DNA from: Spelaeicoccus albus
Lineage (GTDB): Bacteria > Actinomycetota > Actinomycetes > Actinomycetales > Brevibacteriaceae
Length of the DNA stretch: 64,000 nt
NCBI RefSeq assembly: GCF_013409065.1
Contig: NZ_JACBZP010000001.1
Span: forward strand, 3,544,518-3,608,517
Direction: 5' to 3'
Shown: in pieces, positions 1-64,000 of the stretch
How positions within the stretch are numbered: position 1 is the first letter of the stretch
How the letters are laid out: the number at the start of each line of letters is the position of its first letter
The notes under the pieces: generated by a model
Told to the model about the DNA's origin: nothing
The model's database searches: none
The model's input: only the letters and a program-made list of their open reading frames with translations
Made by a program: the position numbers and the translations under genes

Positions 1-262
1 CGTCATACACGATTTCCATGCCCTCGACGGGCTCGGCAGTGACTTCGAGAGGTCGCGCCGGGCCCGGCATTTCGACGTCGACCCGAGTTCCGACGATGAG
101 TCGGTCGGACTTCCCTGCCGGCTTTCCGTCGACGACGACGTGCCCTTGCCCGGCCATGTCGGCCACGACGGTACGGGACAGGCCGAGAAGCCGCGACAAT
201 CCGGCATCGACACGTTCGCCGTCCAGTCCGTCCGGCACCAGATACGAACGCGCTTCAGGCAT
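1..262 (-). CDS. RluA/RluD-family rRNA pseudouridine synthase, N-terminal part
   Basis: The first 87 codons of a protein that runs off the left edge of the window. The visible residues form an S4 RNA-binding domain (about residues 16-55, with ERVDAGLSRLLGLSR followed by a VDGK turn), the usual N-terminus of RluA/RluD enzymes that convert uridines to pseudouridine in 23S rRNA. The catalytic Asp-containing domain lies outside the window, so the subfamily cannot be settled. The ATG at 262-260 overlaps the lspA stop by 8 bp, the normal lspA-rluD order in actinobacteria and firmicutes, and implies co-translation. Confidence 0.85.
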   Translation of the reverse strand, partial: MPEARSYLVPDGLDGERVDAGLSRLLGLSRTVVADMAGQGHVVVDGKPAGKSDRLIVGTRVDVEMPGPARPLEVTAEPVEGMEIVYD

Positions 263-830
263 CGCCGGACTCCTCGCGCCGGCGGGCGGACGCGCGCGTT
301 CCGTCCAGCCCGATGCCCATGAAGCTCAGCAGGATGAACAGCACGGCTCCGGCCGTGATGGCGATGTCGGCGACGTTGCAGATGAAGAAGTGCAGGTTGA
401 TGAAGTCGACGACTTTGCCTTCGCCGAATCCCGGCTGCCGGAACAGTCTGTCGGTCAAATTGCCGCCGGCGCCTGCCAGGAGCAAGCCGAATGAGATGGC
501 CCAGCCGGTCGACCCGAGCTTGCGGGCCGTCACGACGATGACGACCACGACCGCGGCAGCGACGACCGCAAAGAGCCAGGTCGCCCCGGCCCCCATGCCG
601 AACGCCGCGCCGCCGTTGCGGTAAAACAACAGCGACACCCACCCGTCGATGATCGGAATCGGCGGCTGGTGCTCCAGATTGGCGGTCGCCCAGTTCTTGG
701 TGAGCTGGTCGGTGGCAATGACCACGGCAAAGACGAAGGCGACTACCGCGATCAGCACGCGGCGCCGCCTGGGCGGCGCAGCTCCCTTGTCCGTCGGGCC
801 CTCGCCGGCCGGTCGCTCCGTCTTCGTCAC
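255..830 (-). CDS. lspA: Lipoprotein signal peptidase (signal peptidase II)
   Basis: Cleaves the signal peptide of prolipoproteins after diacylglyceryl modification at the membrane. About 191 aa if it starts at the GTG at 830. Signatures: DQLTKNW near residue 41, NLTDR with catalytic Asp about 127, and NVADIAI with catalytic Asp about 155; four membrane segments. A longer reading from GTG 863 is open, but that codon sits inside a 15-bp stem-loop, whereas GTG 830 is preceded by an AGGA element about 11 nt upstream. I therefore prefer 830 (start moderately certain). It follows divIVA and overlaps the pseudouridine synthase by 8 bp. It would process the lipoprotein encoded at 26,114. Confidence 0.93.
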   Translation of the reverse strand: MTKTERPAGEGPTDKGAAPPRRRRVLIAVVAFVFAVVIATDQLTKNWATANLEHQPPIPIIDGWVSLLFYRNGGAAFGMGAGATWLFAVVAAAVVVVIVVTARKLGSTGWAISFGLLLAGAGGNLTDRLFRQPGFGEGKVVDFINLHFFICNVADIAITAGAVLFILLSFMGIGLDGTRASARRREESGDA

Positions 831-860
831 TGAGTTATCGTTCCTCGTCCGTACCACATG

Positions 861-897
861 CACGTGGGACTCTCCCGATGAAGGAGAGTCCCACGTG
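861..897 (-). terminator. 15-bp perfect stem-loop between divIVA and lspA
   Basis: CACGTGGGACTCTCC at 861-875 is repeated inverted at 883-897 with a 7-nt loop. It lies 28 bp beyond the divIVA stop on the transcribed strand. No T-run follows, so it would be a U-tract-less (actinobacterial-style) terminator, attenuator or mRNA processing/stability structure rather than a classical intrinsic terminator. It overlaps the most upstream possible lspA start. Confidence 0.7.
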
Positions 898-924
898 ACG
901 TAGCGCTATCTTTCGTCGTGGCGG

Positions 925-1794
925 TTACGGCTGGCCGGGCTCGTCGCCCAGGTTTTCCGGAACCAGGGACCCGCGCGAATCGAGATCGCGCAGCTGATCC
1001 TGCAGATACGACTTCAGCCGGGTCCGGTACTGGCGCTCGAAGTCCCGCAGACGATCGATCTTGCGCTCGAGCATCGACTTCTCTTCTTCAAGCGAACTGA
1101 GCGTTTCGGAGCGGGTCTTTTCGGCTTCTTCGACCATGCCGGACGCCTTGGTCTGCGCCTCGGCCACCAGCTGGTCGCGCTTTTCCTGGCCCTTCTGCAC
1201 GTGTTCGTCGTGCAGGCGCTGCGCCAGCGTGATCAGACCTGTCGCGTCAGCTGCGCCGGCTCCGCCGGCGGCCGCCGCAGCGGCGAGTTCGTTCGAGTTG
1301 CCGCCCTGATCGGCCGCAGCCGTGGCAGTCGGCTCGGACGGCTTGTCGTCCTTGGCGGCGACCGATGACGTCGCCGTGGCCGAATCCCGGTCCGAGGCAG
1401 CCTTGGTCGCGTCGGCGTTCTTGGCATCGGCGTTGCCGGCACCGGCCGATTTGTCGCTGGACGCCGCGTCTTCGGCCGAAGCGTCCGCCGGAGCCGCAGC
1501 GTGCTCGCCCGTGACCGGCGCGGCTTCCTGGTCGGCGGCGTCCGACGACGTCTTGTCCGAGGCAGTAGTACCGGCGGCAGCGGCCGGGCCTGCGGATCCA
1601 CCGCGGCTCAATTCGCTGACGCGCTGTTCTGAAGCGGAGAGCTTCTGACGCAGGTCGTCATTCTCGCTTGTCAGGCGACGGAGTTCGCCGACCACCTCGT
1701 CAAGGAAGTCATCGACCTCGTCCTGGTCGTAGCCTTCGCGAAACTTCGTCGGCTGAAACCGCTTATTAACAACGTCTTCGGGCGTGAGCGCCAT
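925..1794 (-). CDS. divIVA: DivIVA/Wag31 polar growth and septum-site protein
   Basis: Coiled-coil scaffold that binds curved membrane at poles and septa and recruits wall-synthesis enzymes in rod-shaped actinobacteria. 289 aa. The N-terminal membrane-binding domain (about 1-65) begins MALTPEDVVNKRF and has the FREGYDQDEVDDFLDEV signature. A long Ala/Asp/Ser/Lys linker (about 70-185) is low complexity. A second coiled coil (about 190-275) starts around LITLAQRLHDEHVQKG. The start is supported by GAGGTGG upstream on the coding strand and by a promoter-like pair at 1828-1856. It is the downstream end of the sepF-yggT-divIVA group. Confidence 0.95.
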   Translation of the reverse strand: MALTPEDVVNKRFQPTKFREGYDQDEVDDFLDEVVGELRRLTSENDDLRQKLSASEQRVSELSRGGSAGPAAAAGTTASDKTSSDAADQEAAPVTGEHAAAPADASAEDAASSDKSAGAGNADAKNADATKAASDRDSATATSSVAAKDDKPSEPTATAAADQGGNSNELAAAAAAGGAGAADATGLITLAQRLHDEHVQKGQEKRDQLVAEAQTKASGMVEEAEKTRSETLSSLEEEKSMLERKIDRLRDFERQYRTRLKSYLQDQLRDLDSRGSLVPENLGDEPGQP

Positions 1795-1827
1795 CTGGCC
1801 ACCTCAAACTGGGGGAACAAAGTAACA

Positions 1828-1856
1828 ATTACAGTCCTTCGTGAAAAGGAACGCAA
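1828..1856 (-). promoter_or_regulatory. Candidate divIVA promoter
   Basis: On the minus strand TTGCGT (1856-1851) is followed after exactly 17 bp by TGTAAT (1833-1828), a 5/6 match to the sigma-70-type -10 box. It is the only strong pair in the 176-bp gap between yggT and divIVA and leaves a leader of roughly 30 nt. Confidence 0.45.
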
Positions 1857-1970
1857 TCGTTACGGTAGCGGATAACGGGCCGTTTTGACGACTGCACCCC
1901 ATGGGTGTCGCGCATTTTCGCACCGGCCGCGCCGGCCGAGGTCCCGTCTTTTGTCATAACCTGTCTTACT

Positions 1971-2270
1971 TTACGCCATGACGGGAGCAAAGCTCAGCAG
2001 CAGATTCATGGCGATCCCACAGGCGAATATCAAGATGAAGAACGCCAAGTCAATGGACATCGACCCCAATCGGAGCGGGGGGATCACTCGGCGAATCGCG
2101 CGCAACGGCGGGTCCGTCACGGTGAATACCGCCTCCGCCACCAACAGGACGAATCCCTTGGGGCGCCATTCCCTGGCGAACATCTGCACCCAGTCGAAAA
2201 CCAACCTGACCAGCATAAACAGGAAGAAGATGAAGATGACCAGGTAAATGATCGTAAAGGCTAGCGTCAT
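1971..2270 (-). CDS. yggT: YggT family membrane protein
   Basis: Small integral membrane protein of 99 aa with two hydrophobic helices, one at about residues 2-25 and one near the C-terminus (SIDLAFFILIFACGIAMNLL). The DPPLRAIRRVIPP segment between them is the family signature. YggT proteins sit between sepF and divIVA in most actinobacterial division clusters; a role in division or osmotic stress is suspected from location only. An ATG at 2270 is chosen over a longer GTG reading from 2306 because the membrane helix starts directly after it; no strong ribosome-binding site separates the two. Confidence 0.88.
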   Translation of the reverse strand: MTLAFTIIYLVIFIFFLFMLVRLVFDWVQMFAREWRPKGFVLLVAEAVFTVTDPPLRAIRRVIPPLRLGSMSIDLAFFILIFACGIAMNLLLSFAPVMA

Positions 2271-2352
2271 GATCGGCGGCTGATCTCCCTGTCGGTTGCT
2301 GCGCACAGCGCGGCTGCGCGGACACTACGCGCAAATGGCGCGCTATGCACTC

Positions 2353-2358
2353 ATTCTA
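2353..2358 (-). promoter_or_regulatory. Candidate -10 box upstream of yggT
   Basis: TAGAAT on the minus strand, 83 bp before the yggT ATG in the 138-bp sepF-yggT gap. The -35 region (TTCGGC, 18-bp spacer) is poor, so this is weak evidence that yggT can be transcribed apart from sepF. Confidence 0.3.
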
Positions 2359-2408
2359 CCGAAACGGCCGGAGCGCGCCGAAATGAACCCGGCCTTGAAA
2401 TGTCGCGC

Positions 2409-2936
2409 TCAACTCTGGTTGAAGAAGCTCGCCTTCGAATCAGGGGCAACTGCCGGCTCGCCGGAAACTTCGACGTGTTCCGGTGAGAGAAGAAACACTT
2501 TCGACGTCACGCGCTCAATGGAGCCGTGCAGGCCCATGATCAGGCCGGCCGAGAAGTCGACGAGGCGCTTGGCATCGGCGTCGTCCATATCCGACAGGTT
2601 CATGATGACCGGGGTGCCCTCGCGGAACGCCGTGCCGATGGCCATGGCGTCGTTGTAGCTGCGCGGGTGGATAGTCGTGATGCGGCGCAGTTCGCCCTGC
2701 TCCGGGACGGAGTGAACCGGCGAACCGGTGTTGCGCGGAGCGACCTGGGCACTGCTGGAATTCGAATGCGATGAACGATTGATAGGTGTCACGGAATTCT
2801 CCGCCGGCGCGCGATCGGACTTCGCCGCAGGCTCATGGTAGTAGTTGTCGGAGTCGGCCTCGGCCTCCACGTCTTGATCGCGCTCGTCATCCGACAGACC
2901 GAGGTACAGCATCGTTTTGCGGAGGGCGCCAGCCAT
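2409..2936 (-). CDS. sepF: SepF, FtsZ membrane anchor
   Basis: Cytoplasmic protein that tethers FtsZ filaments to the membrane; essential in actinobacteria because they lack FtsA. 175 aa. An N-terminal amphipathic segment ([14 protein letters not shown]) is followed by an acidic, Ser-rich linker and the SepF fold (about residues 80-165) with [27 protein letters not shown] and [15 protein letters not shown]. The ATG at 2936 is fixed by AAGGAG five to six bases upstream; a GTG one codon earlier is too close to that site. The usual yggS gene between pgeF and sepF is absent. Confidence 0.95.
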
Positions 2937-3060
2937 CACAACTCCTTATAATCCAGCGGCAGCGATACTGAGGAAGTCAGCTATCGCGGTTCCTTTCAAA
3001 AACTACCGGAGTCAAGGGCATTCTCTCGCCACCATGTCGGCGTGTCGGAGTGAAAACCGG

Positions 3061-3789
3061 TTATGGGATCCACAGCACTCCCCCGAATCGTCCCGTCACG
3101 CCGTCGCGGCGGTACGAATACAAATCGGCCCGCTCGTATGTGCAGCCGTTTTGCCAGTCGATCCGCACGCCGTCCCGGGCCAGCTGTTCGGCGACACCGG
3201 CCGCCACGTCGATGGCCGGCGTGCCGGTGGCGCTGACCGAAGCGCTGACGGGTTCGACAGCCGCTGCCTGCTCGCGCATCTCCGGTGGGACCTCGTAGTG
3301 GCGCGGGCAGATGGACGGCCCGATAATCGCATCGATGCTGCGGGCTCCGGCAGCGCGCATCGCGCCGAGCACGTTCGGGATGACGCCGGCGAGCATACCG
3401 GGCCGCCCGGCGTGTGCCGCGGCTATCACTCCGGCTGCCGCGTCGGCCAGCAGGACGGGAGTGCAGTCGGCGACGAGCACCACAAGACCGATTCCGCGCC
3501 GGGTGGTGACGATGGCGTCCACCGATGGTGATTCGCCGCCCGGTTCGGTGACCACGGCGACGTCGGCGCCGTGCACTTGATCCATGAACACAAGTCCGGA
3601 CGCCGGCAGCCCCAGCGCGTGCGAAAGCTCCGCACGGTTGGTGCTGACGGCGGACGGCGTGTCGTCCACGTGTGATCCGAGGTTGAACGAATCGTACCGG
3701 CCGGCACTGAAGCCACCCAGCCGATCGGTGAATGCAGCGTGCGCTTCGCCGCCGTTATCCGCTCGGAGAACGCGCCGGACGCTCAGCAT
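3061..3789 (-). CDS. pgeF: Peptidoglycan editing factor PgeF (YfiH/DUF152)
   Basis: Cytoplasmic enzyme of the multi-copper polyphenol oxidase/laccase-like fold. Its E. coli relative removes L-Ser wrongly placed in the peptidoglycan stem, and other members act on purine nucleosides. 242 aa. The metal-binding triad is intact: His73 in DQVHGADV, Cys109 in VADCTPVLLAD and His126 in AAAHAGRPG. It begins 3 bp after the ftsZ stop, so it is cotranscribed with ftsZ. Databases often call this family laccase; editing or nucleoside activity is the better reading. Confidence 0.9.
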   Translation of the reverse strand: MLSVRRVLRADNGGEAHAAFTDRLGGFSAGRYDSFNLGSHVDDTPSAVSTNRAELSHALGLPASGLVFMDQVHGADVAVVTEPGGESPSVDAIVTTRRGIGLVVLVADCTPVLLADAAAGVIAAAHAGRPGMLAGVIPNVLGAMRAAGARSIDAIIGPSICPRHYEVPPEMREQAAAVEPVSASVSATGTPAIDVAAGVAEQLARDGVRIDWQNGCTYERADLYSYRRDGVTGRFGGVLWIP

Positions 3790-3792
3790 GTC

Positions 3793-4983
3793 TTACTTCA
3801 AGAAGTCCGGGATATCCAGATCGTCGTCCCGCCGGCGAGTGGTTTCCTCGTCGAGTACTTGCGGCACGTCGTCGCCCGACGACCCGTTCTCGGCTACCGA
3901 CACGTCCCGCGGTTCGGGCGCGGCGGGTATCGAGCCGGTGGGCACGTCGGCCGGCACGGGCTGCGGAGAAGCTGCCGGCACGGACGGGATGGTGCCCGCC
4001 GCCGAGGCGCCCGGAGCCGCCTCGGCGTCTGCGGGGGTGACCATGTCGAATCCGGCCGCAATGACCGTGACGCGGCATTCGTCGCCGAGCGAATCGTCGA
4101 TGACGGCACCGAAGATGATGTTCGCTTCGGGATGCGCGGCCTCTTGGACGAGACGCGCAGCCTCGTTGATTTCGAACAGCCCGAGATCCGACCCGCCCTG
4201 CACGCTGAGCAGCACTCCGTGGGCGCCGTCGATGCTGGCTTCCAGCAGCGGCGATGCGATCGCGGCTTCGGCCGCTTGAATCGCACGGTCCTCTCCACGG
4301 GCCGAGCCGATTCCCATCAGGGCCGAGCCGGCGCCCTGCATCACGGACTTCACGTCCGCGAAGTCGAGGTTGATCAGACCGGGTGTCGTGATGAGGTCGG
4401 TGATGCCCTGCACGCCGGAAAGCAACACCTGATCGGCAGACTGGAAAGCTTCGAGCATGCTGACGTTGCGGTCGGAGATCGACAGCAGCCTGTCGTTCGG
4501 AATGACGATCAGCGTATCGACTTCCTCGCGCAGCGCGGTAATGCCGCTTTCGGCCTGCTGCGAGCGGCGGCGTCCTTCGAAGGTGAACGGCCGGGTGACG
4601 ACGCCGATAGTCAACGCGCCCATCGCGCGGGCGATCCGGGCCACGACCGGCGCGCCGCCCGTGCCGGTTCCGCCGCCCTCACCGGCCGTGACGAAGACCA
4701 TGTCGGCGCCCTTGAGCACCTCTTCGATCTCCGACTCGTGATCTTCGGCGGCCTTCTTGCCGACCTCGGGATCCGCGCCGGCGCCAAGGCCGCGCGTCAA
4801 GTCCCGTCCGACTTCGAGTTTCACGTCGGCATCGCACATCAGCAATGCCTGCGCGTCGGTGTTGATGGCGACGAATTCGACGCCCTTGAGTCCGACGTCA
4901 ATCATCCGCTGAACGGCGTTGACGCCGCCGCCGCCGGTACCGACGACCTTGATGACGGCCAGATAGTTCTGCGGAGCTGCCAA
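3793..4983 (-). CDS. ftsZ: Cell division GTPase FtsZ
   Basis: Tubulin-like GTPase that polymerises into the Z-ring. 396 aa. Nucleotide-binding [10 protein letters not shown] (15-24), tubulin signature GGGTGTG (103-109) and T7-loop NLDFADV (205-211) are intact. The acidic, Pro-rich linker leads to a C-terminal [11 protein letters not shown] peptide that would bind SepF. The start is TTG at 4983, with GAGAGGG seven bases upstream; no in-frame ATG or GTG precedes it. The upstream 132 bp hold a candidate promoter and a perfect palindrome. pgeF follows after 3 bp. Confidence 0.97.
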
Positions 4984-5004
4984 GACGATGCCCTCTCAAA
5001 AGGT

Positions 5005-5025
5005 TAACCTTCAAGTTGAAGGTTA
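5005..5025 (-). promoter_or_regulatory. 21-bp perfect palindrome in the ftsZ promoter (candidate FtsR operator)
   Basis: TAACCTTCAA at 5005-5014 is mirrored by TTGAAGGTTA at 5016-5025 around a single G. It lies 22 bp upstream of the ftsZ TTG start and 6 bp downstream of a perfect TTGACA hexamer (minus strand, 5037-5032). A palindrome beside a -35 box is the geometry MerR-type activators use. The window encodes an FtsR-type MerR regulator at 37,026. The assignment is inferred from family knowledge and position; binding is not shown. Confidence 0.55.
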
Positions 5026-5031
5026 GTGTTA

Positions 5032-5037
5032 TGTCAA
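5032..5037 (-). promoter_or_regulatory. Consensus -35 box upstream of ftsZ
   Basis: TTGACA on the minus strand. No good -10 sits 17 bp downstream: the stretch there is the palindrome TAACCTTCAAG. This would fit a promoter that needs an activator. A second unpaired element, TATAAC within the palindrome GTTATAAC (5041-5048), lies just upstream. Confidence 0.45.
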
Positions 5038-5115
5038 CCTGTTATAACGACGCTATGGTCAACGCGAGCGTCTGTGCAATAACCGAGCCCGCGTGTCGCC
5101 AAAGTTGCCGCCTAT

Positions 5116-6051
5116 TTACTTGGTGGTCGGCTCTTTCGGAACGCTGACGTTGATATAACGAGCGTCAGTCTTCATCAACATCCCGAGTACTTTGGCCTTG
5201 AGCTTCCCATTGTGTCCGTCACCCCACCGGATTTTCAATCCGGACCGCAATGTGAACTCGACACCCGAGCTGCTTGTCGCCGATACCGACTCCACTTTTT
5301 TCGCTATGTGCTCGGGCAGCGCGTCCATGGCCGACAGGGCCGCGCGGATCGCTCCGGCACCGGCGGTCGACACGTCGATGTCGAGTACGGGTATCCCCTT
5401 CGGCGGCGTCGACGCCGTGGTGACGGTGACGCCGTCACCGTCGATCAGCTTGTAGTCTCCCGGCGAGCCGGTGGCGGCCACCGGCTGGCGTTCCGTCACC
5501 GTCACGGTCACGGTGCGCGGCAACGACTTGCCCACGTCGACGCTCTTGGCCACCGGATATTTGTCCAGAACCGCCTGAGCGACGTCGTGGTCGGACACGC
5601 GCGGCAGCGGTATCCCGCTGACCTGCTCGTCAACGGTCTTCCGCACCGATCCGGAGCTGATGATGCTCGTGCCCGTGACCGTCACCCGGTCGACCGCCAA
5701 GACCGGCGTCAGGTAGGCAACTGCCGCCACGGCCACGACGACCACGGCAAGCGCGGCAATCCAGCCGACGATCAGTCGCCGTCGATGCCGGCGACGAGAC
5801 GCCCACTGGGCAAAGGACACGACCGGTTCGCGCTGCGCGGCGGGGGCGGAGGTCCGGCTCGCTTTCGCCTTTTTCCCCTGCGTCTTCGCGCTTGTGTCGC
5901 GGGTCTTGGCGCTCGTGCCGCGGGTCTTGGCCTTTTTGCCTTGAGTCTTCGGCTTGTCGTCGGTGGACGCGGCGTCGTCCAGGCTCGTCACCGAGACGGC
6001 GCGTCGCTCGCCGATGGGCTTGCGATACGGAGTGGACGGGCGGGCCTTCAC
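5116..6051 (-). CDS. ftsQ: Divisome protein FtsQ (POTRA domain)
   Basis: Bitopic divisome protein linking early and late division factors. 311 aa. The start is GTG at 6051, overlapping the murC stop in a GTGA junction; an open extension upstream only reads through murC. The cytoplasmic tail carries a Lys/Thr repeat tract (residues 35-68, KTQGKKAK at both ends). One membrane helix (LIVGWIAALAVVVVAVAAVAY) follows, then a POTRA domain (VDRVTVTG through VTVTVTERQPVA) and a beta domain. It is in its canonical place before ftsZ. Confidence 0.93.
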   Translation of the reverse strand: MKARPSTPYRKPIGERRAVSVTSLDDAASTDDKPKTQGKKAKTRGTSAKTRDTSAKTQGKKAKASRTSAPAAQREPVVSFAQWASRRRHRRRLIVGWIAALAVVVVAVAAVAYLTPVLAVDRVTVTGTSIISSGSVRKTVDEQVSGIPLPRVSDHDVAQAVLDKYPVAKSVDVGKSLPRTVTVTVTERQPVAATGSPGDYKLIDGDGVTVTTASTPPKGIPVLDIDVSTAGAGAIRAALSAMDALPEHIAKKVESVSATSSSGVEFTLRSGLKIRWGDGHNGKLKAKVLGMLMKTDARYINVSVPKEPTTK

Positions 6052-7475
6052 CGGCGCAGCTCCGCCAGCAGTTCGGGGCCGACCATTGTGATGTCGCCGG
6101 CGCCGATGGTCAGCACGATATCCGCCGCACGGACCTCGCCGGCGACTGCCGGCGCGACATCCGACCACGACTCGATGAAGTGCACGTGCTCCTCCGAGAG
6201 CGGGACCCGGTCGGCGATCAGCGCGCCCGTGACGCCGGGAACCGGGTCTTCACGGGCGGCGTACACGTCCATGACGTACACCTCGTCGGCGTGACCGAGA
6301 GCGCGTCCGAACTCGGCCGCGAAGTTCTCGGTGCGCGAATACAAGTGGGGTTGAAAAATGGCGATGACGCGTCCGCCGGCGCCGACGACCGACCGGGCGG
6401 CCTTCAACACGGCATCGACTTCCGTCGGGTGGTGGGCGTAGTCGTCGTACACGCGGACGCCGTTCAATTCGCCGCGCAGTTCAAAGCGTCGGCGCGTCCC
6501 GCCGAACGACATGAGCCCGGCCAGCGACCGGCCGACCGACTGGCCGAGTGCTTGGGTGACGGCGAAGGCCGCGGCAGCGTTCAACGCGTTGTATTCGCCG
6601 GGCTGGCGCAGGTCGACCCGGCCGAGCCGGCGCCCGTGCATGACGAGGTCGAACGAGGCGCCCGCGCCGGAGAAGTCGGGCTCGGCCACGCGAATGTCGA
6701 CGGCGTCGCCGGTGCCGTAGGTCCAGACCCGCAATCCGCGGGACGCCGCACGGGCCGCCACGCGCGCTGCGCCCGGGTCGTCACCGCAGGCGATGATGAC
6801 GGATCCTTCCTGCCGGCCCACGCTGTCGCAGAATTTGTCGAAGGCCTCTTCCACGGCTTCGGCGGTCCGGTAGTGGTCGAGGTGATCCGGTTCGACATTG
6901 GTGATCACGCCGACGGCCGGCGAGTACAACAGGAATGATCCGTCGGATTCGTCCGCCTCGGCTACGAAGATGTCTCCGCTGCCGTCGTGTGCGTTGGCAC
7001 CGGACGCCGTCAGCACGCCGCCGATCACGAATGACGGATCCGCGCCGCAGCGTTGCAGGGCAACCGTGCTCATGGACGTGGTGGTCGTCTTGCCGTGCGT
7101 GCCGGCGACGGCGACGGTGCGCCGTCCGATCATGAGCGAGGCAAGGGCCTGTGAGCGGTGCAGGACGCGCAGGCCGGCCTCGCGGGCCGCTGCAAGTTCG
7201 GGGTTGGATTCGCGTACGGCCGAGGAGACGACGACTGTATCGGCGCCTTCGACGTTTGCGGCGTCGTGGCCGACGTGAATCTGCGCTCCTTGCGCCGTCA
7301 GCATCGTCAGCACGCGCGATTCCCTGGCGTCCGACCCCGTGACCGTCAGGCCGCGCATCAGCATGATTCGGGCGATGCCGGACATGCCGACGCCGCCGAT
7401 GCCGATGAAGTGCACCGTGCCGAGCTCTTCGGGTCGGGTGGCCGGGACGTTCGCTGCATCGGGTGAAACGTTCAT
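6048..7475 (-). CDS. murC: UDP-N-acetylmuramate--L-alanine ligase
   Basis: Cytoplasmic ATP-dependent ligase adding L-Ala to UDP-MurNAc, the first stem-peptide step. 475 aa, normal for the family. N-terminal UDP-binding loop GIGGVGMSG (about 25-33), ATPase loop GTHGKT (125-130), then DESDGSF and DYAHHPTEV in the later domains. The ATG at 7475 overlaps the murG stop (ATGA), which is the standard coupling. A longer upstream reading lies wholly within murG in another frame and is not real. Confidence 0.96.
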   Translation of the reverse strand: MNVSPDAANVPATRPEELGTVHFIGIGGVGMSGIARIMLMRGLTVTGSDARESRVLTMLTAQGAQIHVGHDAANVEGADTVVVSSAVRESNPELAAAREAGLRVLHRSQALASLMIGRRTVAVAGTHGKTTTTSMSTVALQRCGADPSFVIGGVLTASGANAHDGSGDIFVAEADESDGSFLLYSPAVGVITNVEPDHLDHYRTAEAVEEAFDKFCDSVGRQEGSVIIACGDDPGAARVAARAASRGLRVWTYGTGDAVDIRVAEPDFSGAGASFDLVMHGRRLGRVDLRQPGEYNALNAAAAFAVTQALGQSVGRSLAGLMSFGGTRRRFELRGELNGVRVYDDYAHHPTEVDAVLKAARSVVGAGGRVIAIFQPHLYSRTENFAAEFGRALGHADEVYVMDVYAAREDPVPGVTGALIADRVPLSEEHVHFIESWSDVAPAVAGEVRAADIVLTIGAGDITMVGPELLAELRR

Positions 7476-8569
7476 GCCACTCCTCCGGCTTCCGCCGCTT
7501 CGACTACCAGGTCCGCCAGCCGCTGTGCGCCGTCGCGCACGCCCAGCCTCTCGGCGCCGGCCGACATCGCGGCAAGCCTGTCCGGATCGAGCGTCAGTTC
7601 CCGCACCGGTCCGGTCACGGTCTCGGCGGTGAAGTCCGAATCCGCGTACACGATCGCTGCGGCCGCGTCGACCGCCGGCTGTGCGTTCAACAGTTGTTCG
7701 CCGTTGCCGATGGGCAAGGGGACGTACACGGCCGGCAGTCCCACCGCCGTGACTTCGCTGACGGTTCCGGCTCCGGCCCGGCACACTATCAAGTCTGCCA
7801 CGGCGTAGGCGTTCTCCATGCCGTCGACGTAGTCCACCAGATGATAGTTCGGCAGGTCGACGAGTTCGGCGATGGTGTCGGTCTTACCGCTGCCGGCGAC
7901 GTGAAGAACTTGGATGCCGGCGTCGCTGAGCCCGCGCGCGCCGTCCGCAAACGACGTATTGAGCCGCATGGCGCCCAGCGATCCGCCCGTGACGAGCAAT
8001 GTGGGCATTTCCGGTGCGAGACCGAGCCGGGCGGCGGCTTGCGGCCGTGCGGCGCGCCTGTCGAGCTCGGCGATGCCCTCGCGCATGGGCATCCCGACGA
8101 CCGCCGCGCCGCGCAGCGCAGTGCCGGGGAAGGCGGTGGCTACGCGGGTCGCGAACCGGGAGCCGATCCGGTTGGCGATGCCGGGCTTCGAATTGGCCTC
8201 GTGCACAACTATCGGCACCCCGCGCCGCCGGGCGGCCAGATAGGCCGGGGTGGCGACGTATCCGCCGACGCCGACGACGACGTCCGCCTCCAATTCGTCA
8301 ATTGCCTTGCCGGCCGATTTGATGGCGGCCCGCAATCGGACCGGCAGTTTGAGCATGTCCGGCGACGGCTTGCGCGGCAGCGGGACGCGCGGGATCGTGT
8401 GCAACCGGTAGCCGGCGGCGGGCACGAGCCGTGCCTCCAAGCCGGCGGCAGTCCCGAGGACGACGATCTCGGTGTCGGCGTCACGGCGCATCAGGGCATC
8501 GGCCAACGCCAACAGCGGTGACACGTGCCCGGCCGTGCCTCCGCCGGCCAGCACTACTCGTAGACCCAT
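7472..8569 (-). CDS. murG: Lipid II synthase (UDP-GlcNAc transferase MurG)
   Basis: Peripheral membrane glycosyltransferase that adds GlcNAc to lipid I to make lipid II. 365 aa. N-terminal donor/acceptor loop GGGTAGHV (9-16), VGVGGYV loop, central VTGGSLGA and C-terminal CRAGAGTVSE motif. The start ATG shares one base with the ftsW stop (TAATG) and its stop overlaps murC, so ftsW-murG-murC are translationally coupled. Confidence 0.96.
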   Translation of the reverse strand: MGLRVVLAGGGTAGHVSPLLALADALMRRDADTEIVVLGTAAGLEARLVPAAGYRLHTIPRVPLPRKPSPDMLKLPVRLRAAIKSAGKAIDELEADVVVGVGGYVATPAYLAARRRGVPIVVHEANSKPGIANRIGSRFATRVATAFPGTALRGAAVVGMPMREGIAELDRRAARPQAAARLGLAPEMPTLLVTGGSLGAMRLNTSFADGARGLSDAGIQVLHVAGSGKTDTIAELVDLPNYHLVDYVDGMENAYAVADLIVCRAGAGTVSEVTAVGLPAVYVPLPIGNGEQLLNAQPAVDAAAAIVYADSDFTAETVTGPVRELTLDPDRLAAMSAGAERLGVRDGAQRLADLVVEAAEAGGVA

Positions 8570-9840
8570 TACCGTCCGTTCCGTCCATTCGTGCGAGGCC
8601 GCGCCAACACGGCAAGCGAGCCGCGAATGCGCTTATTGCGTCTGGACATCGCCGCGGCGGCGCCGGGTTCGTTGCGCGCAAACGACAAGACGATGCCCAG
8701 CCCGAGCAGCGTCGTCAACAACGCCGAACCGCCGGACGACACGAGCGGCAGCGGGACGCCGACGACCGGCAGCAGGCCGAGAACGACGGCAATGTTCAAG
8801 ATGGCTTGGCCGAGGATCCATGCGAACACGCCGCTCGTCACGATTTTCACGCACATGTCCGGCGTCCGTTTGATCACGCGCAACAACCCGATGGCCAGCA
8901 AGGCGAAGACGATGAGAAGACCGATGGTGCCGGGCAGACCGAGTTCTTCGCCGATGATTGCATAGATGAAGTCGTTGTGCGCTTCGGGCAGATAGTCCCA
9001 TTTCTGCCGGCTCGCTCCGAGCCCCTCGCCCCAGAAGCCGCCCGATGCGAGCGCCCAGAGACCGTGCGTCGATTGATAGCTGCCGCCGAGCGGGTCGGAG
9101 GTGCCGCCGCCGGACAGCCAGTTCGTGGCGCGCGCCATTCTGTTCGGGCTGGACACGAGCATGGCGCCGGCGATGATGGCCAGGCCGATCCCGGCGACGC
9201 CGAACATTCGCAGCGGCACGCCGGCCGCGTAGAGGGCGCCGAGCACCAGCACCATGAAGATCATGCCCGTCCCGAGGTCGCCGCTGAGCAGAATCAAGCC
9301 CAGCAGGATCGCCACGACCGGGACGACGGGGATGAAGACATGGCGCCATTGGCCGAGAAGTTTGTGCTTGGCGCCCAGCACGACGCCGAGCCACAACACG
9401 AGGGCGACTTTGCCGGCTTCCGACGGCTGTGCCGTGAACGAACCGATGTGGATCCACGCGTTGTTGCCGTTCTCGCTGATCCCGACTCCCGGCACGAACG
9501 GCAGGAGCTGAGCGACCACGGCAAGGGCTATCAGCCCCCAGGACATCTTCTTCCAGACGGAAAGCGGCACGTGCGAGGCCACGATCATCAGGACGACGCC
9601 GACGGCCGCGAAGATCGCCTGCCGGTCAAAGACCGAATACGACGATCCCTGGCCGCCGTCATAGGAATCCACCGATGACGAGGACAACACCATCACGAGT
9701 CCGAAGACCGTCAGGGCAACGGTGCTGCCGATGATCAGGTAATAGCTCGTCGTCGGCGCGTGGAACCAGTCGGCCAGCCCGGATCGACGGCGACCGTCGC
9801 CTTGCCGTCCGGGCTTTTGCCGGGGCGCGATATCGACCAT
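8569..9840 (-). CDS. ftsW: Septal peptidoglycan polymerase FtsW (SEDS)
   Basis: Polytopic SEDS glycosyltransferase that polymerises lipid II at the septum with FtsI. 423 aa with about ten hydrophobic segments. Signatures include the extracellular SFTAQPSEAGK and GDLGTGMIF blocks and LPEAHNDFIYAIIGEELG, all typical of FtsW/RodA. The ATG at 9840 lies one base after the murD stop. GTG codons up to ten residues earlier are possible. Confidence 0.95.
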   Translation of the reverse strand: MVDIAPRQKPGRQGDGRRRSGLADWFHAPTTSYYLIIGSTVALTVFGLVMVLSSSSVDSYDGGQGSSYSVFDRQAIFAAVGVVLMIVASHVPLSVWKKMSWGLIALAVVAQLLPFVPGVGISENGNNAWIHIGSFTAQPSEAGKVALVLWLGVVLGAKHKLLGQWRHVFIPVVPVVAILLGLILLSGDLGTGMIFMVLVLGALYAAGVPLRMFGVAGIGLAIIAGAMLVSSPNRMARATNWLSGGGTSDPLGGSYQSTHGLWALASGGFWGEGLGASRQKWDYLPEAHNDFIYAIIGEELGLPGTIGLLIVFALLAIGLLRVIKRTPDMCVKIVTSGVFAWILGQAILNIAVVLGLLPVVGVPLPLVSSGGSALLTTLLGLGIVLSFARNEPGAAAAMSRRNKRIRGSLAVLARPRTNGRNGR

Positions 9841-9841
9841 G

Positions 9842-11350
9842 TCAGGCACCACCGAGGGCGAATCGCGCAAACAGATCGCCGCGCTCGGCGTACGACGGGA
9901 ACTGGTCCATCGATGCGGCAGCGGGCGCCAAGAGGACGACGTCGCCGGGTTCGGCGGCTTCCGATGCCGACGCGACTGCTTGACGCATCACCGACTCCCC
10001 TCGCTCAAGTCCATCCTTTCCAGTCTCCCGGTTTTCAACGGCGATTACCGGTACCTGCGGCGCGTGTCGTGCCAACGCCGCCTTCAGCTCCGAGCTGTCG
10101 GTGCCGATCACCACCACCGCGCGTAACCGGCCGGCGCATGAGGTGACGAGATCGTCGTACGCTGCGCCCTTGGCGAGCCCGCCGGCGATCCACACTATCG
10201 AGTCAAATGCCGACAGCGCGGCCGCGGCCGCGTGCGGATTCGTTGCTTTCGAATCGTCGATCCAGCGCACGCCGCCCACGGTCGTCACGGTGTGGATGCG
10301 ATGGGCTCCCGGCGTCGCCTCGGCCAGCGCTGCGGCGACCGCGTCGGGCCGGACGCCATAGGCGCGGGCAAGCGCGGCGGCGGCCAACACGTTGAACACT
10401 TGATGATCCGGCGGCGGTGAATCGGCCGGAAGGCCGGAGGCCGTCGAGACGTCGGCGAGCTCCGCCAGCCCGGCGGCGGCCGCATACCGGTTCGGTACGA
10501 ACGCCCTGTCGCACAGGACGCCGTCGACGACGCCGAATTCCGACGGGCCCGGCACGCCGAGGCCGACCCCGATGGCGCGGGCGCCCTCGGCCACGTCCGC
10601 CTCTTCGACCATGCGCCGGGTGACGTCGTCCGCCGTGTTGTAGATGCAGGCCCGTTCGGTGCGGGCATAGATCCGCGCCTTGTCGGCGACGTAAGCGTCC
10701 ATGGATCCGTGCCAGTCGAGGTGGTCCGGTGCCACGTTGAGGCACGCGGCGGCCATTGGCTCCATGGTGAGGGTGCGATGCAGCTGGAAACTGGACAGTT
10801 CGACAACCAGCACGTCCGGCGCGTCGTCGAGTACCGCTTCGACAAGTGATCTGCCGACGTTGCCGGCCGCGACGGCGTGCACGCCGCCGGCGTTCAAGAT
10901 GGCGGTGCACAGCGTATTGACGGTGGTCTTGCCGTTGGTGCCCGTGACCGCCAGCCAGGGCGCGCTGGAGTCGTCGCGGATGCGCCAGGCGATCTCGACT
11001 TCGCCCCACACCGGCACCCCGGCGTCCGCGGCCGCCTGCAGCAGCGGACGCGAAGGACGCATGCCGGCGGTCGGGACCACCAGGTCCACGCCGGTCAGGT
11101 CGACGTCGTCCGGGCCGAGATCCGCGCCCAGACGCAGGTCCGCGTCCCACACCTCGAGCAGCTGCACGCGCTCGTCCAGGCGATCGGCCGGGCGAGCGTC
11201 GGAGGCGATGACCGACGCGCCCCGCTCGGCCAGGTGCAGCGCGACCGGGAGCCCTTGAACGCCGAGGCCGGCCACGACGACGGTGAGGCCGGACAGGTCG
11301 CTGCCGGGACCCGTGATGCGCTCGGCCGGCGTCAAAGTCCGACTACCCAT
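9842..11350 (-). CDS. murD: UDP-N-acetylmuramoyl-L-alanine--D-glutamate ligase
   Basis: Cytoplasmic ATP-dependent ligase adding D-Glu to UDP-MurNAc-L-Ala. About 502 aa. N-terminal Rossmann-like segment [17 protein letters not shown] loop GTNGKTT (137-143), [12 protein letters not shown] and the C-terminal [17 protein letters not shown] block. The ATG at 11,350 overlaps mraY by 19 bp. A TTG overlapping the mraY stop (TTGA) is a real alternative giving a protein five residues shorter. Confidence 0.95.
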
Positions 11351-12417
11351 TCGGCGTAGAACATGCCGAGGCCGAGCGCCACGAAGAGGCCGCAAATGAT
11401 CCAAAAGCGCACAACGATAGTCACTTCGGCCCAGCCCTTGAGCTCGAAGTGATGTTGCAGCGGTGCCATCAAGAACACCCGTTTACCCGTCATCTTGAAC
11501 GAGCCGACTTGGATGATCACGCTGAGTGTGATCACGACGAACAGTCCGCCCAGCACGATGAGCAGCAGCTCGGTGCGGCTGAGGATCGCCAGTCCGGCAA
11601 GCGTGCCGCCGAGCGCCAGCGAACCGGTGTCGCCCATGAAGATCTTGGCCGGCGACGTGTTCCACCAGAGGAAGCCGAACGCCGCGCCCATGACGGCTGC
11701 CGCGACGAGAGCCAGATCCCGCGGATCGCGCACTTCGTAGCATTTCTGCCCGGCGTGGGCGATCAGCTGGCACGACTGGTTCGACTGCCAGGTGCCGATG
11801 AGCACGTACGCCCCCAGCACCATCACGGTGGCGCCGGTGGCCAGGCCGTCGAGACCGTCGGTCAGATTCACCCCGTTGCTCACGGCCGTCACTATCAAGT
11901 TGGCCCAGATCACGAAGAGGATCAGGCCGACTATTGCGCCGGCGAACCCGAGGTCGATGGGAGTGTCGCGGATGAAGGAGATTTTTTCGGAGGCCGGTCG
12001 GCGGAACGCGGAGTTCGGGAACTGCAGCGCCAGCACGGCAAAGGTGATGCCCACGACCGCTTGGCCGATCAGTTTGGGCACCGAGCGCAGGCCGAGGCTA
12101 CGCTGTTTGGAGATCTTGATGAAGTCGTCGAGGAAGCCGACGAATCCGAGGCCGGCCATCAGGAACAGCACGAGGAAGCCGGACGCCGTCGGGGCCGACC
12201 AGGTGGTGAGATGGGCGATGAAATACGCCACCAGGGTGGCCAGGATGATGACGACGCCGCCCATGGTCGGCGTGCCCCGTTTCGTGTGGTGCGAAGTCGG
12301 ACCGTCGTCGCGGATGAACTGTCCGTAGCCGCGCCGCACGAGGAACCGAATATAAAACGGCGTGCCGACCAGCGAGAACAGCAGCCCGAGGGCCGCCGCG
12401 ATCAGGACGGCGATCAC
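11332..12417 (-). CDS. mraY: Phospho-MurNAc-pentapeptide translocase
   Basis: Integral membrane transferase that moves phospho-MurNAc-pentapeptide onto undecaprenyl phosphate, forming lipid I. 361 aa with ten hydrophobic helices. Diagnostic blocks: [19 protein letters not shown] after the first helix, the LDDFIKISK catalytic Asp pair, [13 protein letters not shown], and the C-terminal [12 protein letters not shown]. It overlaps the murF stop by 4 bp (ATGA). Confidence 0.97.
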
Positions 12418-13862
12418 GAAACCACGCCTGCGATCTCATCGCCCAGATAGCGAAGGCCGGCGTCGCGCGACGATTTGAACAGCACCAGGTCGCCGGGGCG
12501 CAGTCCTTCTTCCAAGAGTGCGTGGGCCGATTCGATATCGGGCACCCACGCTGCTTCGTCGCCCCACGAGCCTTCGTGAGCGGCAGCCTGGTAGATGGCG
12601 CGCGCGCCCTCGCCGACGGCGATGAGCTTGGAGATGTTGAGCCGGACGACGAGCCGTCCGATGGAGTCGTGCGCCGCGACCGAGTCGTCGCCCAGTTCGA
12701 GCATCTCCCCCAGCACGGCCCAGGTGCGGCGCGCCGGCGTCTCGTCGTCGCCGCGGCCCATGACGGCAAGAGTCTTCAAGGCGGCGCGCATCGATTCGGG
12801 GTTGGCGTTGTACGCGTCATTGAGCACCGAGTATCCGCCCGGGGCGTCGATGAGTTCCATCCGCCAGCGGCTTGCCGCGGACGCCGTGGACAGCACCACG
12901 GGGATCGATTTGGGCTCGATTCCGAATTTCCAGGCGATGGCAGCGGCGGCCAGCGCATTGGGTACGTGGTGTTCGCCCAGCAACGACAGCGTGACGGGGA
13001 CCGATTCTTCGCCGGGCAACGTCAAGTCGAACGAGCTGCGGCCGTTCGCGTCGGTGGCGATGGACGAGCCGGTCACCGTCGGACCGGTGGCCACTGCTTT
13101 GTCGTCGCTGGTGAACCAGACTATCGACACGCCTTCCCGGGCACGCGAGGCCATGGCCCGCACGCGGTCGTCGTCGTAGTTCAAGATGGCCGTGCCGCCC
13201 GGCTCGAGCGCATCGACGAGCTCGCCCTTGGTGGCGGCAATGGCCTCGGGGCCGCCGAAGACGCCGCTGTGGGCCGAGCCGACGTTCAGCACCACCGAGA
13301 TGTCCGGGCGCATGTAGTCGGTGAGGTACTTGAGGTTGCCGCGGTGCCGGGCGCCCATTTCCAGCACCAGGAAGCGGGTGCCGGTATCGGCTCGGAGCGC
13401 CGTGAGCGGTGCGCCGACCTCGCCGTTGTACGAGTTGTAGGGGGCGATCGTCTCTCCGCTGCCGGCCAGCAGGCTTGCGGTCAGATCCTTCACGGTCGTC
13501 TTGCCGGCCGAACCGGTGATTGCCACGACCTGCAGATCGCCCTCGGAGCGCAGCGACGTGAGGTTGAGCTGGGCCAAAGCGGCAAGGCCGACTGTTGCGT
13601 CGTCCACGACGATCATGGGGATGCGCCCGGCCGGGCCGGACACCTCGTGCTCGCCGATCACGAGCGCGGCACCGGCATCGATTGCGGAGATTGCGAAATC
13701 GTGACCGTCCAGGCTTTCGCCGCGGCGGGCCACGAATATCGACCCCTCGGTGATTTCTCGTGAATCGGTCACGACGGGTCCGCCTACGCGCATTTCCGGT
13801 TCGACGGCGACCATCGTTCCGTCCAGTGCGGTGGATATCTCGACTACTGAAAATTCCTTCAT
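12414..13862 (-). CDS. murF: UDP-MurNAc-tripeptide--D-Ala-D-Ala ligase
   Basis: Cytoplasmic ATP-dependent ligase completing the pentapeptide. 482 aa. Early [15 protein letters not shown] block, ATP loop [11 protein letters not shown] (116-126), [20 protein letters not shown] and [13 protein letters not shown]. It begins 15 bp after the murE stop and overlaps mraY at its own end. Confidence 0.96.
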
Positions 13863-13876
13863 CTCGTTAAGGAACT

Positions 13877-15433
13877 CTACCTGTCGGGCCGGTCGGTGCC
13901 GGGCAACGCGGCCAAGGCGCGGCGAACTTCTTCGCGGTCGTCGAACGGGTGCACAGTGTCTCCGATCTGCTGTCCGGGTTCGTGGCCCTTGCCGGCGACC
14001 AGCACGACGTCCCGAGCTCCCGCAAGCCCGACAGCCCGCGCGATTGCTGACTTCCGGCCGGCCACTTCGATGATCTGCGTGCCCGGATGCTGCGCGAGCG
14101 CGTCGTCCGCGCCGGCGCGGATTTCAGCGCGAATGGCCGCCGGATCCTCGCTGCGCGGATTGTCGTCGGTGATAATCGCCACATCGGCGCCGAGCACTGC
14201 CGACTTGCCCATATCGCGGCGCTTGGCGCGATCCCGGTCTCCCCCGGCGCCGAATACGGCTATCAGCCGACTGCCGTCGGACCCGAGCGACTCTTGTTCG
14301 GCGCGGAGGGCACCGAGGGCCCGCGCAATCGACTCGGGCGTGTGGGCAAAGTCGACGACGACGCGCGGATTGGCGTCCGAGACGATCTCCATCCTGCCCG
14401 GCACCGCCACTTGCGGAGTCAGCTCGGCCAGCGTGGTCCGGCTCACGCCGCCCTCGAGCAGCATGACGAGGGCCAGCGCCGTGTTCGTCACGTTGAAGTC
14501 GCCGGCGATGGGCGACGACGTGCGCATGCGCTCGCCTCCGCGGTGCACAAGCGTGAATCGGGGCCCGTCGACCTCCTCGATCCAGTAGTCCACGTCACCA
14601 CCGGGCCGCGGAGTCGATGAAATCGTGACAACCGGAAGTGTCGTCTCGCGCGCCAACCGGGCGCCCCACGCGTCGTCCACGACAATGGCGCCGCGGCCGG
14701 CTCGAACCGGATCGAAGAGAAGGGCCTTGGCCTGGAAGTAGTCCTCCATGGTGTCGTGGAAGTCCAGGTGATCTTGACTCAAGTTGGTGAATCCGACGAC
14801 GTCGAACCGGGCACCGTCGACTCGATGCAGCGCCAGCGCGTGCGAGGAGACCTCCATGCTGCAGGCGCTGACCCCGGACGCGCGCATTTCGGCGAGCAGC
14901 CGGTGCAGATCCGGTGATTCGGGCGTCGTCCGGGCGCTTGCCACGGCTTTGCCGGCAATGCGGGTTTCAATGGTGCCGATCAGGCCGGTGCGATATCCGA
15001 CGTCGCGCAGCAGCGCGTCAAGAATGTAGGTGGACGTCGTCTTGCCGTTGGTGCCCGTCACGCCGAACAGGATTGGAGCGGATCCGGCGGTGCCGTAGAT
15101 TGACGCGCTCAGCTCGCCCAAAATCGCCCGCGGGTTGTCCGAGATCACTATCGGCACTGAGGCCGGCCCGATCCGATCCACTCCGTCCGGATCGGTCAGG
15201 ATGGCCGCCGCTCCGGCTTCCAGAGCCGAGCCGGCGAAATCGGCTCCGTGCACGTTGAAGCCCGGAAGCGCCGCATACAGGTCGCCGGGGCGAACGCGGC
15301 GCGAGTCGAGGGTGGCGCCGGTGACCGCGACGTCGTCCGGCCCGGTCACGCGCACGTCGCGCCCTTGCGGGTTCATTCCCGGATCAGCGGGGGTCACGCC
15401 TCGTACGAGGTCGGCCACGGTGATGCCGGGCAC
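13877..15433 (-). CDS. murE: UDP-MurNAc-tripeptide synthetase, meso-DAP type
   Basis: Cytoplasmic ligase adding the third stem residue. 518 aa from GTG 15,433, which shares one base with the ftsI stop (TAGTG) and is preceded by an AGGGGGAA ribosome-binding site; a longer reading would lie inside ftsI. ATP loop GTNGKTT (127-133). The specificity motif is DNPR (424-427), the form linked to meso-diaminopimelate rather than lysine. This is the best sequence evidence for a DAP-type peptidoglycan in this organism. Confidence 0.95.
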   Translation of the reverse strand: MPGITVADLVRGVTPADPGMNPQGRDVRVTGPDDVAVTGATLDSRRVRPGDLYAALPGFNVHGADFAGSALEAGAAAILTDPDGVDRIGPASVPIVISDNPRAILGELSASIYGTAGSAPILFGVTGTNGKTTSTYILDALLRDVGYRTGLIGTIETRIAGKAVASARTTPESPDLHRLLAEMRASGVSACSMEVSSHALALHRVDGARFDVVGFTNLSQDHLDFHDTMEDYFQAKALLFDPVRAGRGAIVVDDAWGARLARETTLPVVTISSTPRPGGDVDYWIEEVDGPRFTLVHRGGERMRTSSPIAGDFNVTNTALALVMLLEGGVSRTTLAELTPQVAVPGRMEIVSDANPRVVVDFAHTPESIARALGALRAEQESLGSDGSRLIAVFGAGGDRDRAKRRDMGKSAVLGADVAIITDDNPRSEDPAAIRAEIRAGADDALAQHPGTQIIEVAGRKSAIARAVGLAGARDVVLVAGKGHEPGQQIGDTVHPFDDREEVRRALAALPGTDRPDR

Positions 15434-17205
15434 TAGTCGTTCCCCCTCTCCCAGGTCTCGGGGTACGGCTTCACCTTCGTCTTGGCCGGCGGAATCTTGC
15501 ATTGGCCCAAGGCGAACGACATGGTCTTGGCGAACACGGGGCCGGCAGTCGGGCCGCCGTAGATGTTGTTCTTGGGTCGTTGCAGGGTCACGGCAACGAC
15601 GAGTTGTGGATTGTTGGCCGGCGCCATGCCGATGAACGACGCAGTGTAGCCGTCATAGCCGTTGCCGTTCTCGGCCGGCGCCTGGGCCGTGCCGGTCTTG
15701 CCCGCCACCTGGTAGCCGGGTACTTGTGCGGCAGTGCCGGTGCCGTCTTGGACGACGCCGGCCATCATGCGGATGACCTTCTTGGCATTGCTCGAACTGA
15801 TGGCCCGCGTGGCCGGCGCCGGCGTGTTCTCGGTCGTCGTGCCGTCCGGGGCCGTGGTGGACTGCAGGAGCCGGGGCTGGGCGCGGACGCCGTCGTTGGC
15901 AAGCGTGGCGAACGCGGACGCCGTCTGCACGCTGGTGGCGGCCAGGCCCTGCCCGAACAGGACTGCGTACTGGGTACGCCCGTCCCACTGATTTGCCTTG
16001 TGCAAGATGCCGCTGCTGGTTCCGGGGAATTGGATCCCCGTCGATTGTCCGATGCCGAACTTCCTCAGGTAGTCGTATCGCTGCTTCTTCGTCAGCCTCG
16101 ATCCGGCTTTGACGACGCCGATATTGGACGACTTCGCCAAGATTCCGGCAAACGTCAGCTGTTCGGTCCCGTGCTGTTCGGCGTCCTTGAACTTCTCGCC
16201 GTTCGGCGTCGTGTACAGGCCGGGAATGGTGAAGTGCGTGTACGGCGTGACCTTGTGTTCTTGCAGCAGACCGGCCGCCGTGATGACCTTTGCCACGGAT
16301 CCGGGTTCGAAGACGTCGGACAGCGCCCGCGATCCGCGAGCATTGGCCGGCGAGGCGCCCGGATTGTTCGGGTCGACGCCGGGCGAATCGGCCAATGCCA
16401 AGATCTCGCCGGTCGGACGCATGACGACGACGGTGCCCCATTCGGCGTCCATCTTTTTCACTTGCGCCGCGATCTGCTGCTGGGCGAAGTATTGAATGTC
16501 CGAGTTGATGGTGAGATTCAGCGAGGTGCCGTCGACCGGCTGCTTGGTGTTCTGCTCGCCGAGCGGGATGACGGAACCGTCGCGGCCGCGCTCGTACTGT
16601 TTGAAGCCGTTCTTCCCGGACAGCAGTTTGTTGTATTCGAGTTCCATCCCGGCCAGCGGGGTGCCGTCGCTGCCGACGAAGCCGACGAGGTTGCCGGCAA
16701 CGGCGCCGTCCGGATACGACCGCCGGTAATGCGGCTCGGCGGCGATCCCCGGGATGCCGAGGTCTTGGACGCGCCGCCAGGCTTCGGTCGACAATCCCTT
16801 GACGATGACGTTCCAGCGGCGGTCGCCCTGCAGGCTCGGCAGGATAGCCGCCTTCGTCGTGTGCAGGGCCTTGGCGATATCGGCGGCCGCGCCCTCGGCC
16901 CCGACCTTCTTGTCGCCTTTGTAATATTCGCCGACCTGCGTCTGGTCGACAACCAGCGTGTAGCGAGTCACGTTCTGTGCCAGCGCCGTGCCGTCCGAGG
17001 TCAAGATGTCGCCGCGGCCGGCGTGCAGCGTTTGGGTGCTCAACCGTTGTTTGAGGGCCGCAGCGGCAAGCGTCGGCGCGTCGAGGCCTTGGATCTGCAC
17101 GATCCGGCCGGCAAGGACCAGCATGACCACCAGCACCACCGCCAACGCCCACTTCATGCGGAGGTTGGCCCGTCCCACTCGGATGCGTGTGCGGCGCTTA
17201 CTCAT
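15433..17205 (-). CDS. ftsI: Septal transpeptidase FtsI (class B PBP3/PBPB)
   Basis: Class B penicillin-binding protein that cross-links septal peptidoglycan; partner of FtsW. 590 aa. Short basic cytoplasmic tail, one membrane helix (about 19-35), PBP dimerisation domain, then the transpeptidase domain with SVAK (nucleophile Ser303), SSN (359-361) and KTGT (503-506). No PASTA repeats. Its ATG overlaps the ftsL stop by 4 bp. Confidence 0.96.
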   Translation of the reverse strand: MSKRRTRIRVGRANLRMKWALAVVLVVMLVLAGRIVQIQGLDAPTLAAAALKQRLSTQTLHAGRGDILTSDGTALAQNVTRYTLVVDQTQVGEYYKGDKKVGAEGAAADIAKALHTTKAAILPSLQGDRRWNVIVKGLSTEAWRRVQDLGIPGIAAEPHYRRSYPDGAVAGNLVGFVGSDGTPLAGMELEYNKLLSGKNGFKQYERGRDGSVIPLGEQNTKQPVDGTSLNLTINSDIQYFAQQQIAAQVKKMDAEWGTVVVMRPTGEILALADSPGVDPNNPGASPANARGSRALSDVFEPGSVAKVITAAGLLQEHKVTPYTHFTIPGLYTTPNGEKFKDAEQHGTEQLTFAGILAKSSNIGVVKAGSRLTKKQRYDYLRKFGIGQSTGIQFPGTSSGILHKANQWDGRTQYAVLFGQGLAATSVQTASAFATLANDGVRAQPRLLQSTTAPDGTTTENTPAPATRAISSSNAKKVIRMMAGVVQDGTGTAAQVPGYQVAGKTGTAQAPAENGNGYDGYTASFIGMAPANNPQLVVAVTLQRPKNNIYGGPTAGPVFAKTMSFALGQCKIPPAKTKVKPYPETWERGND

Positions 17206-17816
17206 CGATTATGATCCGTCGGTGTCCTTTGTGCGGGTGCTCTCATGGCCGGCTTTTTCGCGGCGTGCTGACCGGCCGAGTCGATCTTATCTTTCTTGGG
17301 GTGCGCTTTCACGCCTCCAATGGGCTTCAGCGTGGTGCCTTGGCGCAAATTGGGCCGCACGGCGTCCCGGCTGTCGGCTCGCGGGCCCGGGATGCGCGTT
17401 GTCGCGCTCTTGGGAAGCACCTGCTTGGTCTTGCCGTTGACGACGCGACCGTCGTCGAGCATCAGGAAGACGGGAGCTCGCTGCGGCACCATGCCGAGTT
17501 GTCCGGCCTCACTGGCCAGATTTTGCGGGCTCTTGCGGTACGAGAGATCCTCGGACAACTCCTGTTTGCGGTCCTGGAGTTGCTGTTGCTTTTGCGTCAG
17601 GCTCGAGATCGTGTAGCTCGCGTGCGACAAGTTGATGTTCACCAGCAGCACGGCGATCAGGCCGAGCGCCAGGACGCCCATGCAGAGTAAGGCGAACGGC
17701 ATTCGCCGTCGGCGCGTCGGAGCGACGACCAGCCGGAGCCTGGGAATCGCCGGCGACACATACCGTGAGACGGGAGCGACATACCGTGAGACTCGGGTTA
17801 GTGCGGGCGCGCTCAT
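17202..17816 (-). CDS. ftsL: FtsL-like divisome protein
   Basis: Small bitopic protein between rsmH and ftsI, the canonical FtsL slot. 204 aa. A basic cytoplasmic stretch with a short repeat (SRYVAP, SRYVSP; residues 10-22) precedes a helix at about 40-60 and a Gln/Lys-rich leucine-zipper-like coiled coil (about 68-92, SSLTQKQQQLQDRKQEL). A basic, Pro-rich C-terminal tail of about 80 residues follows. FtsL sequences are poorly conserved, so the name rests mainly on topology and position. Confidence 0.85.
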   Translation of the reverse strand: MSAPALTRVSRYVAPVSRYVSPAIPRLRLVVAPTRRRRMPFALLCMGVLALGLIAVLLVNINLSHASYTISSLTQKQQQLQDRKQELSEDLSYRKSPQNLASEAGQLGMVPQRAPVFLMLDDGRVVNGKTKQVLPKSATTRIPGPRADSRDAVRPNLRQGTTLKPIGGVKAHPKKDKIDSAGQHAAKKPAMRAPAQRTPTDHNR

Positions 17817-18799
17817 GCGACCTCCCTGATACGTTCCGCGGCACGCAACCGGACCGATTTCGCGCGCGGATTGACTGCAATTTCGTCGTCCGTTGCTTGT
17901 TCGCTGCCGCGAACGAGCAATCGGAAGGTTGGCGAGTCGCCGGGCAGCAGCTCCGGCAAGTCGATTGGCGTCTTGTCGGCCGTCACGTCCGCAAGGGCTC
18001 GTTTGACGATCCGGTCCTCGAGCGAGTGGTACGAAAGCACGACGATCCGGCCGGACGGTGCCAGCGCGTCGAGCGCGGCCGGGATGGCCCGTCGGAGCAC
18101 GTCGAGTTCGCCGTTGACTTCGATGCGCAACGCTTGGAACACGCGCTTGCCCGGATGGCCGGGAGCATGCCGGGCCGCGGCCGGCAGCGCGCCGCGAATC
18201 GTGTCGACCAGGTCGGCGGACCGGGTGAACGGCTCGGATCCGCGTCGGGCGTCGATGGCCCTGGCAATGCGCACGGCGAACCGTTCTTCGCCGTAGTCCT
18301 TGAAGATCCTCGTCAAGTCGGCCACCGGATAGGTGTTCACGACATCGGCGGCAGTGCGCGTATCTCCGGAGTCCATCCGCATGTCCAGCGGCGCATCGAA
18401 CGAATACGCAAACCCTCGATCCGTTTCATCCAGCTGCAGCGATGAGACGCCCAGGTCGAACAGCACGCCGTGCACGCGGGGCACGTCCAGCTCGGCAACG
18501 ATCTCCGGGATTTCGTCGTAGACGCCGTGGACACTCGTGAAGCGGTCCGCGAATTGCGCAAGCCGCTCCCCCGCCAGCTGGAGCGCTTCCGGGTCGCGAT
18601 CGATGCCCACGAGCCGCGCCGACGGAAAGTTCGTCAGTACGGCTTCCGCGTGACCGGCCATCCCGAGGGTGGCATCGATGAGATACCGCGGATAGTCGGC
18701 TGCTGTGGACGCGTCCGCGTCGAAAGCCGGGCGGAGCAGCTCGATGCAGCGTTCCAGCAGTACGGGGACGTGCTTGCTGCTGGCGGCCTGCGGCGACAT
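17813..18799 (-). CDS. rsmH: 16S rRNA (cytosine1402-N4)-methyltransferase
   Basis: SAM-dependent methyltransferase that modifies C1402 in the decoding site of 16S rRNA. 328 aa. SAM-binding motif DATLGMAGH (42-50), GIDRDPEAL, LFDLGVSSLQLDE, RGFAYSFDAPLDMRM and the SYHSLEDRIVK block. The ATG at 18,799 has AAAGGAG five bases upstream; the open frame further upstream is repeat-rich spacer. Overlaps ftsL by 4 bp. Confidence 0.95.
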   Translation of the reverse strand: MSPQAASSKHVPVLLERCIELLRPAFDADASTAADYPRYLIDATLGMAGHAEAVLTNFPSARLVGIDRDPEALQLAGERLAQFADRFTSVHGVYDEIPEIVAELDVPRVHGVLFDLGVSSLQLDETDRGFAYSFDAPLDMRMDSGDTRTAADVVNTYPVADLTRIFKDYGEERFAVRIARAIDARRGSEPFTRSADLVDTIRGALPAAARHAPGHPGKRVFQALRIEVNGELDVLRRAIPAALDALAPSGRIVVLSYHSLEDRIVKRALADVTADKTPIDLPELLPGDSPTFRLLVRGSEQATDDEIAVNPRAKSVRLRAAERIREVA

Positions 18800-18837
18800 C
18801 TGGCTCCTTTCCCGTCCGTTCGGTGGCGATATTGGCT

Positions 18838-18872
18838 GGTGCTGGTCGGTGGTGCTGGTTGGTTGTGCTGGT
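18838..18872. repeat. Three 13-bp-spaced GGTGCTGGT repeats between mraZ and rsmH
   Basis: GGTGCTGGT at 18,838, the same at 18,851 and TGTGCTGGT at 18,864, exactly 13 bp apart. They fall in the 272-bp mraZ-rsmH spacer, about 40 bp upstream of the rsmH start. The rest of the spacer shows no gene. The repeats could be polymerase slippage products or a protein-binding array. Confidence 0.6.
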
Positions 18873-19071
18873 GGTTTGCGGCGATCCGTCCGGGTGGTCC
18901 GTGAGATCAGATCCCCCTCCGTCACCGCCATTCGCCTGCCGCCGGGGAAGTGGTGTCAGGTGAATCGGTGTGCCTGGCGCCGGGGAAGTACGTCAGGAAC
19001 GGGTGGTGGGGACGGCGGGAGGTCTCATCGCACGGGGCGCGGCTCGCACGGTCGGAGCCGGTGCCGGCCGG

Positions 19072-19503
19072 TTAAAAGATCCCGGGGATCACCTCGCTTT
19101 GCTGGTCCGCGAACTTCGCCTCGGTTCCGGCCGAGACCTGCTCCCAGGTGGGCGTGTCCCAGATCTCGATGCGGTTGCCGACGCCGACGACTGCGACGTC
19201 GCGGTCGAGGCTCGCGTATTTGCGCAATAGCTGCGGCATCGTGATCCGGCCCTGTTTGTCCGGGATGATGTCGTCCGCCGCGGAAAAGAAGGCGCGCGTG
19301 TAATCGCGCGTGTCGGCCGAGCCGGCCGGGGCCTTGGCCACGGCCTCGTGCAACCGCAGGAACTCTTCCATGTCGTACATGTAGACGCAGTGATCCTGGC
19401 CGCGCGTGACGACGAGACCGGCAGCAAGCTTGTCGCGGAATTTGGCCGGGAGGAGCAGCCGACCCTTGTCGTCCAGGCGTTGGTAATGCGTGCCCAAGAA
19501 CAT
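19072..19503 (-). CDS. mraZ: Transcriptional regulator MraZ
   Basis: First gene of the dcw cluster; a DNA-binding repressor/activator with two SpoVT/AbrB-like half-domains that forms ring oligomers on direct repeats. 143 aa. The two signature motifs are DDKGRLLLPAKFR (about 11-23) and DKQGRITMPQLLRKYASL (about 100-117). The ATG at 19,503 has AAAGGAGGGG upstream. Three 10-bp-phased TGGNN boxes precede it, which fits autoregulation as known for E. coli MraZ. Confidence 0.96.
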   Translation of the reverse strand: MFLGTHYQRLDDKGRLLLPAKFRDKLAAGLVVTRGQDHCVYMYDMEEFLRLHEAVAKAPAGSADTRDYTRAFFSAADDIIPDKQGRITMPQLLRKYASLDRDVAVVGVGNRIEIWDTPTWEQVSAGTEAKFADQQSEVIPGIF

Positions 19504-19532
19504 CGGCTTCCCCTCCTTTCAACTCCGATTGC

Positions 19533-19557
19533 TCCCACAATACTCCACTTTCCCCCA
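19533..19557 (-). promoter_or_regulatory. MraZ box array upstream of mraZ
   Basis: On the minus strand TGGGG (19,557-19,553), TGGAG (19,547-19,543) and TGGGA (19,537-19,533) follow each other at exactly 10-bp period, matching the TGGGN-N5-TGGGN operator known for E. coli MraZ. A fourth TGGGA lies at 19,574-19,570, out of phase. The array ends 30 bp before the mraZ start. Confidence 0.75.
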
Positions 19558-19756
19558 CCATCGTGCAATTCCCACGTGTTTCGGCACCGAAATTGCAGCA
19601 AAACCCAAGGTCAGGGCCGTGGTGGAAAGTGGGAGGCTATTGACCGGCCGCTCGCCGAGCGGACGCCGTCCGGGGGTCCGGCCGGCGGCACCGACGGCGC
19701 CCGCGCGCCGTCCGGACGCTCATGGCGCCGCTTTTCGGCCCGAACGGGTTCGGCCG

Positions 19757-19781
19757 TGGAGGGAAGTGGAGTCTCTTGGCG
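19757..19781 (+). promoter_or_regulatory. Second phased TGGNN array, facing moxR
   Basis: On the plus strand TGGAG (19,757), TGGAG (19,767) and TGGCG (19,777) recur at exactly 10-bp period, the same geometry as the array upstream of mraZ. It is about 95 bp before the moxR start. It could let MraZ also control the divergent operon; this is inferred from pattern alone. Confidence 0.5.
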
Positions 19782-19792
19782 GCGGTAGGCTA

Positions 19793-19818
19793 GGACATGT
19801 GTCGTCGGACACATGTCC
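19793..19818. promoter_or_regulatory. 26-bp inverted repeat in the moxR leader
   Basis: GGACATGTGTC (19,793-19,803) and GACACATGTCC (19,808-19,818) are perfect inverted repeats around GTCG. It lies 55 bp before the moxR ATG. It could be an operator for a dimeric regulator or an mRNA hairpin in the leader. Confidence 0.6.
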
Positions 19819-19873
19819 GCGGGATTTCCGGCGGGCAGCCAAGGGCATGAAAAGAGTCGATGGAGATCTTTTA

Positions 19874-20896
19874 ATGACGCTTGCCAGGGACGCCGCTCCG
19901 CGAGCGCGCACCGCCGCGCGAGACGGCAAGGCCGCGCGGGCCGATGCAGAGGCACGGGACGGCGCGGAGGGTGTGGCCGAGCTGGCCGGCCGTGCCATGA
20001 CGGCCATGAGCGAGGTGCTCGACGGCAAGCCCGAGGCGATCGAGCTGGCGTGGACGGTGTTGCTGGCCGAGGGGCACCTGTTGGTCGAGGACGTGCCCGG
20101 TGTCGGCAAGACCTTGCTGGCCAAATGCCTGTCGGCCGTGGTGGGCGGGGTCTCGCGCCGCATCCAGTTCACCCCCGATCTGCTGCCCTCGGACGTGATA
20201 GGCGTCAACGTGTTCGATACGCAGAGCAAGACGTTCCGGTTCCGGCGCGGCCCGATCTTCGCCAACATCGTGATCGGCGATGAAATCAATCGGGCCTCCC
20301 CCAAGACGCAGTCGGCGCTTTTGGAATCCATGGCCGAACGGCAGGCCAGCGTCGATGGTGAAACATACGAGCTGAGCCCGCCGTTCATGGTGGTCGCCAC
20401 GCAGAACCCCGTCGACATGGAAGGCACGTATCCCCTGCCGGAAGCGCAACGGGACAGGTTCATGGCCAGGATCTCGATCGGCTATCCCGCGCCGAGCGAT
20501 GAAATCACCATGCTCACCACGCATGCGCGGACCGATCCGCTTGCCGGGCTCGAGCCGACCTGCTCGGCCGACGACGTGCTGGCGGCCGTCGAAGCGGTGC
20601 GGCACGTCCGGGCCAGCGACGAGTTGAAGGACTACATAGTGCGGCTCCTTGCCGAGACTCGTGATCCGGGCAAGTTCACGCTGGGGGCGTCGCCGCGATC
20701 GGGCCTGCACCTGCTCAAGGCGTCAATGGCGCGCGCCGCCATGCAGGGTCGTGGTTACGTGCTGCCTGACGACGTGAAGGCGCTGGCAACGTCCGTGCTG
20801 ACCCACCGCTTGATCGCCAAGCCGGCGTTGACTTTCGGCGGCGAAACGCCGGCATCGCTGTTGGAGGACATCGTGTCCACGCTTCCGGTCCATTAG
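19874..20896 (+). CDS. MoxR-family AAA+ ATPase
   Basis: AAA+ ATPase of the MoxR group, thought to act as a chaperone that matures or remodels partner complexes, usually with DUF58/VWA proteins. 340 aa. Walker A GVGKT (76-80), Walker B VIGDEINR (133-140), sensor-1 ATQNP and PLPEAQRDRFM are intact. The ATG at 19,874 is chosen because GGAG lies eight bases upstream; ATG 19,847 is in frame but has a weaker site. It is first in a three-gene operon with DUF58 and transglutaminase genes. Confidence 0.92.
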   Translation: MTLARDAAPRARTAARDGKAARADAEARDGAEGVAELAGRAMTAMSEVLDGKPEAIELAWTVLLAEGHLLVEDVPGVGKTLLAKCLSAVVGGVSRRIQFTPDLLPSDVIGVNVFDTQSKTFRFRRGPIFANIVIGDEINRASPKTQSALLESMAERQASVDGETYELSPPFMVVATQNPVDMEGTYPLPEAQRDRFMARISIGYPAPSDEITMLTTHARTDPLAGLEPTCSADDVLAAVEAVRHVRASDELKDYIVRLLAETRDPGKFTLGASPRSGLHLLKASMARAAMQGRGYVLPDDVKALATSVLTHRLIAKPALTFGGETPASLLEDIVSTLPVH

Positions 20897-20904
20897 GAGC
20901 GGCC

Positions 20905-22101
20905 ATGCGGCTGACGACCAATGGAATGATTTTTCTCGGCGCCGGAGCCGCGGCCCTGGGGTGCGCGTATTTCATGAATATCCCGCCGCTGCGCGCCGTC
21001 GGCATTCTCCTTGTCGCGTTGCCGGTGTTCTCGCTGCTGTCCGTCGGCGGCACGCGCCGGCGGCTACGCATCGCGCATGTGCGGTTCGACGGTGCCCAGG
21101 GTGCGGCGACGCCCGAGGAAGGTCGGCCGTCGCCATTGCGGTTCGCCGTCGTCAACGACGGCTCGGGCACGTCGTCGCCGGCGTCGCTGCGCGTTGACGC
21201 TGCGGAGTCGCTGGGCGGTGCCCGGTCGGTCCGGGTCCCGCAGTTGGCGCCGGGCGAAGCGGCCGAATTCGGGCTGCCGTGCCGCCCGGCCGCACGCGGA
21301 CGGCACAACGTCGGGCCGTTCGCCGTGGAACGTCAGGGCGTGTTCGGTCTGGCTCGCCGGTCCACTCCGTGCCGTCCCGTCACGCGCGTCTGCGTCGGTC
21401 CGCGGATCTTCGACATTCCTCGATTGACCGGCGATGCCGGCGAGCGCACGGGGGTCGATTCCCGCAGTATTCGGCACGGATTCGAAGTGCGCGATTTCAC
21501 CACCCGCGCCTATGAGCGCGGCGACGACATCCGATTCGTCCATTGGGGGTCGACCGCCCGTCACGGCGAGTTGATGGTGCGCCACGAAAGCGGTTCGGAT
21601 GCGCCGTCCGCAATCATCGTGCTGGACAACTACGAAGCGAGCTACCCGCGGCGGAAATACTTCGAATGGGCGGTCTGCGCCGCAGCCGCGGCCGCGTGGT
21701 CCCTGCTGCGGGCCGGCTACGATGTCGACCTGCTCACGCACGGCGGACCGGCGGCGCATCTGCCGGCCGTATTGCAGCCCGGCGCCGCGCTCGACGGATG
21801 TCTGGACGCCTTTGCCGGGGTCGAACTCGTCCGGAGTCTCTCCCCGGCGTCCGGGGAGCCGATCGGCGCCGGCATCGTCGTGGCCGTGGCCGGTTCGAAT
21901 GCGCGCAGCACCGAGAGGTTGTGCGCGCTGACGGCAACCACTGACGCCGCGCGCCTGGCCGTGTGCCAGCAGGCCGATCTGCTCGGACCGCTTGCCGAGA
22001 ACCGGTTTGCGGCGATCGCAGTGGACCCGCAGGCAACGTCCGTGGTCGACGCATGGTCGCGGCTGGTGCGCGGGGCCGGGACAGTTCGGCAGGCCCGATG
22101 A
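20905..22101 (+). CDS. DUF58 (VWA-like) membrane-associated protein
   Basis: Protein of the family that partners MoxR ATPases. 398 aa. Two N-terminal hydrophobic helices (about 7-24 and 30-46) are followed by a beta-rich region and the DUF58 signature RAYERGDDIRFVHWGSTAR (201-219). A VWA-like domain with VLDN follows. It starts 8 bp after moxR and overlaps the next gene by 4 bp (ATGA). The cellular role is not established; the trio is often found beside division or wall genes. Confidence 0.88.
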   Translation: MRLTTNGMIFLGAGAAALGCAYFMNIPPLRAVGILLVALPVFSLLSVGGTRRRLRIAHVRFDGAQGAATPEEGRPSPLRFAVVNDGSGTSSPASLRVDAAESLGGARSVRVPQLAPGEAAEFGLPCRPAARGRHNVGPFAVERQGVFGLARRSTPCRPVTRVCVGPRIFDIPRLTGDAGERTGVDSRSIRHGFEVRDFTTRAYERGDDIRFVHWGSTARHGELMVRHESGSDAPSAIIVLDNYEASYPRRKYFEWAVCAAAAAAWSLLRAGYDVDLLTHGGPAAHLPAVLQPGAALDGCLDAFAGVELVRSLSPASGEPIGAGIVVAVAGSNARSTERLCALTATTDAARLAVCQQADLLGPLAENRFAAIAVDPQATSVVDAWSRLVRGAGTVRQAR

Positions 22102-24353
22102 AACAGCTGCCGTATTGGATGAGCGCGCTGACGGGTTTGGCGGTATTTCTCGCTGCGCTCAGTATTCGCGCACTGTTCACCGGGCCCGCCTGGATGGCCG
22201 ACACGTTCACGCTCATCATCGTGATCACGGCGACTGCGACACTTGCCCGGATGCCGGTGATGCACCTTCCCAGGTTCGTACCGGCCGCGGCCGCCGCCAT
22301 GGCCGCAGCGCTCACGATCTGCGCGGTGTCCGGCGGCACGCATGCGGCCCTCGGTTTTCTTCCGACGCCCCGCGCCGCCCGGGACTTGGCCGTTCAATGG
22401 CAATCCGGGATGACGGATATCGCCCAGTCGCAGGCCCCCACCACGGCATCCGACGGACTGCAGTTGATAGTGCTGGTCTGGCTCGCCGTCGTAGCGGTCG
22501 CGGCCGATATCGCGTGTCAGGATCTGCGAATGCCGTCGTTAACCGGGCTGCCGTTGCTGGCCGTGTACACGGTTGTTGCCACGTTCTATCCCGACGGCGT
22601 CACGGCGGCGCAATTCATTCCGGCGGCGCTCGGATATCTGCTCGTCGTGATAGTCGGATTGGCAGTACGGACTCGAGCGGCGTCGCGGATTCTCTGGCGG
22701 ACGACCGCCGTCGGGGCATGCGCCGTCCTCCTTGCTGCGTTCGTGCCGTTGCCGCAGCCGGACGGCGCACCGCTGGACATCTACCAGCGCGGGCTGGGAA
22801 ACCGCACGGTGATCAACCCGTTCCTGGATCTGCGGCGCGATCTGGTACGACACGGCAACCCGACAGTGCTCACGTATCGGACCAAGGACAAGACTCCCCC
22901 GCCGCTGCGCATCATGGCCGATACTCGGTTCAACGGCAAGGTCTGGTCGCCCGGCACCGTCGATCTGAAGGCCCGGCACCGTGCCGACGACGGGCTGCCG
23001 AATCCCCCGGGACTCGGCTCCGACGTGCAAACCCGGTACCGGTCGATGCACGTCACGGTGCGCACGCTGCATCAGGATTTCCTGCCGACCCCGTATCCGG
23101 CCGTCAAAACGGTCGCCGGCGACAACTGGATCTACGACCCCGACACCTTGGCGATCGCGGGACGCGAACCAACGAGGCCCGGCAGCACGTATTCGGTCAC
23201 GTATTTGAAGCTCACGCCGACGCCCGCCCAGTTGAACGCGGCCGGTCAGAGCGCCGACGCCCGGTCGGCCGCACTCAACGTGCCGCGGTCGTTGCCGTCG
23301 ATAGTGCGCAAAACCGCCCACAAAGTCGCCGGCAACCGTACCAACAAGTACGAGATCGCCGCAGCATTGCAACGGTACCTGCGCAGCGATCGATTCACGT
23401 ACACGCTGAAGGCGCCGAAGGACGGCGGCAATGACGCGCTTGCCGCATTTTTGAAAAAGAAGTCGGGATATTGCGTGCAGTTCGCGTCGGCCATGGCAAT
23501 CATGGCGCGCGTGGCGGGAATACCGTCCCGAGTGGCAGTCGGATTCCTGCCCGGCACCAAGCAAAAGGACGGCAGCTGGGCGGTGACGCTCTCGGACGCG
23601 CACGCGTGGCCCGAGCTCTATTTCAACGGGATCGGCTGGATCCGGTTCGAGCCGACTCCCGCCGCGCGCACCGGGTCGGCACCGAATTGGACGACGTCCG
23701 CCGCCCCCGTCACGTCGCTGGGCATCCGCAACACCGACGAGGTGCCGGACCCCCGAGTGACGGCCGAATCCCAGCCGCGCCGGATCCCCGGACAGGTGCC
23801 GACGCCGTCCGCTACCCCGCACGACGACCACCATGCCCAGCCTCAAGCCGCCCCGATGACCCCGTACGTTCTCGGCGCACTGACGGCATTGCTTCTCGTG
23901 CTCGTGCTGATTGCTCCTCGACTGCTCAAGGCCGGACGGCTGACGGTGATGCGCGCACGGGCCGGTTCGCCGGCGGACGCCGCATGGCGGACCGTACTGA
24001 CGGAAATGATGGACTATTCGTACGTGGCCGTGACGTCGGCGTCGGACACGGCGCTGACCCCGCGGCAGGTCGCCGCACGGCTATCCGAAATCGCGCCGCG
24101 GAGCAGCGAGGACATCACGGTGCTGCAACGGGCCGTGGAGGACGAACGATACGGGCCGGGTGCCGGCGAGTCGGCGGGGTCGGCGCGGGCTGCGAGCGCC
24201 CGTGTCGTGCGAGACATCGGTGCCGGCGCCGGCATGCGGCGACGACTCGTCGTCCGGAACTTTCCGCGTAGCGCGTTCCGGGGAGTGTGGCCCGAGACGG
24301 TCAGCCGCGGGAATCGCGACGGCGATCCCAACGCTGCTCGAGCTTCGTCATGA
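22098..24353 (+). CDS. TgpA-type membrane transglutaminase-like protein
   Basis: Large membrane protein of 751 aa. Several N-terminal helices (to about 215) precede an extracytoplasmic region with a transglutaminase-like core: Cys459 in SGYCVQFASAMA, His502 in SDAHAWPELYF, and an acidic FEPTP at about 517-521. One further helix (TPYVLGALTALLLVLVLIA) and a cytoplasmic DUF4129-like tail follow. Catalytic residues look intact. The substrate is unknown; an activity on wall or surface proteins is inferred. Its 3' end overlaps the convergent DUF3040 gene by 53 bp. Confidence 0.87.
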   Translation: MKQLPYWMSALTGLAVFLAALSIRALFTGPAWMADTFTLIIVITATATLARMPVMHLPRFVPAAAAAMAAALTICAVSGGTHAALGFLPTPRAARDLAVQWQSGMTDIAQSQAPTTASDGLQLIVLVWLAVVAVAADIACQDLRMPSLTGLPLLAVYTVVATFYPDGVTAAQFIPAALGYLLVVIVGLAVRTRAASRILWRTTAVGACAVLLAAFVPLPQPDGAPLDIYQRGLGNRTVINPFLDLRRDLVRHGNPTVLTYRTKDKTPPPLRIMADTRFNGKVWSPGTVDLKARHRADDGLPNPPGLGSDVQTRYRSMHVTVRTLHQDFLPTPYPAVKTVAGDNWIYDPDTLAIAGREPTRPGSTYSVTYLKLTPTPAQLNAAGQSADARSAALNVPRSLPSIVRKTAHKVAGNRTNKYEIAAALQRYLRSDRFTYTLKAPKDGGNDALAAFLKKKSGYCVQFASAMAIMARVAGIPSRVAVGFLPGTKQKDGSWAVTLSDAHAWPELYFNGIGWIRFEPTPAARTGSAPNWTTSAAPVTSLGIRNTDEVPDPRVTAESQPRRIPGQVPTPSATPHDDHHAQPQAAPMTPYVLGALTALLLVLVLIAPRLLKAGRLTVMRARAGSPADAAWRTVLTEMMDYSYVAVTSASDTALTPRQVAARLSEIAPRSSEDITVLQRAVEDERYGPGAGESAGSARAASARVVRDIGAGAGMRRRLVVRNFPRSAFRGVWPETVSRGNRDGDPNAARASS

Positions 24354-24684
24354 AGTCCGAACCCTGCGATGGCGAATGCGGCTGCGAGCCCCCGCCCGAT
24401 GAGTTTCCGACCGACTTCGATTTGCGCGGGATGAACGCCCACGCGGCTCCGCCCAGCATCACGATGAAGCCGACGACGCCAAGCGCGATGATCTTCATCG
24501 ACAGACCGAAGACGAGCACTATCACCAGCCCGACGACGACGGCCAGGATGCCCAAAGTCAGCCGCCGCGGCCCCATGTGCGCGCTGGTGGCCGAGTGCAT
24601 GGTGGACGCGAATTTCGGGTCCTCGCTACGCAACTGCTCTTCAAGCTGCTCAAGTAGACGCTGCTCATGCTCTGAGAGTGGCAC
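24301..24684 (-). CDS. DUF3040 family membrane protein
   Basis: 127 aa. It begins MPLSEHEQRLLEQLEEQL, the DUF3040 signature, with a short amphipathic helix, then two adjacent membrane helices (about 47-60 and 65-86) and a basic, Ser/Gly-rich cytoplasmic tail. A GTG start has AAGGAGG upstream. DUF3040 genes lie near mraZ in mycobacteria (Rv2169c), matching this location. Function unknown. Confidence 0.88.
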   Translation of the reverse strand: MPLSEHEQRLLEQLEEQLRSEDPKFASTMHSATSAHMGPRRLTLGILAVVVGLVIVLVFGLSMKIIALGVVGFIVMLGGAAWAFIPRKSKSVGNSSGGGSQPHSPSQGSDFMTKLEQRWDRRRDSRG

Positions 24685-24790
24685 CGTAACCTCCTTGGCC
24701 CGTCATCTCGTCCCGTGCGGTGTGACGCGATGGATCAAATCTGCTACTTCAATCATAAGCCGCGTGGCACGGATTCGAAACTCCTGGGCC

Positions 24791-26068
24791 CTACTTATCA
24801 TCGCGACGCAGCAGGCTCGCCGGACGAACCGCCGATTGCCCGAATCTGGCGCGGGCACGATCGGACGCCACTTCGGCGTCCCGGCGCGTAAATTCGCGCT
24901 CTCCCAGGGCCGGCTGCCGGTGCAGGGTCGGCTCGGATTCGAGGTTCTCGCCGCGGACGCCGATCAGGCGCACGTGGCCGTGGCCGGGCGACGATGCCAG
25001 TTCGATCAGGATGCCGGACAGGCTGCGGTACAGCTCATCGCTGACGTCCGTGGGTTGTTCCAATGTCTTCGACCGGGTGACGGTGTGGAAATCCGAATAG
25101 CGGAGCTTGAGCACCGCCGTGCGAGCCGCGACCCCGCCGGCGCGGAGCCTGGCAGCGGTTTTTTCGGCAAGCGTCAGCAATTCGCGGCGTAGTTCGTCGG
25201 CACCGACCAGGTCGGTTTCAAATGTCACTTCGGCGCCAACGCTCTTTTCCTTGCCGCGCGGCGTGACGCGGCGCGGATCCACACCCCGGGCGAGCCGACG
25301 CAGCGACCGGCCGTTTTCGCCGAGCGCGCGGACGATTGTCGATTCGGAAAGGTCGGCCAGTTCCCCGACGGTGCCGATTCCGTACCGTTCCAGGGCCGCT
25401 TTGGTCTTGCTGCCGACGCCCGGCAACGAGCCGACCGGCAGCGGCCGGAGAAAATCGTGGATCGACGACGCCGGCACCACCAGCATGCCGTCGGGTTTCG
25501 ACCTGGTCGAGGCCAGTTTGGCGGTCACCTGATTGGGTGCCACGCCTATCGAACAGGTCAACGACGTCTCGGCGGCCACGCGGGCCCGCAGCGCCTGCGC
25601 AATTGTCGCCGGCGACCCGAGACGACGGACGGCCGACGCCACGTCGATGAACGCTTCATCGATGCTCAGCGGCTGCACGTGATCGGTGATCTCGCGCATG
25701 AGATTCATCACAATGTGCGAATACCGGCTGTAGGATCCGCGACTTGGCGGAATGATCACGGCGCCGGGGCACAAAGCGCGGGCCCTGGCCATCGGCATGG
25801 CCGAGTGCACACCGTATTCGCGTGCTTCATAGGTGGCCGACACGACGACGCCGCGATGAGAACTGCCGCCGACTATTGCCGGTTTGCCGACCAATTCGGG
25901 GCGCTCCAACAATTCGACCGAGGCAAAGAACGCATCCATGTCGACGTGCAGGATCGTCGAGCCGGCATCGTCCCGGCCCAGCGCGTTCTGCAGATCCGCC
26001 AGTCCTGCCGCCGGCCTGAAGAGTTGTTTGCGACTCATTTGCTCCAGGATAGCCGTGCCGGAGGTCAT
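24791..26068 (-). CDS. dinB: DNA polymerase IV
   Basis: Y-family translesion polymerase. 425 aa. Catalytic motifs LHVDMDAFFASVE (about 40-52) and PLSIDEAFIDV are intact, with YEAREYGVHSAMPMARA, the SIGVAPNQVTAKLAS palm motif and two helix-hairpin-helix segments (PLPVGSLPGVGSKT). A little-finger domain follows and the C-terminal tail is basic. Start at ATG 26,068 or ATG 26,038; neither has a strong ribosome-binding site. Divergent from the lipoprotein gene with only 45 bp between. Confidence 0.93.
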   Translation of the reverse strand: MTSGTAILEQMSRKQLFRPAAGLADLQNALGRDDAGSTILHVDMDAFFASVELLERPELVGKPAIVGGSSHRGVVVSATYEAREYGVHSAMPMARARALCPGAVIIPPSRGSYSRYSHIVMNLMREITDHVQPLSIDEAFIDVASAVRRLGSPATIAQALRARVAAETSLTCSIGVAPNQVTAKLASTRSKPDGMLVVPASSIHDFLRPLPVGSLPGVGSKTKAALERYGIGTVGELADLSESTIVRALGENGRSLRRLARGVDPRRVTPRGKEKSVGAEVTFETDLVGADELRRELLTLAEKTAARLRAGGVAARTAVLKLRYSDFHTVTRSKTLEQPTDVSDELYRSLSGILIELASSPGHGHVRLIGVRGENLESEPTLHRQPALGEREFTRRDAEVASDRARARFGQSAVRPASLLRRDDK

Positions 26069-26101
26069 CGTCGCGCGGCTTTAGGGCCCTGAGCGCTCTA
26101 G

Positions 26102-26107
26102 TAGGCT
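26102..26107 (+). promoter_or_regulatory. Candidate leaderless promoter -10 box for the lipoprotein gene
   Basis: TAGGCT ends 6 bp before the ATG at 26,114 and there is no ribosome-binding site, the arrangement of leaderless actinobacterial mRNAs. The -35 is weak (TTAGGG, 15-bp spacer). Confidence 0.35.
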
Positions 26108-26113
26108 GGCGTC

Positions 26114-26623
26114 ATGAAATTTGGACGCTTGGCCGTGCCCGCGGTCGTTTCAATCGGGTTGGTACTCGGCGGCTGCGGCGGCTCGGCAACCCCTTCGGAT
26201 TCGCCGTCGTCGCAGTCCCCGACGCCGACGACGTCCAAAGTCGCCACCGCCAAGGCAACGCAAACTAATCCCGAGGGCAGCAAGCGCGGCGGGGTCGTCG
26301 AGGGCTTCCCGCTGAAGCTGATCCCCAAGCTGCCCGATGGCAAGATCTCGGGCACCGTGGACGTCGTGCACGGCAAGATGCGCCAGGTCAGTATGACGGG
26401 CATCACCGATTATTCGGCGGATAAGGTGCTCAAGTTCTATGCGGCGCCGTTGAAAAAGGCGGGCTTCAAGCAGCTGAAGACCAAGAAGGTCGACAAATCG
26501 AAATCGACGATTTTCAGCAGGTCGGGCGGCGATGAGTTGATCACCGTCACAGTCGCGCCGGGAAAGAACGGGAAGCAGAACTTCACAGTCGGCGGCCAGA
26601 TCAAGGACAAGTCCAAGAAATGA
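26114..26623 (+). CDS. Predicted lipoprotein of unknown function
   Basis: 169 aa. Signal peptide with lipobox LVLGGC and lipidated Cys21, then a Ser/Thr/Pro linker (about 23-50). A compact domain follows (about 55-168) with a DYSADKVLKFYAAPLKKAGFK segment resembling the small beta-alpha fold of other actinobacterial surface lipoproteins. I do not recognise the family. It overlaps the polyprenyl synthase gene by 4 bp (ATGA), so it is probably cotranscribed with it. Confidence 0.85.
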   Translation: MKFGRLAVPAVVSIGLVLGGCGGSATPSDSPSSQSPTPTTSKVATAKATQTNPEGSKRGGVVEGFPLKLIPKLPDGKISGTVDVVHGKMRQVSMTGITDYSADKVLKFYAAPLKKAGFKQLKTKKVDKSKSTIFSRSGGDELITVTVAPGKNGKQNFTVGGQIKDKSKK

Positions 26624-27714
26624 CTGCGTCGCTGACCGAGATTCGCGAACTGGTCGATGCGCAGCTGCACGAATTCCTCGAGGCGAGGTCTCGAGAGGCA
26701 ACCGCTGTCTCGGCCGATGCGGCAACGTTGACCGACGTCCTCGACCCGTTGCTCTTTCGCGGCAAACGTATTCGCGCGGCGTTGTGCGTGTGGGGATACC
26801 AGTTGGCCGCGGCCGCGGCAGGCACGCACCGTGAATCCCCGCTACCGGCGGAGTTGGTCCGTGCCGCCACCTCGTTGGAGCTGTTGCACCTCTCCGCGTT
26901 GATCCACGACGACATGATGGACGGATCGGACACGCGGCGCGGTCAACCGACCATCCACCGCCGGTTCGAAGCGTTCCATGACGAACACGAGTTCAGCGGC
27001 AATGCGGAAGGGTTCGGCTCGGCCGGTGCACTCATTGCCGGCGACCTGTGCCTGGGCTGGAGCATGTCGATGTTCTCGTCGTGCGGGATGGAGCGCGCTG
27101 CGTCGCCCGCCGTGCTGAACATTGTCGATCGGATGCGCTCGGACGTGATGATCGGGCAATATCTCGACATGCTCGGCGAAACGCGTCCGCTGCCGGACGA
27201 CAAGTCCATTGGCGCGGCCCGTACCGTCGTGAAGTACAAGTCGGCGAAATACTCCGTCGAGCATCCGCTCTTGCTGGGTGCCGCCTTGGCCGGCGCCGAC
27301 GAGCAGCTGTTGCACACGATCTCGTCGTTCGGAATGCCGCTCGGCGAAGCGTTCCAGTTGCGCGACGACGTCCTCGGCGTGTTCGGCGACCCGCACCAGA
27401 CCGGCAAACCGGCTGGTGACGATCTTCGCTCCGGCAAGCGGACGGTCATGATCGCTTATACGCGCGCCGGAGCCTCTGCGGCCGAAAAGCGCACGGTTGA
27501 CGCGATGTTGGGCGATCCGGACCTGAACGAGGACGACGTGTCGTACCTCCGCGGCGTGATCGAGCGCAGCGGCGGACTGGCCCGCACGGAGCAGCTGATG
27601 ACGAACTTGGCGCAAACGGCACGCAGTGCGCTGTCCGAACTGCCGCCCGAGACCGCCGAGGTGACGGCGACGCTGGAGGCCTTCAGCCACGAGTTGACCG
27701 GCCGGAAGTCTTAG
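26620..27714 (+). CDS. Polyprenyl (geranylgeranyl-type) diphosphate synthase
   Basis: Trans-prenyltransferase that condenses isopentenyl diphosphate with allylic diphosphates. 364 aa. First Asp-rich motif HDDMMDGSDTRRG (DDxxD at 97-101) and second motif LRDDVLGVFGD (249-257) are intact. The bulky residues before the first motif suggest a medium chain length (C15-C20), but product length cannot be read reliably. Position upstream of the Rv2175c/PknL block matches mycobacterial idsA2 (Rv2173). It overlaps the lipoprotein gene. Confidence 0.9.
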   Translation: MTASLTEIRELVDAQLHEFLEARSREATAVSADAATLTDVLDPLLFRGKRIRAALCVWGYQLAAAAAGTHRESPLPAELVRAATSLELLHLSALIHDDMMDGSDTRRGQPTIHRRFEAFHDEHEFSGNAEGFGSAGALIAGDLCLGWSMSMFSSCGMERAASPAVLNIVDRMRSDVMIGQYLDMLGETRPLPDDKSIGAARTVVKYKSAKYSVEHPLLLGAALAGADEQLLHTISSFGMPLGEAFQLRDDVLGVFGDPHQTGKPAGDDLRSGKRTVMIAYTRAGASAAEKRTVDAMLGDPDLNEDDVSYLRGVIERSGGLARTEQLMTNLAQTARSALSELPPETAEVTATLEAFSHELTGRKS

Positions 27715-27808
27715 GAGCGTTTTCGCTCAGCCCGCCGCAACCGCCACAGCCGCAGTCCACTACAGCCGCAGCCCCCGCAGCAGTCCGCCACAGCCCACTA
27801 CAGCCGCC

Positions 27809-27863
27809 GAGTGGTGGCGAATGGCTGCGAAATCGCTGATTTCGCAGCCATTCGCCACCACTC
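27809..27863. terminator. 26-bp perfect stem-loop between convergent genes
   Basis: The arm 27,809-27,834 (starting GAGTGGTGGCGAATGG) is mirrored exactly by 27,838-27,863 around a 3-nt loop GCT. It lies between the convergent polyprenyl synthase and Rv2175c-type genes, the place for a bidirectional terminator. No T-run is present. A further 19-bp copy of one arm lies at 27,877-27,895. Confidence 0.75.
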
Positions 27864-27895
27864 GGGGAGGCGGCCCAGCCATTCGCCACCACTCG
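27846..27895. repeat. 19-bp direct repeat of the terminator arm
   Basis: AGCCATTCGCCACCACTCG occurs at 27,846-27,864 and again at 27,877-27,895, spaced 31 bp. The second copy could pair with the left arm as well, so two alternative hairpins are possible. Just upstream, CCACTACAGCCGC also occurs twice (around 27,755 and 27,795). Confidence 0.6.
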
Positions 27896-27912
27896 AGGGG
27901 GCGGGGGCGGAG

Positions 27913-28275
27913 CTAAAGGGCGAGCGCTTGGGCGCGCCGGCGGATCTCCGTTTTGACCCCGCGGCGCAATGCGTCGATCGGCGTTCCGGGCAGCGAGTCG
28001 TCGTCGGTGAACAGCCACTCGATGCTTTCGGCATCGGTGAGTCCCGAGTCCGAGAGCACAGTCAACGTGCCCTTCAGATTCTTGACGACGGCGCCGCCGG
28101 CAATGAATGCGGCGGGCACGCTGAAGATGTTGCGTTCGGTGCGCTTCACGCCGACGATTTCGCGGACTTCGACCATCCGGCGCACCTGCGCGGCGTCGGT
28201 GCCGAGTTCGTCGGCCAGATCGGGAACCGTCAGCCATTCGGGAACCAGGGCGTCCAGGGACTTGATATCAACCAC
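27913..28275 (-). CDS. Rv2175c-type winged-helix DNA-binding protein
   Basis: 120 aa. The N-terminal half (about 13-55; WLTVPDLADELGTDAAQVRRMV) is a helix-turn-helix of the excisionase/MerR-like type and the C-terminal half matches the conserved Rv2175c core (FIAGGAVVKNLKGTLTVLSD, SIEWLFTDDDSL). In M. tuberculosis Rv2175c is a DNA-binding substrate of the neighbouring kinase PknL. The kinase gene lies close by here too, on the opposite strand. The start is a GTG. Confidence 0.85.
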   Translation of the reverse strand: MVDIKSLDALVPEWLTVPDLADELGTDAAQVRRMVEVREIVGVKRTERNIFSVPAAFIAGGAVVKNLKGTLTVLSDSGLTDAESIEWLFTDDDSLPGTPIDALRRGVKTEIRRRAQALAL

Positions 28276-28424
28276 CCCTTCAGGTTGCCTTACCGGCCGC
28301 GACTCGCGCTACCCGGCCCGGAGACTCGCCGGGCCGGCACTGCCCGGAAATGACAGGGAATTCACAGCGACTCGGGTACCTTGAAAACACCTATTGCCAT
28401 ACTTCCCCTGGAGTTAGGTCAGTA

Positions 28425-29810
28425 ATGAATACACAGCGTGACGCGCGAATGATCCGGAATTCGGCTCTTCGTCGGAGGTCCGGCGGCGCACTCGCCACCA
28501 CGCCGTTAATGGTTGCCGCGATGCTCAGCGCCGGCGCCGGACACGCACCGCCGCATACCGACAAGGCTCCCGACACGCCCGAACCTGCGGCGTGGACGGC
28601 GATCCCCCGGGCCGTGCCTGCGGACGACGACGAGACCGTCCAAACCGCGTCCTGGTCCCCGGTGGGCGCCGCGGACGACGAAACTCCCGCGGCGCAGCCC
28701 GCAACGGAGTCCAGCCCTTTCGCATTGGACGACTCGGCAGCTGTGGCCGGCGGCGGCAGCGACTACACCGTCAAATCGGGCGACACGGTCTGGTCGGTGG
28801 CCAGAAAGCTGCACCTGCCGGTCCGGCAGATTCTCCGGGCCAACGGGCTGTCGACGCACACGCTGATCTTTCCCGGCCAGAAACTCAAGCTCTCGGGCAG
28901 CGGCCCCCGGGCCGAAACGGCCGGCGCGTCGTCGACCACCTACACCGTGGAGGCCGGGGATTCGCTGTACGCCATTGCCCTTGAGCACCACACGACCGTG
29001 GCGGCGCTGCAAAAGGCCAACGACATGGGCGACTCGACGATGATCAGGATCGGCGAAACGCTCAAGCTCTCCGGCGCCGGCTCGAGTTCCGGATCGAAAT
29101 CGAGCGATTCCGGGTCGGATCACTCCACCAGCCATCATTCCACCAGCCCTCACTCCACCAACAAGGCGCCGACCACTTATGAGGTGAAGTCCGGCGACAC
29201 GTTGTTCGGCATCGCGTTGAAATTCCACACCACTGTTGACGCCTTGCAAAAGGCCAACGGAATGGGTGATTCAACGGTGGTCCGCACGGGGCAGACGCTG
29301 CGCACCTCGAGCAAGAAGCTGCCGCACGTGGCCAAGTCGTTCTCGGGACGCGACTATCCGGATGAGACGCATCACGCCGCACAGATCAACAAGGACGCAC
29401 TGCTGCGCGCAAACCTGCCGAGTTCCGAGGCGATGCAGCGGATGGTCGCCGAGGTAGCGCGCGCGTACGGCGTCGATCCGGCGCTGGCGCAGGCCGTGGC
29501 ATACCAGGAATCCGGCTTTCACATGGCAGTGGTCTCCCCTGCCAACGCAATCGGCACCATGCAGGTCGTGCCGTCATCCGGTCGGTGGGCATCGGGCCTT
29601 GCCGGTCGAAAGTTGAACCTGCTCTCCCCCAAGGACAATGTCACGGCGGGCGTCGTCATCTTGAAATACCTGACGACGCACGCCAAAAAAGAGTCGAAGG
29701 CGATCGCCGGCTATTACCAGGGTTATAGTTCGGTCACGCACAACGGCATGTACGACGACACGCGCCGGTACGTCAATAACGTGCAGACGTTGAAGAAGCG
29801 GTTTACGTGA
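28425..29810 (+). CDS. Secreted LysM-repeat lytic transglycosylase
   Basis: 461 aa from the ATG at 28,425. Basic start and hydrophobic segment (TTPLMVAAMLSAGAG) give a probable signal peptide. A disordered linker is followed by three LysM modules (about 114-157, 172-216, 252-295; SGDTVWSVA, AGDSLYAIA, SGDTLFGIA) that bind glycan. A C-terminal SLT-type lysozyme-like domain carries a likely catalytic Glu362 in AYQESGFHM and the GTMQVVPSSG block. It is predicted to cut peptidoglycan outside the cell. A GTGA junction makes coupling to the PknL-type kinase possible. Confidence 0.88.
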   Translation: MNTQRDARMIRNSALRRRSGGALATTPLMVAAMLSAGAGHAPPHTDKAPDTPEPAAWTAIPRAVPADDDETVQTASWSPVGAADDETPAAQPATESSPFALDDSAAVAGGGSDYTVKSGDTVWSVARKLHLPVRQILRANGLSTHTLIFPGQKLKLSGSGPRAETAGASSTTYTVEAGDSLYAIALEHHTTVAALQKANDMGDSTMIRIGETLKLSGAGSSSGSKSSDSGSDHSTSHHSTSPHSTNKAPTTYEVKSGDTLFGIALKFHTTVDALQKANGMGDSTVVRTGQTLRTSSKKLPHVAKSFSGRDYPDETHHAAQINKDALLRANLPSSEAMQRMVAEVARAYGVDPALAQAVAYQESGFHMAVVSPANAIGTMQVVPSSGRWASGLAGRKLNLLSPKDNVTAGVVILKYLTTHAKKESKAIAGYYQGYSSVTHNGMYDDTRRYVNNVQTLKKRFT

Positions 29811-29874
29811 CGTCGGCCCCGCGTGTGCAGCCCGATGCTCCGGCAGCGGGCGATTCGGGCATGCCCGGGGCCGG

Positions 29875-29880
29875 TAGAAT
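29875..29880 (+). promoter_or_regulatory. Candidate leaderless promoter -10 box for the PASTA kinase
   Basis: TAGAAT ends 7 bp before ATG 29,888, placing the likely transcription start on or next to the start codon. A weak -35 (TTCGGG, 15-bp spacer) lies upstream. This supports ATG 29,888 over the GTG at 29,807. Confidence 0.4.
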
Positions 29881-29887
29881 CGAGGGA

Positions 29888-31786
29888 ATGACCGCATCCG
29901 TCGACCCGCTCATCGGGCGTCTGATCGATCAGCGCTATCTGGTGCGAGGACTTGTCGCCCGCGGCGGAATGGCAGTCGTGTATCGCGCCGAGGACGTGCG
30001 GCTCGACCGGGACATCGCGCTGAAGGTCATGCACTCGCATTTATCGGCGGACGGCGCGTTCGTGCACCGATTCCGCCGCGAGGCCAAGCAGGCCGCGCGC
30101 TTGTCGCATCCGCACTTGACGGCCGTGCTCGACCAGGGGCAGGACGGCGACATCGTGTACCTGGCGATGGAGTACCTGCCGAACATTACGCTGCGCGACA
30201 GGCTCAAATCCGGCGGCCCGCTGACTCCGCGCGAGGCGCTGAGGATTCTGGACGGCGTCCTGCAAGGGCTGTCCGTGGCGCACGAAGCCGGGATGATGCA
30301 CCGCGACATCAAGCCGGAAAACATTCTCCTCGGGCACACCGGTCAGGTGAAACTTGGCGATTTCGGCCTCGCGCGCGCCGTCAGCGCGTCGACGACCACG
30401 AGTACGTTGATCGGCACCGTCGGATATATATCGCCCGAGCTGGTCTCGGGCGGTGTCGCCGACGTCCGCAGCGACATCTACAGCGTCGGCATCATGCTGT
30501 ACGAAATGCTCACCGGCGTGCAGCCCTATCGCGACGAACTGCCGATCCGCGTGGCATACCGGCACGTGCACGATACGGTTCCGGCGCCGTCCGACCTGGT
30601 GCCCGGCATTGCGAAGGGCCTCGACGAACTCGTCCTGTGGGCAACCGCACGGGAACCGGACCACCGGCCCATCGATGCAGCCGCGTTGCTCGGTGAAGTG
30701 CGTCACGTGGCCGAAACGCTCGGCGACGAGGAACTCGATTTCTACGCGGACCGTACCGGCCTCGAGGTCGAGCCGCAACGCACGCACGCTCTGGCCTCCT
30801 CCCCCGACGCCGATGGCGGGGACGCCCCAAGCGCCGAGACGCAGTCCCGGAAGACGGTGTCGAACCGGACGGTGCGCGAGCCGCGAGGCCGGAAGAGGCG
30901 GCGCGGATTCGGGGCGCTGTTAGCCGGCCTGATCGCGGTCGTGCTGGTGCTGTGCGCCGGCGGCTGGTATTTCCTGGCAGGCCCGGGGTCGACGATACCG
31001 ACGCCCGGCGGATTGGTCGGCCACACGCGGGCGGATGCCGACAAGACTCTGCACGGCGCCGGGCTGCATGCCGATTACACGAAGAAGTTCAGCGCGACTT
31101 ACGACAAGGGCACGATCGTCAGCACCGACCCGGCAGCCGGCGACCGGGTCTCGAAAGACGGCACCGTCACCATGGTCGTTTCCAAGGGCCCGCACATGAC
31201 GGACGTGCCAAATGTCGTCGGCAAGAAACTTGATGCGGCAAAGGACGCCGTCCAGTCGTCCAATCTGTCTGTCGGCTCCATCACGAAGAAGTACAACGAC
31301 TCCGTGTCCCGGGGTGAAGTCGTCAGCCAGGGCGTGAAATCGGGCAGCAGCCACCCCTGGCACACCACAGTCGATCTGACTGTGTCGCGCGGGCCGGTTC
31401 CCGTGCAGATTCCGGATCTCGACGGCCAAAGCGCCGACGACGCCGAAAAAGCGCTGCACGATCAAGACCTCAAGGTGTCGACGACGCGTTCGTACAGCGA
31501 CTCGGTCGCCGAAGGCTCGGTGATTTCGGTGAGCCCGGAGAGCGGCACGACAGTGCACCACGGCGATACCGTCACGCTCAACGTGTCGCTGGGGCCCAAG
31601 CAGGTGAAGGTGCCGAACGTCGTCGGCATGCAGGCCGCCAAGGCAAAGAAGGTGCTGGAGGCCAAGGGCTTCACGGTGAAGACGGAAAAGGTGCTGGGCG
31701 GGTACTTCAATACGGTGCGCGGTCAAGACCCGGCGGGCGGCACGAAGGCCGACAACGGCTCGACAATCACGCTGACTATCGTTTGA
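29888..31786 (+). CDS. pknL: PASTA-domain Ser/Thr protein kinase, PknL type
   Basis: Transmembrane eukaryotic-type kinase. 632 aa from ATG 29,888; a GTG at 29,807 overlapping the previous stop would add 27 poorly conserved residues. Glycine loop ARGGMAVVYRA, Lys46, catalytic HRDIKPEN (Asp140), DFG (158-160) and YISPE are intact. A juxtamembrane linker, helix 342-364 and four extracellular PASTA repeats follow, suited to sensing peptidoglycan or lipid II. Synteny with Rv2175c upstream and aroG downstream points to PknL rather than PknB. Confidence 0.9.
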   Translation: MTASVDPLIGRLIDQRYLVRGLVARGGMAVVYRAEDVRLDRDIALKVMHSHLSADGAFVHRFRREAKQAARLSHPHLTAVLDQGQDGDIVYLAMEYLPNITLRDRLKSGGPLTPREALRILDGVLQGLSVAHEAGMMHRDIKPENILLGHTGQVKLGDFGLARAVSASTTTSTLIGTVGYISPELVSGGVADVRSDIYSVGIMLYEMLTGVQPYRDELPIRVAYRHVHDTVPAPSDLVPGIAKGLDELVLWATAREPDHRPIDAAALLGEVRHVAETLGDEELDFYADRTGLEVEPQRTHALASSPDADGGDAPSAETQSRKTVSNRTVREPRGRKRRRGFGALLAGLIAVVLVLCAGGWYFLAGPGSTIPTPGGLVGHTRADADKTLHGAGLHADYTKKFSATYDKGTIVSTDPAAGDRVSKDGTVTMVVSKGPHMTDVPNVVGKKLDAAKDAVQSSNLSVGSITKKYNDSVSRGEVVSQGVKSGSSHPWHTTVDLTVSRGPVPVQIPDLDGQSADDAEKALHDQDLKVSTTRSYSDSVAEGSVISVSPESGTTVHHGDTVTLNVSLGPKQVKVPNVVGMQAAKAKKVLEAKGFTVKTEKVLGGYFNTVRGQDPAGGTKADNGSTITLTIV

Positions 31787-31868
31787 TCCGACCCGCGAGG
31801 TCACGACGCCTACTCGCAGAGCATCGGAGGCCGTCCTCAAGTGATGGGCGTGGCCTAGTGGTACAGGG

Positions 31869-33767
31869 TTATCCGGTGGCGAGGTGTCGGATGGTTGCGG
31901 CGGTGTGTTTGGCGTGGTTCAGGGCGTCGAAGTAGGTGTTGCGGATCCATCCGTCGGGGGACACGGCGGTGCCGTAGATCGCCGGCGTGCGGCCGCCGGG
32001 CGCGGGCCGGGCATAGGGGATGCCATCGATCATGGTCATGGTCCATTGTCCGGTATGGATCAGTGAATGGTGCGCCGGACAGAGAAGGGCCATGTTGTCG
32101 ATGCTGGTCGGCCCACCGCGGGAGAACCAGATGACGTGGTGGGCGTCGCACCAGGATGCGGGTCTGTTGCATCCGGGGAAGGTGCATCCTTTATCGCGTG
32201 CTTCAAGTGCGCGTCGCTGGGCCGGGGTGGCAAGGCGCACACCGGTGCCGAGGTCCAGGATCGCGCCGTTGGCGTCCAGGATGATGCGTTCGAATACCGC
32301 GTCGCAGGCGGTACGGGCCACCATCCCGGCGTCAACGAGCCCGAGGCCGGGGCTGAAGGAGCGGGACGGATCGTCCGGCCCGTACCGGCATTCCGGTCCG
32401 TCCGGCGGTTCTTGTCCTGGGCTTGTTCCCGGGCTTGTTCTCGGGTTTGTTCCCGGGCGAGGGGTCCGGGTGTCGCGGTCGCGGCGGCGGGCCCGGACCT
32501 GGTCTTCGGTGGTGACGATCACGATGCGTGGCGCGCGCCTGCCGGGACGCAGGCGTCCGGCACGCGACGTGCCGGTGGCCTTCCCTGCCCGCTCGGGCAG
32601 ATCGAACAGTCCAAGGTTTGGCGCGTCGTCCGGATTATTGCCATCGGTGCTTTTGGGACCGGTGTTGGCCGCTGCGGTGTCCTCGGTGGTGGGTGCTGTG
32701 TGGATTTGCAGGCGTGCTGCGGCCAGGCGGATGATCTCGGTCAATGCGTCCGCGCGGCGTTGACCGGGTTTGCGCGGATCGCGGACCGTGACTTCGCCGG
32801 AGTCGTCACTGGTCTGCGGGAGCGGGCCCGATAATGCGTCAATGATCGCGGCAAACAAGCCTCCGGCATTCGCATCGAGCTGGTAGCGGCCGTGGACCAT
32901 GCCGGCCAAATCCGTGCTGATCGCAAGATCGCGCCGGTTGAACGCGTCCGGATCGAAAAGGTCATCGGTGGGCGGGGCGATTTGGCGGAGGAGCTCGTCA
33001 CTGAGCTCGGCCATCTTCCGCGGACTCATGGTCGGCGCGTGCGTAGCGAAAAAACCAACCAACACCTTGGAAACTTCGTCGTCCGCCCTTTCGGCAGTAT
33101 CGCCTGCGGCATCATTCCCGCCCGCGTCGGGGTCGTTTTCACGCGCACGCAGGAAGTGTTCGGGAATCCGGTCAAGAGCACGCACGGCGGTATCCACATG
33201 GGCCAGGCGAATCGTGCCGTCTTCAAGCATGCCGGCCATCCCGGCCAACGGGCCCGGCCGGCACGTCGGCACCAGCGCGGACGTTTCGACAGTGGACGTA
33301 TACAAAGCGTGCGCGGCATCCAGATCGGCTTTCGCCCGACCCGGCGACGCCCCACACCCGGCAGTAAGAAGATTCGCCGTCGACACCGCCCCCACCCGGC
33401 TACCCGGCGCCGCCCCGCGCGCATCGACTTCGGCAACCAGCCGCAAATACGCGGCATCCGAAGCCCGACGCAACCGATCAGCCTCAACCAGGTGATCCGT
33501 CAATTGCCGATCCGACAATGTCGCACACGGGGCGTCGACCAGGCCCCGCACCGACGCACCCCACCCGGCCAACAACCCCGACACCGAATCGCCTAAGCGA
33601 GTAGCCCCGCCCGGCCCGCCATCGCACATGCAAGCACTATCAGTCACGGCCATGCCCGAATCGGTACCGGAGCCGGTGCCGGTGTCGGGCGGAGGATCGA
33701 CATGACCAGTCCTGGCAATCAGCGCATTCAAGATCGACTGCGCATTCTCCGGCGTGATGTCGACCAT
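31869..33767 (-). CDS. DUF222 / HNH endonuclease (13E12-type) protein
   Basis: 632 aa. A DUF222 domain (about 60-330) is followed by a low-complexity linker and a C-terminal HNH nuclease motif (about 515-560) with CTFPGC, WCDAHHVIWFSRGG and NMALLCPAHHSLIH. These proteins occur in several copies in actinobacterial genomes and are often accessory; the biological role is not settled. The gene sits between pknL and the threonine aldolase-aroG pair, which are closer together in mycobacteria. The upstream region is unusually AT-rich. Confidence 0.9.
   Translation of the reverse strand: MVDITPENAQSILNALIARTGHVDPPPDTGTGSGTDSGMAVTDSACMCDGGPGGATRLGDSVSGLLAGWGASVRGLVDAPCATLSDRQLTDHLVEADRLRRASDAAYLRLVAEVDARGAAPGSRVGAVSTANLLTAGCGASPGRAKADLDAAHALYTSTVETSALVPTCRPGPLAGMAGMLEDGTIRLAHVDTAVRALDRIPEHFLRARENDPDAGGNDAAGDTAERADDEVSKVLVGFFATHAPTMSPRKMAELSDELLRQIAPPTDDLFDPDAFNRRDLAISTDLAGMVHGRYQLDANAGGLFAAIIDALSGPLPQTSDDSGEVTVRDPRKPGQRRADALTEIIRLAAARLQIHTAPTTEDTAAANTGPKSTDGNNPDDAPNLGLFDLPERAGKATGTSRAGRLRPGRRAPRIVIVTTEDQVRARRRDRDTRTPRPGTNPRTSPGTSPGQEPPDGPECRYGPDDPSRSFSPGLGLVDAGMVARTACDAVFERIILDANGAILDLGTGVRLATPAQRRALEARDKGCTFPGCNRPASWCDAHHVIWFSRGGPTSIDNMALLCPAHHSLIHTGQWTMTMIDGIPYARPAPGGRTPAIYGTAVSPDGWIRNTYFDALNHAKHTAATIRHLATG
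32411..32457. repeat. 12-bp tandem repeat inside the HNH gene
   Basis: Four consecutive units of about 12 bp (consensus CTTGTTCCCGGG), the first one base short. They encode part of the Pro/Ser/Gly-rich linker (NPRTSPGTSPGQEP) before the HNH domain and could vary in copy number between strains. Confidence 0.6.
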
Positions 33768-34037
33768 CGCCCTTGCACCCCGCTCCCTCGCGGTATCCCT
33801 GGATCGCTGGCTGCGTTCCGGTTGTATCTATTACCATTATAGACTCTAGACACAGTCGTATTCTATTATTATTCGTGGTTTTTTCGGAAATAAATCGGAC
33901 ATTAGCACCATGAATCACGTAGACATCATGGATAACATCTTCAGATGATGAATGACCGCTTATCAGTCCACCCGACGCATGACCGGGCTACTGTCGACCG
34001 AAAGGTCCGCTGCTCCGCACAGGCGGCAAAAACCCGC
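33768..34037. other. AT-rich gap upstream of the HNH gene
   Basis: 270 bp with no convincing gene. The part at 33,825-33,950 is markedly AT-rich (runs such as ATTCTATTATTATTCG) compared with the GC-rich surroundings. It contains a perfect minus-strand TATAAT. The base composition break is compatible with acquired DNA. Confidence 0.6.
33836..33841 (-). promoter_or_regulatory. Candidate -10 box of the HNH gene
   Basis: Perfect TATAAT on the minus strand, 68 bp before the ATG at 33,767. The -35 position (17-bp spacer) is AGAATA and does not match well. Confidence 0.4.
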
Positions 34038-35099
34038 TCAACCGGCCGTGGTCGCAAGCTCCGCGAGAATCGCGGCGGACGCCTTCGCCTGCTCGGCGCT
34101 GACGTCCAGGTGTGTCACGAGGCGAACGGTCGTTGGTGACAGCACCGACATGAGTACTCCGCGATCGGCGGCGTCGGCGGCGAACTGCGCGGCCGTGATT
34201 CCGTCCGGGCCCCCGGTGCCGACCTTCAGCATCACGATGTTCGTCGCGACGGAGTCCGGATCGACGACCCCGGGCGCGACGCCGGCAACGGTGCGGGCGA
34301 TCAGTGCCGCATTCTCGTGATCGTCGGCAATTCTGTCGATGTTGTTGTCGAGGGCGTAGAGTCCGGCAGCGGCCAAAATGCCGCATTGCCGCATTCCGCC
34401 TCCATAGCGCTTGCGCATGATCCGGGCCCGGGCGATGCGCTCCGCCGACCCGACCAGCACCGAGCCGACCGGCGCGCCGAGCCCCTTGGACAAACAGATC
34501 GACACGGAATCGGCGAGTTCGCCGTACTCACGCAGCGAGACGCCGCTGGCCACCGAAGCGTTCGCGAGCCGGGCGCCGTCCAAATGCACCGCCACGGCGG
34601 CGTCCGACGTCCCGGCCCGAAGAGAACGAAGTTCTTCGATATCCGCGACCAGTCCGCCCGCGAAATTGTGCGTGTTCTCGATGGCGACGGCAGCCGTCGA
34701 CACGCTGTAGCTGCCGCCGTCCGGCACCATCATGCCGAGCGGCTCCGCGGCGCGGAAAACCCCGCCCGGCGACGTCCACGTCCGCGTGGTCACGCCACCG
34801 AGCACCGCGTGCCCGCCCATTTCGGCACGGACGACGTGTGCCAGCGAATCGGCTATCAGTTCGGTGCCGGGTTCGACAAGGGTCCGGACGCCGAGCATGT
34901 TCGCCAGCGTGCCGGAGGGGGTGAACAGTCCGGCTTCGTGGCCGAGCAGCTCGGCAACGCGTTCTTCGAGCTCGTTCGTCGTCGGGTCTTCGCCGTACAC
35001 GTCGTCGCCGACGGGGGCGTGCGCCATGGCCTCGCGCATCGACTCGCCGGGGCGCGTGACGGTGTCCGAACGCAGGTCGATCGGCGCGGCGTCCGTCAT
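34038..35099 (-). CDS. Low-specificity L-threonine aldolase
   Basis: PLP-dependent enzyme cleaving threonine/allo-threonine to glycine and acetaldehyde. 353 aa, normal length. [10 protein letters not shown] start, [19 protein letters not shown] (PLP-binding Asp174) and [12 protein letters not shown] with the Schiff-base Lys205 are all intact. It overlaps the aroG stop by 4 bp (ATGA), so the two are coupled although they serve different pathways; glycine supply is a possible link to the GcvH gene upstream. Confidence 0.93.
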
Positions 35100-36484
35100 T
35101 TCTTCAAAAGCTCCGCGACCTGGAACGCCATTTCCAGCGATTGCTCGTGGTTCAGGCGCGGATCGACGAGTGACTCGTAGCGATCGCCGAGTCCGTCGTC
35201 CTCAATATGCGCCGCTCCGCCGAGTACTTCGGTGACGTCGTCGCCGGTCAGTTCGACGTGTAGGCCGCCCGGAATGGTGCCGGCTTCCTTGTGTGCCTCG
35301 AAGAATCCGGCCACCTCGCTCATCACATCGTCGAACCGGCGCGTCTTGTAGCCGGACTTCGACGTGATGGTGTTGCCGTGCATCGGATCGCACATCCACA
35401 GCACCTGCGGCGCTTCTTCGCCGACGCGTCGGAGCACGTCGGGCAGCACGTCGCGGATCTTGTCGGCGCCCATCCTCGTGACGAAAGTCAGCCGTCCGGG
35501 TTCATGCTCGGGGTCGAGCTTGTCGATCAGCGACAGCGCATCGTCGGCGGTCGACGTCGGCCCCAGCTTCACGCCGATCGGGTTGCGCACCCGGGCCAGG
35601 AAGTCCACGTGCGCGCCGTCCAGATCGCGGGTGCGCTCCCCGATCCAGAGGAAGTGCGCCGACACGTCGTACGGATTACCGGTGCGCGAATCGATGCGGG
35701 TCAGCGCGCGTTCGTAATCAAGCAGCAGCGCCTCGTGGCTCGAGAAGAATTCCACCGTCCGCAGCGCGTCGAAGTCCGCGCCGCACGCATCCATGAACTT
35801 GATGGCGCGGTCGATTTCCGCTGCCAAGGCCTCGTAGCGGTGGTAGTTGGCATTATTGGCCAGGAAACCCCTGTTCCATTCGTGCACGAGCCGCAGATCG
35901 GCGAACCCGCCGGATGTGAACGCCCGAATCAGGTTCAGCGTCGAGGCGGCCGTGTGGTAGGCGCGCAGCAAGCGCTGCGGGTCGTGAGCGCGGGATTCCG
36001 GCGTGAATTCGTGATCGTTGACGATGTCGCCGCGGAACGCCGGCAACGTGACGCCGTCGCGGGTCTCGGTGTCCGATGAACGCGGCTTGGCGAACTGGCC
36101 GGCCATCCGCCCGACCTTGACGACCGGCAGCGATCCGCCGTACGTGAGCACTGCCGACATTTGCAGCACGGTGCGCACGCGGTTGCGGATCTTGTCGGCA
36201 GTCGCGCCGCTGAAGCTCTCTGCGCAGTCGCCGCCCTGGAGCACGAACGCTTCACCTCGGGCCGCCGCAGCAAGTTTCGCCTTCAGGACGTCGGCCTCGC
36301 CGGCAAAGATCAGCGGCGGCAGCGTCGACAATTCGGAAATGGCACGTTTGTGCGCTTCGGAATCGAGATACGTCGGCTGTTGCAGCGGGTTGAGCTCCCG
36401 CCATGCGTCAAGGCCGGCGACAACCGATGGTTCCGCCGTTTGGTGGCCGGTGGTCGAGAAATGGGGTTCGGTGCTGAGCGTCAC
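35096..36484 (-). CDS. aroG: Class II 3-deoxy-7-phosphoheptulonate (DAHP) synthase
   Basis: First enzyme of the shikimate pathway, condensing PEP and erythrose 4-phosphate. 462 aa, plant-like class [17 protein letters not shown] near the start, [22 protein letters not shown] and MCDPMHGNT are diagnostic. It lies in the same relation to pknL as Rv2178c in M. tuberculosis. The start is GTG 36,484, with no clear ribosome-binding site but a TACTCT box 7 bp upstream that could make it leaderless. Confidence 0.95.
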
Positions 36485-36490
36485 GTCTAT

Positions 36491-36506
36491 AAGAGTATCT
36501 ACTCTT
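36491..36506. promoter_or_regulatory. 16-bp palindrome upstream of aroG
   Basis: AAGAGTA (36,491-36,497) and TACTCTT (36,500-36,506) are mirrored around TC, overlapping the stop codon of the BFN gene and ending 7 bp before the aroG start. Read on the minus strand its right half supplies TACTCT, a TANNNT -10 box. A TTTTGA lies 17 bp upstream of it. Confidence 0.45.
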
Positions 36507-36972
36507 CGCCTGACTCAAAATCTTCGGCCGACACGTGGTCAAGGAATTCCTTGAATTTCTCGACCTCATCTTCGTCCTCTTCGGGCATTTCGATACCGCC
36601 CTCGTCAAAGACTTCATCGGCGCACATCACCGGGCAGCCGGCCCGCAAAGCCAGCGCGACGGCGTCCGACGTGCGTGCGCTCACGGTCTTCGACTCGCCA
36701 AACACCAGGTCGGCGAAGAAGACCTTGTCGCGCAGTTCGACGATCCGCACCTCGGTGAGCGTGGCGCCCAATTCTTCGGCAACGTTGAGCAACAGATCGT
36801 GCGTGAGCGGGCGCGGCGGGGTCATCCCCTGCTGGGCCAACGCGATCGCGTTCGCTTCCGGCGCTCCGATCCACACGGGCAGATATCGCGGCGTCCCGCT
36901 GGCCCGCAAAAGCAGCACGGGCTGGTTCGCCGGCATTTCGATCCGGACACCGATCACTTCGAGTTCAAGCAC
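36499..36972 (-). CDS. BFN-domain (DUF151) protein
   Basis: 157 aa of the bifunctional nuclease (BFN/DUF151) family. LELEVIGVRIEMPANQPVLLL, PVWIGAPEANAIALA, RPLTHDLLLNVAEELG and SARTSDAVALALRAGCPV are conserved. A strongly acidic tail (about 128-157) ends the protein. It matches Rv1829, beside the FtsR-type regulator. Enzymatic activity in actinobacteria is not firmly known. Confidence 0.9.
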   Translation of the reverse strand: MLELEVIGVRIEMPANQPVLLLRASGTPRYLPVWIGAPEANAIALAQQGMTPPRPLTHDLLLNVAEELGATLTEVRIVELRDKVFFADLVFGESKTVSARTSDAVALALRAGCPVMCADEVFDEGGIEMPEEDEDEVEKFKEFLDHVSAEDFESGEE

Positions 36973-37025
36973 ACCTCAACGGTACAACGTCGCGCCCTTG
37001 CGTGGGGACGATCGTCTGCCCGGGG

Positions 37026-37763
37026 TCAGTATCGGCCGGGCAGTTTCGCCATCAGCAAAGCCGCGTGCAGTTGGCCGCACGCAGCGGCAAGTTCTTCGGC
37101 GTCCGGCGGCACGCCGTCGCCGCCCTGTTCGGCGTCGCCGACGGCGCCGGACGACGTGCCCCGCGGCGACCCGTCGAGCGTGCGCGTTGCCGGGGCGATG
37201 ACCGCGTCGACGAGGGCGAGTTCGCGTTCGGCCGCCGCGCTGAACGGCCGTAGATGACGCGGCTCGATGCCGTGTTCGGCGAGCACCCGGGCAGCGGCGG
37301 CGATCCGTGCCGCGGTGCGGTCGAAGTGCTCGCCGTCCGCCAGCAATCCGTACGACTGCAGCGATGAGAGGAATTCCGCATCGATTCCGGCGGCCCGGCA
37401 CAGCTCGTCGGCGGTCAGCTCGAGCATGCCCCCATCGTCGCCCGGTTCGGTCTCCGACTCGCCGACGCCCACCCGCGGCGGCTCGGGAGGGGCGGCGTCC
37501 GGCAACGCCGGTTCGAGGCCTCGGTCGAGCGCATCGAGATAGTCGGCAATCGCGGCGAGCGGCATATGGGTGTCGGATTGCAGTCGGCAGATCGTCTCGA
37601 CGCGGTCGACGTCGCTCGCGTCGTAGTGCCGGTAGCCGGACGCCGTCCGCTCGGGAACAACAAGTCCGCGCGCTTCCCAAAATCGCAAGGTCGGCGCCGT
37701 GACCCGGTAGCCGCGGCGCTCGACGGCCGCGACGAGTTTGCCGATGGTCAGCCCTGCCGGCAC
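37026..37763 (-). CDS. ftsR: MerR-family regulator of the FtsR type
   Basis: 245 aa. An N-terminal MerR winged helix (about 5-75: TIGKLVAAVERRGYRVTAPTLRFWEARGLV, SGYRHYDASDVDRV) precedes a less conserved C-terminal part, with no metal-binding Cys set. The neighbourhood (garA/odhI upstream, BFN downstream) is that of FtsR (C. glutamicum Cg1631; Rv1828), reported to control ftsZ. It overlaps the garA stop region by 16 bp. The 21-bp palindrome at the ftsZ promoter is its most obvious candidate target here. Confidence 0.85.
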   Translation of the reverse strand: MPAGLTIGKLVAAVERRGYRVTAPTLRFWEARGLVVPERTASGYRHYDASDVDRVETICRLQSDTHMPLAAIADYLDALDRGLEPALPDAAPPEPPRVGVGESETEPGDDGGMLELTADELCRAAGIDAEFLSSLQSYGLLADGEHFDRTAARIAAAARVLAEHGIEPRHLRPFSAAAERELALVDAVIAPATRTLDGSPRGTSSGAVGDAEQGGDGVPPDAEELAAACGQLHAALLMAKLPGRY

Positions 37764-38254
37764 TGATAGATCATCCGGAACTTGCCGATCTGCAGACTGT
37801 CCCCGGGCGCGAGCTGATGCGAGTCGACGCGTTCGCGGCCGACGTATGTGCCGTTGAGGGACCCGACGTCCTGAATGAGGTAACCGCTCCCCGATTTGAC
37901 GAATTTCGCGTGCTTGCGCGACACGGTGACATCGTCGAAAAAGATGTCGTTTTTCGGCGACCTGCCGACCGTGACGGTATCGGCGCTGAGCAAGAACCTC
38001 GACCCGGCGTCGGGCCCGCGCACGACGAACAGCAGCGCCGAGCCGACCGGAAGCGACTCGATGGCCGCGATGTCTTCGTCGCTGAACAATTCCAGCAGAC
38101 GCGCATCGGGGATCTCCCCCGTGCTGCTCGACCCGATTCCGGTGCTCGACGAATCGAACGCGGGGATCTTGCCGACGCCCGTCTCGTCGTCCGAGGATTC
38201 GGACGGGACATTGCCGAGAAATTCTGATTCAGACAAGGCGTTCAGCGCCCCCAA
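37748..38254 (-). CDS. garA: GarA/OdhI-like FHA-domain protein
   Basis: Forkhead-associated protein. GarA/OdhI inhibits 2-oxoglutarate dehydrogenase and steers glutamate metabolism, under control of Ser/Thr kinases. 168 aa. The FHA domain (about 73-165) has TVGRSPKNDIFFDDVTVSRKHA and GSLNGTYVG, with Arg98 and Ser112 placed for phosphothreonine binding. The N-terminal tail lacks the usual ETTSVF phosphorylation motif. The start is TTG at 38,254 or, better served by a GGGGG stretch, TTG at 38,236. Confidence 0.88.
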   Translation of the reverse strand: MGALNALSESEFLGNVPSESSDDETGVGKIPAFDSSSTGIGSSSTGEIPDARLLELFSDEDIAAIESLPVGSALLFVVRGPDAGSRFLLSADTVTVGRSPKNDIFFDDVTVSRKHAKFVKSGSGYLIQDVGSLNGTYVGRERVDSHQLAPGDSLQIGKFRMIYQCRQG

Positions 38255-38274
38255 TCACAGTCGATAGGAAAAAT

Positions 38275-38667
38275 TTAGCTAATTTGCGACGAATAATCCG
38301 AAGCGCTCAAAAGCGATTCCACAACCGTCGCGTCGGCTATCGTCAACTCGAAGAGCCAACCGTCGCCGTAGGGGTCCGAATTGACTAATTCCGGGTTGTC
38401 TTCAAGCTTATCGTTGACCGCTGACACGGTGCCGTCGAGAGGGGCGTAGATATCGCTGACGCTCTTTGTCGATTCGATTTCCCCGCACGCCGTACCGGAC
38501 GTGACTTCTTCGCCGGTCTGCGGCGGATCGACGAAGACGACATCGCCGAGAGAGTCCTGTGCAAACGAGGTGATGCCGACCCGCACCGTCGTGGCGGAAT
38601 CAGTCACGTCGACCCATTCGTGTTCCGCCGTGTAGCGCAGATTTTCCGGATAATTCAGTTCAGACAT
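38275..38667 (-). CDS. gcvH: Glycine cleavage system H protein
   Basis: Lipoyl carrier that shuttles the aminomethyl group between the P, T and L proteins. 130 aa. The lipoyl-lysine motif is GEIESTKSVSD (Lys68), preceded by GDVVFVDPPQTGEEV. ATG 38,667 has GAGGAG seven bases upstream; upstream in-frame codons are not coding. Other glycine cleavage genes are not in the window. Order matches Rv1826 beside garA. Confidence 0.95.
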   Translation of the reverse strand: MSELNYPENLRYTAEHEWVDVTDSATTVRVGITSFAQDSLGDVVFVDPPQTGEEVTSGTACGEIESTKSVSDIYAPLDGTVSAVNDKLEDNPELVNSDPYGDGWLFELTIADATVVESLLSASDYSSQIS

Positions 38668-38796
38668 CGTGGTGCTCCTCGGACGGCCCATCGGGTCGGG
38701 CGGTGGACAAAAACAGATAAACCCGTACGGGCACATAATGCCATGAACCGACCAGTCGGGGATACTGCCGCAGCAGTGAAAATGTGGGCGACGACC

Positions 38797-39543
38797 CTAT
38801 TTTGAATTTTGTTCCGGGACGACGGCGGTCACGGACACTTTTTTGTGCTTGGAGATCGTCAGCTTTCCCCCGCGCGTGTTCACCACGTCGCTGACGCCGC
38901 CGGGGATTTTCAACGCCGTCGCGATGGTGTCGGCGTCGCCGATGACGCGGAGCCGGTAGGGCGAAGCGACCCGTGCGCCACCGACGGACACGGCATCGCC
39001 GTCGTTCACGATCGCCGTGGACGCAACGACGCGCACGTGTCCTATTTGGATGGCCTCGGCGCCGGCATCGCGCAGTTCTTCGATCATGTTCAGGACGTCG
39101 GCCGACGTGACCTTCGACTGCGGGTCGGTCACCGTCAGGGTCACGCCGGGGCCGACGGCTTTTGCCGTGCCGGCCAGGATGGCCAGGTCGTCGGCCTGCT
39201 TGCGTGCCCGGTTCAGGGCTGCCTTCTTGTTGCCCGACCCGGATTCGAGGCGGTCGCGCGTGCGCTGGAGATTTTCGGCGTCCGACTGAAGTCGGTCGTT
39301 GCGGGTGCCGGCGTCGTCGAGAACTCGCACGAGATCCGATTGCGACAGCGTGTCGAGCCCGCTTTCGTCGGTGTGGCGGATCTGCGCGACGATGGTGAAC
39401 CCGAGGACGGCGCACAGCAAGCCGGCCAGGAGCTGGGAGCGGGCGCGCCGCAGCGAGAATGCGTGACGCAGCCGCTGCCAAGGCGTGAGCCCGTCGTCCG
39501 GCGTCGTGTTCTGTGGATCGGTCGGGGTTTGTGGATCGGTCAT
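38797..39543 (-). CDS. DUF881 family protein (second copy)
   Basis: 248 aa. Short cytoplasmic tail, one membrane helix (about 37-54, LLAGLLCAVLGFTIVAQI), a coiled coil (about 75-115) and the DUF881 domain with GPGVTLTVTD, DVLNMIEELRDAGAEAIQI and SPYRLRVIGD. It parallels Rv1825 in M. tuberculosis. Function unknown; the extracytoplasmic fold and location by division regulators suggest an envelope role. Overlaps the small basic protein gene by 4 bp. Confidence 0.88.
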   Translation of the reverse strand: MTDPQTPTDPQNTTPDDGLTPWQRLRHAFSLRRARSQLLAGLLCAVLGFTIVAQIRHTDESGLDTLSQSDLVRVLDDAGTRNDRLQSDAENLQRTRDRLESGSGNKKAALNRARKQADDLAILAGTAKAVGPGVTLTVTDPQSKVTSADVLNMIEELRDAGAEAIQIGHVRVVASTAIVNDGDAVSVGGARVASPYRLRVIGDADTIATALKIPGGVSDVVNTRGGKLTISKHKKVSVTAVVPEQNSK

Positions 39544-39872
39544 GCTTTGAACAGCTGCCTGCGGATGGCCGCGACGTTGGTGAAGATCCGGATGCCGAGG
39601 ACGACGACCACGCCGGTCGAGAGCTGGCTGCCGACGCCGAGTTTGTCGCCGATGAACACGATCAAGGCGGCCACGACAACGTTCGAGAGGAACGAGACGA
39701 TGAAGACTCGGTCGTTGAAGGTGCCGGCCAGGACTGCGCGGAGGGCGCCGGCGAGCGCGTCGAGCGCGGCCACGATGGCGATCGGCAGGTACGGCTGGAT
39801 GAGCGCCGGTACGGCGGGTTCCAGCCAGATGCCGACGCCGACGCCGACAAGTAGTCCCAGGAGCGCTATCAC
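39540..39872 (-). CDS. sbp: Small basic protein (DUF1290)
   Basis: 110 aa with three membrane helices. PYLPIAIVAALDALAGALRA and LSNVVVAALIVFIGDKLGVGSQLSTGVVVVLG are the family hallmarks. It is flanked by two DUF881 genes, the standard arrangement in actinobacteria and firmicutes (Rv1824 locus). GTG start directly after the upstream stop (TAAGTG). In firmicutes relatives are linked to division genes; the role is unknown. Confidence 0.9.
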   Translation of the reverse strand: MIALLGLLVGVGVGIWLEPAVPALIQPYLPIAIVAALDALAGALRAVLAGTFNDRVFIVSFLSNVVVAALIVFIGDKLGVGSQLSTGVVVVLGIRIFTNVAAIRRQLFKA

Positions 39873-40745
39873 TTATGAACCTCCGGTCGGAGCTGATTTT
39901 CCGGATTTCGGCGTGTGGGCTACGTGCAAGCGCAATGAATCCGACGCCGGCATTGTCAGATCGGATTCGGCCTGGATGCTCACGTCGATGCCGTAATTGG
40001 ATTTCAGGCTTTGCAGGTAACTGCCGCCGCTTGACGCGGCAAGTCGGGCTTGAAGCGTGTCCGAATCGCCGAGCGCGTCGATCGTGTACGGCTGCGACAA
40101 GGGTTTGTAGTCGACGAGGATCGCGCCGCCGGCCGACCGGATGGACGACAGCGAGGTCAGACGCGCGCCGTTCACCGTGACGGCTTTGGCGCCGGCCGCC
40201 CAGAGTGCGTTGACGATCGTTTGGATGTCGCGGTCTTGTACCCGGCTGTCGGAGCCGTCGCCGGCCCGAGGATCGGTGTCGCTCTTTTGATCGGAGTCGC
40301 CGTCGCTGAGGGCCAGGCGGATCCCGGCGCCGGACATCGCCGTGGCGCCGGCCGCGACTTTGAGGTTCTTGTAGCGGGTGAGCAGCGCCTTGTTGTCGCC
40401 GTGCAACGCCTTGGTCTGGGCCGCCTCGATGGCCGCCGAGGTCTTGGCGTTCTTCTCGGCGAGTTCGTCGGCGGATTTTGTTTTGGCGTGAATGCGGTCA
40501 ATGAGGTAATCACGGGTCTTTTGCGCGGCCGGCTTCGGGGTGCGCAGCTGCACGGTGGCAGCGGCAAGCAAAATGCCGAGGACGACGGCAATCGCGACGA
40601 TGACTGCGTGCTTCGGCTTCGAGGTGCGGTGGCCTCGCGCCGCCGCTTCGGCGTATTCCGGCGAAGGGTCGTTCTGCCACAGGGACTGCAGCAGACTCAT
40701 CGTGTTGGGATAACCGGTGTCGCTGCCGCGAGTCGGTGCAGTCAT
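39873..40745 (-). CDS. DUF881 family protein (first copy)
   Basis: 290 aa. A cytoplasmic N-terminus of about 45 residues, one helix (about 47-66, VIVAIAVVLGILLAAATVQL), a coiled coil (about 75-120) and the DUF881 domain with AMSGAGIRLALSDGD, DIQTIVNALWAAGAKAVTVNG and PYTIDALGDSDTLQ. It parallels Rv1823. It is the first gene of the DUF881-sbp-DUF881-gcvH run; the pgsA-type gene that precedes it in mycobacteria is not here. Confidence 0.88.
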   Translation of the reverse strand: MTAPTRGSDTGYPNTMSLLQSLWQNDPSPEYAEAAARGHRTSKPKHAVIVAIAVVLGILLAAATVQLRTPKPAAQKTRDYLIDRIHAKTKSADELAEKNAKTSAAIEAAQTKALHGDNKALLTRYKNLKVAAGATAMSGAGIRLALSDGDSDQKSDTDPRAGDGSDSRVQDRDIQTIVNALWAAGAKAVTVNGARLTSLSSIRSAGGAILVDYKPLSQPYTIDALGDSDTLQARLAASSGGSYLQSLKSNYGIDVSIQAESDLTMPASDSLRLHVAHTPKSGKSAPTGGS

Positions 40746-40910
40746 CAGCGGTCCACTTCCATCGGCCGTGGCGTCGTGTCGCCGCTCCCGGTCGGGAAGC
40801 GATCTGTGACCTAGATTACTTGTTCTCGCGTCGATCCTTCCCGCGCTCCCCTGGTTTGGTCGCCTCTGAGGCGCTCAAGTACAGTTATGGGGCACCGGTT
40901 ATGCCGGAAG

Positions 40911-40984
<74 letters not shown>

Positions 40985-41001
40985 CCGTTTAGCGTGACTT
41001 T

Positions 41002-42003
41002 CTACCCCGGCGATATCAACGCGGTTAGCGCGTATACGGCAGCGGCAACAGCGGCTGCGGCGGGAAGGGTTAGTACCCAGGCGATGACGATTTCGCGGGC
41101 TACGCTCCAGCGCACCGCGGAAAATCGGCGAGTGGATCCCACGCCCATGACCGAGGACGTGATCACCTGGGTGGTGGAGATCGGCGCCGCGATGAAGTAG
41201 GCAGTCAAGTAGAGCACGATCGAGCTTGTCGCTTCAGCGATGAATCCGTGCTGCGGGCGCAGTGGGAAGATTCGCCGACCGAGAGTACGCATGATTCGCC
41301 AGCCGCCGGAAAACGTGCCCGCAGCCATCGCAGCAGCGCAGACCAGCACCACCCACAGGGGCACTTCGAATCCATGGCGGCGGTCGGCAGTGACAAGAGC
41401 GAGGACAATTATGCCCATGCTCTTCTGTGCGTCTTGTAGTCCATGCCCAACAGCGAGACTGGCCGCAGAGAAGATCTGGGCGATTCGGAAGCCTCGTTCG
41501 GTGCGGTGCGGATTCGCCCGACGGAAAATCCAAAGCGCGGCGATCATGAGTAGATAACCGCCGCCGAACCCGATGAGTGGCGAGATGACCATGGGCAAGA
41601 GCACGGCGTCGACGACACCGCTTCGCCAGTACACGGTGATTCCGGAGGCCAGCCCGGCGCCGACCATGCCTCCGATGAGCGACTGTGACGACGATGAGGG
41701 TACGGCGAAGTACCAAGTCATCAAATTCCAGAGAATCGCCCCGGTAAGCGCGGCGAACAACACTGCCATGCCTTTGTCGCCACCCGGCGGCGCGATAATG
41801 CCCTTGGCCACTGTCACCGCGACTCCTGCGGAGAGTAACGCGCCGGCGAGGTTCCCGGCCGCAGCCAGGGCCAGTGCAGCGCGGGGAGGCAGCGCCCGGG
41901 TGGAGATTGCACTGGCCACAGCACTTGCGGCATCGTGGAATCCGTTGGTGTAGCTGAAAACCAGGCCGAGGACGACAACCACGACCAGGATGACGGTGTC
42001 CAT
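41002..42003 (-). CDS. Low-affinity inorganic phosphate transporter (Pit/PiT family)
   Basis: 333 aa with about ten hydrophobic segments. The N-terminal signature is FSYTNGFHDAASAVASAISTRAL and the second half has GHGLQDAQKSMGIIVLAL and APISTTQVITSSVMGVG. It would import phosphate with protons or as metal phosphate. The ATG shares one base with the stop of the DUF47 gene (TGATG), the typical pit-associated pair. Confidence 0.92.
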   Translation of the reverse strand: MDTVILVVVVVLGLVFSYTNGFHDAASAVASAISTRALPPRAALALAAAGNLAGALLSAGVAVTVAKGIIAPPGGDKGMAVLFAALTGAILWNLMTWYFAVPSSSSQSLIGGMVGAGLASGITVYWRSGVVDAVLLPMVISPLIGFGGGYLLMIAALWIFRRANPHRTERGFRIAQIFSAASLAVGHGLQDAQKSMGIIVLALVTADRRHGFEVPLWVVLVCAAAMAAGTFSGGWRIMRTLGRRIFPLRPQHGFIAEATSSIVLYLTAYFIAAPISTTQVITSSVMGVGSTRRFSAVRWSVAREIVIAWVLTLPAAAAVAAAVYALTALISPG

Positions 42004-42617
42004 CAAGACTCTTTGGCAGCGATCGACTGGATCACGTTGGCAACGTGCTCGAACGCGTCGGCGGCTTCTTCGAGCTGGTCGACAACTTCTTTAATCTTGA
42101 ACAGGCGTAAGGGCTCCGTGCCATTGTTGAATAGATCGGCCAACAGCGATCGGTAGACTTGGTCGGCCTGGTTTTCCAGGTCGTTGATGGTGATCCAGTA
42201 GCTATCCAAATTTTGCAGCGTGGCCAGCCGGGGCATGGCGTCGACAGTGAGTTCGGATGCCTGGTGCAATATGGCGATCTGGGCGTCGACTCCGCTGGGT
42301 AGTTCTTGGATTTGATACAAGACGGACAGATCGGCCGCTGCTTCCATCGCGTCCAGCACATCGTCGAGTTGCCCGGCCAATTGAGCGATGTCGTCGCGGT
42401 CGAACGGCGTAATAAAGCTCGTATTCAGCGCCCGGAAGATGGCGTGGGTCGCATCGTCGCCGGCATGTTCAACAGCCTTGAGACGCGTGGCGATTTCGGG
42501 TCGCTGTCCGGGTTCGGCATCAAAGAGTTCCTTCAGCAGCACGGAACCGTCGAGAAGGTTTCCGGCCGCGTCGGTGAACAATCCGAAGAAGCGAGGCCCG
42601 CGGGGCGTCAGTCGCAT
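42003..42617 (-). CDS. DUF47 PhoU-like protein
   Basis: 204 aa, all-alpha, of the DUF47/PhoU-related family that usually regulates Pit transporters. Conserved features include LKELFDAEPGQRPEI, KAVEHAGDDATHAIFRALNTSFITPFDRDDIAQLAGQLDDVLD and KIKEVVDQLEEAADAFEHVAN. ATG 42,617 overlaps the MFS gene by 10 bp; longer readings lie in the MFS gene in another frame. Confidence 0.9.
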   Translation of the reverse strand: MRLTPRGPRFFGLFTDAAGNLLDGSVLLKELFDAEPGQRPEIATRLKAVEHAGDDATHAIFRALNTSFITPFDRDDIAQLAGQLDDVLDAMEAAADLSVLYQIQELPSGVDAQIAILHQASELTVDAMPRLATLQNLDSYWITINDLENQADQVYRSLLADLFNNGTEPLRLFKIKEVVDQLEEAADAFEHVANVIQSIAAKES

Positions 42618-43993
42618 GACACGGGCTTTCGGAAGTGCGAAAACAGAGGTAGCAAAGCGATCAGTACCGCGCCGATGGCGGCGGCTGCGGTGTAGGTGAG
42701 GAACGGCGCGGCAAACCCGGCGGCATTCTGCACGGAGGAGGCAAGCGGTCCGGCCAGCAGGGCGGAAACGGTGATACTGCCGAGGTAGCGGCACGTGGAA
42801 TACACCCCGCTGGCCATGCCGGTTTCGCTCGGATCGACGGCTTCGACCGACATGGTTTGAAGTGCCGAGTTGGACAGGCCCATGCCGACCCCGGCTACCG
42901 CCAGGGCAACGCCGACGCCGACGGCCGAAAGCTGGGGCCCGGCAAATGCCAGCGGCGCCAGGCCAGCAGCGGTCACTACGAATCCAATTGCGGCCGGAAT
43001 TCGTTGTCCGACGTGATCGGACAGCCACCCTCCGAACGGGGCAAGCACGGCGACGGCAACCATCATCGCGGCTATGACGCCGCCGGTTGCGCCATCCGGC
43101 CAGTGCGGCCGATCAGCCAACAACAGCGGCAGCGACAGCAGCGGCCCGTACATGGCGAAGTTGGACAGCAAGATCCCGGCCGAGGCCACCGCAAACGGCG
43201 GATTGACGAACAGGCCGAGCGCTACGGCGGGGTCCGGATGGTTGCGTTCCTGCCGTAGTAGTACGGCCCCCGAGACCACGAGCAATAACGCCCAGCCGGC
43301 CACCGCCCAGCCGGATGCCGGCAGATCGAGGAGTCCAGCGAACGCCACCAACAGTACACACACCAACATCGACCCGACCACGTCGAACTTGCCCCCGCTG
43401 CCGGAGCGTGTGTGGCGCGGCAGCAGGAGCCAGCCGACTGCAAGCGGAACGATGAGCACGGCCAAGTTGAGTACGAACAACGCGCGCCAGCCCGATGCCG
43501 CCAACAGTAGACTTCCCACCGGCGGGCCGGCAGCTGCGGCAAGAGGCGCCGCAAGCCCGACCATTCCGATCGCGGTGCCGAGTCGTTGCCGAGAAACGGT
43601 TTCGCGCAGGATTGCGATGCCATTCGGCATCAATACTGAGGCTGCCGCTGCCTGGGCGATACGACTGGCCATCAGCACCGCGAAACTCGGAGCAATCGCC
43701 GCGCCCGCCGAGGCCACGAAGAATGCGACAAGTCCGACCAGCATCACGGGCCGCCGTCCGAAGCGGTCGCCGAGCTTGCCCACGACCGGCATTAACGCGG
43801 CCATCGTGATCAAGTACACCGTGACCAGCCACGTCCCGGCGCTCGAGCGCATACCGAAATCGTGTGTGATCGCTGGTAATGCCACCGCAATCATGGTGGA
43901 GTTCAGCGGTCCGATCAGCACGGCAAGCATCACGCTGACCACGATCAGTGCGACGTTGGCACGTCCGGTGCCGGGACGGAGTCGGACGGTCAT
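42608..43993 (-). CDS. MFS multidrug exporter (DHA2-type)
   Basis: 461 aa with about 14 hydrophobic helices. LNSTMIAVALPAITHDFG in the first helix, GKLGDRFGRRPVM in the loop 2-3 motif, and the antiporter motif C region SVLMPNGIAILRETV, GLAAPLAAAAGPPVGSLL. It is a proton-coupled exporter of drugs or metabolites. It lies between the split phosphotransferase-like gene pair (4-bp overlap) and DUF47, in one apparent operon controlled by the divergent MarR gene. Confidence 0.9.
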   Translation of the reverse strand: MTVRLRPGTGRANVALIVVSVMLAVLIGPLNSTMIAVALPAITHDFGMRSSAGTWLVTVYLITMAALMPVVGKLGDRFGRRPVMLVGLVAFFVASAGAAIAPSFAVLMASRIAQAAAASVLMPNGIAILRETVSRQRLGTAIGMVGLAAPLAAAAGPPVGSLLLAASGWRALFVLNLAVLIVPLAVGWLLLPRHTRSGSGGKFDVVGSMLVCVLLVAFAGLLDLPASGWAVAGWALLLVVSGAVLLRQERNHPDPAVALGLFVNPPFAVASAGILLSNFAMYGPLLSLPLLLADRPHWPDGATGGVIAAMMVAVAVLAPFGGWLSDHVGQRIPAAIGFVVTAAGLAPLAFAGPQLSAVGVGVALAVAGVGMGLSNSALQTMSVEAVDPSETGMASGVYSTCRYLGSITVSALLAGPLASSVQNAAGFAAPFLTYTAAAAIGAVLIALLPLFSHFRKPVSCD

Positions 43994-45687
43994 GGAGACT
44001 CCAACAGCCGCACTACCCCACTGTCACCGTCCACCTCAACCAGTTGACCGTCGGAGATGGTCGACGTTGCGCCGGCAACCCCGACTACTGCGGGTAGGCC
44101 GTATTCACGTGCCACGATCGCACAATGCGAGAGCACTCCACCGGTGTCGGTGACCACGGCCGCCGCGACCGAAAAGAGCGGTGTCCAGGGTGGAGCGGTC
44201 GTCGGAGCAACTAGTACCTCTCCGGCGACAAGCCGCCCGGCCTCAGCCAAGGTCTTGACGATCCGCGCGGTTCCTCGGGCAGTACCGGATGAACCGCTGG
44301 ACCCGCGCCACACCCCGGGCTCGGCTTGGGACTCGACGTCCTCCCCGGCCGCGGTTCCGCCGAACATTTTGCTGTGGAACCGTCCAAAGGCGCCACGCAA
44401 TTGCGGCGGCTCCCCGTCACCGAGGACCGGGGGCGGTGTGACGGCGGCAAAGTGGTCCATCTCTTCACGGTTGGACTTCACCGTTTCAACGGCAGTGTCC
44501 CGGCCGGAGGCGGTCAACGCCTGCCGCAGGTCATTCGCCCCCAACAAGAACACGTCGCTTGGCTCACGTACCACGCCCAAGTCGGACAATCGGCGACCGG
44601 CCTCGAGGAAGACACGGCGTATCTGATAGACGCCGCAATAGTCGATGTAGAACGTGTGATCCTCAGTGAGTGCGCTGCCGGTTTGTGCGGCGTTCAATAG
44701 CTTGTCGAACAGCGAGACGACCGGCCGAGGATACCCGGTCAAACGCTCGTGAGCTGCGCCGACCGCTTGATCGCGTTCACGCGCCGCCCTCTCCACGGCC
44801 TGCGCCGGGGCGGCCGCTTCGGGCTGCTCGAGATAAGATGCCAGATTTCGAATGACCGGAGTGGGGTCTTCGATCCAGCTCACCGCCGTCAAGCTGCACA
44901 AGTCTCCTCGTTGACCGTAGGTGTGCAGATAGTCATCCAACGCCCGGGCGAATTTGCGGCCGGCCGAGGTGCGGTCTAACGAGTCCCGGAAGTCCTCCGG
45001 CGGAACCGTACGCAGTAGTCGGGCCACCTCCGGACAAGCTGCCGCGTCCCGCGACAGATCCCACAGCACCTGGGCCGCCTCGACTGTCTTATTCGGAAGC
45101 CCACCCAGCAAGCTGTATGCATCCAACGCTGCACCGTCGCCGAACAGATCGTGGTAAGCATCGGTGAATTCGTTGACCGCGGCATAGGCGGGCAACACCG
45201 TCAGCATGTGCAGCTGCCACAGTCGTTCCATCCATCCAAGAGCGTGATCCACGACGTCGACGAGGTCGGAATTTGAATACGCGGTCAGATCCAGCTTTTC
45301 GAACTCATCGAGGAATCCTTGAACTTCAGGGAGGTATTCCTGCTTCCAGGCCCGAGTGAGGTCGTCCGACGCTGCTTGCATCTTCGCGTCGTCCGCAGTC
45401 GACGACACGCCCGAGCCGTCCTCGGCGTTCTCGTTGGTGATCACCGCTCGGTACACGTAGGTATTGATTCGCATTGGGCGCCAACCACGAAGAGCCAGTC
45501 CCAGTCGATCGGCGGCATACCCGATGCTTTCCATCACCGGACAGACGAACGCATCGAACTCCAGCGGCGTGACCTGATGCGGAAAGTGCTGGCTATGCTG
45601 CTGCCAGTATCGATGTGCGTCAGTCGGATTCGCCCAGGCGACCGGAAATTCTTCGGTTCGTGAATCTTTCGTGTGGTGGCGGGTCAT
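43990..45687 (-). CDS. PEP-utilising/rifampin-phosphotransferase-like protein, swivel (His) subunit
   Basis: 565 aa from ATG 45,687, which overlaps the upstream ATP-grasp gene by 4 bp. The long central region corresponds to the middle (antibiotic-binding-like) domain of rifampin phosphotransferase-type enzymes; the C-terminal 80 residues are the PEP-utiliser mobile domain with TGGVLSHCAIVAREYGLPAVVGV and the phosphorylatable His521. No ATP-grasp domain is present in this polypeptide; it is encoded by the preceding gene. The substrate is unknown. Confidence 0.85.
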   Translation of the reverse strand: MTRHHTKDSRTEEFPVAWANPTDAHRYWQQHSQHFPHQVTPLEFDAFVCPVMESIGYAADRLGLALRGWRPMRINTYVYRAVITNENAEDGSGVSSTADDAKMQAASDDLTRAWKQEYLPEVQGFLDEFEKLDLTAYSNSDLVDVVDHALGWMERLWQLHMLTVLPAYAAVNEFTDAYHDLFGDGAALDAYSLLGGLPNKTVEAAQVLWDLSRDAAACPEVARLLRTVPPEDFRDSLDRTSAGRKFARALDDYLHTYGQRGDLCSLTAVSWIEDPTPVIRNLASYLEQPEAAAPAQAVERAARERDQAVGAAHERLTGYPRPVVSLFDKLLNAAQTGSALTEDHTFYIDYCGVYQIRRVFLEAGRRLSDLGVVREPSDVFLLGANDLRQALTASGRDTAVETVKSNREEMDHFAAVTPPPVLGDGEPPQLRGAFGRFHSKMFGGTAAGEDVESQAEPGVWRGSSGSSGTARGTARIVKTLAEAGRLVAGEVLVAPTTAPPWTPLFSVAAAVVTDTGGVLSHCAIVAREYGLPAVVGVAGATSTISDGQLVEVDGDSGVVRLLESP

Positions 45688-46634
45688 GCGGTGCGCTCCT
45701 GATCGAGTCCGTTGGTTGTCCGGCCGGCTGTGGTGACCGGCCGGCATTGCAGCAGGTACAACTGGTCGGCCGTCCACGCGAACTCCGCATCGACGGGCCA
45801 GCCCATTGCTTGCTCCAAGTCGCAGGCCAGGCTGGCGGTAGCCGTCACTTGCACCGGCGACAGACACGCGACGCCGCGAAGCCGCTCCGGCACTCCGACT
45901 TCCCGAGTCCCTGCGCCAATCGCCACGGTCATCCGCTCTTTGGTCGACACGTCCGACCGGGTCATCCGGTGGCCGGCCGGCTCAGCAAAATAGTTGTCGG
46001 GAGTGACTGAGCCACCGACGATGCTCTCGCCCAGCCCCCAACTTGCGTTGATGACGATTTCGTCGTCGTGCTGCCCGAGCGGATCAAGGCTGAACACGAC
46101 CCCGGAGGTATCGGCGTTGACGAGCTGCTGCACCAGCACGGCGAACCGAGGTGCGTCCGTTGCCAGTCCATGCTGTTCGCGATATGCCTGGGCACGTGCC
46201 GAGGTGAAGGAGGCAACGCAATCGCTCACCGAGGCGACGACGGCCTCGGGGCCACGGATGTTCAAGAAGGTCTCGTTCTGTCCGGCGAACGAGGCATCCG
46301 CGCTGTCCTCGTCGATCGCCGATGAGCGGACGGCGACCGCGACGTTTGGATCGCCGCTGCGGGAACAGAGATCTCGATAATGTGCCTCGACCTGGCTCAG
46401 CAAGGCATCCCGGTTCGCCTCTGCGACGACCTGCGATGTCTCGCCGGTGAGGCAGAATCCCGGTGGCACGCTGAAGGCGGACGCCAGGCGAGAGAGATTT
46501 GCGGCTTTGCCGCCGACCACGGAGCTGTCCTGCCCCTTGCCGGCATCGCCGAGCCAATAGACTTCACATTTCGATTCATCGTCGTACGCCGATCGTTCTC
46601 GCGCGGCAGAACGTCCAATTCTTTGATCTTCCAT
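45684..46634 (-). CDS. PEP-synthase/rifampin-phosphotransferase-like protein, ATP-grasp subunit
   Basis: 316 aa. The PPDK N-terminal ATP-binding fold is complete: VGGKAANLSRL (40-50), VAVRSSAIDEDSADASFAGQ (101-120), then LVQQLVNADTSGVVFSLDP, INASWGLGESIVGG and WTADQLYLLQCRPV. It ends where single-chain enzymes continue into the middle domain, so activity needs the coupled downstream product. ATG 46,634 has GGGAGGT upstream. First gene of the operon divergent from marR. Confidence 0.87.
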   Translation of the reverse strand: MEDQRIGRSAARERSAYDDESKCEVYWLGDAGKGQDSSVVGGKAANLSRLASAFSVPPGFCLTGETSQVVAEANRDALLSQVEAHYRDLCSRSGDPNVAVAVRSSAIDEDSADASFAGQNETFLNIRGPEAVVASVSDCVASFTSARAQAYREQHGLATDAPRFAVLVQQLVNADTSGVVFSLDPLGQHDDEIVINASWGLGESIVGGSVTPDNYFAEPAGHRMTRSDVSTKERMTVAIGAGTREVGVPERLRGVACLSPVQVTATASLACDLEQAMGWPVDAEFAWTADQLYLLQCRPVTTAGRTTNGLDQERTA

Positions 46635-46704
46635 AGTTGAGACCTCCCATTTTCGTGACGCCGTGTGCACGGCTCACCTCCGGAAGTGTCGCAAGCACAT
46701 TGTT

Positions 46705-46727
46705 ATGTGTCAAGTTCCTTGATACAT
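46705..46727. promoter_or_regulatory. Candidate MarR operator 1
   Basis: ATGTGTCAAG (46,705-46,714) and CTTGATACAT (46,718-46,727) are inverted repeats with one mismatch around TTC. It sits in the 115-bp gap between the divergent marR and ATP-grasp genes, typical for a MarR dimer site. Confidence 0.55.
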
Positions 46728-46738
46728 CGCAATCGAGT

Positions 46739-46750
46739 TACCATATGGTA
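46739..46750. promoter_or_regulatory. Candidate MarR operator 2
   Basis: TACCATATGGTA is a perfect 12-bp palindrome whose last base is the first base of the marR start codon. Binding here would block marR itself. Confidence 0.45.
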
Positions 46751-47163
46751 TGGAATCAATCGGCCTCCGGCTGCGCACGGCCTATTACCTCTTTCGTGCC
46801 GCCCTTGACTCAGACCTACGTGACCTCGGAATCACAGCGACCCAATACGGCGTACTCTCCCAAGTGGCTGAACGCGGTGGAAGCTCCGTCCCGCAGCTCG
46901 CCCGCCGGACCCATGTGACGCCTCAGCGAATGCACCAGATCGTCGCGGGCCTCGAGAAGGACGAACTTGTGACCCGCGATCCCCACCCCGACCTTGAGCG
47001 GGTGCTGCAAACACACCTCACCGAGCAGGGACGCGGGATATTACGTCGCTGTCAAGAGCGCGTCCAAGCCGTTGAAGACCGGATGCTTGCCGGATTCGAT
47101 AAAACCGACCGCATGCACAGTGTTGAACTGATCGACACCGTGATCGACAACCTGCAAGCCTGA
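46750..47163 (+). CDS. MarR-family transcriptional regulator
   Basis: 137 aa winged-helix protein. The DNA-binding region (about 27-95) has LGITATQYGVLSQVAERGGSSVPQLARRTHVTPQRMHQIVAGLEKDELV and the wing RDPHPDLERVLQTHLTEQG. Flanking helices would form the dimer. It is divergent from the split phosphotransferase-MFS operon, the usual set-up for ligand-controlled repression of an export or resistance operon. No ribosome-binding site is obvious. Confidence 0.9.
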   Translation: MESIGLRLRTAYYLFRAALDSDLRDLGITATQYGVLSQVAERGGSSVPQLARRTHVTPQRMHQIVAGLEKDELVTRDPHPDLERVLQTHLTEQGRGILRRCQERVQAVEDRMLAGFDKTDRMHSVELIDTVIDNLQA

Positions 47164-47286
47164 ACAAGCCGGCGAACTCGATCACGCTGAGGAGCGCCGT
47201 GACGACGGTGGCCCAGAGGAGCCCCCACCGATCCGACCCGGAGTCCGCCACGTTCGGCACATGCCAAAACGGACTGATATCCAATC

Positions 47287-47448
47287 CACAATTTGTCAGT
47301 CGGCCCCAACAAGGGTCGAACCGTCGATGAACTGGATGAAGCGATCCGATGGCTCATGGGAGTGGAAGACCCGCTCATGCGCAAGATTCGGTATCTCGAC
47401 AAGCTCGCCCGCGGCAAGCCGCTTGCCAAGGTGCTGCGGTCAAGTTAG
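47287..47448 (+). pseudogene. DUF2200 remnant
   Basis: An open stretch ending at TAG 47,446-47,448 encodes GRTVDELDEAIRWL directly followed by GVEDPLMRKIRYLDKLARGKPLAKVLR. These two blocks resemble the N-terminal third and C-terminus of DUF2200 proteins. The segment of about 45 residues between them in the family is missing, and a stop (TGA near 47,274) precedes them in frame. No start codon with a ribosome-binding site is visible. I read it as a deleted, decayed gene. The family match is from memory. Confidence 0.5.
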
Positions 47449-48596
47449 ACCGTGGGTCTGCCGAACGGCCCGCCTTCCCTAAACGCGCGCTCGACAAAGC
47501 GCCGGCCGATCATGTGGTGGGTGTCCGTATCGGGATGGAGTGCGTCCGGCAACGGGTGCTCGGCGGCATCGGCCTCACCGTAAAGCTCGAGCCCGTCGAA
47601 ATAGTGAAGGTTCGGGTCGTCGGCTCGGCTCCCGGCCACCGCTTTCATGGCGTCGCGGATGATCCGAAGCGTGAGCCGCCCGACGTCGTCCTGCTCCCCC
47701 GTCGCCGTGTATGCGACCTGACCGGTGGCGAATGTTGACGGGTCGACGGCGCACGGACCCGGGGTGTCTTCATGGATGCCGCAAAATATCGGCGAGATCA
47801 GCATGAGCGGCGTGGCCTCGTGTCCGTCGCGGATCGTGTCCAGAAATCCGTGTACGGCGGATTCAAAGGTTCGTGGGCGCATCCCGTCGAAGTTCACCAC
47901 GTTGATACCGAGTTTCACGCTGATGAAGTCCGCGGGGGTGTCCCGCATGACGCGGGCGGCAAATTGGTCGACCAGCGCGCTTCCGCCAAGGCCGAGATTC
48001 ATCAGCTCGACTCCGGCCGACCGCGCCGCGACGGCCGGCCAAATACGCGTGGGGCTCGTCGCGTTGGACCCCTGACTGATCGAGCTCCCGTGGTGCAGCC
48101 ACACGGGGCGGCCGGTCTGGGTGGGAGCAACCGGCGCATCCGTGCGCAATTCGACCAGTTCGACCGATTCGTTATGCGGCAGCCAGATCTCAACGTTCTT
48201 CTCACCGTCGCGGAGCCCCGAGAACACGGAAGTGTGCGACGGCCCTTCGTGGAACACCGTTGATCCCGACTGCAGATCCGTTTCGGCCAGGTCGCCGCCG
48301 CTGAGCCGATCGCCGGCGATCAGCTCGTCGTCGACGACGAGGTCGACGCAGCCGCGTGGCCGGACGGCGCCTCGGAACCCCACGCGGTACGGATGCGTGA
48401 CGACTTCTACATTCCGGGCCGCGGTCGTGAATGCCAGCCGGACGCCGGACGGCTGGCTTTCCACCATCATCAGCTGCGGGTCCGGACACTGCCGCCGCGC
48501 CCACGCCGGCAGGCGGTGCGGCCGCAAGCCTCGCTCGGTCGCTTCGATCTCGGCAGCACCGCGGATCAATTCGACTGTGATGGGGACGTTGATCAT
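47445..48596 (-). CDS. SGNH/GDSL-type hydrolase
   Basis: 383 aa, no signal peptide. An N-terminal beta-rich domain (about 1-160) precedes the SGNH fold: block I HGSSISQG (likely nucleophile Ser172), block II LGLGGSA (Gly), block III KLGINVVN (Asn), block V DALHPDTDTHH (Asp/His). It would hydrolyse esters; the substrate is unknown. It begins 36 bp after the TMEM175-like gene and is the last gene of the histidine-kinase operon. Its end overlaps the DUF2200 remnant by 4 bp. Confidence 0.82.
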   Translation of the reverse strand: MINVPITVELIRGAAEIEATERGLRPHRLPAWARRQCPDPQLMMVESQPSGVRLAFTTAARNVEVVTHPYRVGFRGAVRPRGCVDLVVDDELIAGDRLSGGDLAETDLQSGSTVFHEGPSHTSVFSGLRDGEKNVEIWLPHNESVELVELRTDAPVAPTQTGRPVWLHHGSSISQGSNATSPTRIWPAVAARSAGVELMNLGLGGSALVDQFAARVMRDTPADFISVKLGINVVNFDGMRPRTFESAVHGFLDTIRDGHEATPLMLISPIFCGIHEDTPGPCAVDPSTFATGQVAYTATGEQDDVGRLTLRIIRDAMKAVAGSRADDPNLHYFDGLELYGEADAAEHPLPDALHPDTDTHHMIGRRFVERAFREGGPFGRPTV

Positions 48597-48632
48597 GACG
48601 GGTGCTCCTACCGGCCGGTTTTCGTCGTGCGG

Positions 48633-49241
48633 TTACTCCGTTGACCGTATCGGAAGCAGGTAGAACAATCCCAAGGCAATGCAGACCGCGAGCGTCAGGT
48701 ACGGCGTCGCCAAACCGAGAAGAGCCGCGACGACGTACACGGGGCAGGCGATGGCACCGCGGAGCAGGATCGCCCGTTGCCGCCGACGCCCTGGCGGGTC
48801 GTGCAAGAGCGACCTCCGGCGCACCACGATGAGCCACTGCATCGCGACGAAGACGAACGACGTCACGAAGAATGACCCCGCATAGATGACTGCCGCCAGC
48901 TGGCCGCCGTTCTTGGCGGTCAAATACGACGCGAACAAGGACGTGGTGAACGGCAAAGCAACGATGCACAGCAAAAGCAGCAAGTTGACCACGAGCACTG
49001 CGTGATCCACCGCTTTCAACCGCCGCAGCGCGGCATGGTGGTTGATCCACATGATGCCGATAGCCAGGAACGAGATGACATACGCCAGGTAATTCGGCCA
49101 CAGCGCGGCGAGCCGGCCGGCAAGGCTGCCGCCGTCGGCGGACTGCGGAACCCGCAAGTCCAGGACGAGCAGTGTGATGGCAACGGCGATGACGCCGTCC
49201 GAAAACGCTTCGACTCGTCCGATTCCGTAGGTTTCGCGCAA
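48633..49241 (-). CDS. TMEM175-family potassium channel-like protein
   Basis: 202 aa with six hydrophobic helices. The first helix carries the TMEM175 hallmark EAFSDGVIAVAITLLVLDL (FSD at 13-15), and IMWINHHAALRRL follows the third helix. Bacterial members are six-helix subunits that assemble into tetrameric K+-permeable channels. The start is TTG 49,241, supported by AGGGG seven bases upstream and lying 10 bp after the flavoprotein stop; longer readings overlap that gene. Confidence 0.85.
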   Translation of the reverse strand: MRETYGIGRVEAFSDGVIAVAITLLVLDLRVPQSADGGSLAGRLAALWPNYLAYVISFLAIGIMWINHHAALRRLKAVDHAVLVVNLLLLLCIVALPFTTSLFASYLTAKNGGQLAAVIYAGSFFVTSFVFVAMQWLIVVRRRSLLHDPPGRRRQRAILLRGAIACPVYVVAALLGLATPYLTLAVCIALGLFYLLPIRSTE

Positions 49242-49251
49242 CTGGCCGCCC

Positions 49252-50919
49252 CTAGCTGCGCAAGACCTGGTGCACCAGCTGCACGGCGACCGATCCCTCG
49301 CCGACTGCCGATGCCACCCGCTTGATCGAGCTGGTCCGCACGTCGCCGACGGCAAACACGCCGGGAGCGCTCGTTTCGTACAGGAACGGGTCCCTGTCGC
49401 CGTCCGCGGTGCGGTGGCGCCGGTCACCGAGGGCGGGTCCGGTGAGAATGAATCCACGCTTGTCCCGCGCTATTTGCGGAGGCAGCCAGTCGGTGCGCGG
49501 GGATGCCCCGACGAACACGAAGATCCCCGAGGTGGTCAGTTCCTCGGTGCCTCCCGTCGCGGCATCTCGAATCGTGACGGTTTCAAGCCGTTCGGTGCCC
49601 CCGACCGAATCGACCGACGTCCCGCAGCGCACCGCGATGTTCGAGCGCTCAGCGATCTGGTCGACCAAGTAGCTGGACATCTTTGCTCCGAGCTCGCCGG
49701 CTCGGCACAGGACGGTCACGGAGCGGGCGTAGTCGGAAAAGTACACGGCCGCCTGTCCGGCCGAGTTCGCCCCGCCCACCACGACAATGTCCTCACCGGT
49801 CACCGTGTCGCGTTCGCTCAGTGAGGCCCCGTAGAAGACGCCGCGCCCCTCGAACTCGGCACTGCCCGGCACGTCGAGGGTGCGGTAGGCGACGCCGCAC
49901 GCCAAGATGACGGACCCGCAGTTGATGGCGGAACCGTCCGCCAGTTCGAGCCTCGGGTAGGGGCCGGCCAGGTCGAGCCCCACGGCGGTGGTCGGTGCCA
50001 GCACGTCGACGTGGAAGCGGCGCGCCTGCGTCACTGCCCGGCGGGCCAAATCGCTTCCGGAAATGCCGTTCGGAAAGCCCAGATAGTTCTCGATACGCGA
50101 GGACTGGCCGGCTTGTCCGCCCGGAACGAGTTGTTCGAGGCAAACGGTCCGCAGTCCCTCGCTGGCTCCGTACACCGCAGCGGCAAGTCCTGCCGGTCCG
50201 GCTCCGACTATCGCCAGGTCGAACGATTCGGCGTCCGCGCGGGTCTTGAGACCCAGCGCGGCAGCCAAGGCGGCGACGTCCGGCGAACGCAACGAGACGC
50301 CGTCCGGCGTAATGACGAGCGGAAGCCCGTCGTCGCCGGCGGCTTCCGAGAGCTTCCTGCCCTCCTGGCTGACGTCGATGTCGAACCACTGCATGGGGAT
50401 CTGATTGCGCTGCAAGAAGTCGCGAATCTCGTGCGTGCGAGCCGACCAGCGGCTACCGACGACCCGGGTCACGGCATAGGTCGGCTGGTTGTGCGCGTGC
50501 CAATCCTCGAGCAAGTCGTCGATGACGGGGAAAAGGCGCTCCTCCGGCGGTTCCCAGGGCTTGAGGATGTAGTAGTCCAAGTGCAGATCGTTGATCGACC
50601 CGATGGCGACCTCGGTGTCGGCGTAGGCGGTGAGGAGTACTGTGCGCACGTCCGGGAAGAGCTCCAGCGCAGCGGCCAGGACCTCCGTCCCCGCGACCTC
50701 GGGCATGCGCTGGTCGGAGACGACTATTGCGACAGGATCGTCGCGCAGCTTCAACTTGCCGAGCGTGTCGATCGCTTCCGTACCGCCGGACGCCGTCAGC
50801 ACCCGATAGCGGCGTCCGTAACGACCGCGCAAGTCGCCCCGCACGGCACTGAGCACGGCCGGGTCGTCGTCGACGGCAAGGATGACGGGGCGCGGCGCGG
50901 TCGGAGGCATGTCAGTCAT
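49252..50919 (-). CDS. Response-regulator receiver / thioredoxin-reductase-like flavoprotein fusion
   Basis: 555 aa, three domains. A receiver domain (about 12-140) has phospho-acceptor Asp69 (VVSDQRMP) and Lys120. A glutaredoxin-like segment (about 148-225) lacks a CxxC (SRWSARTHE in its place). A thioredoxin-reductase-like FAD/NAD(P)H module (about 232-555) has GAGPAG (239-244), GGANSAG (382-388) and GVFAVGDVR. The position of the redox CxxC of true reductases reads YGAS (363-366). It likely acts as a phosphorylation-controlled flavin oxidoreductase without disulfide chemistry. Overlaps the kinase gene by 4 bp. Confidence 0.88.
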   Translation of the reverse strand: MTDMPPTAPRPVILAVDDDPAVLSAVRGDLRGRYGRRYRVLTASGGTEAIDTLGKLKLRDDPVAIVVSDQRMPEVAGTEVLAAALELFPDVRTVLLTAYADTEVAIGSINDLHLDYYILKPWEPPEERLFPVIDDLLEDWHAHNQPTYAVTRVVGSRWSARTHEIRDFLQRNQIPMQWFDIDVSQEGRKLSEAAGDDGLPLVITPDGVSLRSPDVAALAAALGLKTRADAESFDLAIVGAGPAGLAAAVYGASEGLRTVCLEQLVPGGQAGQSSRIENYLGFPNGISGSDLARRAVTQARRFHVDVLAPTTAVGLDLAGPYPRLELADGSAINCGSVILACGVAYRTLDVPGSAEFEGRGVFYGASLSERDTVTGEDIVVVGGANSAGQAAVYFSDYARSVTVLCRAGELGAKMSSYLVDQIAERSNIAVRCGTSVDSVGGTERLETVTIRDAATGGTEELTTSGIFVFVGASPRTDWLPPQIARDKRGFILTGPALGDRRHRTADGDRDPFLYETSAPGVFAVGDVRTSSIKRVASAVGEGSVAVQLVHQVLRS

Positions 50920-52724
50920 GAGTCGCTCCCGGCCGGACGCCGCGGCGGAAGCCAGATCCGGAATACCGTGTGCCCGGGCGTCGATTGCACGTCGACGCTG
51001 CCGCCGGTGCCGCGGATCATGTTGAAGACGATGTTCAGGCCCAGCCCGGTGCCCTTCCCCGGTGGCTTCGTCGTGAAGAACGGGTCGAACACCTTGCCCT
51101 GCGCTTCGGAGGGGATTCCGGGGCCGTCGTCCTCGATTTCGACGGCGACACCGCCGTCGGCGGCCCGTGTCCGGATGGTCAGGCGGCCCGAGCCGTCCAT
51201 GGCGTCGGCTGCGTTATCGATGAGGTTCGTCCACACCTGATTCAATTCGCTGCCCAGAGTTTCGATGCGCGGCACATCGCTGCCGTAGTCGCGGGTGACC
51301 TCAATGCCTTGCCCCAGCTTGGACTGGAGCATCACGAGCGTGCCGTCCAATCCCGAGTGGATGTCGACGTCCTGCACTGCGGCGCGGTCCATGTAGCTGT
51401 AGTCCTTGAGCGCGGACACGATCTGCGAGATTCGTGCCGATCCGTGGCCGATCTGGGCAATGAGTCCATACGCGTTGCGCGCTTCGGACAGCGCGGTGAT
51501 CGCGGTGCCGAGATGAGCGGGCTCAAAGGTGTCGGCGAGCACATCGAGCTCCCCGGCGTCCATCCCCAGGTCGACGAGAGAGCCTGCCGCATCCCACGAA
51601 TCACCGAGTCCGTGCGAGTTCAGCCAGTCCTCGATTTCCTCTTCGCGGTCGCCGCGAGTGAGCGGATCGAGCCGTTCGACATCGTTCGACTCGACTGCGG
51701 CGCGGTCGATCAGCTCGGCCAATCGCGCCGCCTCGTCGACGGTTTGGGCCGCGTGAGCCAGGGTGAGAAGAGCCGAGCAGGTATTCGAGAATGCGTCTTC
51801 GAGGAGCGCGGCCCCGCGGCGGGCTGCGGCTGCCGGGTTGTTCAATTCGTGTGCCATGCCCGCGCTCAGCCGCCCGAGGGTCGCCAGCTTCTCGCTTTGG
51901 ATCAGGGCCGCCGAACGTTCGGCGACCTCGTCCTCCAGCTGCCGTTGATAGGCCGCCTGCAATGCTTCCGCGTGCTTGCGGTCGCTCACGTCCCGGAAGA
52001 ACGTATGAGTGGCGACGAATTCTCCGTCGTGGAACCGTCCTGTCGCGTTCCCCTCGACGGGAAACTTGCGGCCGTCCTTGGCGACGAACGTGACCTCAAC
52101 CCGATCGAAAGACTCGCCACTCATGATCTGGCCGATGATTCGCGTGCAGTGGTCATGATCGATCTCGTCGACGATGTCGAACAAGGTCAGGCCCGGCAAC
52201 TCCTCGGGCGTATAACCGAGGTGATCGTGCCAGGCGCGATTGACGAATTCGAAGTGCCCATCGGGCAAGATGCTCTGCACGATGTCGTGGGCCGATTCAA
52301 TGAGGTCGAGGTAACGTCGCTCACTTTCGAGCACGTGCGCCTCGGCTTCGTGCCGAGCGGTCAGATCGCGGACGACGGCGCGAAAGACTTGCTCGTCCGG
52401 TAACCCGACGGCCGTCCAGAGCAGCCACCGGATCGACCCGTCGGCGGCGAGGAATCGATTGTGAAAATGGGCGACCGCGGTGCTTCCGCGAAGGGCCCCG
52501 AATTGCGCCCGCGTCTCTGCCGCATCGTCTTCGTGAACGAAGTCGATGAGCGGCCGTGAGAGCAGATCATCGGTGCTCCAGCCGACCAGCGCCGCCCAAT
52601 CACCGGTGGCCTCGCGGAAGCAGCCGTCGAATCCGGCCACGCAGGCGAGGTCGACGCTTTGATCCAAGAGGCGCGCTGCGACAACGTGCGGCCACGATTC
52701 GATACCAAGCCCGCTCTGAGGCAT
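50916..52724 (-). CDS. PAS-domain sensor histidine kinase
   Basis: 602 aa, soluble (no membrane helix). Two PAS domains (about 20-120 and 140-250) precede a helical dimerisation region with H-box GMAHELNNPAAAARRG (His292), an unusually long insert (about 320-420), N-box QVWTNLIDNAADAM, and G-boxes DDGPGIP and GTGLGLNIV. ATG 52,724 has AAGGAG six bases upstream. It is the partner for the receiver-flavoprotein fusion encoded next; the signal is probably redox, gas or a small ligand bound by PAS. Confidence 0.92.
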   Translation of the reverse strand: MPQSGLGIESWPHVVAARLLDQSVDLACVAGFDGCFREATGDWAALVGWSTDDLLSRPLIDFVHEDDAAETRAQFGALRGSTAVAHFHNRFLAADGSIRWLLWTAVGLPDEQVFRAVVRDLTARHEAEAHVLESERRYLDLIESAHDIVQSILPDGHFEFVNRAWHDHLGYTPEELPGLTLFDIVDEIDHDHCTRIIGQIMSGESFDRVEVTFVAKDGRKFPVEGNATGRFHDGEFVATHTFFRDVSDRKHAEALQAAYQRQLEDEVAERSAALIQSEKLATLGRLSAGMAHELNNPAAAARRGAALLEDAFSNTCSALLTLAHAAQTVDEAARLAELIDRAAVESNDVERLDPLTRGDREEEIEDWLNSHGLGDSWDAAGSLVDLGMDAGELDVLADTFEPAHLGTAITALSEARNAYGLIAQIGHGSARISQIVSALKDYSYMDRAAVQDVDIHSGLDGTLVMLQSKLGQGIEVTRDYGSDVPRIETLGSELNQVWTNLIDNAADAMDGSGRLTIRTRAADGGVAVEIEDDGPGIPSEAQGKVFDPFFTTKPPGKGTGLGLNIVFNMIRGTGGSVDVQSTPGHTVFRIWLPPRRPAGSDS

Positions 52725-52776
52725 GGGGCGCTCCTTCACGCAACCGTGGCTCGGCTGGCGGCGAGCACTTGTACGG

Positions 52777-52782
52777 AATATA
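52777..52782 (-). promoter_or_regulatory. Candidate -10 box of the histidine kinase operon
   Basis: TATATT on the minus strand in the 137-bp gap to the TetR gene, 52 bp before the kinase ATG. It is preceded by GTG but lacks a convincing -35. Confidence 0.3.
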
Positions 52783-52861
52783 CACCCGTTTGTCAGCTAT
52801 TCGATTGGTTCCTATTTCATGGACCGCAATTCGAGTAATTCCATCGCGGCAGTCGAGTGTT

Positions 52862-53428
52862 TTAGCCGTCGATGAGCTTCGCCAACCGGCTGAACTCGGC
52901 GTTCACGTGCGCCGCGATCGAGCCGGCCGGATCGTCGTCCTCGATGCTTTGCGCGAAAGCGGTTTCGAAAACGGCGACGGCGACCCGGCCGAGCAGCCGC
53001 GCCGTCGCGTCGTCCGCACCGCGTTGCCGAAGCCCCTCAGTGGCCGCGCGTGCCACATCGGCCATCTTGGTGCGCTCTCGTTCTTGGAGCTCCCGGCTGC
53101 CGGCAATCACGACGCTGCGATCCTTGGCGCCCTCCACCTCGCGGAGCAATGCTTCGCCGACCTCGACAAGCGCGATCGTGACCGCTTGCAGGAGGTCGAG
53201 CGAGCCGTCGGCCGACGCCACGGCCTCCGTCAACGCCGGCGGTAGACGGTCGGAGCCGCCGAAGAACACTTCTCGCTTATCGGGAAAATATCGGAAGAAC
53301 GACCGCCGGGTCAGGCCGGCGCGCTCCGCGATTTGCGTGACGGTGACGGCGTCGTACCCGTGCTCGAGGCATAGCGCAATTGCTGCTGCCTTCAGACGCT
53401 CCTCCGCGCCCGGATCCCACCGTGCCAT
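52862..53428 (-). CDS. TetR-family transcriptional regulator
   Basis: 188 aa. The N-terminal helix-turn-helix (about 10-57) has ALCLEHGYDAVTVTQIAERAGLTRRSFFRYFPDKREVFF. The C-terminal helices form a ligand/dimer domain of no recognised type. It is divergent from the saccharopine-dehydrogenase-like gene. Two near-identical inverted repeats lie between them, so it probably represses itself and its neighbour. Confidence 0.92.
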   Translation of the reverse strand: MARWDPGAEERLKAAAIALCLEHGYDAVTVTQIAERAGLTRRSFFRYFPDKREVFFGGSDRLPPALTEAVASADGSLDLLQAVTIALVEVGEALLREVEGAKDRSVVIAGSRELQERERTKMADVARAATEGLRQRGADDATARLLGRVAVAVFETAFAQSIEDDDPAGSIAAHVNAEFSRLAKLIDG

Positions 53429-53444
53429 ACCTACACCCTACTTG

Positions 53445-53467
53445 GTGATGACACACAGTGTCACAGT
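53445..53467. promoter_or_regulatory. TetR operator O1 (candidate)
   Basis: GTGATGACACACAGTGTCACA: the core TGACAC-ACA-GTGTCA is a perfect inverted repeat, and the left flank matches O2. It ends 17 bp from the TetR start codon side of the gap. Confidence 0.6.
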
Positions 53468-53479
53468 CGTGGTATCGTA

Positions 53480-53502
53480 GTGATAACACAGAGTGTCATC
53501 AC
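53480..53502. promoter_or_regulatory. TetR operator O2 (candidate) and overlapping promoter
   Basis: GTGATAACAC and GTGTCATCAC (53,480-53,489 and 53,493-53,502) are inverted repeats with one mismatch around AGA. Its centre is 35 bp from that of O1. A plus-strand TGATAA at 53,481 lies 17 bp after GTGTCA at 53,458, so the operators would cover a promoter for the dehydrogenase-like gene. Confidence 0.6.
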
Positions 53503-53549
53503 TTGGAGAGTTGGGCCACTGAGGACACCCACCCGTCGAAAGGGAACTG

Positions 53550-54620
53550 ATGACCACACGCGAACTTTGGATCCTCGGCGGTACCGGCCGGATCGGGCGC
53601 GCTGTCGCGAGAATTCTGGACGCCGAAAGCAACGTCCCGATCGTGCTTGTCGGCCGTCATCGCGGGCGACTGGACGACGTCAGCACCTCGTTGGCGCGGC
53701 CGGCCCGCGTGGTGGTTTCCGACTCCCCCGCGAGCATTGCGGATCTGATTCGGGCACAACGACCGGCGGTGGTGGTGAACACTTTGGGCTCGTATGCGGA
53801 TTCGGGGGCGCCAATTGCCCGCGCATGCATGCCGGGAGGCCACTACGTGGATCTCGCAAACGACCTGACGTCGTTGCCGGCGTTGCTCGACCTCCACGAC
53901 GAGGCCGTAGCGGCGGACAGCACGTTGGTCACGGGCGCGGGGTTCGGCGTCCTCGGCACGGAAGCGGCCGTGGCAAAGCTGTGCGAGGGCCGCACCACGC
54001 CGAAATCCGTGCGCGTCGACGCACTGGGTTCCGTGGACACCGAAGCCGGGCTGCTGGGGCCGGCGTTCGCGGCGTCCATCATCGACGTTTTCACCACCGG
54101 CGGCAGGCAGTACCGGGACGGCAGGGTTGTGGCGACCCGGCTCGGCTCGCCCGCCCTGCGGGTCACGGCTCCGGACGGCTCGACAGTTCCGTGTGCCGGA
54201 TCGCCGTCCGGCGAATTGGTGGCCGCTCACCTGGTCAGCAGAGCGCCGGATGTCGTCGCGACTTCAGCCCTCATACCCACTTCGCCGGCTTTTCGCGCCG
54301 TACTGCCGGTCGCCGGCGTCCTGTTGAAGATCGGGGCCGTCCGCCGCATTCTGGCAAAGCGGCTCGCGGGCGTGCGCTTGAGCGCCAAACCGCGTCCGCG
54401 GCCGCATTCGTGGGGCCACGCCGTTGCGGAATGGCCGGACGGCGTTCGACGCGAATGCTGGCTGCAAGCCGGCGAGGCTATGGACTTCACCGCGACTGTC
54501 ACGGCTCTGGTCGCCGCGCGTTTGGCCGATGGACAGGCACCGACCGGTGCATACACGCCGGCGGGCGCGTTTGGCGCCGAGCTCGCTGTCGACGCCGGCG
54601 GCGAGTTCATTCTCCAGTGA
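53550..54620 (+). CDS. Saccharopine-dehydrogenase-like NAD(P)-binding oxidoreductase
   Basis: 356 aa. N-terminal Rossmann motif LGGTGRIGRAVA (about 9-20), VVVNTLGSYADSGAPIARACMPGGHYVDLAND, and a hydrophobic middle segment. This layout is that of the saccharopine dehydrogenase/trans-acting enoyl reductase-like group. The substrate cannot be read from the sequence. AAGGGAA lies four bases before the ATG. Controlled by the divergent TetR, it may act in detoxification. Confidence 0.8.
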   Translation: MTTRELWILGGTGRIGRAVARILDAESNVPIVLVGRHRGRLDDVSTSLARPARVVVSDSPASIADLIRAQRPAVVVNTLGSYADSGAPIARACMPGGHYVDLANDLTSLPALLDLHDEAVAADSTLVTGAGFGVLGTEAAVAKLCEGRTTPKSVRVDALGSVDTEAGLLGPAFAASIIDVFTTGGRQYRDGRVVATRLGSPALRVTAPDGSTVPCAGSPSGELVAAHLVSRAPDVVATSALIPTSPAFRAVLPVAGVLLKIGAVRRILAKRLAGVRLSAKPRPRPHSWGHAVAEWPDGVRRECWLQAGEAMDFTATVTALVAARLADGQAPTGAYTPAGAFGAELAVDAGGEFILQ

Positions 54621-54690
54621 CGCCGGGGCTTCCAATACACCAGATAAGCGGCGCGCAGGCTTCGACTCGTCGGTTGATGGCGGAAATCGA

Positions 54691-54719
54691 TTGTGCGAAT
54701 TCAAAATGCCGCGCATAGT
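54691..54719 (+). promoter_or_regulatory. Candidate leaderless promoter for the small PLDc_N-like gene
   Basis: TTGTGC (54,691-54,696), a 17-bp spacer, then CATAGT (54,714-54,719) ending 6 bp before ATG 54,726. No ribosome-binding site is present, consistent with a leaderless mRNA. Confidence 0.4.
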
Positions 54720-54725
54720 GAAGTG

Positions 54726-54953
54726 ATGGAATCGAAGCGCTGGGGCGACCTGGATCCTCGCGTCCGTCAAACACTCACGCTGGCCGGCTCCTTCGAGGCA
54801 GGCCTGAAGGTCGCCGCCTTAATCGATCTCGCACAGCGGCCCCGAACCGACATTCGAGGCTCGAAAGCGGCATGGGCGCTGGTACTGACTCTGGCCAATT
54901 CCGCCGGGATACTGCCCATCGTCTACTTCCTCCGTGGACGACGGACCACGTAG
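54726..54953 (+). CDS. Small membrane protein, PLDc_N-like
   Basis: 75 aa. A soluble start MESKRWGDLDPRVRQTLTLAGSFE leads into a hydrophobic region, then IRGSKAAWALVLTLANSAGILPIVYFLRGRR. The W...PIVYF.RGRR ending is typical of the small phospholipase-D-nuclease N-terminal (PLDc_N) membrane proteins common in actinobacteria. Function unknown. Confidence 0.7.
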   Translation: MESKRWGDLDPRVRQTLTLAGSFEAGLKVAALIDLAQRPRTDIRGSKAAWALVLTLANSAGILPIVYFLRGRRTT

Positions 54954-55068
54954 CCGGCAACCAAACGAGCCGGCAATCAAAGTAGCCGACAGCCGAAGTA
55001 CAAAACCGGATAACGAGCGGCCAATTTCGTCGGAGCTATTTGCCGCACCTACTCATTGGGGCATTGCC

Positions 55069-55602
55069 ATGTCACGACTCAATCGACTGCTGTACCTGAT
55101 CGCCCTCACGTGTGCGGCGCTGATCTTCGGCCTCACGCTGTCGCACGTGCTGGCTGCTCCGGGGAGCCTCGGGCTGTCCGGGTCGCAGTGGCTGGCTGTG
55201 CAGCACACGTTTTACGGCGGGTTCGCCATAGTCGGCGCTGCGGCGGAAGTCGTCGGCCTGATCACAAGCGGCATCCTGACCGCCACGGCCCTGACGGCAT
55301 CCATCAAGAGAACGCGTCACGTCGTCGGTGCCGCTGCACCGCTTGTTGCCGCGCTGTGTTTTCTCGGAACGCTCGCCGCGTACTGGATCGGCAATCGGCC
55401 GGCGAATGCCAAGATCGCCACGTGGACCACCGCCACTCTTCCGCCGGACTGGACCGATTATCGAGCGGCCTGGGAACTCGCGCACGCCGTCTCTGCCGCA
55501 TTCGGAGCAGTGGCGTTCTTCGTCTTGGCAATAGTTCTCATGCACCGCATTGCTCATGCACCGCAAGCGCCGCGCGGGTCCGCCGGGCCTATCGGCGAGT
55601 GA
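55069..55602 (+). CDS. DUF1772-like four-helix membrane protein
   Basis: 177 aa with four hydrophobic helices (about 7-25, 43-70, 82-105, 148-167). HVLAAPGSLGLSGSQWLAVQHTFYGGFA and DWTDYRAAWELAHAVSAAFGA resemble DUF1772/anthrone-oxygenase-like membrane proteins, but I am not sure of the family. ATG 55,069 is chosen because the helix starts directly after it. Its end overlaps the convergent cytochrome b561-like gene by 14 bp. Confidence 0.65.
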   Translation: MSRLNRLLYLIALTCAALIFGLTLSHVLAAPGSLGLSGSQWLAVQHTFYGGFAIVGAAAEVVGLITSGILTATALTASIKRTRHVVGAAAPLVAALCFLGTLAAYWIGNRPANAKIATWTTATLPPDWTDYRAAWELAHAVSAAFGAVAFFVLAIVLMHRIAHAPQAPRGSAGPIGE

Positions 55603-56533
55603 CCTTGCCGGTCAGCTCCGCCAGGGAACGCATGAAGATCGGCCTTGCCGCGATCCAGCCGGCAATGACGACTATCAAGGTCACGACGAACAGTGCGAAT
55701 CCCCACCAGCTCAAGCTGCCTTCCGGCTGATTGCTGAACATGTAGTTGAGGTTGTGCCGCATGCCGGTCGTGAATACCAGGAATACGTGGATGACGATGA
55801 ACACGACGTAGTAGAACATCACCGGCAGGTGGATGGCGCGGGCCAGGGCCGCCGGGTAGACCCGGTTGATCTTCCACGTCGGTGACCACACGGGCGACAT
55901 CCGGATTCCGGTGACGGCGGCCAACGGCGCGGCGATGAAGATCGTGACGAAGTACGCAAGCACTTGCAGAGCGTTGTAGTTGGTCCACGCCGTCTCGACC
56001 GGCCAGTTGAACGACAAGTACTGAAGTCCGGCGGACCATGCGTTCGGGATGATGTCCCAATGGATCGGCACGACGCGGAGCCAGGATCCCGAGATGAAGA
56101 GCAACACGATAAAGACGACGCCGTTGAGCACCCACAGGAAATCGACCGACAGATGCAACCACAAATACAAGCTCATCTTGGTCGGCGAACCCTTGGTTTT
56201 GAACCGCCCCTTGTTGTTACGGGTCCAGAAAGCCTCGGGCTTCGTCTGTGAATGCACCAGCCATCCGGACCGGATGAGCAACACGATGAAGAAGATGTTC
56301 AACGCGTGCTGCCATTGAATGAACCCGGCGAAGCCCTCCGGCGAATCGGCGGGTAATTCCGATTTGCCCGGATAGTTTTCAAGGAAGCTGTGGCCGGCGT
56401 CCGAGCCGAGATACCACCGGGATGCAATTGACGCCGCAGCCAATACGACGATCACGAGAGGGACTATCCACACCAGCTTGAACCACGGGGACTCCCGGAA
56501 CCCCGATTTTTTCGACTTTGCGGTCTGAGCCAT
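55589..56533 (-). CDS. Cytochrome b561-like membrane protein
   Basis: 314 aa with six hydrophobic helices. Candidate haem ligands are His in IQWQHALNIFFIV, LWLHLSVDFLWV, ARAIHLPVMFYY and VFIVIHVFLVF, as in Ni-Fe-hydrogenase/formate-dehydrogenase-type b-cytochromes. A soluble region between helices 1 and 2 (ENYPGKSELPADSPEGFAG) lies outside. No partner oxidoreductase is encoded next to it, so its electron donor is unknown. ATG 56,533; longer readings are not supported. Confidence 0.82.
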   Translation of the reverse strand: MAQTAKSKKSGFRESPWFKLVWIVPLVIVVLAAASIASRWYLGSDAGHSFLENYPGKSELPADSPEGFAGFIQWQHALNIFFIVLLIRSGWLVHSQTKPEAFWTRNNKGRFKTKGSPTKMSLYLWLHLSVDFLWVLNGVVFIVLLFISGSWLRVVPIHWDIIPNAWSAGLQYLSFNWPVETAWTNYNALQVLAYFVTIFIAAPLAAVTGIRMSPVWSPTWKINRVYPAALARAIHLPVMFYYVVFIVIHVFLVFTTGMRHNLNYMFSNQPEGSLSWWGFALFVVTLIVVIAGWIAARPIFMRSLAELTGKVTRR

Positions 56534-56753
56534 CGTGCTTCGCGTTCTCCTTCGGTGTGCCGGGACGTCGACGCTCGAACGCCCGGTAGCTGGCAAGGTG
56601 ATGCATCGGCATTACCGTTCGGGGATCACTCTATCGTTCCGCGGGCCTTCTCGCCGCCCTCGGTGGCGGCGGGAATTAGCCGTAGAACGCAGCCGTTACA
56701 GATTTAAATACGTTTGCATGAACATCCGCAGCTTCGGCACGTGAAAGGAACCC

Positions 56754-57800
56754 ATGTCCGAGACATCGAGTCCCACTTCCATCGAGCTCGGCCTCGACAC
56801 ATTCGGTGATGCGTATACGGGGCCGGACGGCGAGCTGCTTCCCGGCGCCGCGGTCATCCGGGACGTCGTCGAGCAGGCTGCGCTGGCCGATCGGGTCGGC
56901 GTCGATTTCATCGGCGTCGGCGAGCATCACCGCCCCGATCTGACTGTGAGCGCGCCGGACGTCGTGCTGGCCGCCATTGCGGGCCGGACGTCGCGGATCC
57001 GCCTCGGCTCCGCCGTCACCGTGCTCAGCTCGGATGATCCGGTGCGCGTGTTCGAACGATTTTCGACGCTGGACGCCGTGTCTTCCGGCCGTGCCGAGGT
57101 CATCATCGGCCGCGGCTCGTTCATTGAGTCGTTCCCGCTGTTCGGCTACGACCTCGGGGACTACGAGACACTGTTCAACGAAAAACTCGATTTGTTCTCG
57201 CAGTTGCTCGAAGAAAAACCCGTCACCTGGTCGGGCACCATGCGAGCGCCGCTGAGTGGTCAGGAGTTGTACCCGAAAACGGAGTCCGGCAGGCTGCGCG
57301 CCTGGATTGGGGTGGGCGGCAGCCCGGAATCGGTCATCCGGTCCGTCAAGTATCGGATTCCGATGATGTTGGCAATCATCGGCGGCGACCCGACGCGGTT
57401 CGCTCCGTACGTCGATCTCTATCACCGTGCTCAAAACGAGCTCGGCGTCCCGGCCATGCCGCTCGGCGCCCATTCGCCCGGACACATTGCCGAAACTGAT
57501 GAGCAGGCTCGCGAAGAACTGTGGCCGCACTATAAGACGATGCAGGATCGGATCGGCGCCGAGCGCGGCTGGCCGCCGGCGACCCGCGCCGGATTCGAAT
57601 CCGAAGCCGAGCACGGCTCGCAATACGTCGGATCGCCCGAGACCGTGGCACGGCGCATTGCGGCGACTGTCACCACTCTCGGCCTCGACCGTTTTGACCT
57701 GAAATACGCAAACGGGCCAATGCCGCACGATCAGCTGATGACGAGCATCGAGCTCTACGGCACACGCGTCATCCCATTGGTGCGCGAATTGCTCGCGTAG
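56754..57800 (+). CDS. Luciferase-like (flavin-dependent) monooxygenase
   Basis: 348 aa TIM-barrel protein of the bacterial luciferase superfamily. GVDFIGVGEHHRPDLTVSAPDVVLAAIAGRTSRIRLGSAVTVLSSDDPVRVFERFSTLDAVSSGRAEVIIGRG covers the family signature. It would use FMNH2 or F420H2; which one cannot be read. AAAGGAA lies before the ATG. The 220-bp divergent gap with the cytochrome gene shows no clear operator. Confidence 0.88.
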   Translation: MSETSSPTSIELGLDTFGDAYTGPDGELLPGAAVIRDVVEQAALADRVGVDFIGVGEHHRPDLTVSAPDVVLAAIAGRTSRIRLGSAVTVLSSDDPVRVFERFSTLDAVSSGRAEVIIGRGSFIESFPLFGYDLGDYETLFNEKLDLFSQLLEEKPVTWSGTMRAPLSGQELYPKTESGRLRAWIGVGGSPESVIRSVKYRIPMMLAIIGGDPTRFAPYVDLYHRAQNELGVPAMPLGAHSPGHIAETDEQAREELWPHYKTMQDRIGAERGWPPATRAGFESEAEHGSQYVGSPETVARRIAATVTTLGLDRFDLKYANGPMPHDQLMTSIELYGTRVIPLVRELLA

Positions 57801-57808
57801 TCGACGAC

Positions 57809-57814
57809 TATAAT
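57809..57814 (+). promoter_or_regulatory. Candidate -10 box of the gamma-carbonic-anhydrase-like gene
   Basis: Perfect TATAAT, 11 bp before ATG 57,826, which would leave a leader of about five bases. No ribosome-binding site is present and the -35 is weak. Confidence 0.4.
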
Positions 57815-57825
57815 CGGTTTCCATC

Positions 57826-58434
57826 ATGCCGACCTACGAACACCGAGGACGACGGCCGGTCGTGCACCCGACCGCGTACGTCGCCCCAACGGCAGTGCTG
57901 TGCGGAGACGTGCAGATCGGTGCCGAGTCTCGGATCCTCTTCGGCGCCGTCGTCAGCGCCGAGGACGGACGCGTACGGATCGGCAGTCACTGCGTCGTCA
58001 TGGAAAATGCGCTCGTCCGTGGCCGCTCGGAGCATCCGGTCGACATCGCCGACAACGTCTTGGTCGGCCCGCACGCCCATATCAACGGCGCCTCGGTCGC
58101 CGAGGGGTGCTTCCTGGCCACCGGAAGCTCGCTGTTCCCCGGTTCCGTTCTTGCCCCGAACGTCGAGGTGCGCATTCATGGCGTAGTCCATGCCAATACA
58201 TCGGTCGCCGAGGGTTCTGTCGTCCCGATCGGTTGGATAGCGGTCGGCAGTCCGGCGCGGATTCTTCCGCCCGACAGACACGACGAGATCTGGTCGATCC
58301 AGCAGGGTCTCGACTTCCCCGGCACTGTGTACGGCGTCGATCGTGAGACGACGGCAGCCGACCTGATGGATCAACAATCGCGCTGGTACGGAGCGCACAA
58401 AAACGACCAGCGGATTGCCAGACACGACGCGTAG
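57826..58434 (+). CDS. Gamma-carbonic-anhydrase-like hexapeptide-repeat protein
   Basis: 202 aa left-handed beta-helix built from hexapeptide repeats (AYVAPTAVLCGDVQIGAESRILFGAVVSAE onward), with a C-terminal helix. His residues SRSEHP-like, GPHAHING and RIHGVVHAN could supply metal ligands as in gamma-carbonic anhydrases or PaaY-type thioesterases, but the exact triad is not certain. Role inferred only. Confidence 0.75.
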   Translation: MPTYEHRGRRPVVHPTAYVAPTAVLCGDVQIGAESRILFGAVVSAEDGRVRIGSHCVVMENALVRGRSEHPVDIADNVLVGPHAHINGASVAEGCFLATGSSLFPGSVLAPNVEVRIHGVVHANTSVAEGSVVPIGWIAVGSPARILPPDRHDEIWSIQQGLDFPGTVYGVDRETTAADLMDQQSRWYGAHKNDQRIARHDA

Positions 58435-58473
58435 ACTGGCCGGCAAGAAGCGCCGGGTATCGGGGGATTGTCC

Positions 58474-59535
58474 ATGAACAGGAAAATTTTGAAATGGCTG
58501 CCGGTCGCCGTGGTTCCGATGGTGATCGCCGGCGGCACGTTGGCGGCGCATGCCTCGCCCGATGAGAACTTGCCGGCGAAGACTCCCGAACAAGTGCTCA
58601 CGCTTGCCCAAAAGGCGCAGCCACAGCCGTTTTCCGGCCAATTCACCCAAACGTCGAATCTTGGGCTCCCGTCCCTGCCGCAAAGCGACCAAGGCTCCCA
58701 CTCACGGCTTTCCGAGGCGTTGGATCTGGCCACCGGCACCCACCAAGCGCGCGTGTACGTCGGCGGGCCCCGGAAGTCACGCGTCCAAGTGCTCGACAAA
58801 CTGGCCGAACGCGATGTGGTGCGCAACGGCCGCACGGTCTGGGCGTACGACTCCGCCAAGCAGGCCGCCACGCGCGTCACCCTGCCGGCAGCGCAGCAGC
58901 CGTCCGGCAAGCACGCTGCGAGCCCTTCATCGCCGGAGAAGTCGGCAAAGAAGTTCCTGGCAAACGTGTCCCCCACGACAAGGGTGCAACTGGGCAACGA
59001 CACCACGGTCGCCGGGCGCTCGGCTTACGATCTCGTGTTGACGCCGCGCACATCGAAGACCTTGATCGGTTCGGTCTCCATCGCAGTCGATGCGAAGACC
59101 GGGATGGCGTTGAGCGTGGCAGTCACGGCGCGCGGGAACGAGACGCCCGCCGTTAAGACGGCGTTCACGTCGTTGAAGCTCCAAGCACCGGCTGCCGGCC
59201 GCTTCAATTTCACCCCGCCGGAGGGCACCAAGGTCCGGACCAAGCGTCTCAAGAACCACTCGCACGAACGGGCGACAAAGCACGACGAGGCGACAACGAT
59301 CGGGCACGGCTGGACATCGATTGTGGAGATTCCAGCCGGAAATCTGCCCGGCAAGAGCCCGGGCGCCACGAACGCAAAGGCGTCGCAGGCCGCGTCCCTG
59401 TCCGCGCTGACGAAGAAGGTCGACGGAGGCCGGCTGTTCAGTTCGTCCCTCGTGAATGTGCTGCTGACGAACGATGGCCGGGTCTTGGCCGGCGCCGTGC
59501 CGGCAAGCGCATTGCAAGCGGCCGCCGCTCAGTGA
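58474..59535 (+). CDS. Secreted LolA/RseB-like protein
   Basis: 353 aa. A signal peptide (KILKWLPVAVVPMVIAGGTLAAHA) is followed by a beta-rich region with FSGQFTQTSNLG, ARVYVGGPRKSRVQVLDKLAERDVVRNGRTVWAYDS, the fold of LolA/RseB-like lipid-binding sensors. No lipobox is present. ATG 58,474 is set by GGGGGA six bases upstream. It overlaps the ABC ATPase gene by 4 bp, so it may serve as the exporter's extracellular partner or sensor. Confidence 0.72.
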   Translation: MNRKILKWLPVAVVPMVIAGGTLAAHASPDENLPAKTPEQVLTLAQKAQPQPFSGQFTQTSNLGLPSLPQSDQGSHSRLSEALDLATGTHQARVYVGGPRKSRVQVLDKLAERDVVRNGRTVWAYDSAKQAATRVTLPAAQQPSGKHAASPSSPEKSAKKFLANVSPTTRVQLGNDTTVAGRSAYDLVLTPRTSKTLIGSVSIAVDAKTGMALSVAVTARGNETPAVKTAFTSLKLQAPAAGRFNFTPPEGTKVRTKRLKNHSHERATKHDEATTIGHGWTSIVEIPAGNLPGKSPGATNAKASQAASLSALTKKVDGGRLFSSSLVNVLLTNDGRVLAGAVPASALQAAAAQ

Positions 59536-60512
59536 ACGCCGCGCCGTCCGACCTCGCCATCCGGACCCGCGGGCTGAGCAAGCGCTTCGGAGGCCGTGCG
59601 GCGGTCGACCGGATCGACCTGTCGGTGCCGCGCGGCAGTGTATTCGGCTTTCTCGGGCCGAACGGCTCCGGCAAGACGACAACTATTCGCATGCTGCTCG
59701 GGCTGATCGAAGCCTCCGACGGCGAGATCGACGTGCTCGGCCACGAGGTTCCGCGCGGCCTGCACCGGGTACTCCCCCGCGTTGGCGCTCTCGTCGAAGG
59801 CCCGGCGTTCTATCCGTTCCTTTCCGGGACGGCGAATTTGCGCCGGCTCGACTCGGCCGACAGTTTTGCCGTCCGGTCCACGCGCAATGCGCGCATTGGT
59901 GCGGCGATCGACCGCGTCGGCCTCTCCCACGCCGCATCGAAGAAGGTGCACGCGTATTCGCTCGGGATGAAACAGCGCCTCGGCATTGCTCACGCCTTGG
60001 GTGATGCGCACAATCTGCTGGTGCTCGACGAGCCTACGAACGGCCTGGATCCGCAGGGAACCCGCGAGGTGCGCTCGTTGATCCGTTCGCTGGCCGGTGA
60101 GGGAACCACTGTTTTCGTGTCGAGCCATTTGCTGGCCGAAATCGAGCAGATGTGCACGCACGCCGCAATCATGAGTTCGGGCCGTCTCGTTGCGCAAGGC
60201 ACTCTCGACGAACTCCGGCAGGCCGGCACCGCGCGGATACGCCTCGAGACGCCGGACGACGCGCCGGCACGCCGGGTGCTCGCATCGCTCGGGCTTGAGG
60301 TCGCGCCGTCCGGAGCATCCGGCGGGCCCGGCGATTTCGCGGATTTCGGCGGATCGGTCACGGCGGCCGTCTCCGCCGACGTGGCGCCGGAAACGATAGT
60401 TGCGTCATTGGTGGAGGCCGGCGTGCGGGTGCGTGGTTTCGAGGTCCGCAGCGAAAGCCTCGAGGACAGGTTCGTCGAGTTGACCGGTGAGGGATTCAAT
60501 GTCGCCGGATGA
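59532..60512 (+). CDS. ABC exporter ATP-binding protein
   Basis: 326 aa. Walker A GPNGSGKTT, Q-loop ALVEGPAFYPFL, signature YSLGMKQRLGIAHAL, Walker B LLVLDEPTNGLDP and the H-loop FVSSHLLAEIEQ. A C-terminal extension of about 90 residues is typical of DrrA/antibiotic or lipid exporters. The GTG start overlaps the previous stop (GTGA). The permease gene starts 14 bp before its end. Confidence 0.92.
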   Translation: MNAAPSDLAIRTRGLSKRFGGRAAVDRIDLSVPRGSVFGFLGPNGSGKTTTIRMLLGLIEASDGEIDVLGHEVPRGLHRVLPRVGALVEGPAFYPFLSGTANLRRLDSADSFAVRSTRNARIGAAIDRVGLSHAASKKVHAYSLGMKQRLGIAHALGDAHNLLVLDEPTNGLDPQGTREVRSLIRSLAGEGTTVFVSSHLLAEIEQMCTHAAIMSSGRLVAQGTLDELRQAGTARIRLETPDDAPARRVLASLGLEVAPSGASGGPGDFADFGGSVTAAVSADVAPETIVASLVEAGVRVRGFEVRSESLEDRFVELTGEGFNVAG

Positions 60513-61371
60513 TCCGTTCACGACCGGCGACGCCCGGCCGGCAGCGGCCCGGCACGGCGGCCGGGCTCTCGTGGCCAGCGAGATCGGGTTCGTTTTTCGG
60601 CGGCGCCGCACGTGGGCAATGCTTGCCGCGCTGGCGTTGATTCCGGTACTGATCGGCGTGGTCGTGCGCGTGACGTCGTCCGGGCCGCCGGCCGGGCGCG
60701 GCCCGCAGTTCCTGTCGCAGATCACCGACAACGGGCTGTTCGTCGGGTTGACCGCCCTTGTCGTGTCGATACCGCTCTTCCTGCCGCTGACGGTCGGCGT
60801 GGTCGCCGGGGACACGATCGCCGGCGAAGCCGGGGCCGGCACGCTCCGCTACTTATTGGTGGCCCCGGCCGGCCGTGTGCGCCTGCTCGGCGTCAAATAC
60901 ATCGGTGCCGCGGTATTCTGCCTCAGCGCGGTGTTGGCCGTCGTCGTGGCCGGAACCGTCATCGGGCTCATCCTGTTCCCGGTCGGGCCGGTGCCGTTGT
61001 TGTCGGGCGAGACGATTTCGGTGGCGCAGTCGTTGGGCAGGTTGCTGCTGGTGGCGGCTTTCGTCTGCGTGTCGTTGCTCGGCATGACCGCCATCGGGCT
61101 GTTCATTTCGACCTTGACCGACGTGCCTGTTGGCGCGATGGCGGCCACGATAGTACTGGCAGTCGTCTCGCAGGTGCTGGATTCGCTGCCGCAGTTGTCG
61201 TGGCTGCATCCATGGCTCTTTTCGCACTATTGGCTGGAGTTCGCCGGTCTGTTGCGGTCGCCGATCTCGTGGGATGCGTTTGGCGCGAATTCGCTGTTGC
61301 AGCTGGGGTACATCGCCATGTTCGGCGCACTGGCCTATGCCCGATTCACGACGAAGGATGTGCTGTCGTAA
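60499..61371 (+). CDS. ABC-2-type permease
   Basis: 290 aa with six hydrophobic helices and an extracytoplasmic loop after the first (SSGPPAGRGPQFLSQITDN). GDTIAGEAGAGTLRYLLVAPAGRVRLLGVKY is the conserved cytoplasmic segment of ABC-2 permeases. ATG 60,499 has GAGGGA upstream. With the ATPase it forms a small exporter for an unknown substrate. Confidence 0.88.
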   Translation: MSPDDPFTTGDARPAAARHGGRALVASEIGFVFRRRRTWAMLAALALIPVLIGVVVRVTSSGPPAGRGPQFLSQITDNGLFVGLTALVVSIPLFLPLTVGVVAGDTIAGEAGAGTLRYLLVAPAGRVRLLGVKYIGAAVFCLSAVLAVVVAGTVIGLILFPVGPVPLLSGETISVAQSLGRLLLVAAFVCVSLLGMTAIGLFISTLTDVPVGAMAATIVLAVVSQVLDSLPQLSWLHPWLFSHYWLEFAGLLRSPISWDAFGANSLLQLGYIAMFGALAYARFTTKDVLS

Positions 61372-61392
61372 CCGGCACTATAGTCTGACGGC

Positions 61393-62043
61393 ATGCCCAC
61401 ATTGCTGCACCTGGATTCCTCCGCCGATCTGACCAATTCCCGCTCGCGCACCTTGAGCGCACGATTTGCCGAAGAGTGGCGTGCCGCCGGGGCCGATCAC
61501 ACGGTCCGGTACCGCGACCTGCACCGGCGCCAACTGCCGCACCTGGCCGACGCCGCGCTGCACTGGCCCGAGCGTTTGCGCCCGGACGATGCGAATCCTC
61601 CTGCCGACGCCGTCACGTTGCAGAACGAGCTCATCGACGAGCTGACGGCGGCCGATGCGCTCGTCATCGGTCTGGGACTCTACAACTACTCGATGCCGTC
61701 GACGCTCAAGGCATGGATCGACCACATCCACGTACCGGCCGTGACGGCGCCGTTCGATGTCGAAGTGCAGCCCATGGCCGGTAAACCCGCTCTCATCATC
61801 ACGAGTCGCGGGGCCGTGTACGACGTCGGCACGCCGACCGCCGATTGGGATCACGCCACTCCCGCGCTGAAAATCATCCTGGGCGAAGCGCTGGGCATGG
61901 ACGTCGACGCCGTCACCATCAGCCGCACACTTGCCGGCCGAGTGCCGGCGCTTGCCGCCGAGGCCGAACGCGGCAAGCAGGAGTTCGATGCGGCGCTGGA
62001 ACGTGTGACGGAGCTGGCCCGTCGTTATGCCCACAAGGAGTGA
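61393..62043 (+). CDS. azoR: FMN-dependent NADH-azoreductase / quinone reductase
   Basis: 216 aa flavodoxin-like fold. HLDSSADLTNSRSRTLSARF at the start binds the FMN phosphate. YNYSMPSTLKAWIDHI is the family signature loop. It reduces quinones and azo compounds with two electrons. Two bases separate it from the SDR gene, so they probably share a transcript. Confidence 0.88.
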   Translation: MPTLLHLDSSADLTNSRSRTLSARFAEEWRAAGADHTVRYRDLHRRQLPHLADAALHWPERLRPDDANPPADAVTLQNELIDELTAADALVIGLGLYNYSMPSTLKAWIDHIHVPAVTAPFDVEVQPMAGKPALIITSRGAVYDVGTPTADWDHATPALKIILGEALGMDVDAVTISRTLAGRVPALAAEAERGKQEFDAALERVTELARRYAHKE

Positions 62044-62045
62044 CA

Positions 62046-62894
62046 ATGCAGAGATTCACCGGACGAACGGCCTTCGTGACGGGGGCAGCTGACGGGATCG
62101 GCAAGGCGATCGCCCGCCGGCTGATCGATGAGGGCGGATCGGTCGCCGTTACCGACATCGATGCCCAGGCGGCCGAAGCGACCGCCCGCGAGCTTGCCGC
62201 GGACGCGGACGCGGCCGCGGCCAGCGTGATCGGTGTCGAGGCCGACGTGTGCGACAGAGCATCGGTCGATCGGGCCGTCGCCACGGCCGTCACCCGATTC
62301 GGTGGCATCGACATCCTCGTCAACAACGTCGGCATCGATTACGGCGGTCCGTTCGAGGACATCACCGACGACACGTGGGCCGCCCAGACCGATCCGACGT
62401 TGTACGGAGCAGTTCGATGCGTGCAGGCGACGCTCCCGCATCTGCTTCGGTCCGATCATGCGGCGGTCGTGGCCATCGCGTCGGTCAACGGGATGTCGGC
62501 GATCAGCGGCGAGGCGTACTCGACCGCCAAGGCCGGCATCATTAATTTGATGGCCAATCTTGCCGTGCGCTACTCCCCCGTCCGGCTGGCTGCGCGCGCC
62601 GAACCGGCGACGGAAGATCCGTCCCGGGACGGGCCGGCGGAGCTGCCGCGGGGCATCCGGTTCAACGCCGTCTCGCCCGGGACCATCCATACCGGGGTGT
62701 GGGATCGCCGGGGCGCGGACGGCGCGGCGGACCTTGAACGCATGCGGCGTCTCTACCCGATGGGCAGGGTCGGCAGGCCCGACGACATCGCCGCTGCCGT
62801 TGCCTTCCTGGCCTCGGACGACGCGTCATGGATCACGGGCATCAACCTGCCGGTCGAAGGCGGTCTCCTTGCCGGGCCGCAGTTCCTCCGGTAG
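62046..62894 (+). CDS. Short-chain dehydrogenase/reductase
   Basis: 282 aa. NAD(P)-binding TGAADGIGKA (about 13-22) and NNVGIDYGG, catalytic Ser in IASVNGMSA and Tyr-x-x-x-Lys in AYSTAKAG. An insertion of about 25 residues (VRLAARAEPATEDPSRDGPAELPRG region) after the active site is unusual. The C-terminal GINLPVEGGLL matches classical SDRs. Substrate unknown. Confidence 0.9.
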   Translation: MQRFTGRTAFVTGAADGIGKAIARRLIDEGGSVAVTDIDAQAAEATARELAADADAAAASVIGVEADVCDRASVDRAVATAVTRFGGIDILVNNVGIDYGGPFEDITDDTWAAQTDPTLYGAVRCVQATLPHLLRSDHAAVVAIASVNGMSAISGEAYSTAKAGIINLMANLAVRYSPVRLAARAEPATEDPSRDGPAELPRGIRFNAVSPGTIHTGVWDRRGADGAADLERMRRLYPMGRVGRPDDIAAAVAFLASDDASWITGINLPVEGGLLAGPQFLR

Positions 62895-62901
62895 CCGGCG
62901 G

Positions 62902-63684
62902 TCAATGCTGCGTGATTCTGCTCAAGAATGCTTTCGTCCGGTCGTGGCTGGGGTGTTCCAGGACGTCTTTCGGATCTCCCTGTTCGACAATCTTGCCCTC
63001 GTCCATGAAAACGACGCGGTCGGCCACTTCTCGGGCAAACCCGATCTCGTGGGTCACTATCACCATGGTCATGCCCTCATTGGCGAGATCCTTCATCACG
63101 TTCAACACCTCGCCGATCGTTTCCGGATCGAGAGCGGACGTCGGCTCGTCAAAGAGCATGAGCTGCGGCTGCATGGCAAGTGCGCGGGCAATGGCGACCC
63201 GCTGCTGCTGGCCGCCCGACAGCTCGCGCGGATAGGAGTCGGCCTTGTCCGGTAATCCCACTTTCCGCAGCAGCTCAACAGCGCGTTCACGGGCCGCGCG
63301 CTTACTGATCTTGCTCACCTTGCGCGGGGCGAGCGCCAAGTTCTCCAGCACTTTCAGGTGCGGGAACACGTTGAACCCTTGAAAGACCATTCCCACGCGT
63401 TTGCGGACGGCGTTCATGTCCGTCCTCGAGTGCCCGAGGTCGTATCCCAGTACCGTAAGCGTCCCCGACGTCACGGTCTCCAACCTGTTCAAACACCGCA
63501 ACAGCGTGCTCTTGCCCGAGCCGGACGGGCCGATGATGCACAGCACCTCGTTGGCGGCGACTTCGAGGTCGATGTCCGTCAAGACTTCATTGGAGCCGAA
63601 ACTCTTGTGCAGGTTTTCAACTATGACCACCGGGCCGTCGGCCGGTGATTCCGGCACATGCCTGCGGGCGCTATCCTCGCTCAT
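62902..63684 (-). CDS. Polar amino-acid ABC transporter ATP-binding protein
   Basis: 260 aa of the GlnQ/ArtP group. Walker [11 protein letters not shown]-loop [13 protein letters not shown], signature [15 protein letters not shown], Walker [14 protein letters not shown] and H-loop IVTHEIGF are intact. The ATG overlaps the permease stop by 4 bp. It would power uptake of an amino acid; the binding-protein gene is outside the window. Confidence 0.92.
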
Positions 63685-64000
63685 GCCAACTTCCTCTCCC
63701 ACCAGCGACCCAATAACGCCATCGGGTAGGAAATCACGAAATAGAGCGCGGCGGCAACGAGAAATACTACGAGCGGCTGATTATTGATCGTGCTGATAAT
63801 GTTTGCCTCCTTGGTGAGCTCTGCGTATTGAATAGCGGACGCGAGAGCGGACGCTTTGACCAAGGAAATGAGAAATCCCATTCCCGACGGCAGGACGATC
63901 CGCATTGCCTGCGGCACTATGACGTAGCGAAATTTGACGAAGTATCCCATTCCGAGCGCTTCAGCGGCTTCGCTCTGGCCCTGCGGTATTGCATTGATAC
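63681..64000 (-). CDS. Polar amino-acid ABC transporter permease, C-terminal part
   Basis: The reading frame enters from beyond the right edge. [33 protein letters not shown] is the EAA-loop typical of amino-acid permeases (His/Glu/Gln/Arg family), followed by the last helices and WWERKLA. The N-terminal helices are missing because of the window end. Confidence 0.88.

Follow-up and report, generated by a model that had tools for sequence, protein, structure and literature searches.

What does a two-component system control when its response regulator ends in a thioredoxin reductase fold that lacks the cysteines of that enzyme? The question is raised by two genes in the stretch of Spelaeicoccus albus DNA analysed here (64,000 nucleotides, hereafter the window). 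One encodes a sensor histidine kinase; the other encodes a regulator in which a receiver, a glutaredoxin-like part and a thioredoxin-reductase-like module are joined (Table 1). An initial annotation, made from the sequence alone, had proposed that the output of this pair is probably an enzyme or a redox sensor, and neither DNA binding nor disulfide reduction.

In our preferred reading, the regulator is a cysteine-free NAD(P)H-flavoprotein under the control of phosphorylation and would pass its electrons to something other than a disulfide. This reading draws on sequence comparison and a predicted structure, and we give it a probability of roughly one half. Two features of the family deserve attention: the family-wide loss of cysteines and a link to genes for UBP zinc-finger proteins.

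The kinase and its regulator

The annotation had described a soluble PAS kinase whose gene overlaps that of the regulator; its coordinates and strand are correct, and so is the 4-bp overlap (ATGA). Pfam recognizes two PAS folds and HATPase_c in the 602-aa kinase, and Response_reg (13-125) and Pyr_redox_2 (233-542, 117.8 bits) in the 555-aa regulator. No segment of either protein is sufficiently hydrophobic to form a membrane helix (the 19-residue Kyte-Doolittle maximum is 1.29 for the kinase and 1.46 for the regulator). The three-part layout of the regulator is likewise borne out by the Pfam matches, a profile match to mycoredoxin and structure comparison.

By itself, the window's middle domain matches no Pfam family. 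A profile of 16 such domains matches Mycobacterium tuberculosis mycoredoxin-1 (2lqo, E 5.9e-10), and in this alignment CGYC faces S-A-x-S. Pfam Glutaredoxin is matched by 13 of the 16 members at the loose limit of E<=1 (best 2.4e-5). Among glutaredoxin and NrdH structures, the modelled domain fits 3zij best (Z 12.0, rmsd 1.6, 74 residues).

The AlphaFold model of the regulator has a mean pLDDT of 87.9, and its C-terminal fold matches thioredoxin reductase structures with Z up to 35.2 (rmsd 1.7, 304 residues). The full-model comparison barely covered the receiver and the middle domain; the latter was compared separately, as above, and the receiver was assessed by sequence only. In conformation the model is like flavin-reducing thioredoxin reductase, although AlphaFold may favour that form for any thioredoxin reductase. 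It matches the flavin-reducing Lactococcus lactis enzyme (5mh4) with Z 34.6 and rmsd 2.1, and the flavin-oxidising form (5mjk) with Z 30.6 and rmsd 7.7, over 301 residues in each case.

A gene for a TMEM175-family protein, with an inferred TTG start 10 nt past the regulator's stop, may be a third member of the operon. No match to it was found at the relatives' loci (tblastn, E<=1e-6, 109 loci, many with short flanks), and the TetR, SGNH-type and SDR-type neighbours, named by eye, had no tblastn match at these 109 loci either. Scans for consensus promoters and terminators gave nothing clearly above shuffled sequence (1 versus 0.5 and 2 versus 3.5, respectively).

Table 1. Features of the locus, in window coordinates
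Feature	Position	Strand	Basis
Sensor histidine kinase, soluble, 602 aa	50916..52724	(-)	two PAS domains, H-box, HATPase_c
PAS-PAS sensory region of kinase, about aa 38-250	51975..52613	(-)	Pfam
HATPase_c of kinase, aa 493-595	50940..51248	(-)	Pfam, E 2.6e-23
Response regulator-flavoprotein fusion, 555 aa	49252..50919	(-)	Pfam domains, AlphaFold model
Receiver domain, aa 13-125	50545..50883	(-)	Pfam; predicted phosphoacceptor D69 (codon 50713-50715)
Glutaredoxin/mycoredoxin-like domain, aa 148-222, active-site cysteines absent	50254..50478	(-)	profile and fold
Former active site S159-A-R-T162 (SART)	50434-50445	(-)	alignment to mycoredoxin-1
Thioredoxin-reductase-like FAD/NAD(P) module, aa 232-555	49255..50226	(-)	Pfam, sequence and structure matches
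FAD motif GAGPAG, aa 239-244	50188-50205	(-)	sequence motif
CxxC position, now G364-A-S-L367 (GASL)	49819-49830	(-)	alignments; one other alignment shifts the register by one
NAD(P) motif GGANSAGQ, aa 382-389	49753-49776	(-)	sequence motif
Possible third operon gene, TMEM175-family membrane protein	48633..49241	(-)	Pfam PF06736, E 6.3e-32

Redox sites and inputs across the family

Is the loss of cysteines a property of this protein or of its family? We aligned 110 full-length proteins, the window's and 109 relatives, dropping none. We took the relatives with the highest scores (29 loci from one survey and the best 80 of 365 from another), and they are partly redundant by genus. Twenty further loci, mostly more distant, were hand-picked to cover distant and cyclic-nucleotide-type members.

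The annotation's central observation, that neither redox part keeps a CxxC while the FAD and NAD(P) motifs remain, holds for the window protein and extends well beyond it. No CxxC occurs anywhere in its 555 residues. At the reductase site the survey of the family, which the annotation had recommended, gave a uniform answer: there is no Cys at window positions 362-372 in any of the 110 aligned proteins, whatever the alignment register, and none at 363-369 in the 20 further relatives. A stand-in CxxC at the active site, which the annotation had named as fatal to its reading, was looked for and not found. Only two of the 110 contain any CxxC (L058 and L061, at 368-371 and 373-376 in their own numbering), in a variable stretch beyond the site. 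The genome's own thioredoxin reductase, encoded elsewhere, serves as an internal control: it has SWCATC, and the neighbouring thioredoxin has WCGPC. Against curated profiles the regulator scores 209.2 bits for TIGR01292 (thioredoxin reductase; cut-off 343.45) and 167.8 bits for TIGR03140 (AhpF; cut-off 502.9), below the cut-off in both cases.

The glutaredoxin-like site follows the same pattern. Its first position, 159, is Ser in 107 of the 110 proteins, Asn in two and Ala in one, and never Cys; position 162 is Ser or Thr in 105. Among the 20 further loci a Cys appears at this site in two, at the first position in L126 and at the second in L136.

The nucleotide site has changed as well. In canonical thioredoxin reductase three arginines (HRRxxxR-type) bind the 2'-phosphate of NADPH. 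The genome's own TrxB has HRRDELR here and the regulator CRAGELG; with one of the three Arg positions kept, either NADH or NADPH could be the preferred nucleotide, and turnover may be weak.

The receiver residues D17, D18, D69, T97 and K120 are each present in 110 of 110 proteins, and the candidate phosphoacceptor of the kinase, H292 (codon 51849-51851), is kept in all 96 aligned kinases (the window's and 95 others). A kinase of the same family lies on the same strand, at most 400 nt upstream or 1,500 nt downstream, at 94 of the 109 relatives' loci. It is farther away or on the opposite strand at six and has no match at nine, five of them with a short fetched flank. These counts, like those for UBP genes below, are bounded by short flanks, especially at L012-L040 (about 1.5 kb or less). 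The sensory input also varies: in the kinases of 10 relatives examined, cNMP_binding replaces PAS in six and PAS is found in four.

The 20 further relatives differ at the N terminus: four have an intact receiver, ten a degenerate one and six a cyclic-nucleotide-type domain. A kinase match lies in the fetched flanks of all four of the first group. None was found in those of the ten with degenerate receivers (about 1.7-2.7 kb on each side, one side only at L127) or beside the six cyclic-nucleotide-type relatives examined. Receiver integrity and a kinase thus occur together. The flavoprotein remains constant, with NSAGQ, R406 and MSxYL in 21 of 21 aligned proteins. The exchange of inputs in front of it points to the flavoprotein as the output.

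Candidate outputs of the flavoprotein

Both outputs that the annotation had rejected fare poorly. No DNA-binding output domain appeared among 10 Pfam families or, once the receiver is set aside, among the 25 of 44 NCBIfam matches listed, and both domains that follow the receiver match redox folds. Together with the loss of the reductase CxxC in all 110 aligned and 20 further proteins, this makes DNA binding and canonical dithiol reduction implausible.

How might the pair work instead? In our preferred reading, the PAS kinase would autophosphorylate on H292 and pass the phosphate to D69 of the receiver, as the complete catalytic residues and the conserved adjacency of the genes suggest. The state of the receiver may then govern domain rotation or assembly of the reductase-like module, and thereby whether NAD(P)H can reach the flavin. 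The conserved sites and the predicted flavin-reducing geometry point to hydride transfer from NAD(P)H to FAD. From there electrons would go to a non-disulfide acceptor: oxygen, a quinone, a small electron carrier or a dedicated partner. The mycoredoxin-like domain, both of whose cysteines have given way to Ser/Thr, would probably serve for docking or as a linker and have no redox role of its own.

The main rival, possible but rather unlikely, is that the C-terminal module is a non-catalytic redox or NAD(P)H/FAD sensor or scaffold whose state acts back on the receiver or a partner protein, with no enzymatic turnover. Both electron relays are lost but the nucleotide sites are kept, which would suit such a role, as would the exchange of input modules among relatives. 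The partner could be a UBP zinc-finger protein. When we sought operon partners other than the kinase by clustering neighbouring genes, a UBP cluster stood out; the other clusters reflect the relatedness of a few loci. A profile built from 22 short members, its matches checked by motif, places a UBP gene beside 31 of the 110 sources, and a small one lies within 4 kb at 22 of 57 well-flanked loci. Across the class sample, zf-UBP occurs in 133 of 142 genomes with the flavoprotein and in 40 of 154 without it, counts that ignore kinship and depend on the cut-off of E<=1e-80. However, zf-UBP has no match in the genome from which the window comes, so the partner is not obligatory and cannot explain this copy. 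Moreover, a pure scaffold would need neither the conservation of both the FAD and the NAD(P) sites over phyla nor the predicted flavin-reducing geometry.

It is improbable that the regulator is a ferredoxin/flavodoxin-NADP reductase of the thioredoxin-reductase-like type (YumC class) placed under two-component control. That class also lacks CxxC, a feature the regulator shares, and YumC-class structures are among its matches (6gar, Z 28.4, rmsd 5.2; 8c16, Z 28.5, rmsd 3.4). The sequence matches are far weaker, however: the best so named, 5xhu, reaches 1.2e-14, versus 3.4e-42 for thioredoxin reductase. In the YumC class a C-terminal extension covers the flavin; the regulator has no such extension, its C terminus coinciding with that of the TrxB from the same genome (0 extra residues).

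We also find it very doubtful that the protein is a thiol reductase after all, working through a single cysteine, the cysteines of a partner or cysteines elsewhere. At position 373, shortly after the lost site, 78 of the 110 proteins have Cys, but the window protein has Val there. Every other alignment column has Cys in fewer than one third of the members, and one of the 110 is wholly without cysteine. A TrxB-class regulator of Streptomyces coelicolor, SCO7298 (trxB3 to the authors of the study), is transcribed more after polysulfide treatment (PMC9952706); its transcripts also increase under acid stress (PMC2631018). The genes overexpressed in the polysulfide study were trxA, trxA3/C, trxA4 and trxB, and not trxB3, so it is no test of the SCO7298 protein. 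Finally, a decayed, functionless gene, which the lost active-site residues might suggest, is scarcely credible given 109 relatives with full-length frames, an intact receiver, the same loss and mostly an adjacent kinase.

The preferred reading could extend further. Tentatively, the family may be a pan-bacterial class of signalling flavoproteins: a cysteine-free enzyme like thioredoxin reductase, gated by His-Asp phosphorylation or by the ligand of a cyclic-nucleotide-type domain, carrying electrons from NAD(P)H to a non-thiol acceptor and mostly accompanied by a UBP zinc-finger partner. Two-component systems would then have an enzymatic output distinct from methylesterase, phosphatase or the turnover of second messengers. 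On the preferred reading itself, a common class of response regulators would have an unrecognized redox output, and results from transcript or deletion studies in which such genes pass as thioredoxin reductase would need reinterpretation. The family offers a ready test, since the same flavoprotein occurs with intact receivers beside kinases, with degenerate receivers lacking a kinase, and with cyclic-nucleotide-type domains.

Comparison with known systems

Response regulators with the architecture of this locus, a receiver fused to thioredoxin reductase, have been catalogued before as the 'TrxB' class. The window protein has the same domain combination, with the receiver phosphorylation residues, the C-terminal reductase fold and the adjoining kinase. 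SCO7298, with its kinase SCO7297, is listed in this class (PMC9739842). The class is named after thioredoxin reductase or TrxB, and the passages available on it mention neither the missing cysteines nor the glutaredoxin-like part. A study of pseudo-receivers (PMC12632262) uses none of the terms thioredoxin, TrxB and flavo-. Searches of an open-access library yielded no functional study of a receiver-reductase protein, which is weak evidence that none exists.

Since the cysteine loss is common to every relative examined, the usual gene name is probably misleading. The cyclic-nucleotide-type relatives are 'thioredoxin-disulfide reductase' to PGAP and SCO7298 is 'trxB3' in PMC9952706; the defining residues are absent throughout our sample.

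How does the regulator compare with the proteins it resembles? With low-molecular-weight thioredoxin reductase (1f6m, 5mh4 and the genome's own TrxB) it has in common the fold and the FAD, nucleotide and GDV motifs, at 26-34% identity among the matches listed. It differs in lacking CxxC and two of the three 2'-phosphate arginine positions, and in having an insertion ahead of the last FAD motif. AhpF likewise has a thioredoxin-fold domain ahead of a thioredoxin reductase module, and the top Foldseek match (4xvg, AhpF) spans both domains; at TM 0.37 and rmsd 23.9, the layout alone is shared. Unlike AhpF, the regulator begins with a receiver, and both CxxC centres are gone. Mycoredoxin-1 and NrdH-type glutaredoxins resemble the middle domain in sequence profile and fold but have CxxC where the regulator family mostly has SxxS/T. 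The same mycoredoxin-like and cysteine-free reductase module is found in the cyclic nucleotide-binding domain-containing proteins that bear the PGAP name (six examined), with a cyclic-nucleotide-type domain where the regulator has its receiver.

The kinase gene and its flavoprotein partner

The Spelaeicoccus albus genome is a single contig of 4.03 Mb. The initial annotation described a soluble PAS kinase whose gene overlaps by 4 bp that of a receiver-flavoprotein regulator. The overlap is ATGA, two PAS folds were found and the kinase, like the 555-residue regulator, contains no candidate membrane helix.

Genes of the kinase-regulator locus, in window coordinates
Gene	Position	Strand	Features
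Histidine kinase, 602 aa	52724-50916	-	two PAS folds, HATPase_c
Receiver-oxidoreductase fusion, 555 aa	50919-49252	-	receiver aa 13-125; pyridine-nucleotide oxidoreductase module aa 233-542
TMEM175-family gene	10 bases past regulator stop	-	start TTG, inferred

By eye, two overlapping frames at 43990-46670 (minus strand) look like a split PEP-utilising phosphotransferase with nucleotide-binding and phosphohistidine parts; a MarR-like gene (46750-47163) adjoins them.

The reductase module of the regulator is closest to thioredoxin reductases (TrxR; 7jyp, E 3.4e-42) and falls below the curated cut-offs for both TrxR and AhpF. Both redox parts had been said to lack CxxC while retaining FAD and NAD(P)H motifs, and the residues agree: FAD and nucleotide motifs are present, the TrxR CxxC site reads G364-A-S-L367 (a second alignment moves the register by one) and positions 159 and 162 of the middle domain lack cysteine.

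That middle domain by itself matches no Pfam family. A 16-member profile of it matches Mycobacterium tuberculosis mycoredoxin-1 (2lqo, E 5.9e-10), aligning CGYC of mycoredoxin-1 opposite S-A-x-S, and 13 of the 16 members match Pfam Glutaredoxin at the loose limit of E<=1 (best 2.4e-5). Modelled separately (mean pLDDT 89.2), the domain is matched by Grx and NrdH structures, the best with Z 12.0 and rmsd 1.6 over 74 residues.

The whole-protein model (mean pLDDT 87.9, pTM 0.73) is weak at residues 1-6 and 276-284. Its fit to Lactococcus lactis TrxR is closer for the flavin-reducing form (5mh4; Z 34.6, rmsd 2.1, 301 residues) than for the flavin-oxidising one (5mjk; Z 30.6, rmsd 7.7, 301 residues), and the model also fits the Escherichia coli TrxR-thioredoxin complex 1f6m (Z 34.4, rmsd 2.3, 309 residues). 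In the flavin-reducing form of TrxR the flavin can be reached by nucleotide; with CxxC missing, the flavin-oxidising form would have no evident use. We take this fit as suggestive.

Cysteine loss and kinase pairing among relatives

A survey of relatives, proposed with the initial annotation, indicates that cysteine loss is common to them and not local to the window protein. We aligned the window protein with its 109 best-scoring full-length relatives (43-86% identical to it, median 51%, at least 80% in three). None of the 110 has cysteine at 362-372, whichever register is used. Both catalytic cysteines of the middle domain are substituted, chiefly by Ser or Thr: position 159 is Ser in 107 proteins and Cys in none, and at position 162, 94 proteins have Ser, 11 Thr, three Ala and two Cys. 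Twenty further loci were chosen to cover distant members: 10 with degenerate receivers (three or more of the six key residues missing in each), six with cyclic-nucleotide-type N-termini and four with intact receivers. All 20 lack Cys at 363-369 and keep NSAGQ, R406 and MSxYL. The exceptions among them are single cysteines at 159 (L126) and at 162 (L136), and a CxxC away from the site in the cyclic-nucleotide-type L135 (CEVC at 479 of its own frame). A single Cys at 373, just past the lost site, occurs in 78 of the 110; the window protein has V373.

In 94 of the 109 relatives a window-type kinase gene lies on the same strand, no further than 400 nt on the upstream or 1,500 nt on the downstream side (downstream in 53, upstream in 40, on both sides in one). 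In six the kinase is on the opposite strand or more distant (five at about 860-880 nt upstream), and in nine, five of them with short fetched flanks, no kinase match was found. The H-box His is conserved in all 96 aligned kinases. Within the fetched flanks, kinase matches number 0/10 for degenerate-receiver loci and 4/4 for the additional intact-receiver loci. Because receiver integrity and kinase presence covary, phosphorylation of D69, the receiver phosphoacceptor, by this kinase family would appear to matter, and this covariation is the best evidence for its importance. The sensory parts differ among 10 kinases examined (cNMP_binding domain in six, PAS in four). Since a crude pattern for the canonical cyclic-nucleotide pocket is matched by only 19 of 96 kinases, the ligand may be other than a cyclic nucleotide.

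Distribution and gene neighbours

Of 296 sampled genomes of the class, 142 have a flavoprotein match at E<=1e-80, a count that includes S. albus itself and cyclic-nucleotide-type relatives. In the genome collection, the best 80 of 365 relatives, as labelled, belong to actinobacteria, Chloroflexi, Bacteroidota, cyanobacteria, Acidobacteriota, Gemmatimonadota, Planctomycetota and others. Because 24 other genomes of the S. albus family yielded no regulator at E<=1e-60, yet loci named Paenarthrobacter and Arthrobacter (L041 and L043) carry the regulator at 81-86% and the kinase at 76-82% identity, the window pair was probably acquired horizontally. The pair also occurs at 83% identity on a contig named Sporosarcina beigongshangi (Bacillota; L042), whose DNA is 66.8% G+C and which may be contamination or mislabelled. 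On two cyanobacterial plasmids (L143 and L145), glgX and an AGE-family epimerase gene precede the receiver-flavoprotein and kinase.

Among the 57 loci whose flanks exceed 3.5 kb on each side, 22 have a UBP zinc-finger gene within 4 kb; in Streptomyces fungicidicus the regulator gene is followed by the kinase gene and then the UBP gene, with 4-bp overlaps. In the class sample, zf-UBP is found in 133 of 142 flavoprotein genomes versus 40 of 154 without the flavoprotein (odds ratio 42 on raw genome counts, phylogeny ignored); the S. albus genome has no zf-UBP match. One locus encodes a UBP zinc finger at the C-terminus of an Na+/H+ exchanger (L147:452-2323, PF00999 and PF02148). Further genomes of the class have zf-UBP in reading frames 600-650 aa long. 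At another (L105:2601-7680), an Na+/H+ exchanger with TrkA_N, a UBP zinc finger, the kinase and the receiver-flavoprotein stand in one row on one strand. This row hints at a link to ion or pH balance, with which the window's TMEM175 neighbour loosely agrees.

A putative mechanism and known systems

From the established anatomy, residues, conservation and pairing of the window system, we propose a course of events. Most likely the kinase receives a signal and would phosphorylate D69; this putative phosphotransfer would then alter, by a presumed control, the arrangement or assembly of the flavoprotein domains. Electron flow from NAD(P)H through flavin to a non-disulfide acceptor would change in turn, given the predicted flavin binding and turnover. 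The main rival holds that the flavoprotein is a redox sensor without turnover.

Because proteins that join a receiver to a thioredoxin reductase have been catalogued, in passages of PMC5847659, PMC9953108 and PMC9739842, the architecture is not new. A list within PMC9739842 places SCO7298, with its kinase SCO7297, in the TrxB class. Passages elsewhere report that SCO7298 rises after polysulfide (PMC9952706) and after acid shock (PMC2631018). In the passages of open-access literature covered by the searches, no statement on cysteine loss in receiver-TrxR proteins was found. The thioredoxin reductase (TrxB) of S. albus itself, whose gene adjoins a thioredoxin gene, has the CATC that the window flavoprotein lacks. 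In the HRRDELR stretch of this TrxB the first Arg alone is matched in the flavoprotein, by R406, which is invariant across the 110 aligned proteins.
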